Shown here piece by piece: positions 1 to 64,000 of a stretch of DNA of 64,000 bases. Origin of the DNA: Phenylobacterium parvum (lineage in GTDB: Bacteria > Pseudomonadota > Alphaproteobacteria > Caulobacterales > Caulobacteraceae). Position 1 is the stretch's first letter, and every line of letters starts with the position of its first letter. The stretch is from contig NZ_CP029479.1 of assembly GCF_003150835.1 (NCBI RefSeq), positions 682,001 through 746,000 of the forward strand. The letters are read 5' to 3'. The notes below the pieces were generated by a model. The model had not been told where the DNA came from. It made no database searches and worked only from the letters and a program-made list of their open reading frames with translations. The translations under genes were made by a program, and so were the position numbers.

Positions 1-1
1 G

Positions 2-394
2 GAGGTCCTGGCTGCACCGGGCGACCGCCCGGCCTGGGCCCCTGCCGACCGGCTGGCGCCAGGCTCCGCAGATCCCTCGCCTGCGCCCCTGAAGTGCTCG
101 GGGACCGAACCCTTCTGGGGGCTGGAGACCTCAGGCGGACGGGCGCGGATGAGCCGGCCCGGGCTGAAGGATCAGGACTTTCTCGCCGGCCCCCGGCGGG
201 GCGCGACAGGCGATCCCCGGGTCTTCGTGCAGCGCCTGTCCGGGCCGGGAAGGACCCTCGGCCAGCTGGCGGTGGTCCGCCGTCCCGACGGCTGCTCGGA
301 CGGCATGTCGGACCTCCTCGCCCCCTACGAGGCGGTGGTCACGACCCCCTCTGGGGAGGTCCTGTCCGGATGTTGCCGGCGGGCAGGGGGCTGA
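2..394 (+). CDS. COG3650-like conserved protein, C-terminal part (5' truncated by window edge)
   Basis: The frame is open from base 2 to a TGA ending at 394, giving 130 visible residues with no start in the window. The visible protein carries a KCSGTEPFWGLE segment and, near the end, CSDGMSD and SGCCR. These resemble conserved cysteine motifs I associate with COG3650-type envelope proteins of unknown function (GTEPFW, CSDGMSD, GCC). An internal ATG at 149 would give only 81 residues and lose the first motif, so the truncated reading is preferred. The first visible residues may belong to a linker after a signal peptide. The family assignment is from memory and moderately sure; no function is proposed. 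Confidence 0.6.
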   Translation, partial: EVLAAPGDRPAWAPADRLAPGSADPSPAPLKCSGTEPFWGLETSGGRARMSRPGLKDQDFLAGPRRGATGDPRVFVQRLSGPGRTLGQLAVVRRPDGCSDGMSDLLAPYEAVVTTPSGEVLSGCCRRAGG

Positions 395-463
395 AGGGGG
401 TTTGACGGCGGCGAGGCAAGGGGATCAGCTAGCGGCCTGATCCCAGTCGGAGACCTTCCCGCC

Positions 464-1078
464 ATGCCCGCCCCCGCCAACACCGAGTTCGACATCCGAG
501 GCGTCAACCACATCGCCCTGGTCTGCCAGGACATGGCCCGTACGGTGGCGTTCTACCGCGACGTCCTGGGCATGCCCCTGGTCAAGACGATCGAGCTGCC
601 GATGAAGTCGGGCCAGCACTTCTTCTTCGACATCGGCAATGGGGACTCCCTGGCCTTTTTCTGGTTCCCCGACGCCCCGGCGCACGCGCCGGGCGTGTCC
701 TCGCCCCGGACCCTGCCGCACGAGGGGGGGCTCGTGACCGCCCATGGCTCCATGAACCACCTGGCCTTCAATGTGCCGGCCGAGAAATTCGACGCCTACG
801 TGGAGCGGCTGAAGGCCAAGGGGATCGAGGTCTCGCCGGTCTTCAACCATGACGACTCGGCCTTCCAGATCAGCGCCGAGGTGACGGACGAGGTCTTTGT
901 GCGCTCGGTCTACTTCTTCGATCCCGATGGGGTTTGCCTGGAGTTCGCCGCCTGGACCCGGCCCATGGGCCCGGCGGACGTGGAGCACGAGGCGGCCACG
1001 GCGGACGGCGGCCGCAGCCAGGGCCTGGTGCTGGACGCCGGCGGCGCCCCCATCCAGACCGCCCGGACGGGGGGCTGA
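464..1078 (+). CDS. VOC (glyoxalase/extradiol dioxygenase superfamily) protein
   Basis: A 204-residue protein with two vicinal-oxygen-chelate half-modules. The first begins around NHIAL (His16), the second around NHLAFNV (His99), and a C-terminal CLEF (Glu160) completes a plausible H/H/E metal site. FYRDVLGMPL and FFDPDGVCLEF are typical VOC signatures. The family covers glyoxalases, extradiol dioxygenases, epimerases and resistance proteins, and the sequence does not show which reaction is catalysed. It is followed after 4 bp by a carboxymuconolactone-decarboxylase-like gene, which suggests aromatic or reactive-intermediate metabolism, but that is context only. The tail after about residue 165 looks like a disordered extension. 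Confidence 0.85.
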   Translation: MPAPANTEFDIRGVNHIALVCQDMARTVAFYRDVLGMPLVKTIELPMKSGQHFFFDIGNGDSLAFFWFPDAPAHAPGVSSPRTLPHEGGLVTAHGSMNHLAFNVPAEKFDAYVERLKAKGIEVSPVFNHDDSAFQISAEVTDEVFVRSVYFFDPDGVCLEFAAWTRPMGPADVEHEAATADGGRSQGLVLDAGGAPIQTARTGG

Positions 1079-1082
1079 GGCC

Positions 1083-1730
1083 ATGCCCGTCCTGCGCCAG
1101 GTTCCCCGCGCCGAGGTCGGGTCGGACCTGATCCACCGCTACTACGACCTGCTGTTCGGCCCGGGCCGGGACCCGGTGGCCGAGCCGGGCACCGCCACAG
1201 GCACGCCGGGTGACTGGTGGACCGTCTTCGCCCTGGCGCCCGACATCTTCCGCCATGCGGTGGAGGGCTTTGGCGTCTACCGGCATCCCGACCGCAAGAT
1301 CGATCCCGTCCTGCGCGAGCTGGGCCAGACCCGGGCCGGCTGGGCGCATGGCAGCCAGTTCGTCTTTTCCCAGCACTGCAAGTCCCTGCGGGGCCTGGGC
1401 GTGCCGGAGGAAAAGATCGGGGCGATTCCCGCCTGGGCGGTATCGGACGTCTTTGACGCGCGCGAGCGGGCCGTGCTGGCCTACGCCGACTGCCTCACCA
1501 CGGGATCGGGCCGGACCCCTCCAGAGGTGTTCGAGGCCCTGCGCGCCTTTTGGGGCGACGAGGAGATTCTGGAGTTCACCTACATCACCGCCCTCTACGG
1601 CATGCACGCCATCATGACCCGGGCCCTCAGGCTGGAGTTCGACGACCGGGACGATCCCATCACCGAAGTCGCCGCCCCGGAGGGCTTCTCGGCCGCAGAT
1701 TTCCTCAGCGCCCGTCCTGCGTCCCGCTGA
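1083..1730 (+). CDS. Carboxymuconolactone decarboxylase/AhpD-like family protein
   Basis: A 215-residue protein starting at the ATG 4 bp after the VOC gene; the open frame extends further upstream but only overlaps that gene. The central helical segment (SQFVFSQHCKSLRGLGVPEEKI, split here as SQFVFSQHCK and LRGLGVPEEKI) and the following FDARERAVLAYADCLT match the CMD fold seen in gamma-carboxymuconolactone decarboxylases and AhpD-like proteins. The redox CxxC of AhpD is absent; a single Cys follows the His, so peroxidase activity is unlikely. It is probably cotranscribed with the VOC gene. The substrate is unknown. Confidence 0.8.
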   Translation: MPVLRQVPRAEVGSDLIHRYYDLLFGPGRDPVAEPGTATGTPGDWWTVFALAPDIFRHAVEGFGVYRHPDRKIDPVLRELGQTRAGWAHGSQFVFSQHCKSLRGLGVPEEKIGAIPAWAVSDVFDARERAVLAYADCLTTGSGRTPPEVFEALRAFWGDEEILEFTYITALYGMHAIMTRALRLEFDDRDDPITEVAAPEGFSAADFLSARPASR

Positions 1731-1818
1731 TGGGCTCCCGGGGCGATTGCCCCGCCCTGCGGGTGGCCCTAGACTTGGGCCAAGGTCGCTTCAGCCGGCC
1801 AGTCCTTCCGGAGGAAGC

Positions 1819-2889
1819 ATGTCCAAGCCCGCCCTGATCGCGCTCGTCCTGGCCCTCGGCGCCGCTCCGGCCCTGGCCGCCCCGCCCTTCAAGGCGCCGC
1901 GCAACATGTATGCCCAGCCGGACCTGTCCGGGAACTGGAGCAACGCCTCCCTGACCCCCGAGACCCGGCCCCCAGCCCTCGGAACCCGCGCGACCTACAC
2001 CGAGGAAGAGGTCCGGAAACTGGAGTCCCAGGCCGTCAGCGAGGTCGAGCGCGGCAATCAGAGCATCGATCCGGAGCAGGGGGCCCCTAAGGTCGGCGGT
2101 GAGATTCCTGCCGGCGTCCGGCCCGAGTTCGCCGCGGCCGGCGGCGCCGTGGGCGGCTACGACCGGGGCTGGCTGGAGCCGGGCTCCACCGTCATGCGGG
2201 TACGGGGCGAGCCGCGCACCTCCTTCCTGACCACGCCGGATGGGCAGGCGCCCAAGCGCAAGGCCGGCGCCCCGGCCCCGGCCGGCTTCAACGCCGCCAT
2301 GTTCCAGCGGTCGGCGGACAATCCCGAGACCCGCGCCCTCGGCGAGCGCTGCATCCTGTCCTTCGGCCGCAACGCCGGCCCGCCCATGTTCCCGAACGGG
2401 TTCTACAACAACAACTACAAGATCGTTCAGGGCCCCGAGACGGTCGCCATCCTGGTGGAGATGGTCCACGACGTGCGGATGATCCGCCTGAACGGAACCC
2501 ACCGTACGGACGGCATCCGGCCGATGATGGGTGATTCCATCGGCCGCTGGGACGGCGACACCCTGGTGGTCGAGACCGTCAACATCCCCGCACGCCAGGC
2601 CTATCGTGGCTCGTGGGAGAAGCTGAAGGTCACCGAGCGCTTCACCCGTGTGGCGAAGGACCGGGTCCACTACGCCTTCCAGGTCGAGGATCCCACCCTC
2701 TGGGATGCGCCCTGGGGCGGCGAGTACGAGTTCTCGGCCCTCAACGGCGAGATCTACGAATACGCCTGCCACGAGGGCAACTACGCCTTGCCGGGCATCC
2801 TCGCCGGCGCCCGGGCTGAAGAAGCCGAGGCCGCGGCCAAGGCGGCCGAGGCTGCGAAGGCGTCGGCCAAGCCCGCCAAGGGCGGCTGA
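1819..2889 (+). CDS. Exported protein of unknown function
   Basis: A 356-residue protein. The start is the ATG at 1819, preceded by a good GGAGG at 1811; the longer open frame upstream has no such site. Residues 1-20 form a clear Sec signal peptide ending ALAAPP. The mature part contains DLSGNWSN near the N-terminus, a motif I have seen at the start of many uncharacterised exported proteins of Caulobacterales and Sphingomonadales, then regular mixed sequence. The tail (about residues 325-356) is rich in Ala, Glu and Lys and probably helical or disordered. No catalytic motif is recognised. It stands alone between the CMD-like and CDGSH genes. Confidence 0.8.
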   Translation: MSKPALIALVLALGAAPALAAPPFKAPRNMYAQPDLSGNWSNASLTPETRPPALGTRATYTEEEVRKLESQAVSEVERGNQSIDPEQGAPKVGGEIPAGVRPEFAAAGGAVGGYDRGWLEPGSTVMRVRGEPRTSFLTTPDGQAPKRKAGAPAPAGFNAAMFQRSADNPETRALGERCILSFGRNAGPPMFPNGFYNNNYKIVQGPETVAILVEMVHDVRMIRLNGTHRTDGIRPMMGDSIGRWDGDTLVVETVNIPARQAYRGSWEKLKVTERFTRVAKDRVHYAFQVEDPTLWDAPWGGEYEFSALNGEIYEYACHEGNYALPGILAGARAEEAEAAAKAAEAAKASAKPAKGG

Positions 2890-2968
2890 TCCGGCGGGGC
2901 TTCCGGCCCGGCGGAGATGGCGTTACCGTGACCTCGAAGGGCCGACGGGGCCCAAGGGGAGACGCAAG

Positions 2969-3220
2969 ATGGCGGAGCGCAAGGCGGTTGTGGCGGGCAA
3001 GGCTCCCATTCCGGTCGAGGTCGAGGCCGGCAAGGCCTATTTCTGGTGCACCTGCGGCCTGTCGAAGAACCAACCCTTCTGCGACGGGGCTCACCTGCGC
3101 GAAGGCACGGACTTCCTGCCCCAGAAGTGGGAGGCCCCCGAGAGCCGCACCGTCTACTTCTGCGCCTGCAAGCAGACCAGCGGCGCCCCGCTCTGCGACG
3201 GGACGCACAACCGGCTCTGA
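2969..3220 (+). CDS. Tandem CDGSH iron-sulfur domain protein
   Basis: An 83-residue protein with two full CDGSH motifs. The first has Cys27, Cys29, Cys38 and His42 (CTCGLSKNQPFCDGAH); the second has Cys65, Cys67, Cys76 and His80 (CACKQTSGAPLCDGTH). Each should bind a labile 2Fe-2S cluster by three Cys and one His, as in bacterial mitoNEET-type proteins, so the role is electron transfer or redox/iron sensing. The ATG at 2969 follows an AGGGGAGA ribosome site. There is no membrane segment, so it is likely cytoplasmic, as expected for short bacterial two-motif forms. Confidence 0.9.
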   Translation: MAERKAVVAGKAPIPVEVEAGKAYFWCTCGLSKNQPFCDGAHLREGTDFLPQKWEAPESRTVYFCACKQTSGAPLCDGTHNRL

Positions 3221-3299
3221 CCGGCCAGACGCATCACGCCTTCGCCGCCCCCCTCCCGGGTCCGGCCTGACCCACATGCTCCCGATCCGGAGACTATTC

Positions 3300-4463
3300 A
3301 TGCGCGCCCTCATCCTCGCCGCCGCCCTCGCCGCCTCGGCCCTGCCGGCCCTCGCGGCTGACAAGCCGCCGCCGGCGGCCTCCGTCCTCTTCTGGTCGCA
3401 GGCGCAGAAGGAGGCGGGCTTCCCGAAGATGGAAGCTCACTTCCCGGTCAGCACGGCGGCGCGGGGCGAGAGGGTCCACGCCCTCCTGCCGGGCGCGCCC
3501 CTGTCAGTGAACGCGGTGGGCGGCCAGCCCTTCGACCTTGCAGCCTACATGACCTCGGAGAAGACCGCCGGCATCCTCGTCCTGCAGGACGGCAAGGTGC
3601 GCCTTGAGCGGTATGGCCTGGGCTATGGCCCGAACGGTCGCTGGACCTCGTTCTCGGTCGCCAAGTCGGTGACCTCCACCCTGGTCGGTGCGGCGGTGAA
3701 GGACGGCTACATCAAGAGCCTGGACGATAAGGTCACCCGCTACATTCCGGGCCTGCGCGGCAGCGCCTACGACCAGGTCAGCGTTCGCCAGCTCCTGACC
3801 ATGACCTCGGGCGTCAAGTGGAACGAGGATTACACCGACCCCAACAGCGACGTGGCCCTCCTGTTCTCCACCCCGGCCGATCCGGGCCTGGATTCCACGG
3901 TCAGCTACATGCGCAAGCTGCCGCGGGAGGCCGCGCCGGGCGCCAAGTGGGTCTACAAGACCGGCGAGACCAACCTGATCGGGGTTCTGGTCACCTCGGC
4001 CACGGGCAAGTCCCTCTCGGCCTATCTCTCCGAGAAGATCTGGAAGCCTTACGGCATGGAGCAGGACGCCCTCTGGATGATCGACGAGCGGAGCCAGGAG
4101 GCCGGCGGCTGCTGCCTGTCCATGACCCTGCGCGACTACGGCCGGGTGGGTGAGTTCCTGCGCACCGGAGGGGCCGGCGCGGCGGGTCCGGTGCTCCCGG
4201 CGGGCTGGATCGCTGACGCCACCCGCGAGCACGCCGCCACGGGCGACCGGTTTGGCTATGGCTACCAGTGGTGGACGGAGCCCGTCGGCGTCTTCAACGG
4301 CCTGGGTATCTTCGGCCAACGCCTGCACGTGGACCCGGCCCGCAAGCTGGTGGTGGTGGTCTCCAGCGCCTGGCCCGAGGCGACCAATTCCGACCGGTCG
4401 GCCCGCCAGGACGCCCTGATCGCCGCCATCGCCGCCCAGCTCGACGCCGAGGCGAAGCCCTGA
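3300..4463 (+). CDS. Exported serine hydrolase, beta-lactamase (class C)-like fold
   Basis: A 387-residue protein with an N-terminal signal peptide (MRALILAAALAASALPALAA). The start at 3300 is chosen for its GGAG at 3289-3292; an in-frame ATG at 3276 would add eight residues. The nucleophile motif SVAK (within SFSVAKSVTSTLV) is the SxxK of the penicillin-binding/class C esterase superfamily, and YKTGETN follows as the likely Tyr-containing second motif. RQLLTMTSGVKW is the usual downstream signature. Close relatives include esterases, 6-aminohexanoate-dimer hydrolases and D-aminopeptidases, so a true beta-lactamase role is not implied. It acts in the periplasm or outside the cell. Confidence 0.88.
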   Translation: MRALILAAALAASALPALAADKPPPAASVLFWSQAQKEAGFPKMEAHFPVSTAARGERVHALLPGAPLSVNAVGGQPFDLAAYMTSEKTAGILVLQDGKVRLERYGLGYGPNGRWTSFSVAKSVTSTLVGAAVKDGYIKSLDDKVTRYIPGLRGSAYDQVSVRQLLTMTSGVKWNEDYTDPNSDVALLFSTPADPGLDSTVSYMRKLPREAAPGAKWVYKTGETNLIGVLVTSATGKSLSAYLSEKIWKPYGMEQDALWMIDERSQEAGGCCLSMTLRDYGRVGEFLRTGGAGAAGPVLPAGWIADATREHAATGDRFGYGYQWWTEPVGVFNGLGIFGQRLHVDPARKLVVVVSSAWPEATNSDRSARQDALIAAIAAQLDAEAKP

Positions 4464-4472
4464 CGGTCCTGC

Positions 4473-4593
4473 GACGCCGTTGACCCCCTCACCGGGCTTC
4501 GCCGGGAGCTCCCCCTGATGGGGAGCAATTCGCGCCCAATTCCTCCCCCAAGGGGGAGGTGGCCCGCGCAGCGGGACGGAGGGGGTCTGCTGA
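4473..4593 (+). repeat. 121-bp palindrome-rich repeat, copy 1
   Basis: The first of two adjacent copies. It is bounded by TGACCCCCTC on the left and GAGGGGGTCTG on the right, which are inverted relative to each other. Inside are short hairpins (CTCCCCCTGATGGGGAG; CCTCCCCCAAGGGGGAGG; GCCCGCGCAGCGGG). It lies between the convergent serine hydrolase and PhyH genes, where it could also act in transcript termination. Confidence 0.85.
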
Positions 4594-4714
4594 GACGCCG
4601 TTGACCCCCTCACCGGGCTTCGCCGGGAGCTCCCCCTGATGGGGAGCAATTGCTGGGTTGTTCCTCCCCCGAGGGGGAGGTGGCCCGCGCAGCGGGCCGG
4701 AGGGGGTCTGCTGA
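4594..4714 (+). repeat. 121-bp palindrome-rich repeat, copy 2
   Basis: Direct tandem copy of the preceding unit at an exact 121-bp offset. The two are identical except for a nine-base block in the middle (4531-4539 against 4652-4660) and two single-base changes, one of which (A to C near 4697) restores the GCCCGCGCAGCGGGC hairpin. Elements of this look are common between genes in Caulobacteraceae genomes, to my recollection. Confidence 0.85.
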
Positions 4715-4728
4715 GCCGAAGTCGGCTC

Positions 4729-5949
4729 CTACAGGGCGGTGATCCGGCCGACGGCCGCGGCGTAGCTCTCCGTCCGGGCGGGCTCGTTCTCCTGCTGGAT
4801 CCGGGTCAGGCCCAGCCCTTCGACGTCCGCGATGGTGGAGCGGTCGCGGGAGAGCTCGCCCATCCAGGCGTATTCGCCCCTGTCCATGGCCCGGCGCGCG
4901 TGGACGATGGCCCCGTTGGGATCGCCCGCCCGCCCGCTGCCGAAATACCCGTAGCCTTCGACCATGCTGTTGCTGGAGTGGGCTGAGTAGCCCAGGCGAT
5001 AGAGCAGCTTCTCCGAAGCCTTCGCGAGAACCTCGGGGCGGACGCTCAGGAGAAAGGCCTCCTGCTGGCGCACCCAGGGCCGGACCACGGAATTGGTGAG
5101 GATGTAGCGCAGCCGGTCCGACCGGTTGACCGCCCCGGCGTGCAGGGTGCGGCCGTCCATCAGCATGATCGTGCCGGCGGGAGCCTCCAGGTTCACCGGG
5201 CGGGGCAGGGCGCCGTAGGTCTCGCCGTCGCGGCCATTGCTGCGGTGGGAGCCCGGAATGACCAGGGTGCCGCCGTTCACCTCGTCCACGTCCTGCAGGT
5301 AGGAGATGGTGTTCACCAGGGCGGGGGCGCCGCCGAGGTCGTAGGGGGCGGGGAAGGACTGGTCCCGGTGCAGGCCCTGCGGATGGCATCCCGGATAGGA
5401 GATGTTCGACAGGAAGCTGTAGTGCTGCCAGCCGGGCCCCATGAATTCGTCGATCAGGCGCTCGATCATGGGCCCGCCCTGGACCGCCTCCGGGTCATGC
5501 TCGAGACAGAGTCGAAAAATCTCGCCCTTGTTGACCAGCGACCAGACGTGCTGCTGGGCGGGGCTGAGGTAGGCCAGGCCAAGGTCCCGCTCGGCGGCGG
5601 CCTGGTCGACCACGCGCTCGCGGATCCGGGCGCACTGCTCGGCGGACAGGGCGTCGGCGACCAGGCAGTAGCCCCAGTCGTGGAAGTCGCGCCGGAGCTG
5701 GTCCATCTCGCGGGTCGGCCGGGGCAGGGGCTGGTCGCGCCAGTCCGGGTGCTTCCGCGCCACGGTGGTGTCGTAGTACCAGCCCTGGCCCCACTCGAGT
5801 TCCGACCTTGCGGAGGGGACCTTCGTCCAGGGATTGTGCCGGGCGATGGAAGCGTAGGGCTCGCCCGAGCGGAGGAAGTCCCGGTAGGGCAGGTAGGCGT
5901 CCTGCGAGGCCGCTTCGATGGCCTCTAGCGTGAATTCAACGGGGATCAT
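4729..5949 (-). CDS. Phytanoyl-CoA dioxygenase (PhyH) family Fe(II)/2-oxoglutarate oxygenase
   Basis: A 406-residue protein. The start at 5949 (MIPVEFTLE) has a GGAGGA site just upstream; the longer frame runs back into the tetR gene. The iron-binding facial triad is visible as HRD (in GLHRDQSF) and a distal His in RTLHAGAVN, with RSDRLRY supplying the 2-oxoglutarate-binding Arg. PhyH-family enzymes hydroxylate acyl-CoAs or a wide range of small molecules, so the substrate is open. It sits 76 bp downstream of a TetR regulator on the same strand, suggesting joint control and possibly a link to the divergent acyl-CoA catabolic genes. Confidence 0.88.
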   Translation of the reverse strand: MIPVEFTLEAIEAASQDAYLPYRDFLRSGEPYASIARHNPWTKVPSARSELEWGQGWYYDTTVARKHPDWRDQPLPRPTREMDQLRRDFHDWGYCLVADALSAEQCARIRERVVDQAAAERDLGLAYLSPAQQHVWSLVNKGEIFRLCLEHDPEAVQGGPMIERLIDEFMGPGWQHYSFLSNISYPGCHPQGLHRDQSFPAPYDLGGAPALVNTISYLQDVDEVNGGTLVIPGSHRSNGRDGETYGALPRPVNLEAPAGTIMLMDGRTLHAGAVNRSDRLRYILTNSVVRPWVRQQEAFLLSVRPEVLAKASEKLLYRLGYSAHSSNSMVEGYGYFGSGRAGDPNGAIVHARRAMDRGEYAWMGELSRDRSTIADVEGLGLTRIQQENEPARTESYAAAVGRITAL

Positions 5950-5993
5950 GTCGTCTCCTCCGGACCCTTCAGGGCTTCTGGAGACGATTTGAA

Positions 5994-6003
5994 CAACCGG
6001 TTG
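5994..6003. promoter_or_regulatory. Palindrome between tetR and the PhyH gene (possible operator)
   Basis: A perfect 10-bp palindrome, CAACCGGTTG, lies in the 76-bp gap upstream of the PhyH gene. TetR-family operators are inverted repeats and the adjacent regulator makes it a candidate. A 10-bp palindrome alone is weak evidence. Confidence 0.3.
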
Positions 6004-6025
6004 GCCAGGCTGTAAAGGCGGGGTC

Positions 6026-6598
6026 TCAGGCCCGGGCGGCGTCGACCGCCAGGGCGACCAGTTCGCCGGGCTCGGTCCAGTCGCCGGGGCGCGGCCCCAG
6101 CTGGGCCTGGACGATGCCGTGCAGGGCGCAGAGCAGCAGGTCAGCCCGCGCCCTTCCGCCCTCGCCGTCCAGCCCTTCCTCGAAATAGGGGGCCAAGGGC
6201 GCAAGGGGATCGCGCGGCCCGGTCCGCGGCGGGGCGGCCCCCTCCGGAAAGGCCACGCGGAACAGGGCGGGATGGTCCAGCCAGTGGGCGACCCACAGCC
6301 GGCAGAGAGTCTCCAGGGCCTGGGGGCGACGGGGCGACATGCCGCCCAGGGCGTCCACCAAGGCCTCGGCGGCCTCGACCAGGATGTCGGCCTGGAGGGC
6401 GGCCAGCAGGTCGGCCCGGGTGCGGAACCGCTTCTCCACGGTCAACTTCGGAACCCCTGCCTCCCGGGCGAGCCGGACGGTGGACAGGGCGCCGGCGCCC
6501 TCTTCCAGGGCGGTGCGTCGGGCGAGGGCCAGGAGCCGTCCGGAGAAGGCGGCCTCGTCCCCGTCGGTCAGCAGGGAGCGTCCCTGTGGCGGCGTCAT
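6026..6598 (-). CDS. TetR/AcrR family transcriptional regulator
   Basis: A 190-residue protein starting at the ATG at 6598 behind a GGGGAGG site. The N-terminal helix-turn-helix is ALSTVRLAREAGVPKLTVEKRFRTRADLLAAL (about residues 37-68), the standard TetR_N pattern with the motif VEKRF replacing the usual YYHF. The C-terminal region is helical ligand-binding/dimerisation domain of about 120 residues, with no recognisable ligand signature. It is divergent from the acyl-CoA dehydrogenase gene (166-bp gap) and upstream of the PhyH gene, so it plausibly controls both in response to an acyl-CoA or acid. Confidence 0.88.
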   Translation of the reverse strand: MTPPQGRSLLTDGDEAAFSGRLLALARRTALEEGAGALSTVRLAREAGVPKLTVEKRFRTRADLLAALQADILVEAAEALVDALGGMSPRRPQALETLCRLWVAHWLDHPALFRVAFPEGAAPPRTGPRDPLAPLAPYFEEGLDGEGGRARADLLLCALHGIVQAQLGPRPGDWTEPGELVALAVDAARA

Positions 6599-6764
6599 CT
6601 GGTCCTCCCCCAACCCTTTCCGGAACGAGCCTAGCCCCTCGATTAAGGCCCGGACACATCTTCGTCGTCGGCGTGACGCCGGGGCAGGTCTTGCCCCTCT
6701 GGACCGGCGCGGTAAGCTTGCGCCAAATGCGCGCCGTATTCCCGGCGCCGACGGAGACAGGACC

Positions 6765-7976
6765 ATGGCGGATTTCGGCGGCGACGTTGAACTCGAGGGT
6801 TTCCGCAAGGAAGCCCGCAGCTGGCTTGAAGCAAACTTTCCCGAGTCCCTGAAGGGCCAGGCCGGCGCGGCCCTCGCCTCGATGGAAGGGCCTGGGCCTG
6901 AAGGCGACATGAAGCTCTGGAAGGAGCGCATGGCCGACAAGCGCTGGGGCGCCCCGACCTGGCCAGCGGAATACGGCGGCGGCGGGCTGTCGCCGCAGGA
7001 GGCCCGCGTGCTGGCCCAGGAGATGGGCCGCGTCGGCGCCTACAACCCGATGGTCTTCGGCATGGGCGTCACCATGATCGGCCCGACCATCCTGGACTAC
7101 GGCACCGAGGAGCAGAAGAAGACCCACATCCCGCCGATCGTTCGCGGCGAGGTGCGCTGGTGCGTCGGCTATTCCGAGCCCAACGCCGGTTCGGACCTGG
7201 CCTCCCTGCAGACCCGCTGCGAGGACAAGGGCGACCACTGGCTGATCAACGGCCAGAAGATCTGGACCTCCGGCGCCCAGTACTCCGACTGGTGCGGCGC
7301 CCTGGTCCGCACCGACCCGACGGTGAAGAAGCATGACGGCATCAGCTTCCTGCTGATCAACATGCGCCAGCCGGCCATCGAGACCCGACCGATCAAGCTG
7401 ATCGCCGGCGCTTCGCCCTTCTGCGAGACCTTCTTCACCGACGCCGTGGCGCCCAAGGACGCCCTGTTGGGCAAGCTCAACGAGGGCTGGTCGGTGGGCA
7501 AGCGACTGCTGCAGCACGAGCGCGCCAGCCAGACCGGCGTGTCCATGGGCGGTCGGGCGACCCCGCTGGAGGACATCGCCCGCAAGTATGTGGGCGAGGA
7601 CGGCAAGGGCCGGATCGCCGACAGCGACCTTCGCACCCGGATGATCCGCCACATCATGGACGCCCGGGTCCACAGCCTGACCCTGGCTCGCGCTGCGGCT
7701 GAGGCCAAGGGCGCCTCGGGCGCCACCAACGCAGCCTCCGTGCTCAAGAACTCGGCCACCAACGTGGCCCAGATCCGGCAGGAGATGGTGCTGGAGATCA
7801 TGGGCCACCAGGGCCTGGGCTGGGAGGGCGACGCCTTTACCCACGCCGAGATCGAGGCTGTGCGCGGCTGGCTGTCCGGCCGTGCCATGTCGATCTATGG
7901 TGGCTCGGTGGAGGTGCAGAACAACATCATCTCCAAGCGTATCCTGGGCCTGCCGGACACCACCCAGTCGGCGTGA
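6765..7976 (+). CDS. Acyl-CoA dehydrogenase family protein
   Basis: A 403-residue flavoprotein, the usual length for the family. The start is the ATG at 6765 after an ACGGAGACAGG ribosome site; upstream frame is noncoding. GYSEPNAGSD and NGQKIWTSGAQ form the FAD/substrate region of the middle beta domain, and AMSIYGGSVEVQNNIISK is the classic C-terminal FAD-binding signature (usually YGGTNEIQ). It should oxidise an acyl-CoA to the 2-enoyl-CoA and pass electrons to ETF. It is first in a run of four co-directional genes with a CoA ligase and a ThDP enzyme. Confidence 0.92.
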   Translation: MADFGGDVELEGFRKEARSWLEANFPESLKGQAGAALASMEGPGPEGDMKLWKERMADKRWGAPTWPAEYGGGGLSPQEARVLAQEMGRVGAYNPMVFGMGVTMIGPTILDYGTEEQKKTHIPPIVRGEVRWCVGYSEPNAGSDLASLQTRCEDKGDHWLINGQKIWTSGAQYSDWCGALVRTDPTVKKHDGISFLLINMRQPAIETRPIKLIAGASPFCETFFTDAVAPKDALLGKLNEGWSVGKRLLQHERASQTGVSMGGRATPLEDIARKYVGEDGKGRIADSDLRTRMIRHIMDARVHSLTLARAAAEAKGASGATNAASVLKNSATNVAQIRQEMVLEIMGHQGLGWEGDAFTHAEIEAVRGWLSGRAMSIYGGSVEVQNNIISKRILGLPDTTQSA

Positions 7977-8770
7977 GGCGGGGCCTCCTTTTCGGGATCC
8001 TGGGCGCGGCGCTGGCGGTTTCGGCCGCCGGCGCCGGGCCGGGGCCTGCGCCCGCCCAACCCACCTCCGCCATCCTCCTGAAGGCAGAGGAGGGCGACCG
8101 CGCCTGCTACATGACGCTGAGGGATGACCGGGGCGCGACGGTCGAGGCCTATGCGGACTTCGCCATCTGTGAGCGTGCGCCGTCGCTCCTGGGGCGGAGG
8201 GTGGAGTTCACCTGGGAGATGCTCAACCTGCCGGCGCCCGACTGCGGGGCCGAGCCGGGGTGCCCCCGGTCAGTGCGGGTCCCCGTGGCCATGGGCGCGC
8301 GCCTTGCCGCCGCCCCAGCCCTGAAGGCCGGAAGCCTATGCACCCCCTCCGAGACGGTGGTTTTCGCCTGCCAGGCGGGCGCCCGCACGGTCTCGGTCTG
8401 CGCCGCGCCCGGTACGGGGGGCGACAGGGTCCAATACCGCATCGGCCGCCCCGGCGCGGCGCCGGAACTGGTGCTGCCCAAGGCGCCGGGCCGTCCCCGC
8501 GACGTCACTTCGGGGGATACCCTTATGTTCTCGGGTGGCGGCGGGGCCTGGCTGCGCTTCGCCAACGGCCCCTACGCCTACACGGTCTACAGCGCCATCG
8601 GCCGCTGGGGCCCCGGCGGCGCGCCGGCAGAGAAGGCCGGGGTCCTGGTCGAGAAGGCCGGCGGCCGGATCGCCAACCTGCGCTGTACAGCCGGCGAGGC
8701 GGCGCTGGACGCCGGCTGGATGTCCGCCGCCGGGGTGCGCCCGGACGCGCGGGGCTTCGACCTGCCCTGA
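7973..8770 (+). CDS. Exported protein of unknown function
   Basis: A 265-residue protein beginning at a GTG that overlaps the preceding stop (GTGA), so it is translationally coupled to the acyl-CoA dehydrogenase. A signal peptide (about residues 1-28, ending APAQP) is followed by a Cys-containing mature domain (Cys at YMTLRDD side, FAICERAP, APDCGAEPGCP, GSLCTPS, FACQ, VSVCAAP, LRCTAG). A segment VSVCAAPGTGGDRVQYRIG followed by FSGGGGAWLRFANGPYAYTVYS looks like a beta-rich exported domain. I do not recognise a named family. Its place inside a CoA-pathway operon is unexpected. Confidence 0.8.
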   Translation: MRRGLLFGILGAALAVSAAGAGPGPAPAQPTSAILLKAEEGDRACYMTLRDDRGATVEAYADFAICERAPSLLGRRVEFTWEMLNLPAPDCGAEPGCPRSVRVPVAMGARLAAAPALKAGSLCTPSETVVFACQAGARTVSVCAAPGTGGDRVQYRIGRPGAAPELVLPKAPGRPRDVTSGDTLMFSGGGGAWLRFANGPYAYTVYSAIGRWGPGGAPAEKAGVLVEKAGGRIANLRCTAGEAALDAGWMSAAGVRPDARGFDLP

Positions 8771-8821
8771 CGGGGCGGCTTTCGCTTGCAGTCGGCGGCG
8801 GGGCCGTTCATCCAGAGCGCC

Positions 8822-10594
8822 ATGGACACCGCCCTGGCTCCCCTCCGTGACCCCCGCTACGCCCCCGCCCGGCTTGAGATCGAGGTGCGGCCCGACGGGA
8901 CCCGGATCCTGTTCAACCCGACGCCGCTGGACGGGCCCTTCCCGACGGTGGCCGGGCCTCTCCTGCACTGGGCCGAGCGGGCGCCCGCCCGGACCTGGCT
9001 GGCGGAGCGGTCGGGCGAGGGCTGGCGCGAGGTCAGCTACAGCGAGGCCGCCGGGCGCATCGCCGCCCTGGCCGGCGGCCTGCGCGAGCGGGGGATCGGC
9101 GGGCCGCGGCCCCTGCTGATCCTGGCCCGCAATGGGATCGACCACGCCCTCATCAAGTACGCGGCCATGAGCCAGGGCATGCCGGTCGCCCCGGTCTCGC
9201 CCCAGTACGGACTGCCGGGCGCCAATCTCTCGCGCCTGGCCCAGGCGGTGGAGACCTTGAATCCGTCGGCCATCTACACCGAGGACGCGGCCCTGTTCGG
9301 CGAGGCCCTGGCGGCGCCCTTCCTGGCCGGCCTGCCGGTGATCGCCGGCCGCAACGCCCGGCCCGGGGATGTGTCCCTTGGCGACCTGGAGCGGGCCTCG
9401 CCGGCGGCCCCTTCGGCCCGGCCCGAGGACCATGCCAAGTACCTGCTGACCTCGGGCTCCACGGGACGTCCCAAGGCGGTGATTAACCTGCAGGAACGCA
9501 TGGCCGCCAACGCCGCCCAGGTGGCCGCCTGCTTCGCCGACCCGGATCCGCCGGTGGTGGTCAACGCCGCGCCCTGGAGCCACAGCCTGGGCGCCAACGC
9601 CATCCTGCACATGGTGCTGCACCGGGGCGGGACCCTCTACATCGACGCCGGCCAGCCGGTGGAGGGCCGCTTCGGAGACACGGTGCGGAACCTCCGCGAA
9701 GTGGCGCCGACCTATCACAACATGGTCCCGGCGGGCTGGATGATGTTCGCCGGCGAGCTGGAGGCCGACCCGGACCTGGCCCGCAACTTCTTTTCCCGCG
9801 TCCGGCTGATGCAGTACGGCGGCGCCAACCTGGGGCAGGAGATCTGCGACCGCATCCAGGCCGTGGCGGTGCGCACGGTGGGCGAGCGGATCAGCTTCTC
9901 CTCGGGCTACGGCGCCACCGAGACCGGGCCGACGGCGGCCAATGTCCACTGGCCCAACACCCGAATGGGCCTGATGGGCCTGCCCCTGCCGGGCACGACG
10001 GTGAAGCTGGCGCCCCTGGCCGGCAAGCTGGAGTTCCGGGTCAAGGGGCCGCAGGTCACGACCGGTTACCTGGGCCAGCCCGAGCTTTCGGCGGCCAGCT
10101 TCGACGAGGAGGGCTTCTACCGCCTGGGCGATGCGGCCCGACTGGTGGACCCGGAGGACATCCGCAAGGGCCTGGCCTTTGACGGGCGCCTCTCCGAGAA
10201 CTTCAAGCTGGCCAGCGGGACCTTCGTGAACGTCGGCGAGCTGCGCATTGCGGTGATTGGCGCCGTCGGCGACGCCGTGACCGACGCCATCGTCTGCGGC
10301 GAGGGCGAGTCGGGGGTGGGCCTGCTGTTCTATCCGCGTCCAGGCTACGCCCCTGAGGCGGTGATGGAAGCCGTGCGCACGGCGGTCGCGGCGCACAACG
10401 CCCGGGGCGGCGGCGGAGCGGGGCGGGTGGCCCGGGCCCTGGTCCTGCCGGACGGTCCCGACGCCAACGCCGGGGAGATCACCGACAAGGGCTACATCGC
10501 CCAGCCGGTGGCGCGGGCCTTGCGGGCCGCCTTCATCGGGCGGATGTTCGCAGGCGCGCCGGACCCCGGCGTGATGGTTTTCGAGACGGCCTGA
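8822..10594 (+). CDS. AMP-dependent acyl-CoA synthetase, feruloyl-CoA synthase-like
   Basis: A 590-residue adenylate-forming ligase. The ATG at 8822 is chosen; a TTG 36 bp earlier is possible. The P-loop-like A3 motif LLTSGSTGRPKAV, and SSGYGATETGP (A5) are clear, with the A8/hinge region at YRLGDAARLVDPEDIRKGLAFDGR. The N-terminal opening (DPRYAPARLEIEVRPDGT) and overall length match the feruloyl-CoA synthase subgroup, which activates aromatic acids with ATP and CoA. The exact acid cannot be read from sequence. The C-terminal domain is variant: SENFKLASGTFVNVGELR holds the place of the usual catalytic lysine loop. It lies between the unknown exported protein and a ThDP enzyme. Confidence 0.87.
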   Translation: MDTALAPLRDPRYAPARLEIEVRPDGTRILFNPTPLDGPFPTVAGPLLHWAERAPARTWLAERSGEGWREVSYSEAAGRIAALAGGLRERGIGGPRPLLILARNGIDHALIKYAAMSQGMPVAPVSPQYGLPGANLSRLAQAVETLNPSAIYTEDAALFGEALAAPFLAGLPVIAGRNARPGDVSLGDLERASPAAPSARPEDHAKYLLTSGSTGRPKAVINLQERMAANAAQVAACFADPDPPVVVNAAPWSHSLGANAILHMVLHRGGTLYIDAGQPVEGRFGDTVRNLREVAPTYHNMVPAGWMMFAGELEADPDLARNFFSRVRLMQYGGANLGQEICDRIQAVAVRTVGERISFSSGYGATETGPTAANVHWPNTRMGLMGLPLPGTTVKLAPLAGKLEFRVKGPQVTTGYLGQPELSAASFDEEGFYRLGDAARLVDPEDIRKGLAFDGRLSENFKLASGTFVNVGELRIAVIGAVGDAVTDAIVCGEGESGVGLLFYPRPGYAPEAVMEAVRTAVAAHNARGGGGAGRVARALVLPDGPDANAGEITDKGYIAQPVARALRAAFIGRMFAGAPDPGVMVFETA

Positions 10595-10631
10595 CGCAGA
10601 GGGCCACGACGGGCGGGGAGGCCCAGAGCAC

Positions 10632-12173
10632 ATGAACGGCGCCGACGCCCTGATGCGCACCCTGGTGGAAAACGGCGTGACCGCCTGCTTCGCCAACCCC
10701 GGCACCAGCGAGATGCAGTTCGTCAGCGCCCTGGACGGCCAGCCGGCCATGCGCCCGGTCCTGTGCCTGTTCGAGGGGGTGGCGACCGGCGCCGCCGACG
10801 GCTATGGCCGCATGGCCGGGACGCCCGCCTGCACCCTGCTGCACCTGGGCCCCGGCTATGGCAACGGCCTGGCCAACCTGCACAACGCGCGCCGGGCCTA
10901 CACCCCCATTGTCAACGTGGTGGGCGACCACGCCACCTATCACCGCCAGTACGACGCGCCCCTGAACTCGGACATCCCGTCCATCGTCGCGGCCAACTCC
11001 CTGTGGGTGAAGTCGGCCGACAGCCCGGACGAGGTGGCCGCCGTGACCGCCGAGGCGATCACCGCCAGCCATGGCCCGCCCGCTGGCCCGGTCAGCCTGA
11101 TCCTGCCGGCCGACGCCGCCTGGACCGAGACCTCGACGACCTTCGCCCCCGCCTCGCGCCCCGGCCCGAGGGCGCCGGACGGCGAGGCCGTGGAGGCCGC
11201 CGCCCGCGCGATCAAGGCCGCCAAGGCGCCCGTGGTCCTGATCGGCGGCGGCGCCTGCCTGGAGGCGGGCCTCGTCCAGGCCGCCCGTCTGCAGGCGGCG
11301 GGCGTGCGCGTCATGGCTGACACCTTCGTGGCCCGCCAGCCGCGCGGCGCCGGCGTCTTCGCCCCGGCCCGCATGCAGTACTTCGGCGAGGCCGCCCTTG
11401 AGGAACTGGCCGGGACCGACCTGATGGTCTTCGCCGGCACAACCCAGCCGGTGGCCTTCTTCGCCTATCCCGACCGGCCCAGCGTGCTGGTGCCCGAGGG
11501 CTGCGCCACCCTGTCCCTGGCGGACCGGGCGACGGACGCCGCAGCGGCCCTGCAGGCCCTGGCCGACGCCCTGGGCGCCCCGGCCTCTGGACCAGTCCAG
11601 CCCCTGAAGCGCCCGGCCAGCCCGGCCTCCGGGCCCCTGACGCCCCAGGCCTGTGGCGTAGCGGTGGCCCGCCACCTGCCCGAAGGCGCCATCCTGTGCG
11701 ACGACGCGGTGACCTCAGGGGGTGGTGTCGCCGTGCCCTGCATGACCACGGTCCCGCATGAGGTCCTGGCCCTGACCGGCGGCGCCATCGGGATCGGCGG
11801 GCCCATGGCCATCGGGGCGGCGGTGGCCTGTCCGGACCGCAAGGTGGTGTCCCTGAACGGCGACGGGTCGGCCATGTACACGGTGCAGAGCCTCTGGACG
11901 ATGGCCCGCGAGAAGCTGGACGTGACCGTGGTGGTCTTCGCCAACCACAGCTACCGCATCCTGAATATCGAGATGAGCCGGACCGGCGCCGGCCAGGCGG
12001 GCCCCTCGGCCCGCAAGCTGCTGGACCTGGGCGATCCCAACATCGACTGGGTGTCCCTGGCCCGCGGCCTGGGGGTGGAGGCCGTGCGCTGCGAGACCGG
12101 CGAGGCCTTCGAGGCCGCCTTCGCCAGCGCCATGTCCCAGCGTGGCCCGCGCTTCATCGAGGCGGCGATCTGA
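10632..12173 (+). CDS. ThDP-dependent enzyme, acetolactate synthase large subunit-like
   Basis: A 513-residue protein of the pyruvate oxidase/benzoylformate decarboxylase superfamily. CLFEGVATGAADGYGR carries the catalytic Glu that activates thiamin diphosphate; the C-terminal SLNGDGSAMYTVQSLW followed by ANHSYRIL is the GDG-N cofactor motif. The middle domain is the Rossmann-like part. It matches a group labelled acetolactate synthase large subunit-like in automatic annotations, but there is no regulatory subunit gene nearby and no other Ile/Val synthesis gene in the cluster, so a catabolic decarboxylase or lyase is more likely. It begins 37 bp after the ligase gene with a GGGGAGG site. Confidence 0.87.
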   Translation: MNGADALMRTLVENGVTACFANPGTSEMQFVSALDGQPAMRPVLCLFEGVATGAADGYGRMAGTPACTLLHLGPGYGNGLANLHNARRAYTPIVNVVGDHATYHRQYDAPLNSDIPSIVAANSLWVKSADSPDEVAAVTAEAITASHGPPAGPVSLILPADAAWTETSTTFAPASRPGPRAPDGEAVEAAARAIKAAKAPVVLIGGGACLEAGLVQAARLQAAGVRVMADTFVARQPRGAGVFAPARMQYFGEAALEELAGTDLMVFAGTTQPVAFFAYPDRPSVLVPEGCATLSLADRATDAAAALQALADALGAPASGPVQPLKRPASPASGPLTPQACGVAVARHLPEGAILCDDAVTSGGGVAVPCMTTVPHEVLALTGGAIGIGGPMAIGAAVACPDRKVVSLNGDGSAMYTVQSLWTMAREKLDVTVVVFANHSYRILNIEMSRTGAGQAGPSARKLLDLGDPNIDWVSLARGLGVEAVRCETGEAFEAAFASAMSQRGPRFIEAAI

Positions 12174-12200
12174 GATCCATCGCCGATGGTGCAACAAAAA

Positions 12201-12228
12201 GGGCCCGCGGGAGTGATCCCGCGGGCCC
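12201..12228 (-). terminator. Intrinsic terminator between convergent genes
   Basis: A perfect 12-bp stem (GGGCCCGCGGGA with TCCCGCGGGCCC) around a GTGA loop. On the minus strand it is followed by TTTTTGTTG, a proper U-tract, so it mainly ends the repeat-protein transcript. On the plus strand it can also stop the ThDP-enzyme operon, followed by TCGTCGTT. Confidence 0.9.
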
Positions 12229-12252
12229 TCGTCGTTCCGGGGTGAGCCGGTG

Positions 12253-13575
12253 CTACTTGTTGCCGGGGAGGGCGCAGTCCCTGGAGAAGGCGCAGCCCAC
12301 GGCGTTGATCGGCGTCAGGGGCTCGCTCTTGTACTCAAGGATGTAGCCCTTGAGGCCGTCGGCGCAGGCGGTCTCGAGGTAGGTCGTCCCGGCCGCGGTC
12401 TTGCCGACCACGCGGGTGGCCGAGACCTCGCACTCGTTCTTGCCCATCTTCTTCAGGTCCGCCGTGACAACCCGGTTGGAGGCTTCCGGCTTCGAGAACG
12501 AGCAGCGGTAGCCGACGATCGGCGCGCGGGCGCAGTCCACCACCTGGGTGGTCTCGGCCTTGGCCGTGAAGATGCCGACGGCGCCGTCAGGCCGGTTGCC
12601 GCAGGCCATCTCGACCACGTCCTTGCCGGGAGGCGAGGGGAAGGGGGCGTACTTGGAGACCTGGCAGTCGAAGCCAGCCTTCTTGGCCAGGTTCGAATAG
12701 AGCCCGGCCTGGGCGGTCTGGGCTTCCTTGGCGTCGGTCAGGGTGCAGCCGCCGAGCAGGGCCATGGCCTTCTCGCAGGAGGTGGCCTGGGCGAACTGGC
12801 CCTTCTCGACCTTGTAGATGTAGCCCTTTCCGTCCTGGCAGGACGCTTCGTAATAGCTGGCCCCGCCCTGGGACATGCCGATGTAGCGCCGGTCCTTGAC
12901 CACGCAGCCATTGTTGGCGGCGGCGGCGTAACGGTCGACCACGGCCAGGCGGTAGGCGGCGTCGCGCAGGGTGCACTTGATGTTGCCGTCGCTGGCGTCG
13001 AAGACGAGGCAGTCGTTGGCCACCGCTGAGCCGTCCGGGTTGGCCGGAGCGTCGACCTGGAGGACGTAGCCCGCGCCGCCCTGGCAGGACACCTCGAGGA
13101 AGGTGTTCTTGGCGGTCTGGCCGATGCCGCGGGCGGCGTCCGGCGTGCAGCTCAGGCCAGCCTTGGTGAGAAGGGGCGCGAGGTCGGCGAGCGGGTTGGC
13201 GTTGCCGGGAAGCTTGCAGGGCAGGGACGGCGGCTTGCCATCCGGCTGGGTCGAGTTGGCCTCGATGCAGCTGAAGGCGGTGGGCTTCACGCCGGGAGGG
13301 GCCTGAAGGACGAATCCAACGCCGCGGTCGCAGTCGATCTCGTAGAAGCTGGTTTCAGCCTTGGTCTTCGGATCCTTCATCTTGCCGATCTGGCGGGCGT
13401 CCGTGACCTGACAGGCGATGCCGGCCGCCTGGGCGACGGCGGGGGCCTCGGCCATGCCCACGGTGCGCGCGGCGGCCAGGGCGGCCTCTTCCTTCTTGGA
13501 GGCCGAGACGGCTGCGACCGTTCCCATGGCCAGGGCCAGGGCCGCTGTGGCCAGGCCGATTGCGACGCGTTTCAT
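12253..13575 (-). CDS. Exported protein of five four-cysteine repeats
   Basis: A 440-residue protein; the start at 13575 (MKRVAIGL) has a GGAGGG site. A signal peptide spans about residues 1-25. The rest is five repeats of 78-88 residues whose first cysteines are at 55, 143, 224, 304 and 382. Each repeat has four Cys (55/82/103/120; 143/164/189/201; 224/246/267/277; 304/325/348/358; 382/404/428/434) and a YxExxCxxGxGYxx-type core such as SYYEASCQDGKGYIYK. Even Cys numbers and export suggest two disulfides per repeat. An inverted repeat GGGAATATCTGTTCCC at 13591-13606 precedes the ribosome site. I do not recognise a named family; binding or structural roles are guesses. Confidence 0.87.
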   Translation of the reverse strand: MKRVAIGLATAALALAMGTVAAVSASKKEEAALAAARTVGMAEAPAVAQAAGIACQVTDARQIGKMKDPKTKAETSFYEIDCDRGVGFVLQAPPGVKPTAFSCIEANSTQPDGKPPSLPCKLPGNANPLADLAPLLTKAGLSCTPDAARGIGQTAKNTFLEVSCQGGAGYVLQVDAPANPDGSAVANDCLVFDASDGNIKCTLRDAAYRLAVVDRYAAAANNGCVVKDRRYIGMSQGGASYYEASCQDGKGYIYKVEKGQFAQATSCEKAMALLGGCTLTDAKEAQTAQAGLYSNLAKKAGFDCQVSKYAPFPSPPGKDVVEMACGNRPDGAVGIFTAKAETTQVVDCARAPIVGYRCSFSKPEASNRVVTADLKKMGKNECEVSATRVVGKTAAGTTYLETACADGLKGYILEYKSEPLTPINAVGCAFSRDCALPGNK

Positions 13576-13761
13576 GATGGGGTTCCCTCCGGGAATATCT
13601 GTTCCCAAGGCTCTTAATCCCATGCCGCCCGGAACGGCAAGGCGTCATGACCGGCAAACCCCTTCGCATGCCCCCGTGACGGTTTCTGGGCGGCCTCGCA
13701 GGGATTTGGGTTTGATCCCGGGCCGTCGAAGGCCGAGACTGGCGCCCAAGGAGTCCTGTTC

Positions 13762-14826
13762 ATGCGCGATGGTTTCGAAGATCCGGTCCTGGAGGCCCAC
13801 AAGGCGAAGATCACCTATCCCTTCCCGGGCGGTCCGGAGCAGGGCGAGGCGGTGGACGTCGCCCCCGGGGTGAAGTGGCTGAGGATGCCCCTGGGCGGGT
13901 CGCTGGCCTGGATCAATGTCTGGGCGATCCGCGAAGCGGGAGGCTGGGCCATCGTCGACACCGGCCTGGGGGGACAGGCGACCCGGGAGTCCTGGCGCAA
14001 GGCCCTGGCCGGTCCCCTGGAGGGCCTGCCGGTCACCCGGGTTTTCGTGACCCACATGCACCCCGACCACATCGGCATGTCCGGCTGGATGACTCGCAAG
14101 TTCGGATGCCGCCTCTGGATCACACGACTGGAATTCCTGATGTGCCGGTCCCTGTCGGCTGACACCGGCCGCGAGGCGCCCGACGACGCCTTGGTCTTCT
14201 ACCGCGCGGCCGGGTGGGACGAGGAGGCCCTTGAGGATTACCGGGCCCGCTTCGGCGGCTTCGGAAAGAGCCTCCACGCCCTGCCGGACAGCTTCCATCG
14301 CCTGTCCGACGGCGACGTCGTCCCGATCGGCGACCATGACTGGAAGGTCGTGGTCGGCTCCGGCCACTCGCCGGAGCACGCCTGCCTCTGGTGCCCGGAG
14401 CTGAAGCTGATGATCAGCGGCGACCAGGTCCTGCCCAAGATCACCTCCAACGTCTCGGTCTTCCCGACGGAACCCGCCGGCGATCCCCTGACCGACTGGC
14501 TGACCTCCCTGGCGCGGATCCGCGGGATCGTGCCGGACGACGTCCTGGTCCTGCCGGCCCACAATGAGCCCTTCCATGGCCTGCATGCCCGGATCGACCA
14601 CCTGATCGGCGGCCACGAGCGCAGCCTGACCCGGCTGCACAAGCTGCTGGAGGAGCCCAAGCGGGCCATAGACACCTTCCACATCCTCTTCCGGCGCAAG
14701 ATCGACCGCTGGACCCTGGGCATGGCGACGGGCGAGAGCCTGGCCCACCTCAACTGCCTGCTGGCCCGAGGCCTTGCCGTCCGCACCCAGGATGAGGCCG
14801 GGGTGGACTGGTACCGTGCCGTCTGA
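13762..14826 (+). CDS. Metallo-beta-lactamase fold hydrolase
   Basis: A 354-residue protein starting at the ATG after an AAGGAG site. Metal-binding motifs are in order: THMHPDHIG (HxHxDH), GSGHSPEH, ISGDQ and LPAHNEPF, consistent with a binuclear zinc site. The C-terminal helical extension (from about residue 265) resembles the MBL/winged-helix group that includes LACTB2-like proteins. Reactions in this fold range from lactonase to thioesterase and nuclease, so the substrate is unknown. The next gene (acetyltransferase) starts inside its last codons. Confidence 0.88.
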   Translation: MRDGFEDPVLEAHKAKITYPFPGGPEQGEAVDVAPGVKWLRMPLGGSLAWINVWAIREAGGWAIVDTGLGGQATRESWRKALAGPLEGLPVTRVFVTHMHPDHIGMSGWMTRKFGCRLWITRLEFLMCRSLSADTGREAPDDALVFYRAAGWDEEALEDYRARFGGFGKSLHALPDSFHRLSDGDVVPIGDHDWKVVVGSGHSPEHACLWCPELKLMISGDQVLPKITSNVSVFPTEPAGDPLTDWLTSLARIRGIVPDDVLVLPAHNEPFHGLHARIDHLIGGHERSLTRLHKLLEEPKRAIDTFHILFRRKIDRWTLGMATGESLAHLNCLLARGLAVRTQDEAGVDWYRAV

Positions 14827-15301
14827 GGCGATCCATGTCCGGCCAGCCGGGCCGGGGGATCTGGCGTCGATCCACCGGTTCATCCTGGACCTTGCGGCGT
14901 ATGAGCGGCTTTCGCATGAGGTGGACGCCACCCGGGAAGGCCTGGCCCGGGACCTCTTCGGGCCCTCGCCGCGGGTCTTCTGCGACATCGCCGGCATCGA
15001 CGGCGAGCCGGTTGGCTTCGCCCTCTGGTTCTACAACTACTCCACCTTCCGGGGACGGCACGGGATCTGGCTTGAGGACCTCTTCGTCAGGCCGGAGCAC
15101 CGGGGAGCGGGGGCGGGCCTGGCCCTCCTGAAGGCCCTGGCCCGGCGCTGCCGGGAGGAGGGCCTGGCCCGTCTGGAATGGTCGGTGCTGGACTGGAACG
15201 CCCCGGCCATCGGCTTCTACGACTCGCTGGGCGCCCTTGCGATGGACGACTGGACGACCCGGCGGCTGACCGACGACGCCCTGGAGGCCCTGGCCCGATG
15301 A
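14816..15301 (+). CDS. GNAT acetyltransferase, diamine/thialysine N-acetyltransferase (SAT)-like
   Basis: A 161-residue protein. A GTG at 14816, inside the end of the MBL gene, is preferred because the family N-terminus begins right there (IHVRPAGPGDLASIHRF). LAAYERLSH, LEDLFVRPEHRGAGAGLALL (acetyl-CoA binding) and LEWSVLDWNAPAIGFYDSLG closely follow the spermidine/spermine-thialysine acetyltransferase pattern. It should acetylate a small primary amine such as a polyamine or thialysine. It overlaps the next GNAT gene by 4 bp (ATGA). Confidence 0.88.
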   Translation: MPSEAIHVRPAGPGDLASIHRFILDLAAYERLSHEVDATREGLARDLFGPSPRVFCDIAGIDGEPVGFALWFYNYSTFRGRHGIWLEDLFVRPEHRGAGAGLALLKALARRCREEGLARLEWSVLDWNAPAIGFYDSLGALAMDDWTTRRLTDDALEALAR

Positions 15302-15927
15302 GCGATCCTCCCGTCACCGTGATCCGGGCGAGCCCTGCCGAAGAGGCCGACATCCGCCGCCGGGTGCGGGAGGTCGATCCCGCCAGCCTGGGCCCGGACC
15401 GGGTGATCGCCACACCGGCCCATGCCGCCTCCCTGGCGCGGATGCTGGCCGATCCCAGGGTCTCGGACCCCATTTACGACCTGCCCCGGCCGATCACCGA
15501 GGCCAGCGTCCGGGCCTGGATCGAGGCGACGGCGGCGGACCAGGCGCGAGGCGAGGCGGTGCTGATCCTGTCCCTCGACGAGGCGGGCGAGGTCGCCGGC
15601 TATTCCCGTTTCAGCGTCTGGCCGGACAGGTCCTCGGCCGAGATCGCCGGCGCGACCCGGGCCGACAGGCAGAACCGCGGCCAGGGGACGGCGGGTGCAG
15701 CCCGGTCCTTCGGCTGGATGTTCGAGGTTCTGGGCGTGCGCCTGGTCGGCCTGACGGCGGCCCTGGACAATGTCCGCTCGGCCCGGGTGATCGAGGCCGC
15801 CGGCTTCCGTCCCATGGGCGAGCGCGACAGCCGCCGTCCCGACGGGACCGTCCGCCGCTCGCTCTACTGGGAGATGACCGCCGACGAATGGCGCCGGGTC
15901 CGCGACTCCAGGGAAGCGCCTTCGTGA
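15298..15927 (+). CDS. GNAT family N-acetyltransferase
   Basis: A 209-residue GNAT protein whose ATG overlaps the upstream stop. The acetyl-CoA loop is weakly kept as [21 protein letters not shown], and the later [25 protein letters not shown] is the common RimJ/RimL-type signature of protein or antibiotic acetyltransferases. The acceptor is unknown. Its 3' end overlaps the convergent ogt gene by 64 bp. It is cotranslated with the SAT-like gene. Confidence 0.82.
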
Positions 15928-16433
15928 TCCAGGAGCCAGGCCTTGCGCTCCAGCCCACCTGCATAGCCGGTCAGGGCGCCTGACCGGCCGATCACCCGGT
16001 GGCAGGGGATCAGCAGGGACACGGGGTTTGATCCGTTCGCCAGGCCCACCGCCCGGACCGCCTTTGGCGAGCCCACCTGAAGCGCGATGTCGAGATAGCT
16101 CCGGGTTGCGCCGGGGGGAGTGTCGCAGAGGGCCGTCCAGACCTGCTCCTGGAAGCGCGTCCCTGCAGTGGCGCAGTCGAGGCGGGCCAGGGCGTCCGGG
16201 GCGCCCTCGAAGTATCCCTCAAGGGCCTCGGTCACCCGGGAGGGCGCCTCGCCGGCCCGGAGGGCAAGGCCAGGGTAGAGGCGCGACATGCGCTGGCGGA
16301 TCCGCGGGAGGCCGGAGCCGAAGTCCAGGCCCCGGATGATCCCGGCCTCGTCGAGGATCACCTCGATGCAGCCGAGGGGCGAGGCGACTTCCGAGACGCT
16401 CAGTCGGAGGGGCGCGGGGGCGTCGATCTTCAT
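15864..16433 (-). CDS. ogt: Methylated-DNA--protein-cysteine methyltransferase
   Basis: A 189-residue O6-alkylguanine-DNA alkyltransferase. The active-site PCHRVIG (Cys acceptor) and the upstream [32 protein letters not shown]-binding region are diagnostic. It repairs O6-alkylguanine by suicide transfer to its cysteine. It lacks the Ada N-terminal domain, which is instead carried by the overlapping upstream gene (4-bp ATGA overlap at 16430-16433), so the two form an alkylation-repair operon. The C-terminus extends about 17 residues beyond the usual end and is antisense to the GNAT gene's 3' end. Confidence 0.93.
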
Positions 16434-17917
16434 TGGGCAGGTCCTTTGCTTTGGGATGCGGCGTCCGCGTCCTTTGCCCAGAGGTGGGCGGCGGCGTAGG
16501 CCCGCCAGGGGCGCCAGGCCTCGGCCTGCGCCAGCAGGGCTTCCGGGGTGGGCCTGCGACCTTCCGGGTCTGCCGCCGCCCTCAGGAGGGCCAGGTCCGA
16601 GTGCGGGAAGGCGTCGGGCTCGCGCAGGGCGCGCATGGCGATGTACTGGGCGGTCCAGGCTCCGACCCCAGGTAGGGCCGTGAGCCTGCGGACGGCGCTT
16701 TCGAGGTCCTGGCCGGGGCCGAACAGCTGGCCGTCGTCCAGGGTCATGCGGGCGATGGCCGCCAGGGCCCGGCCCCGGGCCCGGGGCATGGGCAGGGACT
16801 CCGGGTCGAGGCCGGCGAGGCGCTCCGGTCCCGGGAACAGCCTGTCCAGGCCGAACCGGCGGGCCGGCTCGAAGTCGAGGCGAACGCCGTGGCGCTCCGC
16901 CAGTCGACCCGCCAGGCCCCGGGCGGCGACGACCGACACCTGCTGGCCGAGGATGGCCCTGACCGCCACTTCGAAGCCGTCCCAGGCGCCCGGCGCCCGA
17001 AGGCCCGGCCGCCGGGCGAGGAGCGGGCCAAGATCCGGATCCTTGCCCAGGTGCGCCAGGACGGGCTCAGGGTCGAGGGCGAGGTCGAATACCCGCCGCA
17101 CCTGTGCCAGAACCCGGGGAAGGACGCGGAGGTCAGGAAACCAGAGGCTGGCCGACAGGTTGTCGCCCCGCCCGGGCTCGACCCGGACCACTCCGGCGAC
17201 GCCCGCGACCGCCAGTGTCCGCACATATGCCTGGCCGTCGATCCGCTCGACACCCGCCACCTGCCGCTGGGCGAAGAAGTCCAGCATACGGGACCAGTCG
17301 TAGGGAGGCCGGTAGGCGAGCCGGAGGGTTACCCCATCGGCCAAGCCCGCCTCGGCGCCAGGGCGCCTGCGCAGGCTCGAGGGCGGATGGCCGCAGGCGG
17401 CCTGGAAGGCCTCGTTGAACCGCCGGATGCTGCCGAAGCCCGAGGCGAGGGCCACCTCGGACATGGCGAGGCCGGTCTCCAGGACCAGGCGCCGGGCCAT
17501 GAGAAGCCGCCGTGTCTGGGCCACCGCGACCGGGGAGGCCCCGAGGTGTTCCTGGAAGAGCCGCCTGAGATGTCGTTCTCCAACGCCCAGGCGCCGGGTC
17601 AGGTCCTGGAGGCCGCCAGAGTCGAGGACCCCGAGGTCGATCAGGGCCAGGGCCCTGGAGACCGTGTTGGCCGTGCCGTTCCAGGCGCCGAGTTCCGGGG
17701 CGGTTTCCGGCCGGCAGCGCAGGCAGGGCCGGAAGCCCGCATGCTGGGCCGCCGCCGCGGAACCAAAGAAACGAACGTTCTCGGGCCTGGGCGTACGGGC
17801 CGGACAGACGGGCCGACAGTAGATTCCGGTTGTGGTGACACCCGCGAACAGCCGTCCGTCGAGACGGATGTCCCGGGTGGCGAAGGCGCGAAAACTGGCG
17901 GCGGGATCCAGGTCCAT
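16430..17917 (-). CDS. Ada-type regulator fused to AlkA DNA-3-methyladenine glycosylase
   Basis: A 495-residue three-part protein. Residues 1-75 are the Ada zinc domain with Cys34, Cys38, Cys65 and Cys68, which accepts methyl groups from phosphotriesters. Residues about 85-185 are an AraC-type helix-turn-helix ([17 protein letters not shown]). Residues about 195-490 are an AlkA glycosylase with the HhH motif [17 protein letters not shown] and the catalytic Asp in FPHSD. This is the known Ada-AlkA arrangement in which sensing and base excision are joined while Ogt is separate. It probably activates its own operon on alkylation damage. It overlaps ogt by 4 bp. Confidence 0.92.
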
Positions 17918-17985
17918 GGCCTCAGCCTGGTCTTGTCCCAGGCGAATGTCTGGCGGTTTTCGGACGCCGATACCGCTGTCGGAAG

Positions 17986-18013
17986 CCCCGGCCAGGCGTG
18001 AACCTGACCGGGG
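17986..18013 (-). terminator. Hairpin downstream of the SDR gene, possible terminator
   Basis: CCCCGGCCAGG and CCTGACCGGGG form a stem with one mismatch around a 6-base loop, starting about 10 bp after the SDR stop on the minus strand. No U-tract follows, so it may act with Rho or only protect the 3' end. Confidence 0.45.
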
Positions 18014-18022
18014 ATGCCGAAC

Positions 18023-18964
18023 TCAGGACGCCGGCTTGGCGGCGGCCGGCTGCGCGTTGTTGCCGCCCGGCAGGGGGCCGCGGTTCAGGTCGAAGAACTT
18101 GGGCGCCATCTTCGGCACGGCCTCGTCCAGGATGGTCTGGACCGTCCAGCCCTCTTCCTTGGTCACCGTCTCGACCGGACGGGGCTGGGAGTAGAGGATG
18201 ATGTTCTCTCCCGAGGCGCCGAAGATCTGGCCCGACACGTGCGAGGCGGCCGGGGCCACCATGGCGACCGAGAAACGGGCCGGCTGGTCGGCGCGGATCT
18301 TCTCGGCCATCACGGCGCGGCGGGCGGCCGCGGCCTCGTCCTTGACCGGCACGGACTGGGTCATGCGGGTCCAGGCCACGGGCGCCAGGCAGTTGGAGCG
18401 CACGTTATTGCGGGCGCCCTCCATGGCGATGATCCGCGACAGGCCGGCGATGCCCATCTTGGCCGCGCCGTAATTGGCCTGGCCGACATTGCCGAACAGG
18501 CCCGAGGTCGAGGTGAAGAACATGTAGGCGCCGTCGTTCTGCTCGCGGAACAGCTCGATGGTGGCCCGGGCGACGTTGAAGGAGCCGCGCATGTGCACGT
18601 CGATGACGCGGTCCCAGTCGTCTTCGCTCATCTTGTGGAACATGACGTCGCGCAGGATGCCGGCCGGATTGATCACGGCGTGCAGGCCGCCAAAGGTGTC
18701 CCGCGCCTGCTCGACCATGCCCTGCACGGCCTTCATGCTGGTCACGCTCTCGGAGTTGGAGACCGCCTCGCCGCCCGCGGCGCGGATTTCCCGGGCCACC
18801 GCCTCGGCAGGACCGGCGTCGCCTTCGTCGCCGCCCTTCAGGCCGCCGCCCAGGTCGTTGACGACGACCTTGGCGCCCTCCTGGGCCGCAATCAGCGCGC
18901 AGTCGCGGCCAATGCCGTTGCCGCCGCCGGTGACCAGAACAACTTTTCCGTCAAGTGCGCCCAT
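18023..18964 (-). CDS. SDR family oxidoreductase, MFE-2-like 3-hydroxyacyl-CoA dehydrogenase type
   Basis: A 313-residue short-chain dehydrogenase. VTGGGNGIGRDCAL is the cofactor-binding TGxxxGIG, VVNDLGGGLKGGDEG marks the NAD-preferring loop typical of the peroxisomal multifunctional-enzyme (HSD17B4) N-domain group, STSGLFGN supplies the catalytic Ser and YGAAK the Tyr/Lys. The usual NNAG reads NPAG here. This subgroup oxidises 3-hydroxyacyl-CoAs, which would fit fatty-acid or side-chain beta-oxidation. The Ala/Pro-rich C-terminal tail is nonconserved. It lies 36 bp after the MFS gene on the same strand. Confidence 0.88.
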   Translation of the reverse strand: MGALDGKVVLVTGGGNGIGRDCALIAAQEGAKVVVNDLGGGLKGGDEGDAGPAEAVAREIRAAGGEAVSNSESVTSMKAVQGMVEQARDTFGGLHAVINPAGILRDVMFHKMSEDDWDRVIDVHMRGSFNVARATIELFREQNDGAYMFFTSTSGLFGNVGQANYGAAKMGIAGLSRIIAMEGARNNVRSNCLAPVAWTRMTQSVPVKDEAAAARRAVMAEKIRADQPARFSVAMVAPAASHVSGQIFGASGENIILYSQPRPVETVTKEEGWTVQTILDEAVPKMAPKFFDLNRGPLPGGNNAQPAAAKPAS

Positions 18965-19000
18965 TGAAATGCCTCCCGATGAAAATGATCGCCGCGCCAG

Positions 19001-20254
19001 TTATTCGAGGCGGTCGGCCTTGCGCAAGTCAGGAAAGAGGCGGGCCCAGAGGCCGGTGGCCAGGACGGCGCCGACGCCGCCGAACACGGCGGCGCCTACC
19101 GGCCCCAGGAAACGGGCGACGACGCCGCTCTCGAACTCGCCCAGTTCATTCGAGGCGCCGATGAAGAGCGAGGACACGGCGGCGACCCGCCCTCGCATGG
19201 CGTCAGGCGTCACGATCTGCACCAGGGTCTGGCGGACATAGACGCTGAGCATGTCTGCGCCGCCCAGGACCGCCAGGGCGAAGACCGAGAGGGGCAGGGA
19301 GGTCGAGAGCCCGAAGACGATGGTGGCCAGGCCAAAGACCGCGACCCCGGCGAACATGACCGGCCCCGCCCGCCGGCGGATCGGGTGGCGCGCCAGATAG
19401 ACCGCCACCAGGGTCGCGCCGATGGCCGGCCCGGCGCGCAGGAGGCCGAAGCCCTCGGGCCCGACGTGCAGGACGTCGCGGGCGAAGACGGGCAGGAGGG
19501 CCGTGGCCCCGCCCAGGAGGACGGCCACGAGGTCGAGGGAGATGGCGCCGAAGACGATCTTGTTCGTCCAGACATAGGCCAGCCCCTCCTTCATGAGAGC
19601 CCAGCGTGAGCCGGGATTGACCTCGGGCCGGGTGTTCCCCCGGATCCCCTGGATGCAGGCCAGGGCGAAGAGGTAGAGGCCGGCGGCCCCGGCGTAGGAG
19701 ACTGCAGGGGACAGCGCCACCAGCAGGCCGCCAAGCGCCGGGCCGACGATCGAGGCGCCCTGCCAGGCCAGGGAGTTCAGGGCGATGGCCCGGGGCAGGA
19801 GGGAACGGGGCACCAGCATGGGGCCGAGAGCGGTGCCCGCCGGTCCCATGAAGGCCCGGCTGGCGCCGAAGGCGACGGCGACCGCGAGCAGGAAGGGCAG
19901 GGTGGCGAAGCCGAGGGTCGAGGCGGCCACCAGGGCCAGGGCGGTCAGGATCTCGCCGGCATAGCAGAGGCGGAGGATGGTCTTGCGGTCATAGCGGTCG
20001 GCGGCCTCGCCGGCGGGCAGGGCGAGCAGGAAGACCGGGATGAAGGCGGCGAGGCCGATCATTCCCACGAAGAAGGCCGACTGGGCGACACTCATCGTCT
20101 CGCGGGCGACGGCGTAGACCTGCCATCCCAGGGCCACGCTCTGGATCTGGACGCCGAGGGTCGACGCCACGCGGGACAGCCAGAATCGCAGATAGTCCGG
20201 CCGGCCCATCAGGGCGCGGAGGGACAGGTCTTCCGGGGTCAGGGACTCGCTCAT
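19001..20254 (-). CDS. MFS transporter
   Basis: A 417-residue membrane protein with about 12 hydrophobic segments. The start at 20254 (MSESLTPEDLSLRALMGRPDYLRFW) follows the pattern of the MFS_3/EntS-like group (family opening RFWLSRVASTLGVQIQSVALGWQVY). AGEAADRYDRKTIL is the loop-2/3 motif (GxxADRxxRR). Members export siderophores, drugs or unknown metabolites. It is probably cotranscribed with the downstream SDR gene. No substrate can be assigned. Confidence 0.88.
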   Translation of the reverse strand: MSESLTPEDLSLRALMGRPDYLRFWLSRVASTLGVQIQSVALGWQVYAVARETMSVAQSAFFVGMIGLAAFIPVFLLALPAGEAADRYDRKTILRLCYAGEILTALALVAASTLGFATLPFLLAVAVAFGASRAFMGPAGTALGPMLVPRSLLPRAIALNSLAWQGASIVGPALGGLLVALSPAVSYAGAAGLYLFALACIQGIRGNTRPEVNPGSRWALMKEGLAYVWTNKIVFGAISLDLVAVLLGGATALLPVFARDVLHVGPEGFGLLRAGPAIGATLVAVYLARHPIRRRAGPVMFAGVAVFGLATIVFGLSTSLPLSVFALAVLGGADMLSVYVRQTLVQIVTPDAMRGRVAAVSSLFIGASNELGEFESGVVARFLGPVGAAVFGGVGAVLATGLWARLFPDLRKADRLE

Positions 20255-20334
20255 CGCCGGGGCACCTTGGCCCGAAGGGCGACGCACGGCAACGTGGCGC
20301 CGGTCCGCGCCCGGACCCTTCCCTGGAGACCGCC

Positions 20335-20625
20335 ATGCCCGGCTGGGTGATCGCCGTCCTGACAGAGCCTTCGGGCGAGGCGGCGCCGCGGCGGCTGTTC
20401 TTCGCAGTGGGTTTCGCCGACCAGGGACAGGCCGAGTGGAAGGCTGTGGACGCCGCCGCCGCCGAGGCGCCCCTGGCGTCCGGACCGCGGAACGGGATCG
20501 AGCCGGTCCGCGCCCTGGCTCCCCTGGCGGACGCGGCCATGCGGCGGAAGGGACTCCTGGACGGGGAGGTCCGGCCCCTCGGTGCGGCCTGGCCGCGGAA
20601 CTGGCTTCCCGCCCCAGGCGGTTGA
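20335..20625 (+). CDS. Small hypothetical protein
   Basis: A 96-residue frame starting at an ATG behind a CTGGAGAC ribosome site. The composition looks like real protein (for example RRLFFAVGFADQGQAEWKAV and LADAAMRRKGLLDGEVRPLG). No family is recognised and there is no signal peptide or membrane segment. It is followed after 65 bp by a GNAT gene. The coding call rests on the ribosome site, lack of a competing gene and protein-like composition. Confidence 0.5.
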   Translation: MPGWVIAVLTEPSGEAAPRRLFFAVGFADQGQAEWKAVDAAAAEAPLASGPRNGIEPVRALAPLADAAMRRKGLLDGEVRPLGAAWPRNWLPAPGG

Positions 20626-20690
20626 CGCGGGAGGCCGCGGGTCCTAAACGCCCGGCCCTCGCGCCGGGAGCCGGCGCCGGGGGGAAACCA

Positions 20691-21182
20691 TTGCTCCAGG
20701 CTGCGCCATCCGAGGTGACCCTGCGTCCCGAGACGCCCGGCGACGCCGCCGCGATCGAGGCGCTCCTCAACCACGCCTTCGGACCCGGCCGCTTCGTCAA
20801 GGTGTCCGAGAGGGTCCGTGAGTTCGCCCGCTTCCGGCCGGACCTGTCGTTCTGCGCCGAGACAGCCGACGGGATGGTGGGGGTCGTGCGTCTTTGGGAC
20901 ATCCGCATCGGCCCGACCCCGGCCCTGTTCCTGGGGCCCCTGGCGGTACACTCGGCGAGCCGGCTGGATGGCCTCGGCGGAAGGCTTGTCGAGCGGGCCG
21001 GCGCGTCGGCGGACGCCCTTGGCGAAGGGCCGATCCTGCTGGTGGGCGACCCGCCCTATTTCGCGCGGTTCGGCTATTCGGCGGAGGCGACCTCCGGCGT
21101 CCGCCTGCCCGGACCGGTGGATCCCCGGCGGGTCCTGGCCCGTGGGGCGAAGGGCCCCCTCACGGGGCCGGTTAGGGCCTGA
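20691..21182 (+). CDS. GNAT family N-acetyltransferase (YhbS-like)
   Basis: A 163-residue protein beginning at a TTG after a GGGGGGAAA site; no ATG exists at the right place and the family N-terminus (VTLRPETPGDAAAIEALL) starts right after it. FLGPLAVHSASRLDGLGGRLV is a degenerate acetyl-CoA loop and ILLVGDPPYFARFGYSAE is the signature of the YhbS group. The acceptor is unknown. Confidence 0.78.
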   Translation: MLQAAPSEVTLRPETPGDAAAIEALLNHAFGPGRFVKVSERVREFARFRPDLSFCAETADGMVGVVRLWDIRIGPTPALFLGPLAVHSASRLDGLGGRLVERAGASADALGEGPILLVGDPPYFARFGYSAEATSGVRLPGPVDPRRVLARGAKGPLTGPVRA

Positions 21183-21229
21183 TCCCGGCCGAGGTTGAGC
21201 CGGGCCCCGCACGGGCCTACCTTCCGGGC

Positions 21230-21793
21230 ATGTCCGAGACTCAGTCGAAATCCGGCCTGGAGGGCGTCGCCGCAGCTGCAAAGCAGGCGCCGGGGCGCGG
21301 CCTGCCGCCCGTCCACCTCTGGAATCCCGCCCATTGCGGCGAGATCGACATCGTCATCAAGCGCAACGGCCAGTGGTTCCACGAAGGCACGCCCATTGGC
21401 CGCGAGGCCCTGGTGCGCCTGTTCTCCACTGTCCTGAGGAAGGACCCCGACGGCTTCCACCTGGTCACGCCGGTGGAGAAGATGAAGATCACTGTCGAGG
21501 ACGCCCCCTTCATCGCCGTGCGGGTCGACCGTGACGGCGAGGACCTGGTCTTCCAGACCAATGTCGGCGACGAAGTCCGGGCCGGCCCCGAGAACGCCCT
21601 GCGGGTGGAGACCGACCCCGACACCGGCGAGCCGCGCCCCTACCTGCATGTGCGGCGGGGCCTGGAGGCCCTGGTGGCCCGCCCGGTCTTCTACGAGCTG
21701 GTCGAGATGGCCGAGGAGGCTGCGGGACGGCTCGAGGTCCGGTCCGGCGGCGCGGCCTTCGACCTGGGCGCATCCGGGGACGGCGAGGCGTGA
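21230..21793 (+). CDS. DUF1285 family protein
   Basis: A 187-residue cytoplasmic protein. The segment LPPVHLWNPAHCGEIDIVIKRNGQWFHEGTPIGRE is characteristic of DUF1285, followed by RLFSTVLRKDPDGFHLVTPVEKMKI (each block shorter in the family consensus). Function is unknown; structural work in the family shows a small two-domain alpha/beta protein. It is first in a coupled operon with the Nudix and CCA genes, an order I recall in many alphaproteobacteria. Confidence 0.88.
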   Translation: MSETQSKSGLEGVAAAAKQAPGRGLPPVHLWNPAHCGEIDIVIKRNGQWFHEGTPIGREALVRLFSTVLRKDPDGFHLVTPVEKMKITVEDAPFIAVRVDRDGEDLVFQTNVGDEVRAGPENALRVETDPDTGEPRPYLHVRRGLEALVARPVFYELVEMAEEAAGRLEVRSGGAAFDLGASGDGEA

Positions 21794-22443
21794 GTCCGCA
21801 CCGGCTGGCGGCGCCCGGCGCCCGGCCCCTCCTCGAGGCCCGGCTGGCCGAACGCCTGGATCCCCTCGCGCACCGGACCGTGGACCAGATCAGCTCGGAC
21901 TTCGATTTCGAGCCGGACCCCTATTTCCCGCCGTTGGACAGCCTGACCCCCGCCGCGGTCCTGGTGGGCCTGATCGAACGGCCGCAGGGATTTTCTGTCC
22001 TCCTGACCACCCGGCTGGACACCCTCAGGCGGCACGCCGGCCAGATCGCCTTTCCCGGCGGCCGCTGCGACGCCGGCGAGACGCCCTGGCAGGCCGCCTT
22101 GCGCGAGGCCGAGGAGGAGGTGGGCCTGGCGCCCGACTTCGTCTCGCCGGTCGGGCTCTCGACGCCCTATCGCACCGGGACAGGCTACCTGGTCACCCCC
22201 GTCGTGGCCTTCATCGAGGCGGGCTTCAGCCTCCAGCCCAATCCCGATGAGGTGGCGGACATCTTCGAGACGCCCTTCGGCTTCCTCATGGACGGCGCCA
22301 ACCACGAGACCCACGAGCGCCGGCTGCCGGACGGGGGCATGCGGCGCTTCTACGCCATGACCCACGACGAGCGGTTCATCTGGGGCGCGACGGCGGGGAT
22401 GCTGCGGATCCTGTCCCACCGGCTGTTCGGGGCGCCAGCGTGA
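21790..22443 (+). CDS. Nudix hydrolase, CoA pyrophosphatase type
   Basis: A 217-residue protein starting at a GTG overlapping the DUF1285 stop (GTGA). The Nudix box reads GRCDAGETPWQAALREAEEE followed by VGL, with the required REAEEE. LLTTRLDTLRRHAGQIAFPGG upstream is the NuCoA motif (LLTxRxxxLxxHxGQxxFPGG) of CoA pyrophosphatases such as E. coli NudL. It should split CoA or acyl-CoA into 3',5'-ADP and phosphopantetheine. Coupled upstream and downstream by 4-bp overlaps. Confidence 0.9.
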   Translation: MSPHRLAAPGARPLLEARLAERLDPLAHRTVDQISSDFDFEPDPYFPPLDSLTPAAVLVGLIERPQGFSVLLTTRLDTLRRHAGQIAFPGGRCDAGETPWQAALREAEEEVGLAPDFVSPVGLSTPYRTGTGYLVTPVVAFIEAGFSLQPNPDEVADIFETPFGFLMDGANHETHERRLPDGGMRRFYAMTHDERFIWGATAGMLRILSHRLFGAPA

Positions 22444-23705
22444 GCCCCGCGCCCGAGAGACTGGAAGACGCCGCCTGGATCACCGATCCCGCCGCGGTCG
22501 CCGTCCTGGACGCCCTGGAGGCCGCCGGCGGTCCCGGCTGCGTCCGCTTTGTCGGCGGCTGCGTCCGAAACGCCGTCATGGGTCGTCCGATCGCCGACAT
22601 CGACCTGGCCACCCGCCTTGAGCCGGAGGCGGTCGTGTCCGCCCTGAAGGCGGCGGGTCTGAAGGCGGTCCCCACAGGGCTGGACCACGGGACGGTGACG
22701 GCGGTCAGCGGTGGACGTGGCTTTGAGATCACCACGCTTCGGCGGGACGTGGAGACCGACGGCCGGCGGGCGGTCGTGGCCTTCACCTCCGACTGGGCCG
22801 AGGACGCGGCCCGCCGCGACTTCACCCTGAACGCCCTCTACGCCGACCGCGAGGGCTGGGTCTTCGACCCCACGGGCCAGGGCCTGGCCGCGGCCCGGGC
22901 AGGCCGCATCGTTTTTGTGGGCGAGGCCGACCGGCGGATCGCCGAGGACTGCCTTCGTATCCTGCGCTTCTTCCGGTTCCTGGCCGCCTATGGCCAGGGA
23001 GAGCCCGACGCCGAGGCCCTGGCCGCCTGCGAGGCCCGCGCTGACAGCCTGGCCAGCCTACCCGCCGAACGGGTGCTGAAGGAACTCCTGTCCCTGCTGG
23101 CCGCCCCGAATCCCCGCGAGGCCGTCCGCCTCATGGCCCGCACCGGGGTCCTGTCCCGGGTCCTGCCGGCCGCTGGCGACCTGTCGCGCCTGAATGGGCT
23201 CTGCGAGGTCGAGGCGCTTATGGGAGAGGGGCCCGACGCCCTCCTGCGCCTGGGGTCGCTGTTCCCTGAGACGCCCGCCGAGGTCGCCCGGGAGGCCGAG
23301 CGGCTGAGGCTTTCCGGCGCCCAGAGGGACCGGCTGATCGCCGCCGCCGGCCGGGAGCCGCGTCTGACCCCCTGGATGTCGTCCGCCGCCCTGCGCCGCG
23401 CCCTTCACCTGCTCGGGGCCGGCGTCGCGCAGGATCGCCTGAGGCTGGCCTGGGCCCGCGCGCCGCATGGCGCGTCGGCCGGGGACTGGCGGGGGCTGGT
23501 CGCCGAGGCCCGCGCCTGGAAGCCCCGGACCCTGGGACTCTCCGGCGCCGACGTCGTGGCGGCGGGCGCCCCGCCCGGACCCCGGGTCGGCGAGGCCCTG
23601 CGGCAGCTCGAGGCCTGGTGGATGGAGGCCGACTTCCCTGAGGGCCGCGAAGCCTTGCGCGCCCGCCTGGCCGCCATCCTGCGCGGCCTGGAGGACGGGA
23701 ATTGA
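22440..23705 (+). CDS. cca: CCA tRNA nucleotidyltransferase/poly(A) polymerase family
   Basis: A 421-residue class II nucleotidyltransferase. The start is a GTG overlapping the Nudix gene. VGGCVRNAVMGRPIADIDLAT carries the GG-DxD catalytic site, and TSDWAEDAARRDFTLNALYAD is the RRDF(T)xNA motif; ADRRIAEDCLRILRFFRF completes the nucleotide-binding region. It adds CCA to tRNA 3' ends. The C-terminal part is the shorter alphaproteobacterial form without an HD domain. Confidence 0.92.
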   Translation: MSPAPERLEDAAWITDPAAVAVLDALEAAGGPGCVRFVGGCVRNAVMGRPIADIDLATRLEPEAVVSALKAAGLKAVPTGLDHGTVTAVSGGRGFEITTLRRDVETDGRRAVVAFTSDWAEDAARRDFTLNALYADREGWVFDPTGQGLAAARAGRIVFVGEADRRIAEDCLRILRFFRFLAAYGQGEPDAEALAACEARADSLASLPAERVLKELLSLLAAPNPREAVRLMARTGVLSRVLPAAGDLSRLNGLCEVEALMGEGPDALLRLGSLFPETPAEVAREAERLRLSGAQRDRLIAAAGREPRLTPWMSSAALRRALHLLGAGVAQDRLRLAWARAPHGASAGDWRGLVAEARAWKPRTLGLSGADVVAAGAPPGPRVGEALRQLEAWWMEADFPEGREALRARLAAILRGLEDGN

Positions 23706-24403
23706 AGATCGCCATACTGGAGACCGGGGCGCCGCCCGGGGATCTCGCCGGCCGGTTCGGGGACTACCCGGAAATGTTCCGTCGCCTGCTGCTTGAGGAC
23801 GGCGACCAGACGGAGACCTTCGACGTCGCCGCCGGCCGGCTTCCCGCCGACCCTTCCGCCTTCGACGCCTGCCTGGTGACGGGGTCGTCCGCCGGCGTCT
23901 ACGACCCCCTGCCCTGGATCGCCCCGCTCAAGGCCTTCCTGAATGCGGCCTCGGGCCGAACCTCCCTGGTCGGGGTCTGCTTCGGCCACCAGGTCATGGC
24001 CGAGGCCTTCGGCGGCCGGGTGATCCAGTCTCCGAAGGGCTGGGGCGTGGGCCTGCACCGCTACACCGCTTCCGGAGAGGGATGGCTGTCGGGGCTGGAC
24101 ACGCTGGCGGTCGCCGCCTCGCACCAGGACCAGGTGGTCGAGGTTCCCGGAGGGGCCCGGGTGGTTGCAGGCAGCGACTTCACACCCTTGGGCGCCCTTT
24201 ACTATCCCGACCGACGGGCGATCTCGATCCAGCTTCACCCCGAGTTCACCCCCGACTATGCCCGGGCCCTTGTCGAGGCTCGGCGGGGCAGCCGCTACAC
24301 CGACGAACAGGCGGATGCGGCCCTGGCCAGCCACCAGGGCGCCAATGACCGGCTGGAGGTGGGGCGCCGGCTGCGCCGCTTCATCGAGGCCGGGGGCGCC
24401 TGA
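23702..24403 (+). CDS. Class I glutamine amidotransferase-like protein
   Basis: A 233-residue protein starting at a TTG overlapping the cca stop (TTGA). The nucleophile Cys lies in VGVCFGHQ and the His-Glu of the triad in IQLHPEF. The single-domain architecture resembles GMP-synthase-like or gamma-glutamyl-polyamine-type amidotransferases that work alone. The acceptor reaction is unknown. It ends exactly at hemF's end on the other strand. Confidence 0.85.
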   Translation: MKIAILETGAPPGDLAGRFGDYPEMFRRLLLEDGDQTETFDVAAGRLPADPSAFDACLVTGSSAGVYDPLPWIAPLKAFLNAASGRTSLVGVCFGHQVMAEAFGGRVIQSPKGWGVGLHRYTASGEGWLSGLDTLAVAASHQDQVVEVPGGARVVAGSDFTPLGALYYPDRRAISIQLHPEFTPDYARALVEARRGSRYTDEQADAALASHQGANDRLEVGRRLRRFIEAGGA

Positions 24404-25279
24404 TCAGGGCCAGATCACCTCGGGCGGCATGGAGGACAGGATGCTCTCGATGTTGCCGCCGGTCTTGAGGCCGAACATTGTGCCGCGGTCGTAGAGCAGG
24501 TTGAACTCCACATACCGGCCGCGGCGGATCAGCTGTTCGCGGCGGTCGGCCTCGGTCCAGGGCTCGTGCATCCGGCCCCGGGCGATCCGCGGATAGACGT
24601 CGAGAAAGGCCTCGCCCACGTCCTGCGTGAACTGGAAGTCCCGTTCCCAGTCTCCGGAATTGTGGTGGTCGTAGAAGATGCCGCCGATCCCCCGCGGCTC
24701 CTTGCGGTGGGGCAGGTAGAAGTACTCGTCGCACCGGGCCTTGAAGTCCGGGTACCAGGCCGGGTCGTGCTTGTCGCAGGCGCCCTTCAGGGCGGCGTGG
24801 AAGGTGACGGCGTCGGGTGCTTCCTGGCTTCGCTGCGAATCCAGGGTCGGGGTCAGGTCCGCCCCTCCGCCGAACCAGCCCGTCTGGGTGGCCAGAAAGC
24901 GGGTGTTCATGTGGACCGCCGGCACCTTGGGACTGCGCATGTGGGCGATCAGGCTGATCCCCGTCGCGGTGAAGCGGGGATCCTTGTCTGCGCCCGGCAT
25001 GTTGGCCGCCATCTCGGGGGTGAAGGTCCCGTGCACCAGCGAGATGTGGCAGCCCATCTTCTCGATGAAGCGGCCGCCCCGCAGGAAGCCCATCACCCCG
25101 CCGCCGCCGGCCTCGCGCACCCAGGGCTTGAGCTCGAACTTCGCCGGCTCGCCGGGAAAGAGCTCGGCGGGGGCGTCGATCTCCAGCTGCTCGAAGGCGG
25201 CGACGATGCGATCGCGCAGGGCGTCGAACCAGGCGCGGGCGCGGGCGTTGCGGGAGTCGAGGACGGCGGGATCAATCAT
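24404..25279 (-). CDS. hemF: Oxygen-dependent coproporphyrinogen III oxidase
   Basis: A 291-residue protein with the HemF signature HMNTRFLATQTGWFGGGADL, plus FYLPHRKEPRGIGGIFYD and DRGTMFGLKTGG. It converts coproporphyrinogen III to protoporphyrinogen IX in haem synthesis using O2. Its start overlaps the end of trmL by 8 bp, so it is second in a two-gene operon. Haem supply next to petABC is functionally sensible. Confidence 0.95.
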   Translation of the reverse strand: MIDPAVLDSRNARARAWFDALRDRIVAAFEQLEIDAPAELFPGEPAKFELKPWVREAGGGGVMGFLRGGRFIEKMGCHISLVHGTFTPEMAANMPGADKDPRFTATGISLIAHMRSPKVPAVHMNTRFLATQTGWFGGGADLTPTLDSQRSQEAPDAVTFHAALKGACDKHDPAWYPDFKARCDEYFYLPHRKEPRGIGGIFYDHHNSGDWERDFQFTQDVGEAFLDVYPRIARGRMHEPWTEADRREQLIRRGRYVEFNLLYDRGTMFGLKTGGNIESILSSMPPEVIWP

Positions 25280-25751
25280 GGGCGGGAAAATCTTGCGGAT
25301 GGAATGCGGGAAAGCGCCCGGTCTGACGAAGGGCCTCGGACAGGCCGATCGCCGCCGAGACGGTCAGGTTGAAGGATCGGCGCCCCCGGCTCAAGGGAAT
25401 GATGACCCGGGCGTCGGCGGCGTCATGTACGAAATCCGGAACGCCGGAGCTTTCCCGTCCGAAGAGCAGGACATCGTCGGGCCTGAACGCGAAATCATGA
25501 AGGGGCGTGGCCCCACGCGTGGTGAAGAGCACGATCCGCCCCGGCGCCGCGATCCGGAAGGCGTCCCAGCCGGGATGCCGGACCACCTCGCCCGGATCCC
25601 CGTAATCCAGGGCCGCCCGGCGGATCGCCTTGTCCGACAAGGGAAAGCCGCAAGGCTCGATGACGTGCACCGGGGTGTCGAGACAGGCCCCCAGGCGGAT
25701 GGCCGCGCCAAGGTTTTGCGGAATGTCCGGTTGAAAAAGCGCGAGCAGCAT
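25272..25751 (-). CDS. trmL: tRNA (cytidine(34)-2'-O)-methyltransferase
   Basis: A 159-residue SPOUT methyltransferase. The ATG at 25751 gives the conserved start MLLALFQPDIPQNLGAAIRL; an in-frame ATG 18 bp upstream is less fitting. VLLFGRESSGVPDFV and VIIPLSRGRRSFNLTVSAAI form the SAM-binding trefoil knot. It methylates wobble base 34 of leucine tRNAs. It is divergent from petA across a 199-bp gap. Confidence 0.93.
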   Translation of the reverse strand: MLLALFQPDIPQNLGAAIRLGACLDTPVHVIEPCGFPLSDKAIRRAALDYGDPGEVVRHPGWDAFRIAAPGRIVLFTTRGATPLHDFAFRPDDVLLFGRESSGVPDFVHDAADARVIIPLSRGRRSFNLTVSAAIGLSEALRQTGRFPAFHPQDFPAHD

Positions 25752-25877
25752 TCTAAGCGATCCAGCCACGGGCTGTGCGCGTCCTGAAGCGAATCAGCGG
25801 TTGGCCCTTCGCCTGTCGGCGGGGGGACGTCCGGGCCGGTTCGCAGCGGGTAGCGCCTCCAGTCTGGGGGACCCTTA

Positions 25878-25890
25878 CCAGATCATCTGG
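25878..25890. promoter_or_regulatory. 13-bp palindrome upstream of petA
   Basis: CCAGATCATCTGG is a perfect palindrome (one central base) in the 199-bp divergent trmL-petA region, 61 bp before the petA start. It may be an operator for either promoter. No regulator is implied by the sequence. Confidence 0.35.
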
Positions 25891-25950
25891 CGGGGTCGAG
25901 GACGGACGGCGCCTTTGCGGCGCGGTCCCCAAGCGAAGGGTGGCTTCAAG

Positions 25951-26505
25951 GTGGCCGACAGCGTGGCGGGCGCGAACCCCGAACATGGCGCGGGTGGGGA
26001 CGACCCCAGCCGTCGCGACTTCATTCACATCGCCGCGGTCGCCGCGGCGGCCGGCGCGGCGGCGACGGTGGCCTGGCCCCTCGTCGACCAGATGAACCCG
26101 GCCGGCGACACCCTGGCCCTGGCCTCGGTCGAGTTCGACCTGACGAAGGTCGAACTGGGCCAGTCGGTGACCATCAAGTGGCGCGGCAAGCCGCTGTTCA
26201 TCCGGCATCGCACCGGCGCCGAGATCGCCGCGGCGATCAAGGACGACAAGGCCGACATGCGCGATCCGCAGACCGACGAGGAGCGCCACAAGCCCGGCAA
26301 GGCCGAGTGGCTGGTCCTGATCGGAACCTGCACCCACCTGGGCTGCGTGCCGACCTTCGGCGGCGGTGACTATGCCGGCTGGTTCTGCCCCTGCCATGGC
26401 TCGCACTACGATACCTCCGGGCGTATCCGTAAGGGCCCCGCGCCCCTGAACCTCGTGGTTCCGGACTACGCCTTCCTCTCCGACACCGTGGTGAAGGTGG
26501 GCTGA
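25951..26505 (+). CDS. petA: Ubiquinol-cytochrome c reductase Rieske iron-sulfur subunit
   Basis: A 184-residue protein. The GTG at 25951 is chosen because the family N-terminus with a twin-arginine signal ([10 protein letters not shown]) starts just after it. A single hydrophobic anchor ([18 protein letters not shown]) follows. The 2Fe-2S ligands are in CTHLGC and CPCHGSH. It takes electrons from ubiquinol at the Qo site of complex III. petB starts 5 bp after its stop. Confidence 0.95.
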
Positions 26506-26510
26506 CCGAC

Positions 26511-27830
26511 ATGAGCGGACATTCGAACTACGTTCCCAAGACCGGTTTCGAGCGCTGGCTCGACGCCCGGCTCCCCATCGCCCGGCTGGCCTACGACAGC
26601 ATCGTGGACTTCCCGACGCCGAAGAACCTGAACTACTGGTACACCTTCGGCGGGATCCTGGCCCTCTGCCTCGGCATCCAGCTGGCCACCGGCATCGTCC
26701 TGGCCATGCACTACGTGCCGCATGTGGACCACGCCTTCGCCTCCATCGAGCGCATCATGCGCGACGTGAACTACGGCTGGCTCATCCGTTACATGCACTC
26801 CAACGGGGCCTCGATGTTCTTCATCGCGGTCTATGCCCACATGTTCCGCGGCCTCTATTACGGGTCGTACAAGGCGCCCCGGGAGGTGCTCTGGATTCTC
26901 GGCTGCGTGATCTACCTGCTGATGATGGCCACCGCCTTCATGGGCTACGTCCTGCCCTGGGGCCAGATGAGCTTCCACGGCGCAGTCGTGATCACCAACC
27001 TGTTCGGCGCCCTGCCCATTATCGGCGAGTCCATCACCACCTGGCTGTGGGGCGGCTTCGCGGTGGACAATGCGACCCTGAACCGCTTCTTCTCGCTGCA
27101 CTACCTGATGCCGTTCATGATCGCCGGCGTGGTGGTCCTGCACGTCTGGGCCCTGCACGTGGTCGGGAACAACAACCCCACCGGCGTCCAGGTCCAGTCC
27201 AAGGCCGACACGGTTCCCTTCCACCCGTACTTCACGGTGAAGGATGGCTTCGCGATCGCCGTCTTCCTGGTGATGTTCGCGGCCTTCGTCTTCTTCAACC
27301 CGAACGCTCTGGGCCACCCGGACAACTACATCCCGGCCAACCCTCTGGTGACGCCCGCGCACATCGTTCCGGAATGGTACTTCCTGCCCTTCTACGCCAT
27401 CCTGCGGGCCGTCCCGGACAAGCTGATGGGCGTGCTCCTCATGTTCGGCGCCATCGCGGTGCTGTTCATCCTGCCCTGGCTGGATACCGCGCGGGTCAGG
27501 TCCCTCCGCTATCGTCCGACGACCCGGATGTACTTCTTCATCTTCGTGGTCGCCTGCTTCGTGCTGGGCTTCTGTGGCGGCAAGTTGCCCGACGAGCATG
27601 TCATCCCGGGCCTCAAGACCTTCCAGCTGATCGACGCCGACCTGAACTCCATGGTCTGGCTGTCGAGGTTCGCAGCGGCCTACTACTTCGCCTACTTCCT
27701 GGTCATCCTGCCCTGGATGGGTCTCACCGAGACCCCGCTCCCGCAGCCGGAATCGATCAGCGAACCGGTCCTGTCGCATTCCGCCGCCACGCCCGCCGGC
27801 GCCGCGGCCTCGCCTGAGAAGAGGGGTTGA
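26511..27830 (+). CDS. petB: Ubiquinol-cytochrome c reductase cytochrome b
   Basis: A 439-residue integral membrane protein with about eight helices. Haem-ligand histidines are in [20 protein letters not shown] and [20 protein letters not shown]; the Qo-site PEWY motif is in [15 protein letters not shown]. It carries bL and bH haems and both quinone sites. It is the middle gene of fbc/petABC, overlapping or nearly touching both neighbours. Confidence 0.96.
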
Positions 27831-27835
27831 GCCTG

Positions 27836-28678
27836 ATGCTTCGCAAAGGTCTCGCCATCGCCGTGCTCGGCCTCGCCCTCGTGGGCGGGCCGGCCCTGGC
27901 CGCCGGCTCCCAGAAGGAGCCCCGTACCGCCGACTGGAGCTTCAGCGGCCCCTTTGGCAAGTTCGACCGGGCCCAGCTCCAAAGGGGGTTCAAGGTCTAT
28001 CGGGAGGTCTGTGCGGCCTGCCACTCCATGAACCTGATGTCGTTCCGGAACCTCGGCCAGAAGGGCGGTCCCTTCTATGATCCCAAGTATCCGAACCCGA
28101 ACGACAATCCCTATGTGAAGACCATCGCCAAGGATTTCGAGGTCTCGGACATCGATCAGGAAACCGGGGATGTCGTGAAACGCCCGGCGACTCCGGCGGA
28201 TCGTTTCCCGAACCCCTACCCGAATGAAGCTGCGGCCCGCGCGGGTAATGGCGGCGCCCTGCCGCCGGACTTCTCGACCATTTCCAAGGCGCGGATGGGC
28301 GGTCCGAACTACATCTACTCGCTTCTGTCTGGCTACTCGGCTCCGCCGGCTGGCCTCGAGGTGCCCAACGGCCAGTACTACAACCCCTACATGCTGGGGG
28401 ATGTCTCGGCGTTCTGGAAGGGCAAGGGCCATGCGCCTCCCGGCGGCTTCATCGCCATGCCGCCCCAACTGGCGGCGGACAAGGTGACCTTCGACGACGG
28501 CACCAAGTCCACTATCGACCAGCAGGCCCTTGACGTCGCTGTCTTCCTGACCTGGGCGTCCGAGCCCAAGATGGAGGAGCGCAAGGCCTTCGGCGTCGGC
28601 GCCATGGTCTACCTGCTGATCCTGGCGGGCATCCTGTATGTCAGCTATCGCCGGATCTGGCGGAACGTCGCCCACTAG
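27836..28678 (+). CDS. petC: Ubiquinol-cytochrome c reductase cytochrome c1
   Basis: A 280-residue protein. The ATG at 27836 is chosen; a TTG at 27827 overlapping the petB stop would add three residues. The signal peptide is MLRKGLAIAVLGLALVGGPA. The haem c site is CAACHSMN, and a C-terminal membrane anchor (VYLLILAGILYVSYRRIWR) fixes it to the membrane. The acidic insertion regions typical of alphaproteobacterial c1 are modest. It hands electrons to soluble cytochrome c. Confidence 0.95.
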   Translation: MLRKGLAIAVLGLALVGGPALAAGSQKEPRTADWSFSGPFGKFDRAQLQRGFKVYREVCAACHSMNLMSFRNLGQKGGPFYDPKYPNPNDNPYVKTIAKDFEVSDIDQETGDVVKRPATPADRFPNPYPNEAAARAGNGGALPPDFSTISKARMGGPNYIYSLLSGYSAPPAGLEVPNGQYYNPYMLGDVSAFWKGKGHAPPGGFIAMPPQLAADKVTFDDGTKSTIDQQALDVAVFLTWASEPKMEERKAFGVGAMVYLLILAGILYVSYRRIWRNVAH

Positions 28679-28701
28679 GGGTTGACCCGCGCGGAGTTCA
28701 G

Positions 28702-28729
28702 GGGCCGGTCGCCTTCGGGCGGCCGGCCC
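28702..28729 (+). terminator. Intrinsic terminator after petABC
   Basis: A 12-bp stem (GGGCCGGTCGCC with GGCGGCCGGCCC, one T-G wobble) closed by a TTCG tetraloop, followed by TTTCCGTTT. It lies in the 92-bp gap between petC and convergent ychF. Confidence 0.85.
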
Positions 28730-28770
28730 TTTCCGTTTGGAGACGCGCCCCTCAGGACGGGGCGACAGCC

Positions 28771-29868
28771 TCAGACGTTGAAGCGGAAGTTCATCACGTC
28801 GCCATCGTGGACGACGTACTCCTTGCCTTCGGAGCGAAACCGGCCAGCCTCGCGTGCGCCCGCTTCGCCCCGGAACTTCACATAGTCCTCGAAGGCGATG
28901 GTCTCGGCGCGGATGAAGCCCTTCTCGAAATCCGTATGGATCACCCCGGCCGCCTGGGGCGCAGTCGCGCCCAGGGGGATGGTCCAGGCCCGCGCTTCCT
29001 TGGGGCCCGCCGTGAAGTAGGTCTGCAGGCCCAGGAGGGCGTAGGCCTCGCGGATCAAGCGGTTGAGGCCCGGCTCGTGCAGGCCAAGGGTCTCGAGGAA
29101 CTCGGCCCGCTCCTCGCGGTCCAGGAGCGCGATCTCGCTCTCGATCTGGGCCGAGATCACCACGGTCTTGGCGTTGTCCCGGGCGGCGCGTCCTGCGACC
29201 GTCTCGGAGAATGCGTTGCCAGAACTGGCGGAGGCCTCGTCGACATTGCAGACGTAGAGTGCGGGCTTGGAGGTCAGCAGCTGGAGCATGCGCCAGCCCT
29301 TCTCCTCGCCGGCCGGGACCTTGGCGGCGCGGGCCGGGCGGCCTTCCCGCAACTCGGCGAGGGCCAGGTTCATGAGGGCCAGGGTGGCGCCAGCCTCCTT
29401 GTCGCCGGTCTTGGCCCGCTTCTCGAGGTTGGAGACACGCTTCTCGAGGCTCTCGAGGTCCGCCAGCATGAGCTCGGTCTCGATGATGTCGAGGTCCGAG
29501 ATCGGGTCGATGCGGCCCTCCACGTGCGTGATATCGTCATTGACGAAGCAGCGCGAGACGAAGGCCACGGCGTCGCAGTCGCGGATGTTGGCCAGGAACT
29601 GGTTGCCCAGGCCCTCGCCCTGGGCGGCGCCGCGCACAAGGCCCGCCACGTCCACGAAGTTCATCCGCGCCGGAATGATTTCTTTTGACCCCGCGATCTC
29701 CGCCAGGGCGTCCAGCCGCGACTCGGGTACGGCCACGTCGCCGACATTGGGCTCGATGGTGCAGAAGGGGTAGTTGGCCGCCTGGGCCGCCGCCGTCTGG
29801 GTGAGGGCGTTGAACAGGGTCGACTTGCCGACATTGGGCAGGCCGACGATGGCGACTTTCAGGGCCAT
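28771..29868 (-). CDS. ychF: Redox-regulated ATPase YchF (OLA1 family)
   Basis: A 365-residue P-loop protein of the Obg group. GLPNVGKSTLFNALT is the Walker A, and DVAGLVRGAAQGEGLGNQFL is switch II (G3). The C-terminal TGS domain ends FRSEGKEYVVHDGDVMNFRF. It hydrolyses ATP rather than GTP and binds ribosomes. It sits beside pth, as in many bacteria, though here on the same strand with a 58-bp gap. Confidence 0.95.
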   Translation of the reverse strand: MALKVAIVGLPNVGKSTLFNALTQTAAAQAANYPFCTIEPNVGDVAVPESRLDALAEIAGSKEIIPARMNFVDVAGLVRGAAQGEGLGNQFLANIRDCDAVAFVSRCFVNDDITHVEGRIDPISDLDIIETELMLADLESLEKRVSNLEKRAKTGDKEAGATLALMNLALAELREGRPARAAKVPAGEEKGWRMLQLLTSKPALYVCNVDEASASSGNAFSETVAGRAARDNAKTVVISAQIESEIALLDREERAEFLETLGLHEPGLNRLIREAYALLGLQTYFTAGPKEARAWTIPLGATAPQAAGVIHTDFEKGFIRAETIAFEDYVKFRGEAGAREAGRFRSEGKEYVVHDGDVMNFRFNV

Positions 29869-29926
29869 GACGTGGAGAACTCCTCGGAACCGGAGGCGCG
29901 GCGACTAGCACGCGCCCGGGGATTGG

Positions 29927-30544
29927 TCACGCTGGATCGCCGGACTTTCGGGGATCCAGCTTTTCGGCGGGGGCGAGGCGCATGACTTCCGCCTGGAAGC
30001 GCTCGTCCTCACCGGCGGCGAGCAGGGGCGAGGCGTCGGCCACCGCCTCCAGGAGGGTGGAGACCCAGGCGACCTCGGTCTTGTGGAAATCGGAGAGGAC
30101 GTACCCGTGGACCCGGTCCTTGTGGCCGGGATGCCCGACCCCCAGGCGCGCCCGCCGGAAGTCCGGGCCGACGTGGGCGGTGACGGAGCGGACGCCGTTG
30201 TTCCCCGCGGCCCCGCCGCCGGTCTTCATGCGGAACCGCCCGGCGGCCAGGTCGATCTCGTCGTAGAAGAGGACCAGGTCGGCCGGGGTCAGCTTGTAGA
30301 ACTTCAGGGCCGCGGAAACCGAGCGTCCGCTGTCATTGTAGAAGGTCTGGGGTTTCAGGGTCAGGGCGCGCACGGGCCCGGAGGGGGTGTCGATAGTCCC
30401 CTCGCGGACCAGGCCCTGGAAGCGGCTGCGCTCAGGGCCAAAGCGCCAGCGTGAGGCGATGGCGTCCACCGCCCGGAATCCGATGTTGTGGCGGTTGCCG
30501 GCATAAGCCGGCCCCGGATTGCCCTGGCCCGCCAGGATCAGCAC
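29927..30544 (-). CDS. pth: Peptidyl-tRNA hydrolase
   Basis: A 205-residue protein. GNPGPAYAGNRHNIGFRAVD holds the catalytic His, LKPQTFYNDSGRSV and FYDEIDLAAGRFRMKTGGG the tRNA-contact residues, and the GHNGV-like motif reads GNNGVRS with GHPGHKDRVHGYVLSDF after it. It releases tRNA from peptidyl-tRNA that drops off the ribosome. It follows rplY by 20 bp; the rplY-pth pair is widely conserved. Confidence 0.95.
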   Translation of the reverse strand: MLILAGQGNPGPAYAGNRHNIGFRAVDAIASRWRFGPERSRFQGLVREGTIDTPSGPVRALTLKPQTFYNDSGRSVSAALKFYKLTPADLVLFYDEIDLAAGRFRMKTGGGAAGNNGVRSVTAHVGPDFRRARLGVGHPGHKDRVHGYVLSDFHKTEVAWVSTLLEAVADASPLLAAGEDERFQAEVMRLAPAEKLDPRKSGDPA

Positions 30545-30564
30545 GGCGGGCCGTCAGCCGGGCC

Positions 30565-31164
30565 TCAGGCCTCGGCGCCTTCCGCGTTCGCGGCGGAGGT
30601 GGCCGCTGCAGAGCCGGCCACCGTGGCCACCACCGCGTCGCCGGCGGCGGCCGGGGTCGCGCCCGTGGGCAGCTTCAGCGAGCTGATGCGGATGGTCTCG
30701 CCGATATCCAGGCCGGTGAGGTCGTGAACGATCTCCTCGGGGATGTGGTCGGCGGAGCAGTTCAGCTCGATCTCGTGCAGGACGACATTGAGCGTGCCGC
30801 CGCGCTTCAGGCCCGGCGAGGCTTCCTGGTTGCGGAAATGAACAGGCACGGCGATCCGGATCTGCTGGTGCTCGTCGACCCGGTAGAGGTCGAAGTGCCA
30901 GGGCTCGTCGGTCACGGGGTGCATGTCCACGACCTTGGCGATGACCGGCTGGGTCTCCTCGCCATACTTCAGGGTCACCAGGTGGCCCAGCAGCTTGCCG
31001 GTGAAGAGCGCCTTGCGGAACTCATTGGACTTGACCGCGATGGCCACGGGATCCTTGGCGCCGCCGTACAGCACGCCGGGGACCTTGCCCTCGCGGCGGG
31101 TGGCGCGGGCGCCCCCGGTTCCGGTGCGTTCGCGGACTTCGACGTTCAGAATGATATCGGCCAT
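30565..31164 (-). CDS. rplY: 50S ribosomal protein L25/general stress protein Ctc
   Basis: A 199-residue long-form L25 (TL5/CTC type). The start at 31164 (MADIILNVEVRERTGTGGAR) is the family N-terminus. Residues 1-95 are the 5S rRNA-binding L25 domain (REGKVPGVLYGG), followed by the second beta domain and an Ala-rich tail. It binds 5S rRNA in the large subunit. It is in operon with pth; a leader hairpin lies just upstream. Confidence 0.95.
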   Translation of the reverse strand: MADIILNVEVRERTGTGGARATRREGKVPGVLYGGAKDPVAIAVKSNEFRKALFTGKLLGHLVTLKYGEETQPVIAKVVDMHPVTDEPWHFDLYRVDEHQQIRIAVPVHFRNQEASPGLKRGGTLNVVLHEIELNCSADHIPEEIVHDLTGLDIGETIRISSLKLPTGATPAAAGDAVVATVAGSAAATSAANAEGAEA

Positions 31165-31186
31165 GGCCCTGCCTCGAAACGAAGCC

Positions 31187-31207
31187 GCCGCGCGGACGCC
31201 GCGCGGC
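31187..31207 (-). promoter_or_regulatory. Leader hairpin upstream of rplY
   Basis: A perfect 9-bp stem (GCCGCGCGG with CCGCGCGGC) and 3-base loop lies 22 bp before the rplY ATG, inside the likely 5' leader. Its position would allow control of translation initiation, perhaps by L25 itself; this is inference. Confidence 0.4.
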
Positions 31208-31242
31208 GACGGACGACCCGTAGGGGTCGAAAGGTGCGGCTG

Positions 31243-31269
31243 GATACACAAAACCCCGGCGGATTGCAA
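31243..31269 (-). promoter_or_regulatory. Likely rplY-pth promoter
   Basis: On the minus strand TTGCAA (31269-31264) and TGTATC (31248-31243) are spaced by 15 bp, giving a start about 70 bp before the rplY ATG. The region is notably less GC-rich than its surroundings. Confidence 0.45.
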
Positions 31270-31295
31270 CGGCCGAGCCGCCTCCGCCGGGCGCC

Positions 31296-32321
31296 TTACT
31301 TCTTCTTCGCCGCGGGCTTGCGCGCCGGGGCCGCAGCCTGGGTCGGCTTGTTCGGCCTCACCGTGGGAATGAAGCGGGGCTCGTAGGGTTCCTTCTGTCC
31401 GGACGCCTTGATGACGCACCTGCCGCTGTCCATCATGATGTGCTGTCCGAGGCAGAAGATGTCCTCGTAGTAGGGCTTCGAGACCGCCAGGCACTGGTTG
31501 GTGTTGAGCTTGGTCATGCGGGCGCAGCTGGCGATATTCGGGTCCTGCATGACGGCGTTGATATTCTCGTTCCGCAGGGCGCCAGCCTGTCCGAGGACGG
31601 CCATGGCCGCGACCGCGACCGAGCGGACGACGGACTGGCTGTACGGCGCCTCCACCGGGCCGCCGGCGGGGCGGCGAACGGCGGCATGGGCGCGCAGTTC
31701 GGACTCGCTCAGGCTGCTGTCGAAGAAGATGGCCGACAGGGACTTGGCGTTGGCCAGTCGCCCCGTCCGGTTCGCGACCTCGACCTTGGACCAGGCCTGC
31801 TTCTGGACATCGTAGGCCGACTGCTTGACGGCCTTGCCAGCGTCGTAAAGCCGTTGTCCATCCTCGGCCAGAACCAGCGCCACCCGGCTGGCGGCCTCGC
31901 CCGAGCCGCGGATGCCCAGGACATTGTAGGGGTTGGCCGCGAGGCTCTCCGCCAGCTGGGCCCGCTGGGCCTCACCGACGGCTTGGGCCCGGATCCCGGC
32001 GACGAAGGCGGGGTCTTCCAGCGCCACGATGGCGCCGTAGGCGATCGCGCCCTGCATGATCTGGCCGGATTCGATGGAGCTTCCCGCCTCGACCGCCTTG
32101 GAGACCATCTCGCCGTCGGAGAAGGACGGGGAGATCGAGGACGCGCGGTCGATGAAGTTACGGTAGGCGCCCGCCTGGTCGACGATCCGCGGCGCCAGGA
32201 CGATCTCCGGCGGCTTGCTGGGCGCGACCGCCAGGGGTTTCTCGGGGCCGCACGCCGCGAGGACGAGGCCGGACAGGGTCAGGCTGGCCAGGATCGAGTG
32301 AATACGACGGACTTTGGGCAT
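31296..32321 (-). CDS. Lipoprotein of unknown function
   Basis: A 341-residue protein. The start at 32321 (MPKVRRIHSIL) begins a lipoprotein signal with lipobox LAAC, Cys24. The mature protein is mostly helical and Ala-rich and has a cluster of Cys in the C-terminal third (ASCARMT, NQCLAVS, DIFCLGQH, GRCVIKA). It ends in a Pro/Ala/Lys tail (PARKPAAKKK). No named family is recognised. It sits between prs and rplY in an otherwise housekeeping block, with its own likely promoter. Confidence 0.82.
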   Translation of the reverse strand: MPKVRRIHSILASLTLSGLVLAACGPEKPLAVAPSKPPEIVLAPRIVDQAGAYRNFIDRASSISPSFSDGEMVSKAVEAGSSIESGQIMQGAIAYGAIVALEDPAFVAGIRAQAVGEAQRAQLAESLAANPYNVLGIRGSGEAASRVALVLAEDGQRLYDAGKAVKQSAYDVQKQAWSKVEVANRTGRLANAKSLSAIFFDSSLSESELRAHAAVRRPAGGPVEAPYSQSVVRSVAVAAMAVLGQAGALRNENINAVMQDPNIASCARMTKLNTNQCLAVSKPYYEDIFCLGQHIMMDSGRCVIKASGQKEPYEPRFIPTVRPNKPTQAAAPARKPAAKKK

Positions 32322-32373
32322 GGGTATCGCTCCCCGGGGCTTCCGCGGCGGGTCAGGCGGAGGTTTCGCGCCA

Positions 32374-32402
32374 ATTATTCCCTGCTTTGCCGGCGGGGGC
32401 AA
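32374..32402 (-). promoter_or_regulatory. Likely promoter of the lipoprotein gene
   Basis: On the minus strand TTGCCC (32402-32397) and AATAAT (32379-32374) are spaced by exactly 17 bp. The start would be about 46 bp before the ATG. An inverted repeat TTTGCC/GGCAAA (32386-32403) overlaps the -35 and spacer, and could be an operator or part of the prs terminator. Confidence 0.55.
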
Positions 32403-32412
32403 ACCCGACGGA

Positions 32413-33348
<936 letters not shown>

Positions 33349-33433
33349 CGGGGACTCTCCGCCTCTTCTCGCCCTTCGGCGCTTGTAGGCAGGGCGGGGA
33401 AGGGGGGCAAGGCCCGGCGATGGGAAATCCGGC

Positions 33434-34210
33434 TTAGACCAGGGTGATCGCGGAAAGCAGGCGTCCGAAGTCGGGCTCGCCCCGGTGCAGGGCCCGGCGG
33501 TTGGAGAAGAAGCGATCGGCGTCGGCGCAGGTGTCGGCCCCGATCCACTCCGCCCCGGCCACGCCGGCCCGCTCCAGCCGAGACAGGGCGTAGGCGGGCA
33601 GGTCGAAGTAGAGGCGGTCGCCGTCGCCGGCCGAGAAGAAGGCCAGGCTGGAGGCGCGTTCGGCGACAACCTGTTCGCGGAACTCTGGCCCGACCTCGTA
33701 GGAGGTTGGCCCGATGCAGGGGCCGACGGCGGCGAGGATCCGGTCCGGTCGGGCGCCCAGTCCCGTCATGGCGGCCACTCCCGCCTCGATGACCCCTGCA
33801 AGGGCGCCGCGCCAGCCGGCGTGGACGGCGCAAACCACCCGGGCCTCGGGATCGGCCATCAGCACGGGCGCGCAGTCGGCGGCCAGGGCCCCGCAGAGCA
33901 GTCCGGGCGTACGCGTGGCCACGCCATCCCCCTGCGGCCGCGCCTCGCCGAACGGCTTGTCGGCGACGTGCACGACCGCCGAGTGGACCTGGTAGGCGAT
34001 ACTGAGGGCCTCGGGCGGCAGGCTGAAGTGAGCGGCGGCGCGGGCCTGGTTCTCATCCACGGCCCCGGGCTCGTCATCCGAGCCCCGGCCCAGGTTGAGG
34101 CTCTCGTAGATCCCCCGGGACACCCCGCCGCGGCGAGTGAAGAAGCCATGGCGCAGGCCGGCGACGTCCAGGCGGGCGGAGGTCAGGACTTCGACGGCTT
34201 CCGGGGTCAT
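33434..34210 (-). CDS. pgeF: Peptidoglycan editing factor PgeF/multicopper polyphenol oxidase (YfiH) family
   Basis: A 258-residue protein of the Cu-oxidase_4/DUF152 family. [19 protein letters not shown] and [10 protein letters not shown] supply the His-Cys-His zinc site, and [13 protein letters not shown] is the typical late motif. Family members act as purine nucleoside phosphorylase/adenosine deaminase-like enzymes (FAMIN relatives), and YfiH in E. coli edits peptidoglycan precursors. Its ATG overlaps the midA stop (ATGA). Confidence 0.9.
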
Positions 34211-35268
34211 GGGGTGTCTCCAAACCCCGGCGGCCTGAGGCCGGGGGAATGTAGGGCGGCGGCCAGGAAGAGCTCGCCCATCTGGTCGGGGGCGGCCAGG
34301 CGCTCGACCTGGCGGCGGATCCGGGGCGCCGCGTCCGGTCGGGCGCGGGCCAGGGCCTCGGCCCTAGCCTCCAGGCCAAGGGCGCGCAGGAAGCGGCCCT
34401 GGCCGACAGGGCCGGCGGTCTCGATCCCCTCGCGACGGGCGGCGGCCAGGACCGAGGGAAAGTCAGCGTGGACCGTCAGGTCGGCCAGGCCCGGATGGGC
34501 GAGGGGGTCCTCGCGCCTGTGCCCCCGGACGGCCTGGAAGGTGTCGCCAAGCCCGGGCTCGGCGCGTCCATAATCCACCAGCAGGGCCGCCCCGCCATCG
34601 CGGGCGATGCGGGCGGCGATGTCCGAGCCCAGGGCCTCCTGGGCGGGGGAGTGCTCGAATACGGCGCCCTCGGGGGCGGAGCCCGGCGCGGCGACCAGGG
34701 GTGGCGCGGGCGCGAGGCCGAAGACGAGTTCGCCGCCTTCGACGCCGACGCGCCTTTCCATCCAGGCGCCGTCCCGGCGTTCCCACTGGCGGGTGGGCAG
34801 GCAGTCGAGGACCTCATTGGCGACCAGCAGGACCGGGGCTCCGCCAGGAATCTCGTCCAGGCGGTCCGCGTGCCGGGGCGCCGGGCCCAGCCTGGCCTTC
34901 TGGAGGCTGCGGAGGGGAAGTGATGGCTCCACCAGCCAGACCTCCGCTGCGTCGGCGAAGCCCGGCGCCATGCCGGCGGCGCGCAGGAGGTCGGACATCA
35001 GGGTCCCGTCGCCAGGCCCCATCTCCACCAGGCGGAAGGGGGAGGGCGCGCCCATCTGGCGCCAGAGCTCGACCATCCAGAGGCCGATGAGCTCGCCGAA
35101 GACCTGGCTGACCAGGGGGGCGGTGATGAAGTCACCCTCGGCGCTCAGGGCCGGCCGGACGGCGTAGTAGCCGTCCCTTGGATCATGCAGGCAGACGTGC
35201 ATGTACTCGGCCACGCTCATCGGGCCGCCCGAGCGGATGCGGTCGGCGATCCGCGCCGCCAGGCTCAC
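34207..35268 (-). CDS. Class I SAM-dependent methyltransferase, MidA/NDUFAF7 family
   Basis: A 353-residue protein. The GTG at 35268, overlapping the lgt stop, is preferred to the later ATG because the family opens with LAARIADRIRSGGPMSVAEYM. LVEMGPGDGTLMSDLL is the SAM-binding motif and VANEVLDCLPTRQW the conserved downstream motif. The mitochondrial relative NDUFAF7 dimethylates an Arg of the complex I subunit NDUFS2; bacterial targets are uncertain. It is coupled on both sides to lgt and pgeF. Confidence 0.9.
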   Translation of the reverse strand: MSLAARIADRIRSGGPMSVAEYMHVCLHDPRDGYYAVRPALSAEGDFITAPLVSQVFGELIGLWMVELWRQMGAPSPFRLVEMGPGDGTLMSDLLRAAGMAPGFADAAEVWLVEPSLPLRSLQKARLGPAPRHADRLDEIPGGAPVLLVANEVLDCLPTRQWERRDGAWMERRVGVEGGELVFGLAPAPPLVAAPGSAPEGAVFEHSPAQEALGSDIAARIARDGGAALLVDYGRAEPGLGDTFQAVRGHRREDPLAHPGLADLTVHADFPSVLAAARREGIETAGPVGQGRFLRALGLEARAEALARARPDAAPRIRRQVERLAAPDQMGELFLAAALHSPGLRPPGFGDTP

Positions 35269-36089
35269 CGGGCGACGGCGCCCGGGCCAGCGGCCAGGCC
35301 GCGGCGGATCAGCCAGGCGCCGCCAAGCACCATGGGCAGGCTGAGGATCATCCCCATGGTCAGGCCCAGGGGGAAGGCGGGCATGTAGAAATCCGGTTCG
35401 CGGACCGTCTCCACGAGGATCCGCGCCAGGCCGTATCCCGCGAAGAAGAGGCCGGCCGTCACCCCGGGGCGTGACAGGAGGCCGGCGCGATGTGTCGCCC
35501 ACCGCAGGACCAGGAACAGCAGGACGCCTTCGAGCGCGGCCTCGTAGAGCTGGCTGGGATGGCGCGGCTCCGGACCTGCGGCCGGAAAGACCATCGCCCA
35601 GGGCAGGTCGGTGGGACGGCCCCAGAGCTCGCCGTTGATGAAGTTGGCGATGCGTCCAAGGAAGAGCCCGATGGGGACTACCGCGCAGACCAGGTCGCCC
35701 AGGGAAAAGAGGTCCGGGCCCCGGCGCCGGACGAAGAGGCCGACGGCGACCAGTACGCCCAGGCAGCCGCCATGGAAGCTCATCCCGCCGTTCCAGACCC
35801 GGAGGATCTCCAGCGGATCCGAGAGGACCATGCCGGGGGTGTAGAAGAGGACGTGGCCAAGCCGCCCGCCGATGATGATCCCCAGGGTTATCCACAGGAC
35901 CAGGTCCTCCAGTCCCGTCTTGTCCACTGGCGGTCCCAGTTCGCCCCACAGGGCGGGGCGGCTGATCATCGAGCCGGCGTAGCGCCAGGCGGCCAGGATG
36001 CCGATGATGTAGGCGAGGGCGTACCAGCGGATGGCCAGGGGCCCGATCTGGATCAGGACGGGGTCCATCTGCGGATAGGGCAGGGCCAA
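35265..36089 (-). CDS. lgt: Prolipoprotein diacylglyceryl transferase
   Basis: A 274-residue integral membrane enzyme with about seven helices. IRWYALAYIIGILAAWRY, GGMSFHGGCLGVL (essential His) and GRIANFINGELWGRPTDLPW are the signature blocks. It transfers diacylglycerol from phosphatidylglycerol to the lipobox cysteine of prolipoproteins, such as the two lipoproteins predicted in this window. It heads the lgt-midA-pgeF-prs run and is divergent from the ubiK-like gene. Confidence 0.95.
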   Translation of the reverse strand: MALPYPQMDPVLIQIGPLAIRWYALAYIIGILAAWRYAGSMISRPALWGELGPPVDKTGLEDLVLWITLGIIIGGRLGHVLFYTPGMVLSDPLEILRVWNGGMSFHGGCLGVLVAVGLFVRRRGPDLFSLGDLVCAVVPIGLFLGRIANFINGELWGRPTDLPWAMVFPAAGPEPRHPSQLYEAALEGVLLFLVLRWATHRAGLLSRPGVTAGLFFAGYGLARILVETVREPDFYMPAFPLGLTMGMILSLPMVLGGAWLIRRGLAAGPGAVAR

Positions 36090-36102
36090 GGCGCACCTCC
36101 GG

Positions 36103-36126
36103 TTGACTACGGACCCAAGGTCTAGC
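36103..36126 (+). promoter_or_regulatory. Possible promoter of the UbiK-like gene
   Basis: TTGACT (36103-36108) is followed after 12 bp by TCTAGC, loosely like the Caulobacter housekeeping TTGACG-N10-14-GCTANAWC form. It lies in the 82-bp gap divergent from lgt. Only half of the -10 element matches. Confidence 0.3.
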
Positions 36127-36171
36127 GGAGAACCCCTTCGCTTTCACCCCTGCCGGGCCCATATTCAGGTC

Positions 36172-36426
36172 ATGCAGACACAGAACCCCTTCCTCGACGA
36201 AATGGCCCGCCTCACCAACGCCGCGATGGGCCTGGCCCAGAGCGCAGGCGAAGAGGCCAGGGCCGCCTTCCGCTCGCAGGCCGACCGCTGGGTGGCGGAA
36301 CTGGACCTCGTGCGCCGGGACGAGCTGGACGCCGTAAAGGCCGAGCTCGCCGCCCTCCGCGAGGAGGTGGCCGCCCTGCGCGCCGCCGCCCCTGCGAAGC
36401 CTGCGCGCAAGCCCGCGTCGAAATGA
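36172..36426 (+). CDS. UbiK-like accessory factor (BMFP family)
   Basis: An 84-residue, highly charged protein. The ATG at 36172 (MQTQNPFLDEMARLTNAAMG) starts the family N-terminus. The C-terminal half is a coiled coil (FLDEMA to LREEVAALRAA) with the motif VRRDELDAVKAELAALRE, as in UbiK/BMFP proteins. E. coli UbiK helps aerobic ubiquinone synthesis by binding UbiJ and lipids. It ends in a Lys/Ala/Pro tail. Confidence 0.85.
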   Translation: MQTQNPFLDEMARLTNAAMGLAQSAGEEARAAFRSQADRWVAELDLVRRDELDAVKAELAALREEVAALRAAAPAKPARKPASK

Positions 36427-36551
36427 TCCACAGCTCCGGGCCCAAACAGCCCTGATAAAGGGTGAATCCCGCTGTAGGGAATCTCCCGATCCGGATTAGC
36501 CTGCCTTCAAGAGATCGACGATTCGAGCTCAGCGAGGAGGCGACCGGCCCC

Positions 36552-37055
36552 ATGGAATCCCCCCTGTCCGAGGACGAGGCCCTGTTCAGCCAGGACCCCC
36601 TGGACGTGGTCGAACATGTCCTTGAGGCCGAGAACCTGCGGTTCGACCGGACCGAGCGCGGCGACGTCGCCTTCACCCTGTCCGGCGGCTGGCGTGACTT
36701 TGGTCTCTGCTTCACCTGGCGGCCCGACGTCGACTGCCTGCAGGTCAGCCTGTCCCTCGACATGTGCGCCCCCGCGGCCCTCCGGGGCCAGGTCTACGAG
36801 TTGCTCGCTGGGGTCAACGCCCGCGCCAGCCTCGGCCTGTTCGAGATGCGTGACGACGGCGAGATCCTCTTCCGGTTCGGGACACCCCTGCTGCCGGGCG
36901 AGTATCCGGGTCTCGGACAGACCGCCGGCATGATCGACGTGGCCATGGAGGCGGCGGAACGCTTCTTTCCGGCCTTTGATTTCCTGATCCGTTGCGGCAA
37001 ACCGCCGGCGGAAGCCCTCGCCGCGTGCATGTTCGAGACGGTGGGCGTGGCCTAA
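36552..37055 (+). CDS. YbjN domain-containing protein
   Basis: A 167-residue protein beginning at the ATG at 36552 behind AGCGAGGAGG. The fold resembles the type III secretion chaperone-like YbjN family: a short helix (DPLDVVEHVLEAENLRFDR), strands with WRPDVDCLQVSLSLDM, and a C-terminal helix ending ACMFETVG. Family function is poorly known; E. coli YbjN affects stress tolerance and motility. It is followed after 31 bp by proC. Confidence 0.82.
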   Translation: MESPLSEDEALFSQDPLDVVEHVLEAENLRFDRTERGDVAFTLSGGWRDFGLCFTWRPDVDCLQVSLSLDMCAPAALRGQVYELLAGVNARASLGLFEMRDDGEILFRFGTPLLPGEYPGLGQTAGMIDVAMEAAERFFPAFDFLIRCGKPPAEALAACMFETVGVA

Positions 37056-37086
37056 GCCGCTCCGTGGGGGCGGGACCGGAGGCGGG

Positions 37087-37881
37087 ATGACCCCTGTTCT
37101 GATGCTCGGCGCCGGACGCCTGGGCGGCGCCCTGATCGAGGGCTGGAGCCGCTTCGGCGGGCCTGCGCCGTCGGACCTGCTGATCCTGGATCCTTCCCCT
37201 TCGCCGGCCGCCCTCGCCGCTGGCCAGGCCGGCGCCGCCCTGTCGCCCGGTCCGCGGGACTTCGCCCGCGCCGGCGTCATCCTCCTGGCCGTAAAGCCCC
37301 AGGTCTGGCGAGAGGCCGCTGCGGCGATCTCGCCGCACCTTGCTCCCGGGGCGGTGATCGTCTCGGTCGCCGCCGGTGTCCGCGCCGCCGACATCTCCTC
37401 AGCCTTCGGGGGGCGGAAGGTGGCCCGGGTCATGCCGACCACGGCGGTGGCGGTGGGCCGGGGCGTGGCCAGCCTCTACGGCGCCGATCCAGAGGCCATA
37501 GCCCGGGCCCGGGACCTCTTCGGCCCGGTCGCCACTGTTGTGGAGCTGGCCGAGGAAGAGCTCCTGCATGCGGCGACGGGAGTCTCCGGCTCGGCCCCGG
37601 CCTATTTCTACGCCTTCGTCGAGGCCCTGGAGGCCGCGGGCGCCGCCGCTGGCCTCCCCGCCGCCGCCTCGCGCGACCTGGCGCGGGCCACCATGGTGGG
37701 CGCGGCGGCCCTGCTGGACGCCAGCGGCGAAGACCCCGCCGAGCTGCGCCGCCAGGTCACCTCGCCCGGCGGCACCACCGAGGCCGCCCTTGCGATCCTG
37801 ATGGGGCAGGCCGGCCTGGGCCCCCTGTTGAGGGACGCGGTCGCCGCCGCCGCCCGCCGATCCGAGGAACTGGGCGGCTAG
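37087..37881 (+). CDS. proC: Pyrroline-5-carboxylate reductase
   Basis: A 264-residue protein. The N-terminal LGAGRLGGALIEGW is the Rossmann NAD(P)H loop. Conserved blocks include AVKPQVWREAAA, VMPTTAVAVGRGV, ATGVSGSAPAYFYAFVEAL and the C-terminal QVTSPGGTTEAALAIL signature. It makes proline from pyrroline-5-carboxylate. The gene ends in a TAG that shares a CTAG with the convergent DUF2147 gene. Confidence 0.95.
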   Translation: MTPVLMLGAGRLGGALIEGWSRFGGPAPSDLLILDPSPSPAALAAGQAGAALSPGPRDFARAGVILLAVKPQVWREAAAAISPHLAPGAVIVSVAAGVRAADISSAFGGRKVARVMPTTAVAVGRGVASLYGADPEAIARARDLFGPVATVVELAEEELLHAATGVSGSAPAYFYAFVEALEAAGAAAGLPAAASRDLARATMVGAAALLDASGEDPAELRRQVTSPGGTTEAALAILMGQAGLGPLLRDAVAAAARRSEELGG

Positions 37882-38345
37882 TCGGCCTGGGTCCAGGTCT
37901 GGGCCTGGCAGATCACCGAGACGCACCCCTCTACCTTCAGGACGCCCTGGGATGAGAGGCTCATCTTCGAGGCATAGGTGCGCCCCGAATTGGGATCATA
38001 GATCTTGCCCCCGCCCCACTTCCCGGGACCTGCCGGGCTGAAATCTCGGATGATCTGGAGGCCGATGATTGGCCGCGATCGTAGGGCGGGATCGGGGTTG
38101 GCCGTGTCCCGCGCCGCCGCGGCGGAACCGCTGGCGCGGTCACGGGCCCAGACGATCTGGCCGCAGAGCTTCTGGCCACAGGGAGCAATCCGGACCTTGG
38201 CGCTGCGGTCCTGAGTGTACCAGGTCCCCACCGGCGACTGTGCAGCGGCTGCGGCCGAGGCAGTTAAGAGCAGCGCCGATGCGGCGGCGGCGCAGAGGCC
38301 AGCAATGACCGGTGCGCGGATCGCGCTTACGACGGGACGGGGCAT
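37878..38345 (-). CDS. DUF2147 family exported protein
   Basis: A 155-residue protein with a signal peptide ending about residue 35 (ASAAAAAQSP). The mature opening VGTWYTQDRSAKVRIAPCG and the later GKIYDPNSGRTYASKM are diagnostic of DUF2147, a small lipocalin-like exported family of unknown function. Two Cys pairs (APCGQKLCG and GCVSVICQ) may form disulfides. The upstream region holds a strong promoter overlapped by a palindrome. Its stop overlaps that of proC. Confidence 0.88.
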   Translation of the reverse strand: MPRPVVSAIRAPVIAGLCAAAASALLLTASAAAAAQSPVGTWYTQDRSAKVRIAPCGQKLCGQIVWARDRASGSAAAARDTANPDPALRSRPIIGLQIIRDFSPAGPGKWGGGKIYDPNSGRTYASKMSLSSQGVLKVEGCVSVICQAQTWTQAD

Positions 38346-38379
38346 GGCGGTCGGCTCCTCGAGGGTTGGACACTCAGAA

Positions 38380-38421
38380 TTTTACAGTGTAAAAATACAC
38401 GCAGGTCGGGGATTCTGTCAA
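38380..38421 (-). promoter_or_regulatory. DUF2147 gene promoter with overlapping palindromic operator
   Basis: On the minus strand a consensus TTGACA (38421-38416) is followed after 18 bp by TATTTT (38397-38392). A 15-bp palindrome, TTTTACAGTGTAAAA (38380-38394), overlaps the -10 and start region. This is the classic layout of a repressor operator and the only such AT-rich palindrome I see in the window. Confidence 0.65.
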
Positions 38422-38490
38422 TCCCACGGGATCCTCTAACGCTCCGAAACGGGACGTTGAAAGGTGAAAGACAGGTCAGGTCTGCATCCA

Positions 38491-39846
38491 CTAGCTGCCC
38501 GCCGGCAACCGTAGGACAGCACGAAGTCCGCCCAGCGGCGAGTCCTCCAGGCGTACGTCGCCGCCATGCCCCCGGGCGGCATCCCGGGCGATGGCGAGGC
38601 CCAAGCCAACACCCTTGGCGTTCTGGTTGCGGGACTCATCCAGGCGGTTGAAGGCGCGGAAGGCTTCTTCGCGGCGCTCGGGCGGAATCCCGGGCCCGTC
38701 ATCGTCGACGGTCACCGTGACCCCACCGTCCGTGAGGCTCACGCCGACCTGCACCCGCTCTCCATGAGCCGCTGCATTGGAGATGAGGTTGGCGAGGGCC
38801 CGCTTGAGGGCGCCGCGACGACCCCGGCAGGAAACGCCGTCGGCGGGAAGCGCAACCTCGATTTGCGCGCCGCTCCGGCGGGCCCCTTCGGCGGCTTCCT
38901 GGACCAGGGCGCCCAGGTCCATATCCTCGGCCTGTTCGCCGCCCTCCCCGCGGGCGAAGGCCAGGTATTCGTCGATCATGTGCTCCATCTCGGAGAGATC
39001 GCGCTTCATGGCCTCCGTGGCGGGACCAGGGTCTGTCATGGCGAGCTCGAGGCGCAGGCGCGTAAGGGGCGTCCTGAGGTCGTGGCTAACCGAGGCCAGC
39101 AGCGCCGTCCTCTGTTCGATATGTCTCTGGATACGCGCCTTCATGGCGAGGAAGGCCTTGGCGGCCTGACGAACCTCCCGCGCCCCATAGGGCTTGAAGG
39201 CTGGCGCGTCCCGCCCGCGGCCGAAGTCCTCCGCCGCCTGGGCCAGGCGCTCGATCGCCCGGACCTGGTTGCGGATGAAGATCAGGGAAACCCCGGTCAG
39301 GATCAGGGTCGCCGCCGCCATCCACCCCAGGAAGATCAACCCCTGGGTCGCCACCGCGCGCTCGCGCGGCGCCAGGACCCTGAGCACCCCGTCCTGGACC
39401 TGGACCCGGATGTCGACATGCGCGGGATAGCGGGTGGTGTCGAACCAGAAGGGAGCGTCAATTCGCGCTTCCAGGGCCTGCCGCAGGGAAGAGTCCACCG
39501 TCGCCAGGGCGTTGCGGCGCCGGGTCTCCGGCAGTGTCCGGCCCGGCTGGAAGGCAATGGACAGGCTCATGGAGCGTTCTGCCCGCCCGGCGGTCCGGGC
39601 GAGGCCTGCGGGGGAGGGGTCATCCTCGTAGCTCTCCAGGGCCCAGGCGACATCGCCCGCCAAGCCATCGGAAAGCTGCATGGTCACGGTCCGCCAGTGG
39701 GCGTCGAAGAAGATCCAGGCCACGGCCAGCTGCATCAGGGCGACCGGCAGGACGATGATCAGGAAGGTGCGCCCGTAGAGGGTGGCGGGCAGGCTCTGCT
39801 TGACGAGCCGCCGCCAGGCCCCGGGAAGTCGGCCAAGCTCCGCCAT
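38491..39846 (-). CDS. Sensor histidine kinase, EnvZ-like
   Basis: A 451-residue membrane kinase. A TM segment (FLIIVLPVALMQLAVAWIFF), a periplasmic region of about 115 residues, a second TM (GLIFLGWMAAATLILTGVSLIF) and a HAMP region are followed by the H-box SVSHDLRTPLTRLRLEL. The ATPase domain shows N-box NLISNAAAHG, G1 DDDGPGIPP and G2 GVGLGLAIARD. It phosphorylates its partner regulator, whose stop overlaps its ATG (TGATG). The periplasmic signal is not evident. EnvZ-like is by architecture. Confidence 0.9.
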   Translation of the reverse strand: MAELGRLPGAWRRLVKQSLPATLYGRTFLIIVLPVALMQLAVAWIFFDAHWRTVTMQLSDGLAGDVAWALESYEDDPSPAGLARTAGRAERSMSLSIAFQPGRTLPETRRRNALATVDSSLRQALEARIDAPFWFDTTRYPAHVDIRVQVQDGVLRVLAPRERAVATQGLIFLGWMAAATLILTGVSLIFIRNQVRAIERLAQAAEDFGRGRDAPAFKPYGAREVRQAAKAFLAMKARIQRHIEQRTALLASVSHDLRTPLTRLRLELAMTDPGPATEAMKRDLSEMEHMIDEYLAFARGEGGEQAEDMDLGALVQEAAEGARRSGAQIEVALPADGVSCRGRRGALKRALANLISNAAAHGERVQVGVSLTDGGVTVTVDDDGPGIPPERREEAFRAFNRLDESRNQNAKGVGLGLAIARDAARGHGGDVRLEDSPLGGLRAVLRLPAGS

Positions 39847-40556
39847 CAGTCTGGCGCCAGGAGGTAGCCGATCCCGCGCACCGTCTGCAGGTAGCGGGGC
39901 GCGCGCGGGTCGGCCTCGATCTTCCGCCTCAGGCGGGTCACCTGGATGTCTATGGCCCGGCCCCCGGGATCCATGTCGTCCTGGATCAGGTCCCGGCGGT
40001 CGACCGGCTCGTGCGGGGTGCGGGCGAGGCGGCGCAGCAGGGCGACCTCGGCCTCGGTGAGGCGGACCGGGCGCCCGTCGCGAAGGAGTTCGCCCCGGGT
40101 CGGATCGAACAGGCACGGGCCAAGGATGAGGTCCCCGCCGCCGGCGCCCGGATCCTCTGCGGCCCGGCGCAGGATGGCCTCGATGCGCAGGACCAGCTCC
40201 TCCGGCTCGAAGGGCTTGGAAAGGTAGTCGTCGGCCCCCCGCCTGAGACCGGCGATGCGGTCCTCCGCTTCGCCCCGCGCCGTCAGCATCAGCACGGGCA
40301 GGCGGCCGGTCCGGCCGGGCTGGTCGCGCAGCCAGGCGACCAGGGACAGGCCGTCTTCGCCCGGCATCATCACGTCCAGGATCGCAAGGTCGAACTCCAG
40401 GACCTCCAGGAGCCGGCGGGCGGCGGGCGCGCCCGGGGCGGCGGTGACTCGGAACCCCGCGCGGTGCAGGAAGGTCTTGAGAAGTTCACGGATACGGTCG
40501 TCGTCGTCGACCACGAGGAGGTGCCGCGCGCGGGCGGGCGATGCCGGCGGGGTCAT
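39846..40556 (-). CDS. OmpR-family response regulator
   Basis: A 236-residue two-domain regulator. The receiver domain has the acidic pocket (VVDDDDR), phospho-acceptor Asp in DLAILDVMMP and Lys in LSKPF. The winged-helix DNA-binding domain ends RLRRKIEADPRAPRYLQTVRG. Together with the downstream kinase it forms an OmpR/EnvZ-type pair. Divergent from ilvE across a 94-bp gap. Confidence 0.93.
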   Translation of the reverse strand: MTPPASPARARHLLVVDDDDRIRELLKTFLHRAGFRVTAAPGAPAARRLLEVLEFDLAILDVMMPGEDGLSLVAWLRDQPGRTGRLPVLMLTARGEAEDRIAGLRRGADDYLSKPFEPEELVLRIEAILRRAAEDPGAGGGDLILGPCLFDPTRGELLRDGRPVRLTEAEVALLRRLARTPHEPVDRRDLIQDDMDPGGRAIDIQVTRLRRKIEADPRAPRYLQTVRGIGYLLAPD

Positions 40557-40591
40557 CGCCGGGACCCTCTGGACGGTTGCAGGTTAAGCCA

Positions 40592-40620
40592 TTGACGCCG
40601 CGCGCTGCGGGGGCTGTAAG
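40592..40620 (+). promoter_or_regulatory. Likely ilvE promoter (Caulobacter housekeeping type)
   Basis: TTGACGC (40592-40598) and GCTGTAAG (40613-40620) are separated by 14 bp, close to the Caulobacter TTGACGS-N10-14-GCTANAWC form (two mismatches in the -10). It ends 30 bp before the ilvE ATG, which has an AAAGGAG site. Confidence 0.6.
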
Positions 40621-40650
40621 GGACCGCCTGCGAAAGGAGACACGCTTCCA

Positions 40651-41529
40651 ATGTCAATCGTTCCCTTTGACGACCGCGACGGATGGATCTGGCTGGACGG
40701 CCAGTTTACGCCCTGGCGCGAGGCGAAGGTGCACGTACTGACCCATGGTCTCCACTACGCCTCCGCCGTCTTCGAGGGCGAGCGGATGTACGGCGGCGAG
40801 ATCTTCAAGCTGCGCGAGCATACGGAACGGCTGTTCAAGTCGGCGGAGATCCTGGATTTCGAGATCCCGTTCACGGTGGACGAGATCGATCAGGCCTGCA
40901 AGGACGCGTGCGCCCGCAACAGCCTGGAGGACGCCTATGTCCGCCCCATCGCCTGGCGCGGTTCCGAGATGATCGGGGTCTCGGCCCAGAACACCCGGAT
41001 CCACGTGGCCGTGGCTGTCTGGGACTGGCCCTCCTACTTCTCGCCGGAGCAGAAGGCCCAGGGCATCCGCCTGTGCTGGGCGAAGTACCGCCGGCCCTCA
41101 CCGGACACCGAGCCGGTGCACGCCAAGGCCACCGGCCTCTACATGATCTGCACCCTGTCCAAGCACGCTGCAGAGAAGGCGGGCTACACCGACGCCATGA
41201 TGCTCGACTACCGCGGCTATGTGGCCGAGAGCACGGGCTCGAACGTCTTCTTCGTCCAGGACGGGGCCCTGGTCACGCCCACGCCCGACTGCTTCCTCAA
41301 CGGCCTGACCCGGCAGACGGTGATCGCCATCGCCCGGGCCAAGGGCTTTGAAGTCATCGAGCGCCATATACTCCCTGAGGAGCTGGCCAACTTCACCGAG
41401 TGCTTCGTGGTGGGCTCTGCGGCTGAGGTCACCCCTGTCGCCGAAATCGGGGAGTACCGGTTCACGCCGGGAAACATCTCCCTGAGCCTGATGGACGATT
41501 ACGCCCGCCTGGTGCGCCGCCAGGGCTGA
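40651..41529 (+). CDS. ilvE: Branched-chain amino acid aminotransferase
   Basis: A 292-residue class IV PLP aminotransferase. VHVLTHGLHYASAVFEGERM opens the fold, KATGLYMICTLSKHAAEKAG includes the PLP-binding Lys, and VAESTGSNVFFVQDGALVTP is the family signature; LNGLTRQTVIAIA follows. It catalyses the last step of Leu, Ile and Val synthesis. It ends 6 bp from the convergent DUF2336 gene. Confidence 0.93.
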   Translation: MSIVPFDDRDGWIWLDGQFTPWREAKVHVLTHGLHYASAVFEGERMYGGEIFKLREHTERLFKSAEILDFEIPFTVDEIDQACKDACARNSLEDAYVRPIAWRGSEMIGVSAQNTRIHVAVAVWDWPSYFSPEQKAQGIRLCWAKYRRPSPDTEPVHAKATGLYMICTLSKHAAEKAGYTDAMMLDYRGYVAESTGSNVFFVQDGALVTPTPDCFLNGLTRQTVIAIARAKGFEVIERHILPEELANFTECFVVGSAAEVTPVAEIGEYRFTPGNISLSLMDDYARLVRRQG

Positions 41530-41535
41530 GCCGGC

Positions 41536-42609
41536 TCAGCCCTTGCGACCGCCCCAGAACCGGACCGTCCGCTTGGCGACCTCCTTCGGGAGGGCGTCGT
41601 AGATCTCGCCGTACTCGCGGGCCCGACCCATGGGGTTGTTCTCGCGGCCGAGGACCAGGACAGCCAGCGTGATGAAGATGGCCCGCTCGAAGCCGGCCGC
41701 CTTGCAGATGATGGACAGGGCGTCCAGCTCACGCCGCTCGTGAATGGTCCGGGCGGTCTCGAAGTCGACGCCGGCCAGCTTCGAGATGGCGATGAGGTAG
41801 GCGGTGTTGTCGCCGCTCCGCAGGAAGCCGACCAGGGCGTTGGGGCTGATGGTCCCGCGCACCTCCACCGCCTTGACGGTCTTTTGCGCCGTCGCGAAGT
41901 CATCCGGCGGGGGGCGCTTGCGGCTCGCGACGCGGTCACGGCTCTTCTTGAGGGCCTCGTCCAGGTCCTCAGGCTTGATCTGGGCGTTGCGCTGCAGGAT
42001 GGCGCTGCGCATGCGCGCCTCCACGACGAAGTACATTTCGTTCAGGAGGTCGATGGGCAGCTTGGCGTAACGGACGACGGCCGACTGCAGGGCGGGGTGT
42101 TCCATCGCCCGGTCGACCAGACGCTCCTGGGCCTCCCGCGAGAGGTTGGCCGAGGCGTTGGCGAGCAGGACTTCCAGGGTGCCTTCACCCCCCCGGTCGA
42201 CGATCACGTCGGATACGGTGGCGGGCAGGTTGGAGCGGCGCGAGATGGCCTTCAGGTGCGCCTCGCTGCGCGTGCTGGCCACCGCGATCAGGTCGTCCTC
42301 GGTCACCGCCCGCGACAGCTGGAGGATGGGACTGGCGACATCGATGGTCTCGTCCATGGCCAGGGACCGGATCAGTCCCTTTGGCGGCGTCTTGGCCAGG
42401 GCCATGCGGTTGGCCAGCTCGGCCCGCACCTTGCTTTCCATCTCCTGGGAGAGCTGGCTGAGGACGTCGTCGAACAGGCCCAGCTCCGGGTCATCCGGCC
42501 GCGGGCCGAACTGGAAGTACATGTCGGCGACGCGGTGCATGAGCTCGCGCCTTCGCTCTCCCGACTTCTCGCGGGCGAGTTCCATGAGATGGGCGGCGCT
42601 TTGCTTCAT
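41536..42609 (-). CDS. DUF2336 domain-containing protein
   Basis: A 357-residue, wholly helical cytoplasmic protein. Runs such as VASTRSEAHLKAISRRSNLP and LVDRAMEHPALQSAVV look like HEAT/ANTAR-like helical repeats, as in DUF2336, a family largely restricted to alphaproteobacteria with unknown function. No catalytic motif is seen. A CtrA-like site and likely promoter lie in the 91-bp gap upstream. Confidence 0.85.
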   Translation of the reverse strand: MKQSAAHLMELAREKSGERRRELMHRVADMYFQFGPRPDDPELGLFDDVLSQLSQEMESKVRAELANRMALAKTPPKGLIRSLAMDETIDVASPILQLSRAVTEDDLIAVASTRSEAHLKAISRRSNLPATVSDVIVDRGGEGTLEVLLANASANLSREAQERLVDRAMEHPALQSAVVRYAKLPIDLLNEMYFVVEARMRSAILQRNAQIKPEDLDEALKKSRDRVASRKRPPPDDFATAQKTVKAVEVRGTISPNALVGFLRSGDNTAYLIAISKLAGVDFETARTIHERRELDALSIICKAAGFERAIFITLAVLVLGRENNPMGRAREYGEIYDALPKEVAKRTVRFWGGRKG

Positions 42610-42689
42610 GCGCGGTTCACTCTCAGCGGCGTTTCTGCCGTCTGCGACAGGAGGTTGACCTCAGAGCCTACAGGCTAGCGTCCGCCCTG

Positions 42690-42704
42690 TTAACCGTCGC
42701 CTAA
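42690..42704. promoter_or_regulatory. Candidate CtrA box upstream of the DUF2336 gene
   Basis: TTAACCGTCGCCTAA matches the CtrA consensus TTAA-N7-TTAA at 7 of 8 positions. It lies 81-95 bp before the DUF2336 ATG and touches the stop codon of the upstream permease gene. CtrA-activated promoters have such a box near -35, and the spacing would allow a start near 42660. Confidence 0.45.
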
Positions 42705-43468
42705 CGGCCCCGCCACCAGCGCAGGCCCGCCCGCTCCAGGCGCTCCAGCCCCGCGTGTACGGCGACGCCCATGACCGCCAGGACAAAGAGGGCGGCGATC
42801 ATCCGGTCGGTCTGAAGCTTGTTCCCGGCGTCGAGGATCTGCCAGGCCAGGCCCCGGACTCCGCCCGAGCCGGCAGCGAACTCTGCGACGACGGCCCCGA
42901 TGATGGCCAGTCCTGCGCCGACCTTCAGGCCCTCCATCAGAAAGGGGACCGCCGCCGGCAGACGCAGCCGCATCACCCTCTGGAGACGGCCGGCCCCGTA
43001 AAGGTCGAACAGCCGCTCCAGGTCGGGATCCGCTGACCGGAGCCCCGTGACCGCACCGGAGAAGATCGGGAAGAAGGCCACAAGGACGGCCAGGGCGATG
43101 ACCGCCCGCTCGGGGTTGTCGATCCCGGCCCAGATCAGGATCAGGGGCGCCACGGCCACGACGGGGGTCACCTGCAGGGCCGAGGCCAGCGGGCGGACAG
43201 CGCGTTCCAGCAGCGGACTGAGCCCCACCAGGATCGCCAGGAGCAAGGCGCCCGCCGCAGCCAGGGCGAGGGCGACGAGGGCCACCGACAGGGTGTTCCA
43301 GGCCGCCGGGACCAGCACCGGAAGGCCGGTGGCTGCGGCGACGGCCACCTGCGAGGGCGGCGGCAGGAAGTAGGCGGGCACGCCCGTCAGGCGGCAGGCC
43401 GCCTCCCAGGCGCCCAGCAGCAGGAGCATCAGCCCCAGGGGGGCGAGGGCGTCGGCCAGGCGGTTCAC
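42701..43468 (-). CDS. ABC transporter permease, SsuC/TauC-like
   Basis: A 255-residue membrane protein with about six helices. The cytoplasmic EAA-type loop is LFDLYGAGRLQRVMRLRLPAAVPFL. The family (BPD_transp_1, SsuC/TauC/ThiX group) imports sulfonates, taurine, nitrate, bicarbonate or thiamin-pyrimidine precursors. It overlaps the ATPase gene by 4 bp and is last in the operon. Confidence 0.9.
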   Translation of the reverse strand: MNRLADALAPLGLMLLLLGAWEAACRLTGVPAYFLPPPSQVAVAAATGLPVLVPAAWNTLSVALVALALAAAGALLLAILVGLSPLLERAVRPLASALQVTPVVAVAPLILIWAGIDNPERAVIALAVLVAFFPIFSGAVTGLRSADPDLERLFDLYGAGRLQRVMRLRLPAAVPFLMEGLKVGAGLAIIGAVVAEFAAGSGGVRGLAWQILDAGNKLQTDRMIAALFVLAVMGVAVHAGLERLERAGLRWWRGR

Positions 43469-44217
43469 GGCGTCGCCTCCGCGCCCTTGGCCAGGAGGGC
43501 GGAGATCGCCTCCGCCGCCTCGCTGAAGACCGGCCAGGTGCGGAAGCCCGTCGGGCGGGGCAGGGGCGCCTCGACCCGGACCTCGCCGGCGATGCGTCCG
43601 GGACCGCGGGTCAGGACCACGATCCGCTCGGCCATGTAGGCGGCCTCCTCGACATTGTGGGTGACGAAGACAATGGCCGGCCGGGTCTGGGACCAGAGGG
43701 CCAGGACATCGTCGGCCAGGGTCCGCCGGGTGATCTCGTCGAGGGCCGCAAAGGGCTCGTCCAGCATGAGGAGGCGGGGCTGGGTCACCAGGGCCCTGGC
43801 CAGGGAGGCGCGCATGGCCATACCGCCTGACAGCTGGGCGGGCCGTGAGGCGCCGGCGCCCGCAAGGCCGACCCGCTCCAGGGCCTCCAGCGCGCGGGCG
43901 CGCGCCTCGGCCTTCGGGGTCCCGGAAAGCTCAAGGGGCAGGGCGACATTGGCCGCCGCGCTCATCCAGGGCGCGAGGGTGGGGGCCTGGAAGACCACCG
44001 AGGTCTCTCCACGCCCCGGCGCGCGCCTAACCTGTCCGCGGGTCGCGGGCTCCAGGCCGGCCAGCAGCCTCAGGGCCGTTGACTTGCCACAGCCCGAGGG
44101 TCCCACGAGGGCGACGATCTCACCCTCCCCGATGCTCAGGGACACCGGGCCGAGGGCCCTTCCGCGACCGCGGTAGTCGACCTCGACGTCCTCCAGGGCG
44201 ACGGTGGCGGTGGTCAT
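43465..44217 (-). CDS. ABC transporter ATP-binding protein, SsuB/TauB-like
   Basis: A 250-residue ATPase. Walker A is GPSGCGKSTALRLL, the Q-loop is VVFQAPTLAPWMSA, the signature is QLSGGMAMRASLARAL (LSGGM variant) and Walker B LLMLDEPFAALDE, with the H-loop in FVTHNVEEA. The signature being GMAMR and the spacing are typical of nitrate/sulfonate importers. It starts immediately after the substrate-binding gene's stop. Confidence 0.93.
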   Translation of the reverse strand: MTTATVALEDVEVDYRGRGRALGPVSLSIGEGEIVALVGPSGCGKSTALRLLAGLEPATRGQVRRAPGRGETSVVFQAPTLAPWMSAAANVALPLELSGTPKAEARARALEALERVGLAGAGASRPAQLSGGMAMRASLARALVTQPRLLMLDEPFAALDEITRRTLADDVLALWSQTRPAIVFVTHNVEEAAYMAERIVVLTRGPGRIAGEVRVEAPLPRPTGFRTWPVFSEAAEAISALLAKGAEATP

Positions 44218-45225
44218 CTACTTCGGCGCCGGACCGGCGAAGCCGAGGCTGTAGGCCTTCGTGTAGTCCAGTCCCTTGGGATAGACCCCCTGGGCGATGG
44301 CCATCTCGGCAAAGGCCTTCCAGCGCGCCTCGGTCATCACGCCGACGCCCCCCGAGGCGGCGTCCCCGCCCTCGACCAGGGCGTACTGGCGCATCTTCTC
44401 CCGGGCCTGGTCCAGCACGTCCTGGGTCATTTCCGGGTTGTCCTTGAGGATCAGGGCGTCGCCGGGCTTCGGGTCGCCGTTCAGGTAGGACTTCCAGCCC
44501 GCCGCGCTGGCCTCGACGAAGGCGCGCACCCGGGCCGGGTCCTTCTCGATGGCGGACTGGGGAAACAGGATCATGGCGGCATAGGACGGATAGCCGTTGT
44601 CCGCGAGCAGGAAGACCTTGGGCTTCAGGCCGGCGGTCTTCTCGATCGTGTAGGGCTCGCTGGTCAGGTAGCCCTGCTGGGCCACTGACTTGTCCGCCAG
44701 GAAGGGCGCGGCGTTGAAGGTGTACTTGCGGATCTGGGCGTCCTCGAAGCCGTACTTCGACTTCAGCCAGACCCAGAAGGCGGAAACCGAGGCGTCCGAC
44801 AGGAGGATGGGCCGGCCCTTCAGGTCCTCGATCTTCTCGATCCCCTGATCCGGGTGGGCGATCAGGACCTGGGGGTCCTTCTGCATCATGGCGGCGACGG
44901 CGCGCACCGGCGCGCCCTGGTTGGCCAGGTTCAGGGCGATGAAGCTGTTGGAGCCCATGCCCGCCTCCACCGCGCCGGCGGCCAGCAGCTGGGGCACGTT
45001 CACGCCGGGCCCACCCTGGATGATCTGGACCTTCAGCCCGCGCTTCTCGTACTCACCGGTAGCCAGGGCCTGGTAGAAGCCGCCCTGCTCGGCCTGGGCG
45101 CGCCAGTCGGTGGCGAAGCGGACCACGCCGGCGTCCCCGCCCGAGGGCGCGGCCTCCTTCTTCGGCGAGCAGGCCCATGCCAGCGCTGCGGCGGCGAGGA
45201 TGGCGAATGTCCTGACGATCTTCAT
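44218..45225 (-). CDS. ABC transporter substrate-binding protein, NMT1/SsuA-type lipoprotein
   Basis: A 335-residue protein. The start at 45225 opens a signal with a probable lipidation Cys19 (LAWACSPKKE; the Trp at -2 is unusual). The mature domain is the NMT1/THI5-like fold: FATDWRAQAEQGGFYQALATG at the start, then a middle GGPGVNVPQLLAAGAVEAGM. The opening VRFATDWRAQAEQGGFYQA is reminiscent of thiamin-pyrimidine (ThiY-like) binders, but no thi gene is near. It is the first gene of a complete importer operon. Confidence 0.88.
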   Translation of the reverse strand: MKIVRTFAILAAAALAWACSPKKEAAPSGGDAGVVRFATDWRAQAEQGGFYQALATGEYEKRGLKVQIIQGGPGVNVPQLLAAGAVEAGMGSNSFIALNLANQGAPVRAVAAMMQKDPQVLIAHPDQGIEKIEDLKGRPILLSDASVSAFWVWLKSKYGFEDAQIRKYTFNAAPFLADKSVAQQGYLTSEPYTIEKTAGLKPKVFLLADNGYPSYAAMILFPQSAIEKDPARVRAFVEASAAGWKSYLNGDPKPGDALILKDNPEMTQDVLDQAREKMRQYALVEGGDAASGGVGVMTEARWKAFAEMAIAQGVYPKGLDYTKAYSLGFAGPAPK

Positions 45226-45258
45226 GGCGCGGCCTCCCGGAGCGGCTCTTGGGAGGCA

Positions 45259-45285
45259 AACTAGGCGCCTTTCAGGCGAAGGCAA
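45259..45285 (-). promoter_or_regulatory. Likely promoter of the ABC importer operon with spacer palindrome
   Basis: On the minus strand TTGCCT (45285-45280) and CTAGTT (45264-45259) are spaced by 15 bp. The spacer contains the inverted repeat CGCCT-TTC-AGGCG (45266-45278), a possible regulator site. The start would be about 25 bp before the gene. Confidence 0.4.
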
Positions 45286-45322
45286 CCGCTGAGGCGGCTG
45301 GCAGGGCCTGCCCCGAAACGGC

Positions 45323-45362
45323 AAGAGGGCGACGCACCGGTCGCCCGGTCCGCCGCCCTCTT
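45323..45362. other. Long imperfect hairpin
   Basis: Arms AAGAGGGCGACGCACCGG and CCGGTCCGCCGCCCTCTT pair at 16 of 18 positions around a TCGC loop. On the plus strand it is followed by TTTC. It could be a terminator, an attenuator of the importer operon or part of a small RNA. Confidence 0.6.
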
Positions 45363-45718
45363 TCAGATCCGTTGGGAGATCTGAGTCCCGAGGCGGGTCG
45401 GCTGAAGTCCTGCAGGTCGCCCCGCCGGTTCCGCCGCGCCCGGGACCGCGTTCCTGGACATCTCCCGGGGTCGCCCCCGCTCGCCGTCCTGGCCCGGCCC
45501 TCCCGCCCGGCCCCGTCCGGGTCGCCCCTTCCGTCACCGCGCGTCGCCTCTCGACAGGCCCACGCTCTCACCGGACCGCCGGGCCGGCAAGGGTCGCCGA
45601 CGGGGCGGGAGGGGACGACCCAGGGGACAGTCTGTGGGCGTCTTGTGGACAGCCTGTGAAGGCCGCCATTTTCGCAAACGGATTCAGCGCCGGGACGTTC
45701 TCCACAGGAACGCGGAGA

Positions 45719-47518
<1,800 letters not shown>

Positions 47519-47597
47519 GGCCCCCCTTAACCTCCGCGCGGCCGCGCTCCAACCCCCCGGGCTGGCGCCCCCCGGGCGGCGCGGCTAGACAGGGGCC

Positions 47598-48062
47598 ATG
47601 AGCCGGCCCTTCTGGGAGACCACCCCCCTCGACCGCATGAGCCCCGAGCAATGGGAGAGCCTCTGCGACGGCTGCGGCCTGTGCTGCCTGGTCAGGTTCG
47701 AGGATGCTGACACCGGCGAGATCATTCCCACGCGGGTGCATTGCCGACTGCTCGATGCGGGGACCTGCCGCTGCTCGGACTATGTCCACCGCAAGCGCGA
47801 GGTGCCCGACTGCATCACCCTGACGCCCGACCTGATCCCGCGCCTCGGCTGGATGCCGAAGTCCTGCGCCTACCGGCGGATCCATGAGGGCCGGGGGCTT
47901 GCCGACTGGCATCCCCTGGTCAGCGGCGACCCGGAAAGCGTCCATCGGGCGGGAGTCTCGGTGCGCGGCCAGACGATCAGCGAGGCCGAGCTGGAGCACG
48001 AGGACGACATGGTGGACCACGCCGCACCCGACCTCCTGGACGAACGCGGCCTGGAGGACTGA
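47598..48062 (+). CDS. YcgN family cysteine cluster protein (UPF0260)
   Basis: A 154-residue cytoplasmic protein. SLCDGCGLCCLVRFED, TRVHCRLLDAGTCRCSDYVHR and VPDCITL with SCAYRR give an eight-Cys or so cluster typical of the YkgJ/YcgN family, thought to bind Zn or Fe-S. The family function is unknown. It is divergent from the ABC-F gene across a 79-bp gap. Confidence 0.9.
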   Translation: MSRPFWETTPLDRMSPEQWESLCDGCGLCCLVRFEDADTGEIIPTRVHCRLLDAGTCRCSDYVHRKREVPDCITLTPDLIPRLGWMPKSCAYRRIHEGRGLADWHPLVSGDPESVHRAGVSVRGQTISEAELEHEDDMVDHAAPDLLDERGLED

Positions 48063-48105
48063 GGCCCGTCGCCCCCACCGAGTGACATTTCCGCAACACT
48101 TGCCC

Positions 48106-48133
48106 TTGCAAGCCCGACGGCGGACCCTAATTC
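48106..48133 (+). promoter_or_regulatory. Likely promoter of the J-domain gene
   Basis: TTGCAA (48106-48111) and TAATTC (48128-48133) are spaced by 16 bp, about 35 bp before the GTG start. The -35 is inside the inverted repeat CTTGC-CCTT-GCAAG (48099-48112). The CTTG core also faintly resembles a heat-shock -35, but no CCCCAT -10 follows. Confidence 0.5.
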
Positions 48134-48168
48134 TAGAGCGAGTTCGTTTTCCCTGCTGAGGTGACCCC

Positions 48169-49077
48169 GTGGCGCGAGATCCCTACCAGGTGCTCGGCGT
48201 TCCCCGCGGCGCCGGGGCCGACGATATTCGGAAGGCCTTCCGAAAGCTCGCCAAGAAGCACCATCCCGACGCCAATCCCGGCGATTCCGCCGCGGAGGAG
48301 CGCTTCAAGCAGGTCAGCGCCGCCTTCGACATCCTCGGCGACGCCGAGAAGCGCCGGAAGTTCGACGCCGGCGAGATCGATGCCGACGGGCGCGAGACCT
48401 TCCGCGGCTTCGGCGGGGGCCCGGGGCAGGGGGGTCCTTCCGGCGGCTTCGAGGGCGCGGACTTCAGCGATATCTTCGGCGAAATGTTCGGTCGCCGGGC
48501 GGGACGGGGCGGCCCGCGCGGTGGCGCCGGGCCCGGTCCGGGCGCAGGCTTCTCGGCCAAGGGCCCCGACGTGCGCGCGCGCCTGGAGATCGATCTCGAG
48601 GAAGCCATTCTGGGGGGCAAGAAGCGCATTTCCTTCCAGGACGGCCGCACCCTGGACGTGACCATTCCCGCCGGCGCCGCCGACGGCCAGACCCTGCGCC
48701 TGCGGGGCCATGGCGAGCCGGGGCGCGGCGGCAAGGGCGACGCCCTGATCGAACTCGCCATCAAGCCCCATGCGGTCTTCCGCCGGGAGGGAGAGCAGTT
48801 GGTCATGGACCTGCCGGTCTCCGTGCCCGACGCTGTCCTCGGCGGCCGGGTCCAGGCGCCGACCCCGGACGGGCCTGTCACCCTGACCGTGCCCAGGGGC
48901 GCGAACTCCGGCCAGTCCCTGAGGCTGAAGGGCAAGGGGCTTTCCGATGCGCGCGGCGTGCGGGGCGACCTGATCGCCCGGATCCAGGTCATGCTGCCCG
49001 AAGGTCCGGACGCCAAGCTCGAGGCCTTCGCCGCGCGCTGGCGCGAAGAGCGGCCCTATGCACCCCGCCGCCGCTGA
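48169..49077 (+). CDS. DnaJ C-terminal domain protein (CbpA-like, no zinc finger)
   Basis: A 302-residue class B J-domain protein. A GTG at 48169 begins MARDPYQVLGVPRGAGADDI; the HPD motif is in KKHHPDANPGD. A Gly/Phe-rich linker (about residues 75-125) and two beta-barrel substrate domains follow, without the CxxCxGxG repeats of DnaJ. It should stimulate DnaK ATPase. Its position beside a PepSY/PhoPQ-like locus is incidental as far as the sequence shows. Confidence 0.92.
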   Translation: MARDPYQVLGVPRGAGADDIRKAFRKLAKKHHPDANPGDSAAEERFKQVSAAFDILGDAEKRRKFDAGEIDADGRETFRGFGGGPGQGGPSGGFEGADFSDIFGEMFGRRAGRGGPRGGAGPGPGAGFSAKGPDVRARLEIDLEEAILGGKKRISFQDGRTLDVTIPAGAADGQTLRLRGHGEPGRGGKGDALIELAIKPHAVFRREGEQLVMDLPVSVPDAVLGGRVQAPTPDGPVTLTVPRGANSGQSLRLKGKGLSDARGVRGDLIARIQVMLPEGPDAKLEAFAARWREERPYAPRRR

Positions 49078-49122
49078 AGGCGGTTCAGCCCGCGTTCAGG
49101 CGAGCCGGCCCAGCGTGGCGGC

Positions 49123-49449
49123 ATGAGCGCAAGGCGACGCGGAATCCTGATGCTGCTGGCCGGCGTGCTGGCGGCCGCCCCCCTGCCGCTGGCCGCCCAG
49201 CAGGGCGCCCGGCGGAGCGAGCAGGACCAGGCCCGGGACGCCGTCCGCGATGGGCGGCTGACGCCCCTGTCCCAGGTCCTCTCGGCCCTGTCCGCCCGGA
49301 CCCCCGGCGAGCACCTGGACACCCGGTTCAGCGAGACCACCGACGGCCGCCCCGTCTACCTTGTCACCTGGAGGACCCCGGACAACCGGGTGGTCATTTT
49401 CGTCGTCGACGCCCGCACCGGCCGGGTCCTCGAGCAGAGGGGGGACTGA
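49123..49449 (+). CDS. PepSY domain-containing exported protein
   Basis: A 108-residue protein with a signal peptide ending AAQQG (about residue 26). The mature part contains DAVRDGRLTPLSQVLSALSART and a WRTPDNRVVIFVVDARTGRVLE strand pair that fits the PepSY module. Such small periplasmic proteins can bind and inhibit a sensor kinase or protease. It lies 3 bp upstream of a response regulator gene, so it probably tunes that system. The rhizobial FeuN-FeuP-FeuQ set offers a parallel from memory. Confidence 0.82.
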   Translation: MSARRRGILMLLAGVLAAAPLPLAAQQGARRSEQDQARDAVRDGRLTPLSQVLSALSARTPGEHLDTRFSETTDGRPVYLVTWRTPDNRVVIFVVDARTGRVLEQRGD

Positions 49450-49452
49450 CCC

Positions 49453-50124
49453 ATGCGCCTCCTCCTTGCCGAGGATGACCCCGACCTGGCGCACAGCCTG
49501 CGCCTGTCCCTGGCGGACGCCGGCTACGCCGTCGACCTGGCCCGCGACGGCGAGGAAGCCGCCTTCCTCGGCGAGACCGAGCCCTACGACGTGGTGGTGC
49601 TGGACCTCGGCCTGCCGGTCCTCGATGGGGTGAGCGTCCTGCGCCGCTGGCGCGCCTCGGGCATGACGGCGCCGGTGCTGATTCTCACCGCCCGGGACGG
49701 CTGGGCCGAAAAGGTGGCCGGCTTCGACGCCGGCGGCGACGACTACCTGACCAAGCCCTTCAACATGCCCGAGCTCCTGGCCCGGCTCCGGGCCCTCCTG
49801 CGCCGGGCGGCGGGCCGGGCCAGCGCCAGCCTGGCCAGCGGCGACCTCGTCCTGGACCCCGGCGCGGCCCTCGTCACCCTGGCCGGCCAGCCCGTGCGCC
49901 TGACCTCCCTCGAGTATCGCCTGCTGCACTACCTGATGATGCACGCCGGGCGGGTGGTCAGCCGGACCGACCTGGTGGAGCACCTCTACGATCAGGATTT
50001 CGACCGGGACTCCAACACCATGGAGGTCATCATCGCCCGGCTCCGCAAGAAGATCGGGGCCGACAGGATCCTCACCCAGAGGGGCCTTGGCTACCGGCTC
50101 GCGGACCCGGCCGGGGCCGGTTGA
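49453..50124 (+). CDS. OmpR-family response regulator, PhoP-like
   Basis: A 223-residue regulator. Receiver residues are LLAEDDPDL (acid pocket), VVVLDLGLP (phospho-acceptor Asp) and LTKPF (Lys). The C-terminal winged helix includes LEYRLLHYLMMHAGRVVS and TMEVIIARLRKKIGADRI. The DLGLP motif and spacing are typical of the PhoP/QseB subgroup. It lies between the PepSY gene (3 bp) and its kinase (3 bp). Confidence 0.93.
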   Translation: MRLLLAEDDPDLAHSLRLSLADAGYAVDLARDGEEAAFLGETEPYDVVVLDLGLPVLDGVSVLRRWRASGMTAPVLILTARDGWAEKVAGFDAGGDDYLTKPFNMPELLARLRALLRRAAGRASASLASGDLVLDPGAALVTLAGQPVRLTSLEYRLLHYLMMHAGRVVSRTDLVEHLYDQDFDRDSNTMEVIIARLRKKIGADRILTQRGLGYRLADPAGAG

Positions 50125-50127
50125 GGC

Positions 50128-51531
50128 ATGGACCCAGCGCCCGCCATTTCCTCCCGTGCGCCCTCCCTCGTTCGGCGCCTTGTCCTCCTGGCCTCCGTCT
50201 GGTCGCTGGCGGTCCTCATCGCCTCGGCGGTTTTGCTGGGCCTGCTCTTCGAACAGGCGGCCCTGAGGCGTTTCGACCAGGGCCTCGCCGACCTCACCGA
50301 CAGCCTGGCCGCCGCCGCCCAGCCCGAGGCGGGCGGAGGTCTCGTCGTGCGGGACCTCGGGGACCTGAGGACCGTCCGCGCCTATTCCGGCCGCTACTGG
50401 CAGGTGTCGCGGGTAACGCCCGGCGGCGCCCCCGCCGTGCTCGCCCGGTCCCGGTCCCTCTGGGACACCGAACTCGGGCTTCCGCCTGACCTCGCCGGGC
50501 GCCTGGAGGCCCGGCCCTCCGGCGCCGTCAGCTTCGCCGCCCCGGGTCCCGAAGGCCAGAAGCTGAGGGTGCGGGCCACGCGACTGGTCCTGCCCGGCGA
50601 CGTCGGGCCGGTGATCGTCCTGGCCGCAGAGGACCGCCGACCGGTGGACGCCGACGTCCGCGGCTTCTTTGTCGCCACGGCGGCGGTCTTCGGCCTGCTG
50701 GCCCTCGGGCTCATTGCCGCGGTGGTGATCCAGGTGCGCCTGGGCCTCCGGCCGCTCTTCGCCCTGAGTCAGGAGCTCGGCGACCTGAGGGTGGGCCGGG
50801 CCGAGGGGCTGAAGGGCGGCTATCCCCGGGAACTCACCCCCCTGGCGGACCAGTTGACCGCCCTGATGCGCCACAACCGGGACACCCTCGAACGCCAGCG
50901 GGCGCACGTAGGCAACCTGGCCCACGCGCTGAAGACGCCCCTGGCCGTGCTGTCCTCCGCCGCCGCGCGCGAGCCGGGGCCCCTCTCGGGCCTGGTGGTC
51001 CAGCAGGCCGGCGCCATGCAGCGACAGGTGGACCATCACCTCCGACGGGCCCGGGCGGCCGCCTCCGCCGGCGGACCGGGAGCCGGCCTTGCGACCCCCG
51101 TCGCCGAGGTGCTGGACGACCTCGTCCGCACCCTGTCCCGCCTGCACCAGGACGCCGGTGTCCGGATCGACTGGGACGCCCCCGACGACCTCGTCTTCCT
51201 CGGCGAGCAGCAGGATCTGATGGAGATCGCCGGCAACCTCCTGGAGAATGCCTGCAAGTGGGGCGGGGGCCGGGTTTCCGTCCGGGCGGCCGCGGAGGGC
51301 GGCGAACGGCTTGTGCTGGAGATCGACGACGCGGGCCCGGGCCTGACCCCGGACCAGCGCCGCGACGCCCTGGCCCGGGGCGCCCGGCTGGATGAGTCCG
51401 CGCCGGGATCAGGGCTCGGCCTGAGCATCGTCAACGACCTGGCCCGGGCCTACGGTGGCGACCTCGACCTTGGAGCCTCCCCGTTGGGCGGGCTCAGGAC
51501 CCGGGTGCGCCTGCCGCGCGCCGCCGATTGA
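50128..51531 (+). CDS. Sensor histidine kinase, PhoQ-like
   Basis: A 467-residue membrane kinase: TM1 (LVLLASVWSLAVLIASAVLL), a periplasmic domain of about 145 residues, TM2 (VFGLLALGLIAAVVIQVRL), then the H-box VGNLAHALKTPLAVLSSA. The AHALKTPL form is the PhoQ-type variant. N-box NLLENACKWG, G1 EIDDAGPGLTP and G2 GSGLGLSIVND complete the ATPase domain. It probably senses an envelope cue filtered by the PepSY protein. ccmI starts 40 bp downstream. Confidence 0.92.
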   Translation: MDPAPAISSRAPSLVRRLVLLASVWSLAVLIASAVLLGLLFEQAALRRFDQGLADLTDSLAAAAQPEAGGGLVVRDLGDLRTVRAYSGRYWQVSRVTPGGAPAVLARSRSLWDTELGLPPDLAGRLEARPSGAVSFAAPGPEGQKLRVRATRLVLPGDVGPVIVLAAEDRRPVDADVRGFFVATAAVFGLLALGLIAAVVIQVRLGLRPLFALSQELGDLRVGRAEGLKGGYPRELTPLADQLTALMRHNRDTLERQRAHVGNLAHALKTPLAVLSSAAAREPGPLSGLVVQQAGAMQRQVDHHLRRARAAASAGGPGAGLATPVAEVLDDLVRTLSRLHQDAGVRIDWDAPDDLVFLGEQQDLMEIAGNLLENACKWGGGRVSVRAAAEGGERLVLEIDDAGPGLTPDQRRDALARGARLDESAPGSGLGLSIVNDLARAYGGDLDLGASPLGGLRTRVRLPRAAD

Positions 51532-51571
51532 AGGGCGGGGACCCCTCGCGCCGGCGGTCCAAAACGTCTAC

Positions 51572-52654
51572 ATGGCGGCCATGGTCGTTTTCTGGATGGC
51601 GGCGGGGCTGCTTGCGGTCGCCGCCGCGGCAGTCATCCTGCTCCGGGCCGCCCGGGCTGCGCCCGAGCCGGGCGCCGAGGACCCGACTCTGGACGTCTAC
51701 CGGCGTCAGCTCTCTGAAATCGACGACCTTGCCGAGCGGGGCCTCATGGAGCCCGCCGAGCGCGAGGCCGCCCGGGCGGAGGCCGGCCGCCGGCTGCTGG
51801 GCGCCGCCGAGGCCTCGGCCTCGGGCTGGGTCGCGCCGGTCGCCCAGCGGCCGTGGATCCTTGCCGCGGCCGGGGTTGTCGGCCTGGCGGCCCTCGGCGG
51901 CTATCTTGTCCTGGGTCAGCCGGGCGCCGCCGACCAGCCACTGGAGAGGCGGATCGAAGCCTGGCGTTCGGGACGGCTGACCGACCTGACCCCACCGCAG
52001 CTGGCGGCTGTCCTGCGGGAAGCCCTGAAGGTGCGCCCCGAGGTCGAGGGTTTCCGCTTCCTGGCCCTCGCCGAGGCGCAGTCCGACAATCCCGCCGCCG
52101 CGGCCCGCGCCCTTCGCCGGGCCGTGGCCCTGGCGCCCGAGCGGGCCGACCTCTGGGAGATGCTGGGTCTCAGCCTGCTCAGCCAGTCCGGCGGCGAGGT
52201 CACGCCGGACGCCCGCGACGCCCTCGCCCAGGCGGTCCGCTTGAACCCCGAGGCGTTGGCCGCCCGTTTCCACCTGGCGCGCGGCCGCGCTGCGTCGGGG
52301 GACCGCGAAGGTGGGGTGAATGACTTGAGGGCCCTGGCCAGGTCCCTCCCGGCCGGCGATCCCCGGCTCGCCGATATCGACACCGCCATCCGGGAGGCGA
52401 CGCAGGCCCCCCCGGCCGCGGCCGCCGGCCCCGCCTCGGGAATGATCAACCAGATGGTCGCCGGCCTCGCCGAACGCCTGAAGGCCAACCCCGACGACCC
52501 TGAGGGCTGGGTCCGCCTGGTCCGCTCCTACGCCGTGCTGGGCGATGGCCCGAGGCGCGACGCCGCCCTGGAGCAGGCCCGTCGCCGGTACGGCGCCCGG
52601 CCCGAGATCCTCGAGCAACTTGAGAAGGCCGCCGCGACGGAGCCCATGAAATGA
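51572..52654 (+). CDS. ccmI: c-type cytochrome biogenesis protein CcmI (CycH)
   Basis: A 360-residue protein starting at an ATG at 51572, or at 51581; neither has a clear ribosome site. TM1 is WMAAGLLAVAAAAVILL, followed by a cytoplasmic loop (VYRRQLSEIDDLAERGLM, the CcmI leucine-zipper-like motif), TM2 (AAAGVVGLAALGGYLVLG) and periplasmic TPR repeats (residues about 145-350). It holds apocytochrome c for haem ligation. Overlaps ccmE by 4 bp. Confidence 0.9.
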   Translation: MAAMVVFWMAAGLLAVAAAAVILLRAARAAPEPGAEDPTLDVYRRQLSEIDDLAERGLMEPAEREAARAEAGRRLLGAAEASASGWVAPVAQRPWILAAAGVVGLAALGGYLVLGQPGAADQPLERRIEAWRSGRLTDLTPPQLAAVLREALKVRPEVEGFRFLALAEAQSDNPAAAARALRRAVALAPERADLWEMLGLSLLSQSGGEVTPDARDALAQAVRLNPEALAARFHLARGRAASGDREGGVNDLRALARSLPAGDPRLADIDTAIREATQAPPAAAAGPASGMINQMVAGLAERLKANPDDPEGWVRLVRSYAVLGDGPRRDAALEQARRRYGARPEILEQLEKAAATEPMK

Positions 52655-53127
52655 CCGGCTGGTTGCCCCGCTCCCCCCGCGCCCGCCGGCGGCTGACCCT
52701 CTTGGCGGTGATCGCGCCGGTCCTCGCCCTCGCCGCGGGCCTGACCCTGTGGGGCCTTGGGGACTCGGTCTCCTACTTCTACACCCCGGCCCAGGCGGAC
52801 GCGGCCCGCCCTCCGGCCGGCCGGTCGGTCCAGCTGGGCGGCCTGGTCGTCGACGGCAGCGTCGTGCGGCATTCGGACGGCCGGGTGGAGTTCAGCATCC
52901 GGGACAACGTCGCCGTCGACCGGATTCACTACCGGGGCGACCTGCCCGACCTCTTCCGCGAGGGCCAGGGGATCGTGGCCACCGGCGCCTTCCGGTCGGA
53001 CGGGGTCTTCGAGGCGCGGCAGGTCCTGGCCAAGCACGACGAGACCTACATGCCCAAGCAGGTTGCCGACTCGCTCAAGGCCCAGGGCGAATGGCGCGGC
53101 GAGGGTGTTGCGAGGACCGCCCCATGA
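52651..53127 (+). CDS. ccmE: Haem chaperone CcmE (CycJ)
   Basis: A 158-residue membrane-anchored periplasmic protein. After TM LTLLAVIAPVLALAAGLTLW comes the OB-fold, and the haem-binding motif is LAKHDETYMPKQV, with the His that binds haem covalently. It carries haem from CcmABCD to the CcmF/H ligase. Overlaps ccmF by 4 bp (ATGA). Confidence 0.95.
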   Translation: MTGWLPRSPRARRRLTLLAVIAPVLALAAGLTLWGLGDSVSYFYTPAQADAARPPAGRSVQLGGLVVDGSVVRHSDGRVEFSIRDNVAVDRIHYRGDLPDLFREGQGIVATGAFRSDGVFEARQVLAKHDETYMPKQVADSLKAQGEWRGEGVARTAP

Positions 53128-55100
53128 TCGTCGAGTTCGGCGCCTTCGCCCTGGTCCTGGCCCTCGTCCTCTCGGCCGCTCAGGTCGGCCTGTCCGCCGT
53201 CGGCCGGCGGCGTCGCTCGGCCCTGCTGGCGGGCGCGGGGGAGGGCGCGGCCCTTGCCGGCTTCGGCGCCCTGGCCCTGTCCTTCGCGGCCCTCATCTAC
53301 GCCTTCGTCGTCTCCGATTTCTCGGTCGCCAATGTGGCGGCCAACTCGCACTCCGAGAAGCCCGTCCTGTACAGGGTGGCCGCCGCCTGGGGCAGCCATG
53401 AGGGCTCCATGCTGCTCTGGAACCTCGCCCTCACGGGGTTTGGCGCCGTCCTGGCCTGGCGCGGGCGCGACCTTCCCCGGGACCTGAAGGCCACGGCCCT
53501 CGCGGTCCAGGGCCTGATCGGGACCGTATTCCTGGCCTACACCGCCCTGGCCTCCAACCCCTTCGTCCGCCTCGCCGACGCGCCGGTGGAGGGTCGATCG
53601 CTCAATCCCCTGCTCCAGGACCCGGCCCTGGCGGTGCATCCGCCCTTCCTCTACGCGGGCTATGTCGGCATGTCGGTGGTCTTCTCTCTCGGCGTCGCGG
53701 CCCTGATCGAGGGACGGATCGACGCGGCCTGGGCGCGCTGGGTCCGACCCTGGGCCCTGGCCGCCTGGAGCTTCCTGACGGTCGGCATCGCCCTGGGCTC
53801 CTACTGGGCCTACTACGAGCTGGGCTGGGGCGGCTGGTGGTTCTGGGATCCGGTCGAGAACGCCAGCTTCATGCCCTGGCTGGTCGGGGCGGCCCTCCTG
53901 CACTCTGCGGTGGTCACCGAGAAGCGCGGCGCCCTGCCGGGCTGGACCGTCTTCCTGGCCATCGCCGCCTTCAGCTTCTCCATGCTGGGCGCCTTCCTGG
54001 TGCGCTCCGGGGTGCTCACATCGGTTCACGCCTTTGCAGTGGATCCGACCCGGGGGGTCCTGCTCCTCGGGATCCTCCTGGCCCTCGCCGGATCGGCCTT
54101 CGCCCTCTTCGCCTGGCGGGCGCCAGGCCTGGCGCCGGGCGGGGTCTTCGCCCCTGTCAGCCGCGAGAGCGCCCTGGTCGCCAACAACATCCTCCTCTCC
54201 GCGGCGACCCTGACCGTCCTGCTCGGGACCCTCTTCCCCCTGATCCGGGAGGCCGTCACCGGCGAGGCCATCTCGGTTGGGACGCCCTATTTCAACCTGA
54301 CCTTCACCCCGCTGATGGCCCTGCTCTGCCTCCTGGTTCCCTTCGGGCCCCTTCTGGCCTGGAAGCGGGGAGACCTGCCGCCGGCCGTGCGCGCCCTCCT
54401 GCCCGCCCTGGTCCTGGGCGTCCTGGCGGGCCTCGCCGCCCTCTGGCTTCTGACGCCGCGCAAGGCCTTCGCCAGCCTGGGCCTTGCCCTGGCGGTCTGG
54501 CTTATCGCCGGCGCCCTGGCCGAAGCCGCCCAGCGCATCCGCCTCTTCCGGGCGCCCCTGGCGGAGTCCCTGCGCCGCCTTCGCGGCCTGCCCCGGGGGG
54601 CCTGGGGCGCGACCCTGGCCCATGTCGGGCTGGGGATCTTCGTCCTGGGCGCCTGCTTCGAGACCGCCTGGAAGATCGAGGCCGCCCAAACCCTCGCCCC
54701 CGACCAGTCCCTGCGGGTGGGCGCCTGGGAGCTCGTCCTGAAGGACGTCCGGCGTCTGGACGGCCCCAACTACGAGGCCGAGACGGCGCGCATCAGCGCC
54801 GTTCGTGACGGACGCGAGGTCTGTGCGCTCACCCCCGCCCGGCGCTTCTATCCCGCGGGCGGCCAGACCACCTCCGAGGTCGCGATCTGCAGCGTCGACG
54901 TCAGCCACCTCTACGTCGTTCTCGGCGAGCGACGCGAAGGGGCCGGCGGCAAGCCTGTCTGGCTGGTCCGAGGGTACTGGAATCCCCTGGCGGTCCTGAT
55001 CTTCGCCGGTCCCGGCGTCATGGCCCTGGGCGGACTGGTCTCGCTCACGGACCGGCGGCTTCGGCTGGCGGCCGGGCGTCGCCGGGAGGCGAAGGCGTGA
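53124..55100 (+). CDS. ccmF: Haem lyase subunit CcmF (CycK)
   Basis: A 658-residue polytopic protein with about 15 helices. The WWD domain is WGGWWFWDPVENASFMPWL, flanked by conserved histidine regions (SHEGSMLLW, ALLHSAVVTEKRG, LTSVHAFA). It ligates haem from holo-CcmE to apocytochrome c with CcmH/I. The ATG is the one overlapping the ccmE stop, and its stop overlaps ccmH's GTG. Confidence 0.96.
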   Translation: MIVEFGAFALVLALVLSAAQVGLSAVGRRRRSALLAGAGEGAALAGFGALALSFAALIYAFVVSDFSVANVAANSHSEKPVLYRVAAAWGSHEGSMLLWNLALTGFGAVLAWRGRDLPRDLKATALAVQGLIGTVFLAYTALASNPFVRLADAPVEGRSLNPLLQDPALAVHPPFLYAGYVGMSVVFSLGVAALIEGRIDAAWARWVRPWALAAWSFLTVGIALGSYWAYYELGWGGWWFWDPVENASFMPWLVGAALLHSAVVTEKRGALPGWTVFLAIAAFSFSMLGAFLVRSGVLTSVHAFAVDPTRGVLLLGILLALAGSAFALFAWRAPGLAPGGVFAPVSRESALVANNILLSAATLTVLLGTLFPLIREAVTGEAISVGTPYFNLTFTPLMALLCLLVPFGPLLAWKRGDLPPAVRALLPALVLGVLAGLAALWLLTPRKAFASLGLALAVWLIAGALAEAAQRIRLFRAPLAESLRRLRGLPRGAWGATLAHVGLGIFVLGACFETAWKIEAAQTLAPDQSLRVGAWELVLKDVRRLDGPNYEAETARISAVRDGREVCALTPARRFYPAGGQTTSEVAICSVDVSHLYVVLGERREGAGGKPVWLVRGYWNPLAVLIFAGPGVMALGGLVSLTDRRLRLAAGRRREAKA

Positions 55101-55600
55101 GGCGCCCCGGGCTCGCCCTCCTGGCCGCCATGGCCTCGGCCCTCTGCCTGGCTGCAGCTTCGGACCCGGCCGAGAGGCTTTCCGACCCGGCCCAGGAGGC
55201 CCGCGCCCGGACTCTCTTCAAGGAGGTCCGGTGCATGGTCTGCCAGAACGAGTCCATCGAGGACTCCGAGGCGGCGCTGGCGGTCGACCTGCGCCGGATG
55301 GTCCGCGAGCGCGTTGCGGCCGGAGACGATGACCCCACGGTGCGCCGCTGGCTGGTGGACCGCTACGGCGAGTTTGTCCTGCTCCGGCCGTCCTTCTCCC
55401 CCGCCAACCTCATCCTCTGGCTGGCGCCCCTCGTCGCCGTGCTGGTGGGAGGCCTGGCCCTGGTCCAGCGGTTACGTCAGGTCCGGCCGACAGCGGAGGC
55501 CCTGACCCCGGAGGAGACGGTGCGCCTCTCCCGGCTGGTCGGAGACACGAATGGTCACGATCCTGCCCTGAAATCGTCTCGGGACGATCCCAATGCATGA
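55097..55600 (+). CDS. ccmH: Cytochrome c maturation protein CcmH (CycL)
   Basis: A 167-residue protein starting at a GTG overlapping the ccmF stop. Signal peptide about residues 1-20, then the redox motif VRCMVCQNESI (LRCxxCQN), a three-helix domain and one TM (LILWLAPLVAVLVGGLALV). It keeps apocytochrome CxxCH thiols reduced. No ccmG (dsbE) follows, so that thioredoxin must be elsewhere. CcmA-D are also absent here. Confidence 0.94.
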   Translation: MRRPGLALLAAMASALCLAAASDPAERLSDPAQEARARTLFKEVRCMVCQNESIEDSEAALAVDLRRMVRERVAAGDDDPTVRRWLVDRYGEFVLLRPSFSPANLILWLAPLVAVLVGGLALVQRLRQVRPTAEALTPEETVRLSRLVGDTNGHDPALKSSRDDPNA

Positions 55601-55614
55601 CGTAATCCTCATTT

Positions 55615-55633
55615 GAGCGGCTCGCCGCTCTTT
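55615..55633 (+). terminator. Short hairpin with U-run after ccmH
   Basis: GAGCGG and CCGCTC form a perfect 6-bp stem around CTCG, followed by TTT, 15 bp after the ccmH stop. It may separate the ccm transcript from degP. Confidence 0.45.
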
Positions 55634-55695
55634 GGCATGAAGGTCAAGGCCGTCCGCGGGGTGCGCGGCGGGCCACAGGGAAAGAGTTGCGCAAG

Positions 55696-57234
55696 ATGAG
55701 CTCGAGCAAGAGCCGTTACATGATCGGCGCCCTGGCGGGCGCCCTTGTCGCCGGTTCGGCCATGGCCGCGGCCGGCCTGGGCGTCGCCGATCGGCCTGAC
55801 GCCGCCGCCCCTGCGGGCGCCGCAACGTCGGGCCCGGCCCCCAGCTTCGGTCCGCCGCCCGGGGCGCCCATGACCTTTGCCGACATCTTCGAGAAGGTCT
55901 CGCCCGCGGTCGTCTCGATCAACGTCACGACCCGCGTCGACCTGAGCAAGATGCCCCGGCAGATTCCGGGCCTCCCCTTCGAGTTCCGGGCGCCGGGCCA
56001 GGGTGGAGACGAGGATGGCGACGGCGAGGGGCCGCGCGGCCCCCGTCGCCAGTCCGCCGGCTCCGGCTTCTTCATCTCCGCCGACGGCTTCCTGGTCACC
56101 AACAATCACGTCATCGAGGACGCCGAGAGCATCAAGGTCGTCCTGAAGGACGAGACCGAGCTCGAGGCCACCGTGGTCGGGCGCGACGAGGGCACCGACA
56201 TCGCGGTCCTGAAGGTCAAGGGCTCGGGCTACACCTTCGTCAACTTCGAGAATTCAGCCCGTCCCCGGGTGGGCGACTGGGTCATGACCGTGGGCAACCC
56301 CTACAACCTCGGCGGTACGGCCACGGCCGGCATCGTGTCCGCCTACGGCCGGGACATCGGCGAGACCTTCGTCGACTACATCCAGCTCGACGCCCCCATC
56401 AACCGCGGTAATTCCGGCGGCCCGACCTTCGACACCTACGGTCGGGTGATCGGCGTGAACACCGCCATCTTCTCCCCCACCGGCGGCTCGGTGGGCATCG
56501 GCTTCGCCGTCCCCGCCGACGTGGCCGCCCGGGTCTCGCGCCAGCTCATCGCCAACGGCAAGGTGGTCCGGGGCTACATCGGGGCCACCATCCAGAACTT
56601 CGACGAAGACATGGCCGCCGCCCAGGGCATGGCCGGCCAGAAGGGCGCCATCGTCGCCGAGCTGACCTCCGGCGGTCCCGCCGAGCGGGCGGGCCTGGCG
56701 ACGGGCGACATCGTCCTGTCGGTGAACGGGACCCGCGTGCGCTCGTCCTCAGAGCTGACCCGCCAGGTCGCCAAGGCGGCCCCGGGCGACCTCCTGCGCC
56801 TTGAGGTCATCCGCGACGGCAAGCCGCGCACCATCGACATCCGCTCGGGCACCCGCCCCTCGGAGTCGCAGCTGGCCGCCAGCCAGGGCGGTCCGGGCGG
56901 AGCCCCCGGCCCGGCCCGGCCTGCGCCCTCGGCCGGCCAGACCCTGCTGGGCATGACCGTCGCGCCCCTCGATGAGGCCGCCCGCCGGCGCACCGGCCTG
57001 CCGGCCGAGGCCCGCGGCCTGCTGGTCTCCGGCGTCGACCGTTCCTCGGACGCCGCCACCAAGGGCCTGCAGCCCAATGACGTGCTGATGCGCGCCGGCG
57101 ACCGGGTCCTGAACGCGCCGGGCGACCTTGCGGCGGTCGTCGACCAGGCCCGCAAGACGGGTCGACCCAGCGTCCTCGTGGCGGTCTGGCGCGGCGGCAG
57201 GACCATCTTCCTGCCGATCAAGATCGCCGGCTGA
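55696..57234 (+). CDS. degP: Do-family periplasmic serine protease (DegP/HtrA)
   Basis: A 512-residue protease-chaperone. The ATG at 55696 is chosen; a TTG nine bases earlier also is possible. A signal anchor/peptide covers about residues 1-28. Catalytic residues: His in VTNNHVIED, Asp in GTDIAVLKV, Ser in RGNSGGPTFD. Two PDZ domains follow (about residues 295-385 and 415-510). It degrades or refolds damaged envelope proteins. It is upstream of a two-component pair 14 bp away. Confidence 0.94.
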   Translation: MSSSKSRYMIGALAGALVAGSAMAAAGLGVADRPDAAAPAGAATSGPAPSFGPPPGAPMTFADIFEKVSPAVVSINVTTRVDLSKMPRQIPGLPFEFRAPGQGGDEDGDGEGPRGPRRQSAGSGFFISADGFLVTNNHVIEDAESIKVVLKDETELEATVVGRDEGTDIAVLKVKGSGYTFVNFENSARPRVGDWVMTVGNPYNLGGTATAGIVSAYGRDIGETFVDYIQLDAPINRGNSGGPTFDTYGRVIGVNTAIFSPTGGSVGIGFAVPADVAARVSRQLIANGKVVRGYIGATIQNFDEDMAAAQGMAGQKGAIVAELTSGGPAERAGLATGDIVLSVNGTRVRSSSELTRQVAKAAPGDLLRLEVIRDGKPRTIDIRSGTRPSESQLAASQGGPGGAPGPARPAPSAGQTLLGMTVAPLDEAARRRTGLPAEARGLLVSGVDRSSDAATKGLQPNDVLMRAGDRVLNAPGDLAAVVDQARKTGRPSVLVAVWRGGRTIFLPIKIAG

Positions 57235-57248
57235 GCGGGGCGAGGGGC

Positions 57249-57920
57249 ATGCGCATCCTGATCGTCGAGGACGACCAGCCGGCGGCGGAGGTCATGGCCC
57301 GCGGCCTCTCCGACGCCGGGCACGCCTGTGTCCTGTCCCCCGACGGCGTCGCGGGGCTTGAGTCCGCCCGCCAGGGCGGCTTCGACGTCATGATCATCGA
57401 CCGCATGATGCCCTGCCTGGACGGGGTGGGCGTGGTCGAGGCCCTGCGCCGCGATGGCGACGAGACCCCCGTGCTCTTCCTCTCGGCCCTGGGCGAGATC
57501 GAGGACCGCGTCACGGGCCTGCGCGCCGGGGCGGACGACTACCTGGTCAAGCCCTACGCCTTCGCCGAGCTGATCGCCCGGGTCGAGGCCCTTTCGCGGC
57601 GCCGTGAGACCGGGTCGGTGCTGACCCAGCTGCGGGTGGGGGACCTGGAGATGGACCTCATCGCCCGCCGCGTGCATCGCGCCGGACAGGAGATCGACCT
57701 CCAACCCCGGGAGTTCCAGCTCCTGGAGTTCCTGATGCGCCACGCCGGCCAGGCGGTGACCCGCACCATGCTGCTCGAGAAGGTTTGGGAGTACCACTTC
57801 GACCCCCAGACCAACGTCATCGACGTCCATATCTCGCGCCTCCGGTCCAAGATCGACAAGGGCTTCGAGCATCCCATGCTCGAGACCATCCGCGGGGCGG
57901 GATACCGGCTGGATGCCTGA
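57249..57920 (+). CDS. OmpR-family response regulator
   Basis: A 223-residue regulator. Receiver: VEDDQPA, phospho-Asp in VMIIDRMMP, Lys in LVKPY. DNA-binding domain with LEFLMRHAGQAVTRTMLLEKVW and IDVHISRLRSKIDKGFEHPMLETIRGAGYRL. It resembles the CopR/CusR-type subgroup by the DRMMP and ISRLR motifs, which is suggestive only. The last 8 bp overlap the kinase gene. Confidence 0.93.
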   Translation: MRILIVEDDQPAAEVMARGLSDAGHACVLSPDGVAGLESARQGGFDVMIIDRMMPCLDGVGVVEALRRDGDETPVLFLSALGEIEDRVTGLRAGADDYLVKPYAFAELIARVEALSRRRETGSVLTQLRVGDLEMDLIARRVHRAGQEIDLQPREFQLLEFLMRHAGQAVTRTMLLEKVWEYHFDPQTNVIDVHISRLRSKIDKGFEHPMLETIRGAGYRLDA

Positions 57921-59346
57921 CGAGAGGGATGCGCCCGCCGAGGGGCTCATGCGCCTCTTCCGGGCCGCGCCCTTCCGCCTGACCCTCCTGTCCCTGGCCC
58001 TCTTCGCCTTCGCCGGGGCCGCCTTCATGGCCTACGTCTATGTCGCCGCGGCGGGCGAGGCCCGGCGCCGGACCGACGCCGAGATCCGGCGCGAGGCCGA
58101 CAGCCTGGTGGAGGTCTACAACCGCGCCGGGGTCACCGCCCTCAATCCGGTTCTGGTCGGGCGCATGGCCGGGGAGCCCCGCTTCCTCTACCTCCTGATG
58201 GCGCCGGACGGCCGGAAGATCTCGGGCTCCCTCGCCGAAAGCCCGGTGGAAGCCTTCACCGACAAGCCGACCTGGATCCACTTTTCCCTGGCGGAGCCCC
58301 AGCAGGGCGGCCCTTCCCGCTCCACCCCGGCCCGCGGCCTCCAGCTCCGCCTCAAGGGGGGTGAGGTCCTGTTCGTCGGCGCCGACACCGGTGACGACCG
58401 CGAGTTCATCGTCACCATCGTCCGCGGCATGTGGGGCGCCGGCGCCCTCGTCGTGGTGCTGGGCATAGCGGCCGGGCTGCTGGTCAGCCGCAACTTCACC
58501 CGGGCCATGACCGGCCTGACCGAGGTGATCTCCGCCGTGCGCAATGGTGACCTCGCCGCCCGCGCCCAGGTCCGCGGCGCGGGGGACGAACTGGACCAGC
58601 TGGCCGAGGGCCTGAACGACATGCTCGACCGGCTGGACCGGTCCATGTCGGCCCACCAGCACGCCGGCGACGCCATCGCCCACGACCTGCGTTCGCCCCT
58701 GACCCGGCTGAAGGCCCGCCTGGAGACCGCCCTTCTGGACATGGAGGCGGGGCGGGGCGACGCCCGGCAGGGCCTGCGCCAGGCCCTGGAGGACACGGAC
58801 GGCGTCCTGCGCACCTTCTCGGCCGTCCTCGCCATCTCGCGCCTCCAGGCGGCGGGCGAGGCGCCCAACGCCGTGCTCTTCGACCCGGCGGGCCTGGTCA
58901 GCGACATGACCGAGCTCTACGGCCCCCTCTGCGAGGACAAGGGCCTGGAGATCGCTTCGGACATCGCCGCCGGCCTGACGGTCCGCGGCAATCCGGCCTT
59001 CCTCGCCCAGGCCCTCGCCAACCTGGTGGACAATGCGGTCAAGTACACCCCGCGCGGCGGGGCGGTGATGGTCCGCCTGCGGCGACGGGCCTCTGGCGAG
59101 GCCGAGATCTCGGTCACCGATACCGGCCCCGGCGTTCCCGACCTCGAACGCGCCCGGGTCGTGGACCGCTTTGTCCGGCTCGAGAACAGCCGCAACCTGC
59201 CCGGCTCCGGCCTCGGCCTGTCCCTGGTGGCCGCGGTCGCCCAGGCCCATGGCGGTCGCCTGGAGCTGGGCGAGGGGCCCGGCGCCTACGACGGCTCGGG
59301 TCCGGGTCTCCGCGCCGCCCTCATCCTTCCGGCTGTCGCCACATGA
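57913..59346 (+). CDS. Sensor histidine kinase
   Basis: A 477-residue membrane kinase. TM1 (LTLLSLALFAFAGAAFMAYV), a periplasmic domain of about 130 residues, TM2 (GALVVVLGIAAGLLV), HAMP, then H-box AIAHDLRSPLTRLKARLETA. N-box NLVDNAVKYTPRGG, G1 DTGPGVPD, G2 SGLGLSLVAAVA. It pairs with the preceding regulator. Its stop overlaps the glnE start by 4 bp (ATGA). Confidence 0.92.
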   Translation: MPDERDAPAEGLMRLFRAAPFRLTLLSLALFAFAGAAFMAYVYVAAAGEARRRTDAEIRREADSLVEVYNRAGVTALNPVLVGRMAGEPRFLYLLMAPDGRKISGSLAESPVEAFTDKPTWIHFSLAEPQQGGPSRSTPARGLQLRLKGGEVLFVGADTGDDREFIVTIVRGMWGAGALVVVLGIAAGLLVSRNFTRAMTGLTEVISAVRNGDLAARAQVRGAGDELDQLAEGLNDMLDRLDRSMSAHQHAGDAIAHDLRSPLTRLKARLETALLDMEAGRGDARQGLRQALEDTDGVLRTFSAVLAISRLQAAGEAPNAVLFDPAGLVSDMTELYGPLCEDKGLEIASDIAAGLTVRGNPAFLAQALANLVDNAVKYTPRGGAVMVRLRRRASGEAEISVTDTGPGVPDLERARVVDRFVRLENSRNLPGSGLGLSLVAAVAQAHGGRLELGEGPGAYDGSGPGLRAALILPAVAT

Positions 59347-62216
59347 CCGCGCTCGGCGGCCGGATCCAGCCCTGCGGACCGGTCATTGATCCGCGCCCGG
59401 CGGATCGCCTGCTCGACGCAGTCGAGGCCCTGGGCCCGCTGTCTCCGGAGGCCCGTTCAGCCCTGGCCCCCATATTCGGGGCCTCGACCTACCTCGCCGG
59501 CCTCGCCCGGCGGGATCCCGCCCGGCTCGTGCGCCTCCTGGAGTCCGACCCCGACGCCCACCTCGAAGCCCTCCTCGGGGCGACGCGGGTCCTCGCCGCC
59601 GAACTCCCGGAGACAGTTGGACCGGGCCTGAGACGCCTGAAGGCCGAGGTTCACCTCCTGACCGCCCTGGCCGATCTCGGCGGGGTGTGGGACCTCGACC
59701 GGGTCACCGGGGCCCTGGCCCGCTTCGCCGACGCCGCCCTGGCCACCGCCCTTGCCTCCGCCGCCCTGGCCGAGATCGCCGCGGGCCGGATGCGGCCCAT
59801 AGACGACCCCGCCCATGGTCCTGTCCCGGGCTTCTTCTGCATCGCCATGGGCAAGCACGGCGCCTTCGAGCTCAACTATTCCAGCGACATCGACATCTCG
59901 ATCTTCTTCGAGCCCGAGCGCCTGCCCCTGGCCGAAGGGATCGAGCCCCAGGCCTTCGCCGTCCGCCTGACCCACCGGCTGGCCGAGCTGATGCAGGAGC
60001 GCACCGCCGACGGATACGTCTTCCGGATCGACCTTCGCCTGCGGCCCGACCCGGGGTCCACGCCGCCGGCGGTCCCGGCCGCCGCCGCCCTCGACTACTA
60101 CGAGACGGTCGGCCAGAACTGGGAAAGGGCGGCCTTCATCAAGGCCCGGCCCTGCGCCGGCGACCTGCCCCGCGCCGCGGCCTTCCTGCAGGAGCTGGAG
60201 GCCTTCATCTGGCGCAAGAACCTGGATTTCGCCGCCATTGCGGACATCCACTCCATCAAGCGGCAGATCCACATCCACAAGGTCGACGACCGTCTGTCCG
60301 CCAAGGGCGCCGACCTCAAGCTGGGCCGCGGCGGCATCCGCGAGATCGAGTTCTACGTCCAGACCCAGCAGCTCATCCTGGGAGGCCGGCGACCGGGCCT
60401 GCGCAGCTTCCGCACCCTCGAGGCCCTCGACGCCCTGGCGGGGGAGGGGCATGTCTCGCCCCAGGCCCGGGACGACCTGCGCGAGGCCTACGACCGGCTG
60501 CGGGCCCTCGAGCACCGGGTGCAGATGCTGGCCGACGAGCAGACCCACCGCCTGCCGGAGTCCGAGGCCGAGCGCCGGCGGGTCGCGGCCCTCTCCGGCT
60601 ACGACCGCCTGCGCGTCTTCGATGCGGCCGTCGAGCGGATCCTGAAGACGGTCAACCGGCGCTACGGCGAGCTCTTCCCCGGCGAGGAGCCCCTGTCCTC
60701 GAGGTTTGGCAGCCTCATCTTCACCGGCGTCGACGATGACCCCGAGACCCTGAGGACCCTGTCCCGGATGGGCTTTTCCCAGCCCGCCCAGGTCTCCCAG
60801 ACCATCCGCGCCTGGCACCATGGCCATATCGCCGCCACCCGGTCCGAGCGGGGCCGGGAGCTGTTCACCCGCCTGGCGCCCCGCCTGCTGGAGGCCGCCC
60901 ACGCCGCCGGCGCCCCGGATGCGGCCTTCCTGAGGTTCGGCGCCTTCTTCTCGCGGCTCTCCAGCGGCGTGCAGCTCCAATCCCTCTTCCTCGCCCAGCC
61001 GGCCCTCTTCGAGCTGATCGTCGAGGTCATGGCCTTCGCGCCCCGCCTGGCCGACACCCTGGCCCGCCGCCCAGCCGCCCTTGACGCCATGCTGGATCCG
61101 GCCTTCTTCGGCGACATCGACCCGGACGAAGACCGCCAGGCCCTCAGGGCCGCCGTCGCCGGCGCCGGGGATTTCGAGGCGGCCATGGACACGGTCCGCC
61201 GGCAGCACCGCGAGCAGGCCTTCCGGGTGGGCGTCCAGGTCATGAGCGGTTCGGCCGGGGCCGAGGCGGCGGGCCGCGCCTTTGCAGGCCTGGCCGACGC
61301 CAGCATCGAGGCCCTGGCCCCGGCCGCCCTGGCGGAGGCCACGCGCATGGGCGGCGCCTTCGAAGGGCAGGTTGCAGTCGTGGCCCTGGGCAAGTGCGGG
61401 TCGCGCGAGATGAGCGCCGGCTCCGACCTTGACCTGATGACCCTGCACAGGGCCCCTGCGCCGGACGCCCTGTCGGCCCTCAAGGGCTGGCCAGCCGAGG
61501 TCTTCTACGCCCGCTTCACCCAGAGGCTCGTTGCCGCCCTGTCCCTGCCGACCTCCGAGGGCGAGCTCTACGAGGTCGACATGCGCCTGCGGCCCTCGGG
61601 GGCCAAGGGGCCGGTCGCCGTCGCCTTCCCGGCCTTCAGCGCCTACTACGAGACCGAAGCCGAGACCTGGGAGTTCATGGCCCTGACACGGGCCCGGGTC
61701 GTCTGGTCCAGCCATCCCGCCTTCGCCGCCGATGTCACCGACGCCATCGAGGCCGCCCTGCGGCGACCGCGGGATGTCGCCGTCCTGGCCCGGGAAGTCC
61801 GCGACATGCGGGCCCTGATCGCCGAGGAAAAGCCCGCCTCCGGCGTTTGGGACATGAAGCTGGCTCCCGGCGGCCTGGTGGACATCGAGTTCGCCGCCCA
61901 GTTCCTTCAACTGGCCCACGCCCCGGCCGGCGGTCCCCTGCGGGCGGGCACGGCCGAAGCCCTCGAGGCGCTCGCCGCCGCCGGCCTCGCCGACCAGGTG
62001 GGACCGCTCCTCGAGGCCTGGATCCTCCAGCAGAACCTGACCCAGATGCTCCGGCTGGCCCTCGGCGACGGCGACGATCCTGCAGACCAGCCTGAGGCCT
62101 TCCGCCGAAAGCTCGCGAGGGCGGGCGGGGCCCGGGACTTTCGCAGCCTCGGCACGCGCCTTGCCCGCGCCCGGAAAGAGGCCATTTCCGCCTACGAAAG
62201 GCTGGTCCGCCCTTGA
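59343..62216 (+). CDS. glnE: Bifunctional glutamine synthetase adenylyltransferase/deadenylyltransferase
   Basis: A 957-residue two-headed nucleotidyltransferase. The N-terminal deadenylylase head has FELNYSSDIDISIFFEP and the C-terminal adenylylase head GSREMSAGSDLDLMTLHR, both GSDLDL/SSDIDI nucleotidyltransferase motifs. Each is followed by an all-helical GlnD_UR_UTase-like domain. It adds or removes AMP on GlnA in answer to PII and glutamine. Its start inside the kinase gene stop implies coupled translation. Confidence 0.95.
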   Translation: MTALGGRIQPCGPVIDPRPADRLLDAVEALGPLSPEARSALAPIFGASTYLAGLARRDPARLVRLLESDPDAHLEALLGATRVLAAELPETVGPGLRRLKAEVHLLTALADLGGVWDLDRVTGALARFADAALATALASAALAEIAAGRMRPIDDPAHGPVPGFFCIAMGKHGAFELNYSSDIDISIFFEPERLPLAEGIEPQAFAVRLTHRLAELMQERTADGYVFRIDLRLRPDPGSTPPAVPAAAALDYYETVGQNWERAAFIKARPCAGDLPRAAAFLQELEAFIWRKNLDFAAIADIHSIKRQIHIHKVDDRLSAKGADLKLGRGGIREIEFYVQTQQLILGGRRPGLRSFRTLEALDALAGEGHVSPQARDDLREAYDRLRALEHRVQMLADEQTHRLPESEAERRRVAALSGYDRLRVFDAAVERILKTVNRRYGELFPGEEPLSSRFGSLIFTGVDDDPETLRTLSRMGFSQPAQVSQTIRAWHHGHIAATRSERGRELFTRLAPRLLEAAHAAGAPDAAFLRFGAFFSRLSSGVQLQSLFLAQPALFELIVEVMAFAPRLADTLARRPAALDAMLDPAFFGDIDPDEDRQALRAAVAGAGDFEAAMDTVRRQHREQAFRVGVQVMSGSAGAEAAGRAFAGLADASIEALAPAALAEATRMGGAFEGQVAVVALGKCGSREMSAGSDLDLMTLHRAPAPDALSALKGWPAEVFYARFTQRLVAALSLPTSEGELYEVDMRLRPSGAKGPVAVAFPAFSAYYETEAETWEFMALTRARVVWSSHPAFAADVTDAIEAALRRPRDVAVLAREVRDMRALIAEEKPASGVWDMKLAPGGLVDIEFAAQFLQLAHAPAGGPLRAGTAEALEALAAAGLADQVGPLLEAWILQQNLTQMLRLALGDGDDPADQPEAFRRKLARAGGARDFRSLGTRLARARKEAISAYERLVRP

Positions 62217-62272
62217 ATCGACGGAATTGCCGGTACAGTTCGTTCAATACGAGACAGTCGGAGACCCTTCCC

Positions 62273-62710
62273 GTGTCCCTGAGACGCCCCGCCTTCGCCG
62301 CTTTCCTGGGCCTTGCGAGCCTCTTCGCCCTTCCGGCCGCCGCCCAGATGGGCCCTCCCAAGCTCGACCAGAATGGCGATGGGCGGATCGTCTACGCCGA
62401 GTACCGGTCGGCCAATGTCGACAAGACCCTCGAGACCCTCGACGCCGACCGCAACGGACAGGTCTCGCGCAAGGAGTTCGACAAGTTCGCCGGCATGGCC
62501 CGGACCTTCGGCGGCGCTCGGGCCGCGTCGGCCATGGACCAGTGGTGGCGGACCACCGACGGGAACAGCGACGGCGCCATGTCCCGCAGTGAACTCGAGT
62601 CCTCCAGCCGACGGCGCTTCGACGCCGCCGACTCCAACCGCGACGGGGTGCTGGACAAGACAGAGGTGGCGGCCATGCGCCAGAGGCAACGTGCCGCGTC
62701 CGGCAACTGA
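62273..62710 (+). CDS. Exported four-EF-hand protein
   Basis: A 145-residue protein. The GTG at 62273 gives a signal peptide (SLRRPAFAAFLGLASLFAL, ending AAAQ about residue 25) and has GGAG nine bases upstream; a TTG at 62213 would add 20 residues. Four canonical 12-residue EF-hand loops are at 32-43, 57-68, 96-107 and 120-131, each with Asp first and Glu last. It should bind Ca2+ in the periplasm or outside. Its last 20 bp overlap the ECF sigma gene. Confidence 0.9.
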   Translation: MSLRRPAFAAFLGLASLFALPAAAQMGPPKLDQNGDGRIVYAEYRSANVDKTLETLDADRNGQVSRKEFDKFAGMARTFGGARAASAMDQWWRTTDGNSDGAMSRSELESSSRRRFDAADSNRDGVLDKTEVAAMRQRQRAASGN

Positions 62711-63302
62711 CGCCCTGGGCCTCGGCCGGGGGATCCTGCGTCCGGCGGATGCAGCCCCCCGGCCGGAGGACCCCGACGCCGACCTGGTGCTCCGGGTCGG
62801 CCGCGGCGACCTCGCGGCCGTCCGCGCCCTCACCGCCCGCAAGCTTCCACGGCTGACCGCCCTGGCCGCCCGCATGTTGGGCGACTCCGCCGAGGCCGAG
62901 GACGTGGCCCAGGAGTCCCTCATCCGCGCCTGGCGCCAGGCGCCGGTCTGGCGTTTCGGCGAGGCGCGCTTCGACACCTGGCTGCACCGGGTGGCGGTCA
63001 ACCTGTGCCGCGACCGGCTCCGCCGCCGGAGGCCCGGCGACGCTGCGGACCTCGAGGCGCTCGTCGACACGGGCCCGGCGCCGGATCGCGGCCTTGAGGC
63101 GCGCGACGTGGGCGGGCGGGTGGCCGCCGCCATGGCGACCCTGCCGCCGCGCCAGCGTGAGGCCCTGGTCCTTTGCCATTACCAGGAGATGGGGAACATC
63201 GAGGCCGCCGCCGCCCTGGGGATCAGCGTCGAGGCGCTGGAGAGTCTCCTGTCCCGGGGCCGGCGGGCCCTCCGCGCCGCCCTTTCGGACCTGGTCCGAT
63301 GA
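62691..63302 (+). CDS. ECF-family RNA polymerase sigma factor
   Basis: A 203-residue sigma factor. The GTG at 62691 is inside the 3' end of the EF-hand gene and has an AGAGGC site. Region 2 reads VGRGDLAAVRALTARKLPRL, ARMLGDSAEAEDVAQESLIRAWRQAPVW and region 4 LPPRQREALVLCHYQEMGNIEAAAALGISVEALESLLSRGRRALR (shown as overlapping blocks). It should direct transcription under control of the next gene's product. The N-terminal 20 residues are atypical extension. Confidence 0.9.
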   Translation: MPRPATDALGLGRGILRPADAAPRPEDPDADLVLRVGRGDLAAVRALTARKLPRLTALAARMLGDSAEAEDVAQESLIRAWRQAPVWRFGEARFDTWLHRVAVNLCRDRLRRRRPGDAADLEALVDTGPAPDRGLEARDVGGRVAAAMATLPPRQREALVLCHYQEMGNIEAAAALGISVEALESLLSRGRRALRAALSDLVR

Positions 63303-63829
63303 GCCTCCGGTCGTCCTCCAGCCCGCTGGACGCCGTCCGGGTCCGCGCCCTGGCCGAAGCCTTCGGCGCGGATCCGGCCCGATGGCCCGAGACCGAGCGC
63401 GAGGCGGCCCTCGCCTGGCTGCAGGCCCACCCGGCTGAGGCCTCCACCCTGCTCGCCGAAGCCCGCGCCCTCGACGGCGTACTGGACGCCTGGAGGCTCG
63501 ATCCGCCCCCTGCGCCGCTCGTGCGGCAGGTCCTCGCCCCGGCGCGGGCGGTCGTACGCCAGGCCCGGCGGCGCGCCTTCATCCTCACCCTGGGCGGAGG
63601 CGCGGGCCTCGCGGCCGCCTGCCTCGCCGGCATCCTGGCCGCCCCATCCCTCTTGTCCCCATCCCTCTTGTCCCCGTCGCTCTCCGGTCCGCTGGAGGGC
63701 GCCCTGGCGGTCCCATCGATCCAGCTCGTGTCCGACGATGAGGCGGTGGCTTCGACGGACGAGGTCCTTGTCGAGGTCCTCGCCGACTGGGAGGCGCCGG
63801 TCGGGGATCCGGCCGATCCGGCGCCTTGA
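63299..63829 (+). CDS. Anti-sigma-like one-TM protein
   Basis: A 176-residue protein with an N-terminal cytoplasmic helical part (about residues 1-88, with PARWPETEREAALAWLQ), one TM (FILTLGGGAGLAAACLAGIL) and a short periplasmic tail containing SLLSPSLLSPSLSG. Its ATG overlaps the sigma stop (ATGA). Position and topology are those of an anti-sigma factor, though no zinc HxxxCxxC motif is seen. The role is inferred. Confidence 0.7.
   Translation: MSLRSSSSPLDAVRVRALAEAFGADPARWPETEREAALAWLQAHPAEASTLLAEARALDGVLDAWRLDPPPAPLVRQVLAPARAVVRQARRRAFILTLGGGAGLAAACLAGILAAPSLLSPSLLSPSLSGPLEGALAVPSIQLVSDDEAVASTDEVLVEVLADWEAPVGDPADPAP
63642..63686 (+). repeat. Three 15-bp tandem repeats in the anti-sigma-like gene
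   Basis: CCCCATCCCTCTTGT occurs twice in a row (63642-63656, 63657-63671), then a diverged third unit (63672-63686), encoding PSLLS, PSLLS and PSLSG just after the TM segment. In-frame, so likely a slippage-prone spacer. Confidence 0.8.
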
Positions 63830-64000
63830 AGTTCCGCTTCCTGCCGACGGCCCTCTTCATCTCCCTGGCCCTGAACCTCTTCCTGGTCGGCGTCCTCGCC
63901 GGCGGCTGGCGGGAAATGCGCGCCCGGCCTGCTCCCCAACCGACGCAGGCGCCCCCCCTGGACCCTGCCGCCTCGCCCCGGGAAATCGAGCCTGCGCCAG
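63826..64000 (+). CDS. Probable periplasmic metal-sensor/resistance protein, N-terminal part
   Basis: A TTG overlapping the preceding stop (TTGA) opens a frame that runs off the window after 58 codons. The visible part has an N-terminal anchor (TALFISLALNLFLVGVLAGG) followed by a Pro-rich linker with RPAPQPTQAPPLDPAA. In similar cassettes of related bacteria this position is taken by a periplasmic heavy-metal sensor (CnrX/ZraP-like), from memory. The sensing domain is outside the window. Confidence 0.5.
   Translation, partial: MKFRFLPTALFISLALNLFLVGVLAGGWREMRARPAPQPTQAPPLDPAASPREIEPAP

Follow-up and report, generated by a model that had tools for sequence, protein, structure and literature searches.

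An apparently undescribed four-cysteine repeat domain in a predicted exported protein widespread among Caulobacteraceae

The window analysed here, a stretch of 64,000 nucleotides from Phenylobacterium parvum (positions 682,001 to 746,000 of contig NZ_CP029479.1), carries on its minus strand a gene whose product is built from five similar repeats (positions 12253-13575 of the window). The list of open reading frames and the sequence agree on a protein of 440 residues followed by a stop codon, at the coordinates that an earlier note on this DNA had given without naming the strand, and a ribosome-binding site (GGAGGG, 13585-13590, minus strand), read from the sequence, lies 9 nt 5' of the ATG at 13575. 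Comparison with a homolog of 92% identity gives dN 0.044, dS 0.37 and a dN/dS of about 0.12; the low dN relative to dS is a mark of purifying selection and thereby supports the coding status of the minus-strand frame. The opposite-strand ORF (12250-13029, plus strand, 259 residues) was rejected as a mirror of this GC-rich coding frame, the conserved frame being that of the minus strand. Downstream of the gene, a terminator-like hairpin (12230-12199, minus strand) with a stem of 14 bp, 11 of them G-C pairs, and a T-rich tail bears out the terminator described in the earlier note; it lies between convergent genes and may for this reason serve both of them.

When the genomic context was compared across genera, no operon partner of the five-repeat gene was found, and its neighbours are unrelated metabolic genes. 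A divergent gene (13762-14826, plus strand) for a metallo-beta-lactamase-fold hydrolase (PF00753 with PF21221) stands beside it in 11 of the 17 genera examined, a proximity that looks like plain synteny and gives no functional clue. Further along, the minus strand carries a DNA-alkylation repair pair (15864-17917) overlapping by a few bases and consisting of an O6-methylguanine-DNA methyltransferase and a fusion of Ada Zn-binding, HTH_18 and AlkA_N. On the other side (8336-12200, both strands), antisense ORFs of 804 and 380 residues mirror AMP-binding and TPP-enzyme coding frames and are probably GC-rich artefacts rather than genes.

The protein begins with a Sec-type signal peptide (residues 1-25, MKRVAIGLATAALALAMGTVAAVSA; 13501-13575, minus strand) that ends in a putative cleavage site, and this agrees with the Sec signal noted previously. 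A pattern check run on 41 homologs looked for a lipobox and for a twin-arginine motif, and neither is present in the signal peptide of the five-repeat protein. Residues 26-42 (13450-13500, minus strand) form an N-terminal extension, which is helical in the structural model and runs on into the helix of repeat 1. The remainder of the chain, likewise encoded on the minus strand, consists of the repeats themselves: repeat 1 (residues 43-124; 13204-13449) with cysteines 55, 82, 103 and 120 and Glu 79; repeat 2 (residues 125-205; 12961-13203) with cysteines 143, 164, 189 and 201 and Glu 161; repeat 3 (residues 206-281; 12733-12960) with cysteines 224, 246, 267 and 277 and Glu 243; repeat 4 (residues 282-360; 12496-12732) with cysteines 304, 325, 348 and 358 and Glu 322, which has diverged yet keeps all of these marks; and repeat 5 (residues 361-440; 12256-12495) with cysteines 382, 404, 428 and 434 and Glu 401. 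The twenty cysteines thus fall into five sets of four whose first members are residues 55, 143, 224, 304 and 382, exactly as had been claimed, and none of 200,000 random placements of 20 cysteines was equally regular.

The repeats also resemble each other beyond their cysteines. In a shuffle comparison that held the cysteines fixed, every pairing among repeats 1, 2, 3 and 5 reached z values of 5.7-11.3, whereas repeat 4 scored the same as shuffles against repeats 1-3 (z 0.6-1.3) and only weakly against repeat 5 (z 2.7). A profile made from all five homolog positions recovers repeat 4 at E 9e-18, a value that is circular in part. The earlier note had described a YxExxC...GxGY core for each repeat, of which E-x-x-C and a downstream glycine are general; the tyrosine and the GxGY are not uniform, the residue two before the glutamate being F, F, Y, V and Y in repeats 1-5 and the glycine motif reading GVGF, GAGY, GKGY, GAVG and LKGY.

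These features are strongly conserved. Across 41 aligned homologs, which represent most genera of Caulobacteraceae and range down to 23% identity, all 20 cysteines and five glutamates, one per repeat, are invariant, and every one of the 41 has exactly 20 cysteines after residue 30, with no extra cysteine in the mature part. Among 620 repeats from 139 proteins, the first three cysteines are found in all and the fourth in 611, the other nine being alignments that end before it, so that no cysteine is ever replaced; the glutamate is kept in 619 and the glycine in 606. The glutamate is the sole invariant polar residue other than cysteine that is common to all repeats. The invariance of the cysteines without any extra one argues for full disulfide pairing, and the four cysteines of each domain almost certainly pair as disulfides. 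The proposal of an exported, disulfide-rich repeat protein gains support in this way.

The five repeats are conserved to about the same extent (34-38% mean pairwise identity), as one would predict for an array in which all domains are in use, and they are not equivalent to each other. When repeats were scored with position-specific profiles, 365 of 375 taken from five-repeat proteins that were not in the alignment are matched best by the profile of their own position. The repeats of three-repeat forms are assigned mostly to positions 1, 2 and 3 (75 of 93). Both counts are somewhat favourable because the proteins scored are related to those from which the profiles were built. Since the repeats keep their positional identity, the five-fold array seems to be older than the radiation of the Caulobacteraceae, with positions that have diverged in a fixed way.

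Protein searches detect a homolog, in full or shortened form, in 195 of 199 Caulobacteraceae genomes and in all 22 genera, and near relatives at 84-92% identity come from Phenylobacterium and other Caulobacteraceae MAGs. Among 150 genomes of the order, a full-length profile finds matches in 31, every one from Caulobacteraceae, and none in the other families sampled. The plasmid and phage records searched hold no homolog of the five-repeat protein. Copy number and repeat number vary within the family: the genome of the window has a single copy and the five-repeat gene only; one genus (g3, 81/81 genomes) has five-, three- and one-repeat versions, of which the three-repeat version is the most common; and in another (25/25 genomes) two five-repeat paralogs are often present. 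The one- and three-repeat paralogs of g3 (L105 and other loci) are at times adjacent in one genome, which suggests that the domain expanded within that genus.

Relatives also appear outside the family. A more diverse repeat profile gives weak matches to single-domain proteins in other alphaproteobacteria, and one of these, a protein of 140 residues with a lipobox (G1072), served as the entry to a family with at least 14 members in another alphaproteobacterial order, where its distribution is patchy (L200-L213; 14 of the order's 43 genomes). Aligned against the Caulobacteraceae repeats, this family reaches an hhalign probability of 96% and a score of 47.9, while 100 decoys in which the cysteine columns were kept score at most 18.3. 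It shares the four cysteines with the repeat and resembles it in their spacing and in sequence pattern; it differs in having one domain instead of five and a serine (YWSxxC) where the repeats have glutamate, and a lipobox occurs in at least one member. A single-domain four-cysteine protein with an N-terminal hydrophobic stretch and valine in place of the glutamate (L092, G523) was seen in one of the two genomes of its genus. In a genome from another family, a three-repeat protein with the same 12 cysteines (L184, G1046:C62:563-1252) has a Gly/Ser/Arg-rich insertion in repeat 1 and neighbouring ORFs that resemble a SulP-type transporter; it may be a true relative, a transfer or assembly contamination, and it needs care because contamination of the G1046 assembly is listed at 5%. 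The proteins of G523, G1046 and G1072, with one, three and one repeats, are plausible relatives of the repeat domain. Matches in G740, G954, G534, G476, G444 and G373, also outside Caulobacteraceae, lie at E 0.0003-0.05, are in part chance-like and were not counted as relatives.

Library searches agree with the statement that no recognised family covers the protein. Pfam has no family for it at E <= 10, and with the 41 homologs gives nothing above noise; PHROGs yields chance-level matches, the best (E 7e-4, in 4 of 41 homologs) being to a methyltransferase family without other support; and PDB sequences match neither the five-repeat protein nor two profiles (A1, A2). The sole NCBIfam match, NF049870 (MakCD), covers 38 of 122 positions at 16.8 bits (E 0.0055) and recurs weakly in 5 of 41 homologs. 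It could be taken to link the protein with MakC/MakD, which serve as accessory proteins to a tripartite toxin in Vibrio, a kinship to which we give practically no credence: the score is far below the curated cut-off of 110 bits, and the A1 and A2 profiles find no PDB sequence although MakC/MakD structures have been solved. The five-repeat protein moreover carries a Sec-type signal, whereas MakC and MakD reside in the cytosol, and the paper that describes them considers just one disulfide, which might join two chains (PMC11484084). The link was rejected on score, location and cysteine content and is refuted as far as sequence goes. In the literature, no paper on the five-repeat protein was found, nor were any partner, phenotype or expression data.

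Structure prediction, which had been proposed for one repeat, was made for repeat 5 and for the whole chain; it suggests five like units with equivalent cysteines, and non-repeating cysteines were not seen in the models. The full-length AlphaFold2 model (pLDDT 89, pTM 0.70) contains five copies of a unit made of one helix and four antiparallel strands. Repeat 5 modelled alone (80 residues, with 85 repeats as alignment; pLDDT 90.6, pTM 0.78) has its helix at 3-16 and strands at 24-32, 37-44, 51-57 and 60-67, with Cys22 before strand 1, Cys44 at the end of strand 2, and Cys68 and Cys74 after strand 4. This arrangement would bring the four cysteines of a repeat together at one end of the sheet, with the first two on neighbouring strands. 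Argued from strand register alone, Cys1-Cys2 and Cys3-Cys4 would be the simplest pairs in the model; paired losses offer no guide here, as no cysteine is lost in the 620 repeats. A domain defined by four cysteines in order, E/S-x-x-C followed by a Gly-rich turn, and a helix plus four-strand fold describes the 620 repeats, the models and, by sequence, the remote single-domain family. The idea of a candidate new repeat domain is supported. Beyond what the earlier note could see, the domain is found in other proteins too, namely the three- and one-repeat forms within another Caulobacteraceae genus and the single-domain relatives in another order.

Comparison of the models with known folds points in several directions. 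The four-strand antiparallel sheet of each repeat resembles a blade of the beta-propellers (WD40, NirS, lectins), and a whole-chain Foldseek search returns 81 rows at E <= 0.001 in which propellers are matched blade by blade. Identity with a propeller was rejected, as the model appears to form no closed ring and all top rows have whole-chain TM-scores of 0.10-0.18 and an rmsd of at least 20 A. With one repeat, Foldseek finds no PDB match at E <= 0.001; a designed cystatin fold is among its top rows at E 0.43, the best value reached, and against viral structures the best E is 0.09, which is not meaningful. VIA-align places monellins first (Z 6.2, rmsd 2.9 over 70 residues), a Z under 8 to which APH kinase lobes and propeller blades come close, so that the resemblance can be taken no further than a common arrangement. 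The cystatin fold has a helix wrapped by a four- or five-strand antiparallel sheet, and the likeness to the cystatin/monellin fold would lie in one helix packed against a four-strand antiparallel sheet; there is no sequence similarity, and the number and placement of cysteines differ.

This cystatin-like layout makes a multidomain periplasmic protease inhibitor the main rival explanation, in which cystatin/monellin-like or PepSY-like domains with two disulfides each would block envelope or foreign proteases. Some members of the monellin/cystatin fold do occur as tandem, disulfide-stabilised domains: multicystatins and kininogen are tandem-domain protease inhibitors, and the domains of kininogen have two disulfides each, a plan that the five-repeat protein would share. 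Three of the 41 homologs also give a weak Pfam match to the Spi protease inhibitor (E 0.022). PepSY and BLIP-like envelope domains are similarly exported, small, alpha+beta and often in tandem, but they are absent from the fold search and have no Pfam match here, PepSY not being among the weak matches of the homologs. Since the monellin scores may reflect a common arrangement, the QxVxG hairpin motif typical of inhibitory cystatins is absent from the five-repeat protein and present in only 5 of 41 homologs, and no conserved protease gene lies nearby, we regard an inhibitor as unlikely.

The invariant glutamate invites two other explanations. It could be a ligand or metal site instead of having a structural role, and in a periplasmic metal-binding protein either the four cysteines of each repeat or the glutamate with neighbouring groups would bind Cu, Zn or Ca. 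The clustering of the cysteines at one sheet end and the near-constancy of the glutamate would suit such a function, which we nevertheless consider somewhat less probable even than inhibition. CxxC, CxxCH and HxxxH were absent from all 41 homologs in the pattern check, and cysteine spacing varies widely between repeats (5-23 residues from Cys3 to Cys4 in these homologs). The compartment would be oxidising, and the genome also encodes a DsbB (111 bits), so that an oxidation pathway is at hand. The single-domain relatives, furthermore, keep the cysteines and not the glutamate, from which it follows only that the fold can do without this residue. That the same residue is the catalytic one of a secreted enzyme, as its standing as the only invariant non-cysteine polar residue might hint, is very improbable: a chain would then have five identical sites, none of them paired with an invariant acid, base or nucleophile, the single-domain relatives have serine at this position, and no enzyme family is matched.

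The gene has no operon partner and its product no group of conserved residues such as an enzyme would show; together with the fixed positional identity of the repeats, this favours a binding or scaffold role, and we lean slightly towards a Sec-exported periplasmic array, oxidised by the Dsb system, that acts as an envelope binding or scaffold protein rather than as an enzyme. Five head-to-tail domains of about 80 residues, each a helix with four strands, would be exported to the periplasm by the Sec pathway, where DsbA and DsbB would oxidise every domain. Two disulfides per domain would form: in the most likely pairing, Cys1-Cys2 would bridge the ends of the first hairpin and Cys3-Cys4 would shut the loop that follows strand 4. 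Together they would lock the small domains into a stable, protease-resistant array. Because the sequence character of each position predates the radiation of the family and has been retained since, the five domains would not be interchangeable, and the array would most likely show five different surfaces to fixed partners. More tentatively, and with clearly less confidence, we speculate that this uncatalogued domain family provides five positionally fixed, doubly disulfide-locked domains that each bind a different partner, and that the protein serves as a periplasmic organiser or inhibitor.

Altogether, the repeat is a genuine and apparently undescribed domain, without a curated family in the libraries searched and ordinary in its overall design. 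Disulfide-rich, tandem-domain exported proteins are a familiar general type, and the interest lies rather in the fact that nearly all members of the Caulobacter family carry this uncharacterised, probable envelope protein. The repeat alignments define a domain suitable for a new Pfam entry, and the gene is a clear deletion target in Caulobacter. With twenty cysteines in one chain, the protein, if it is so oxidised, would also be one of the more demanding natural tasks for the Dsb system of alphaproteobacteria. Its near-universal retention in the Caulobacteraceae, with all cysteines invariant, implies that it must have a useful job in the envelope.
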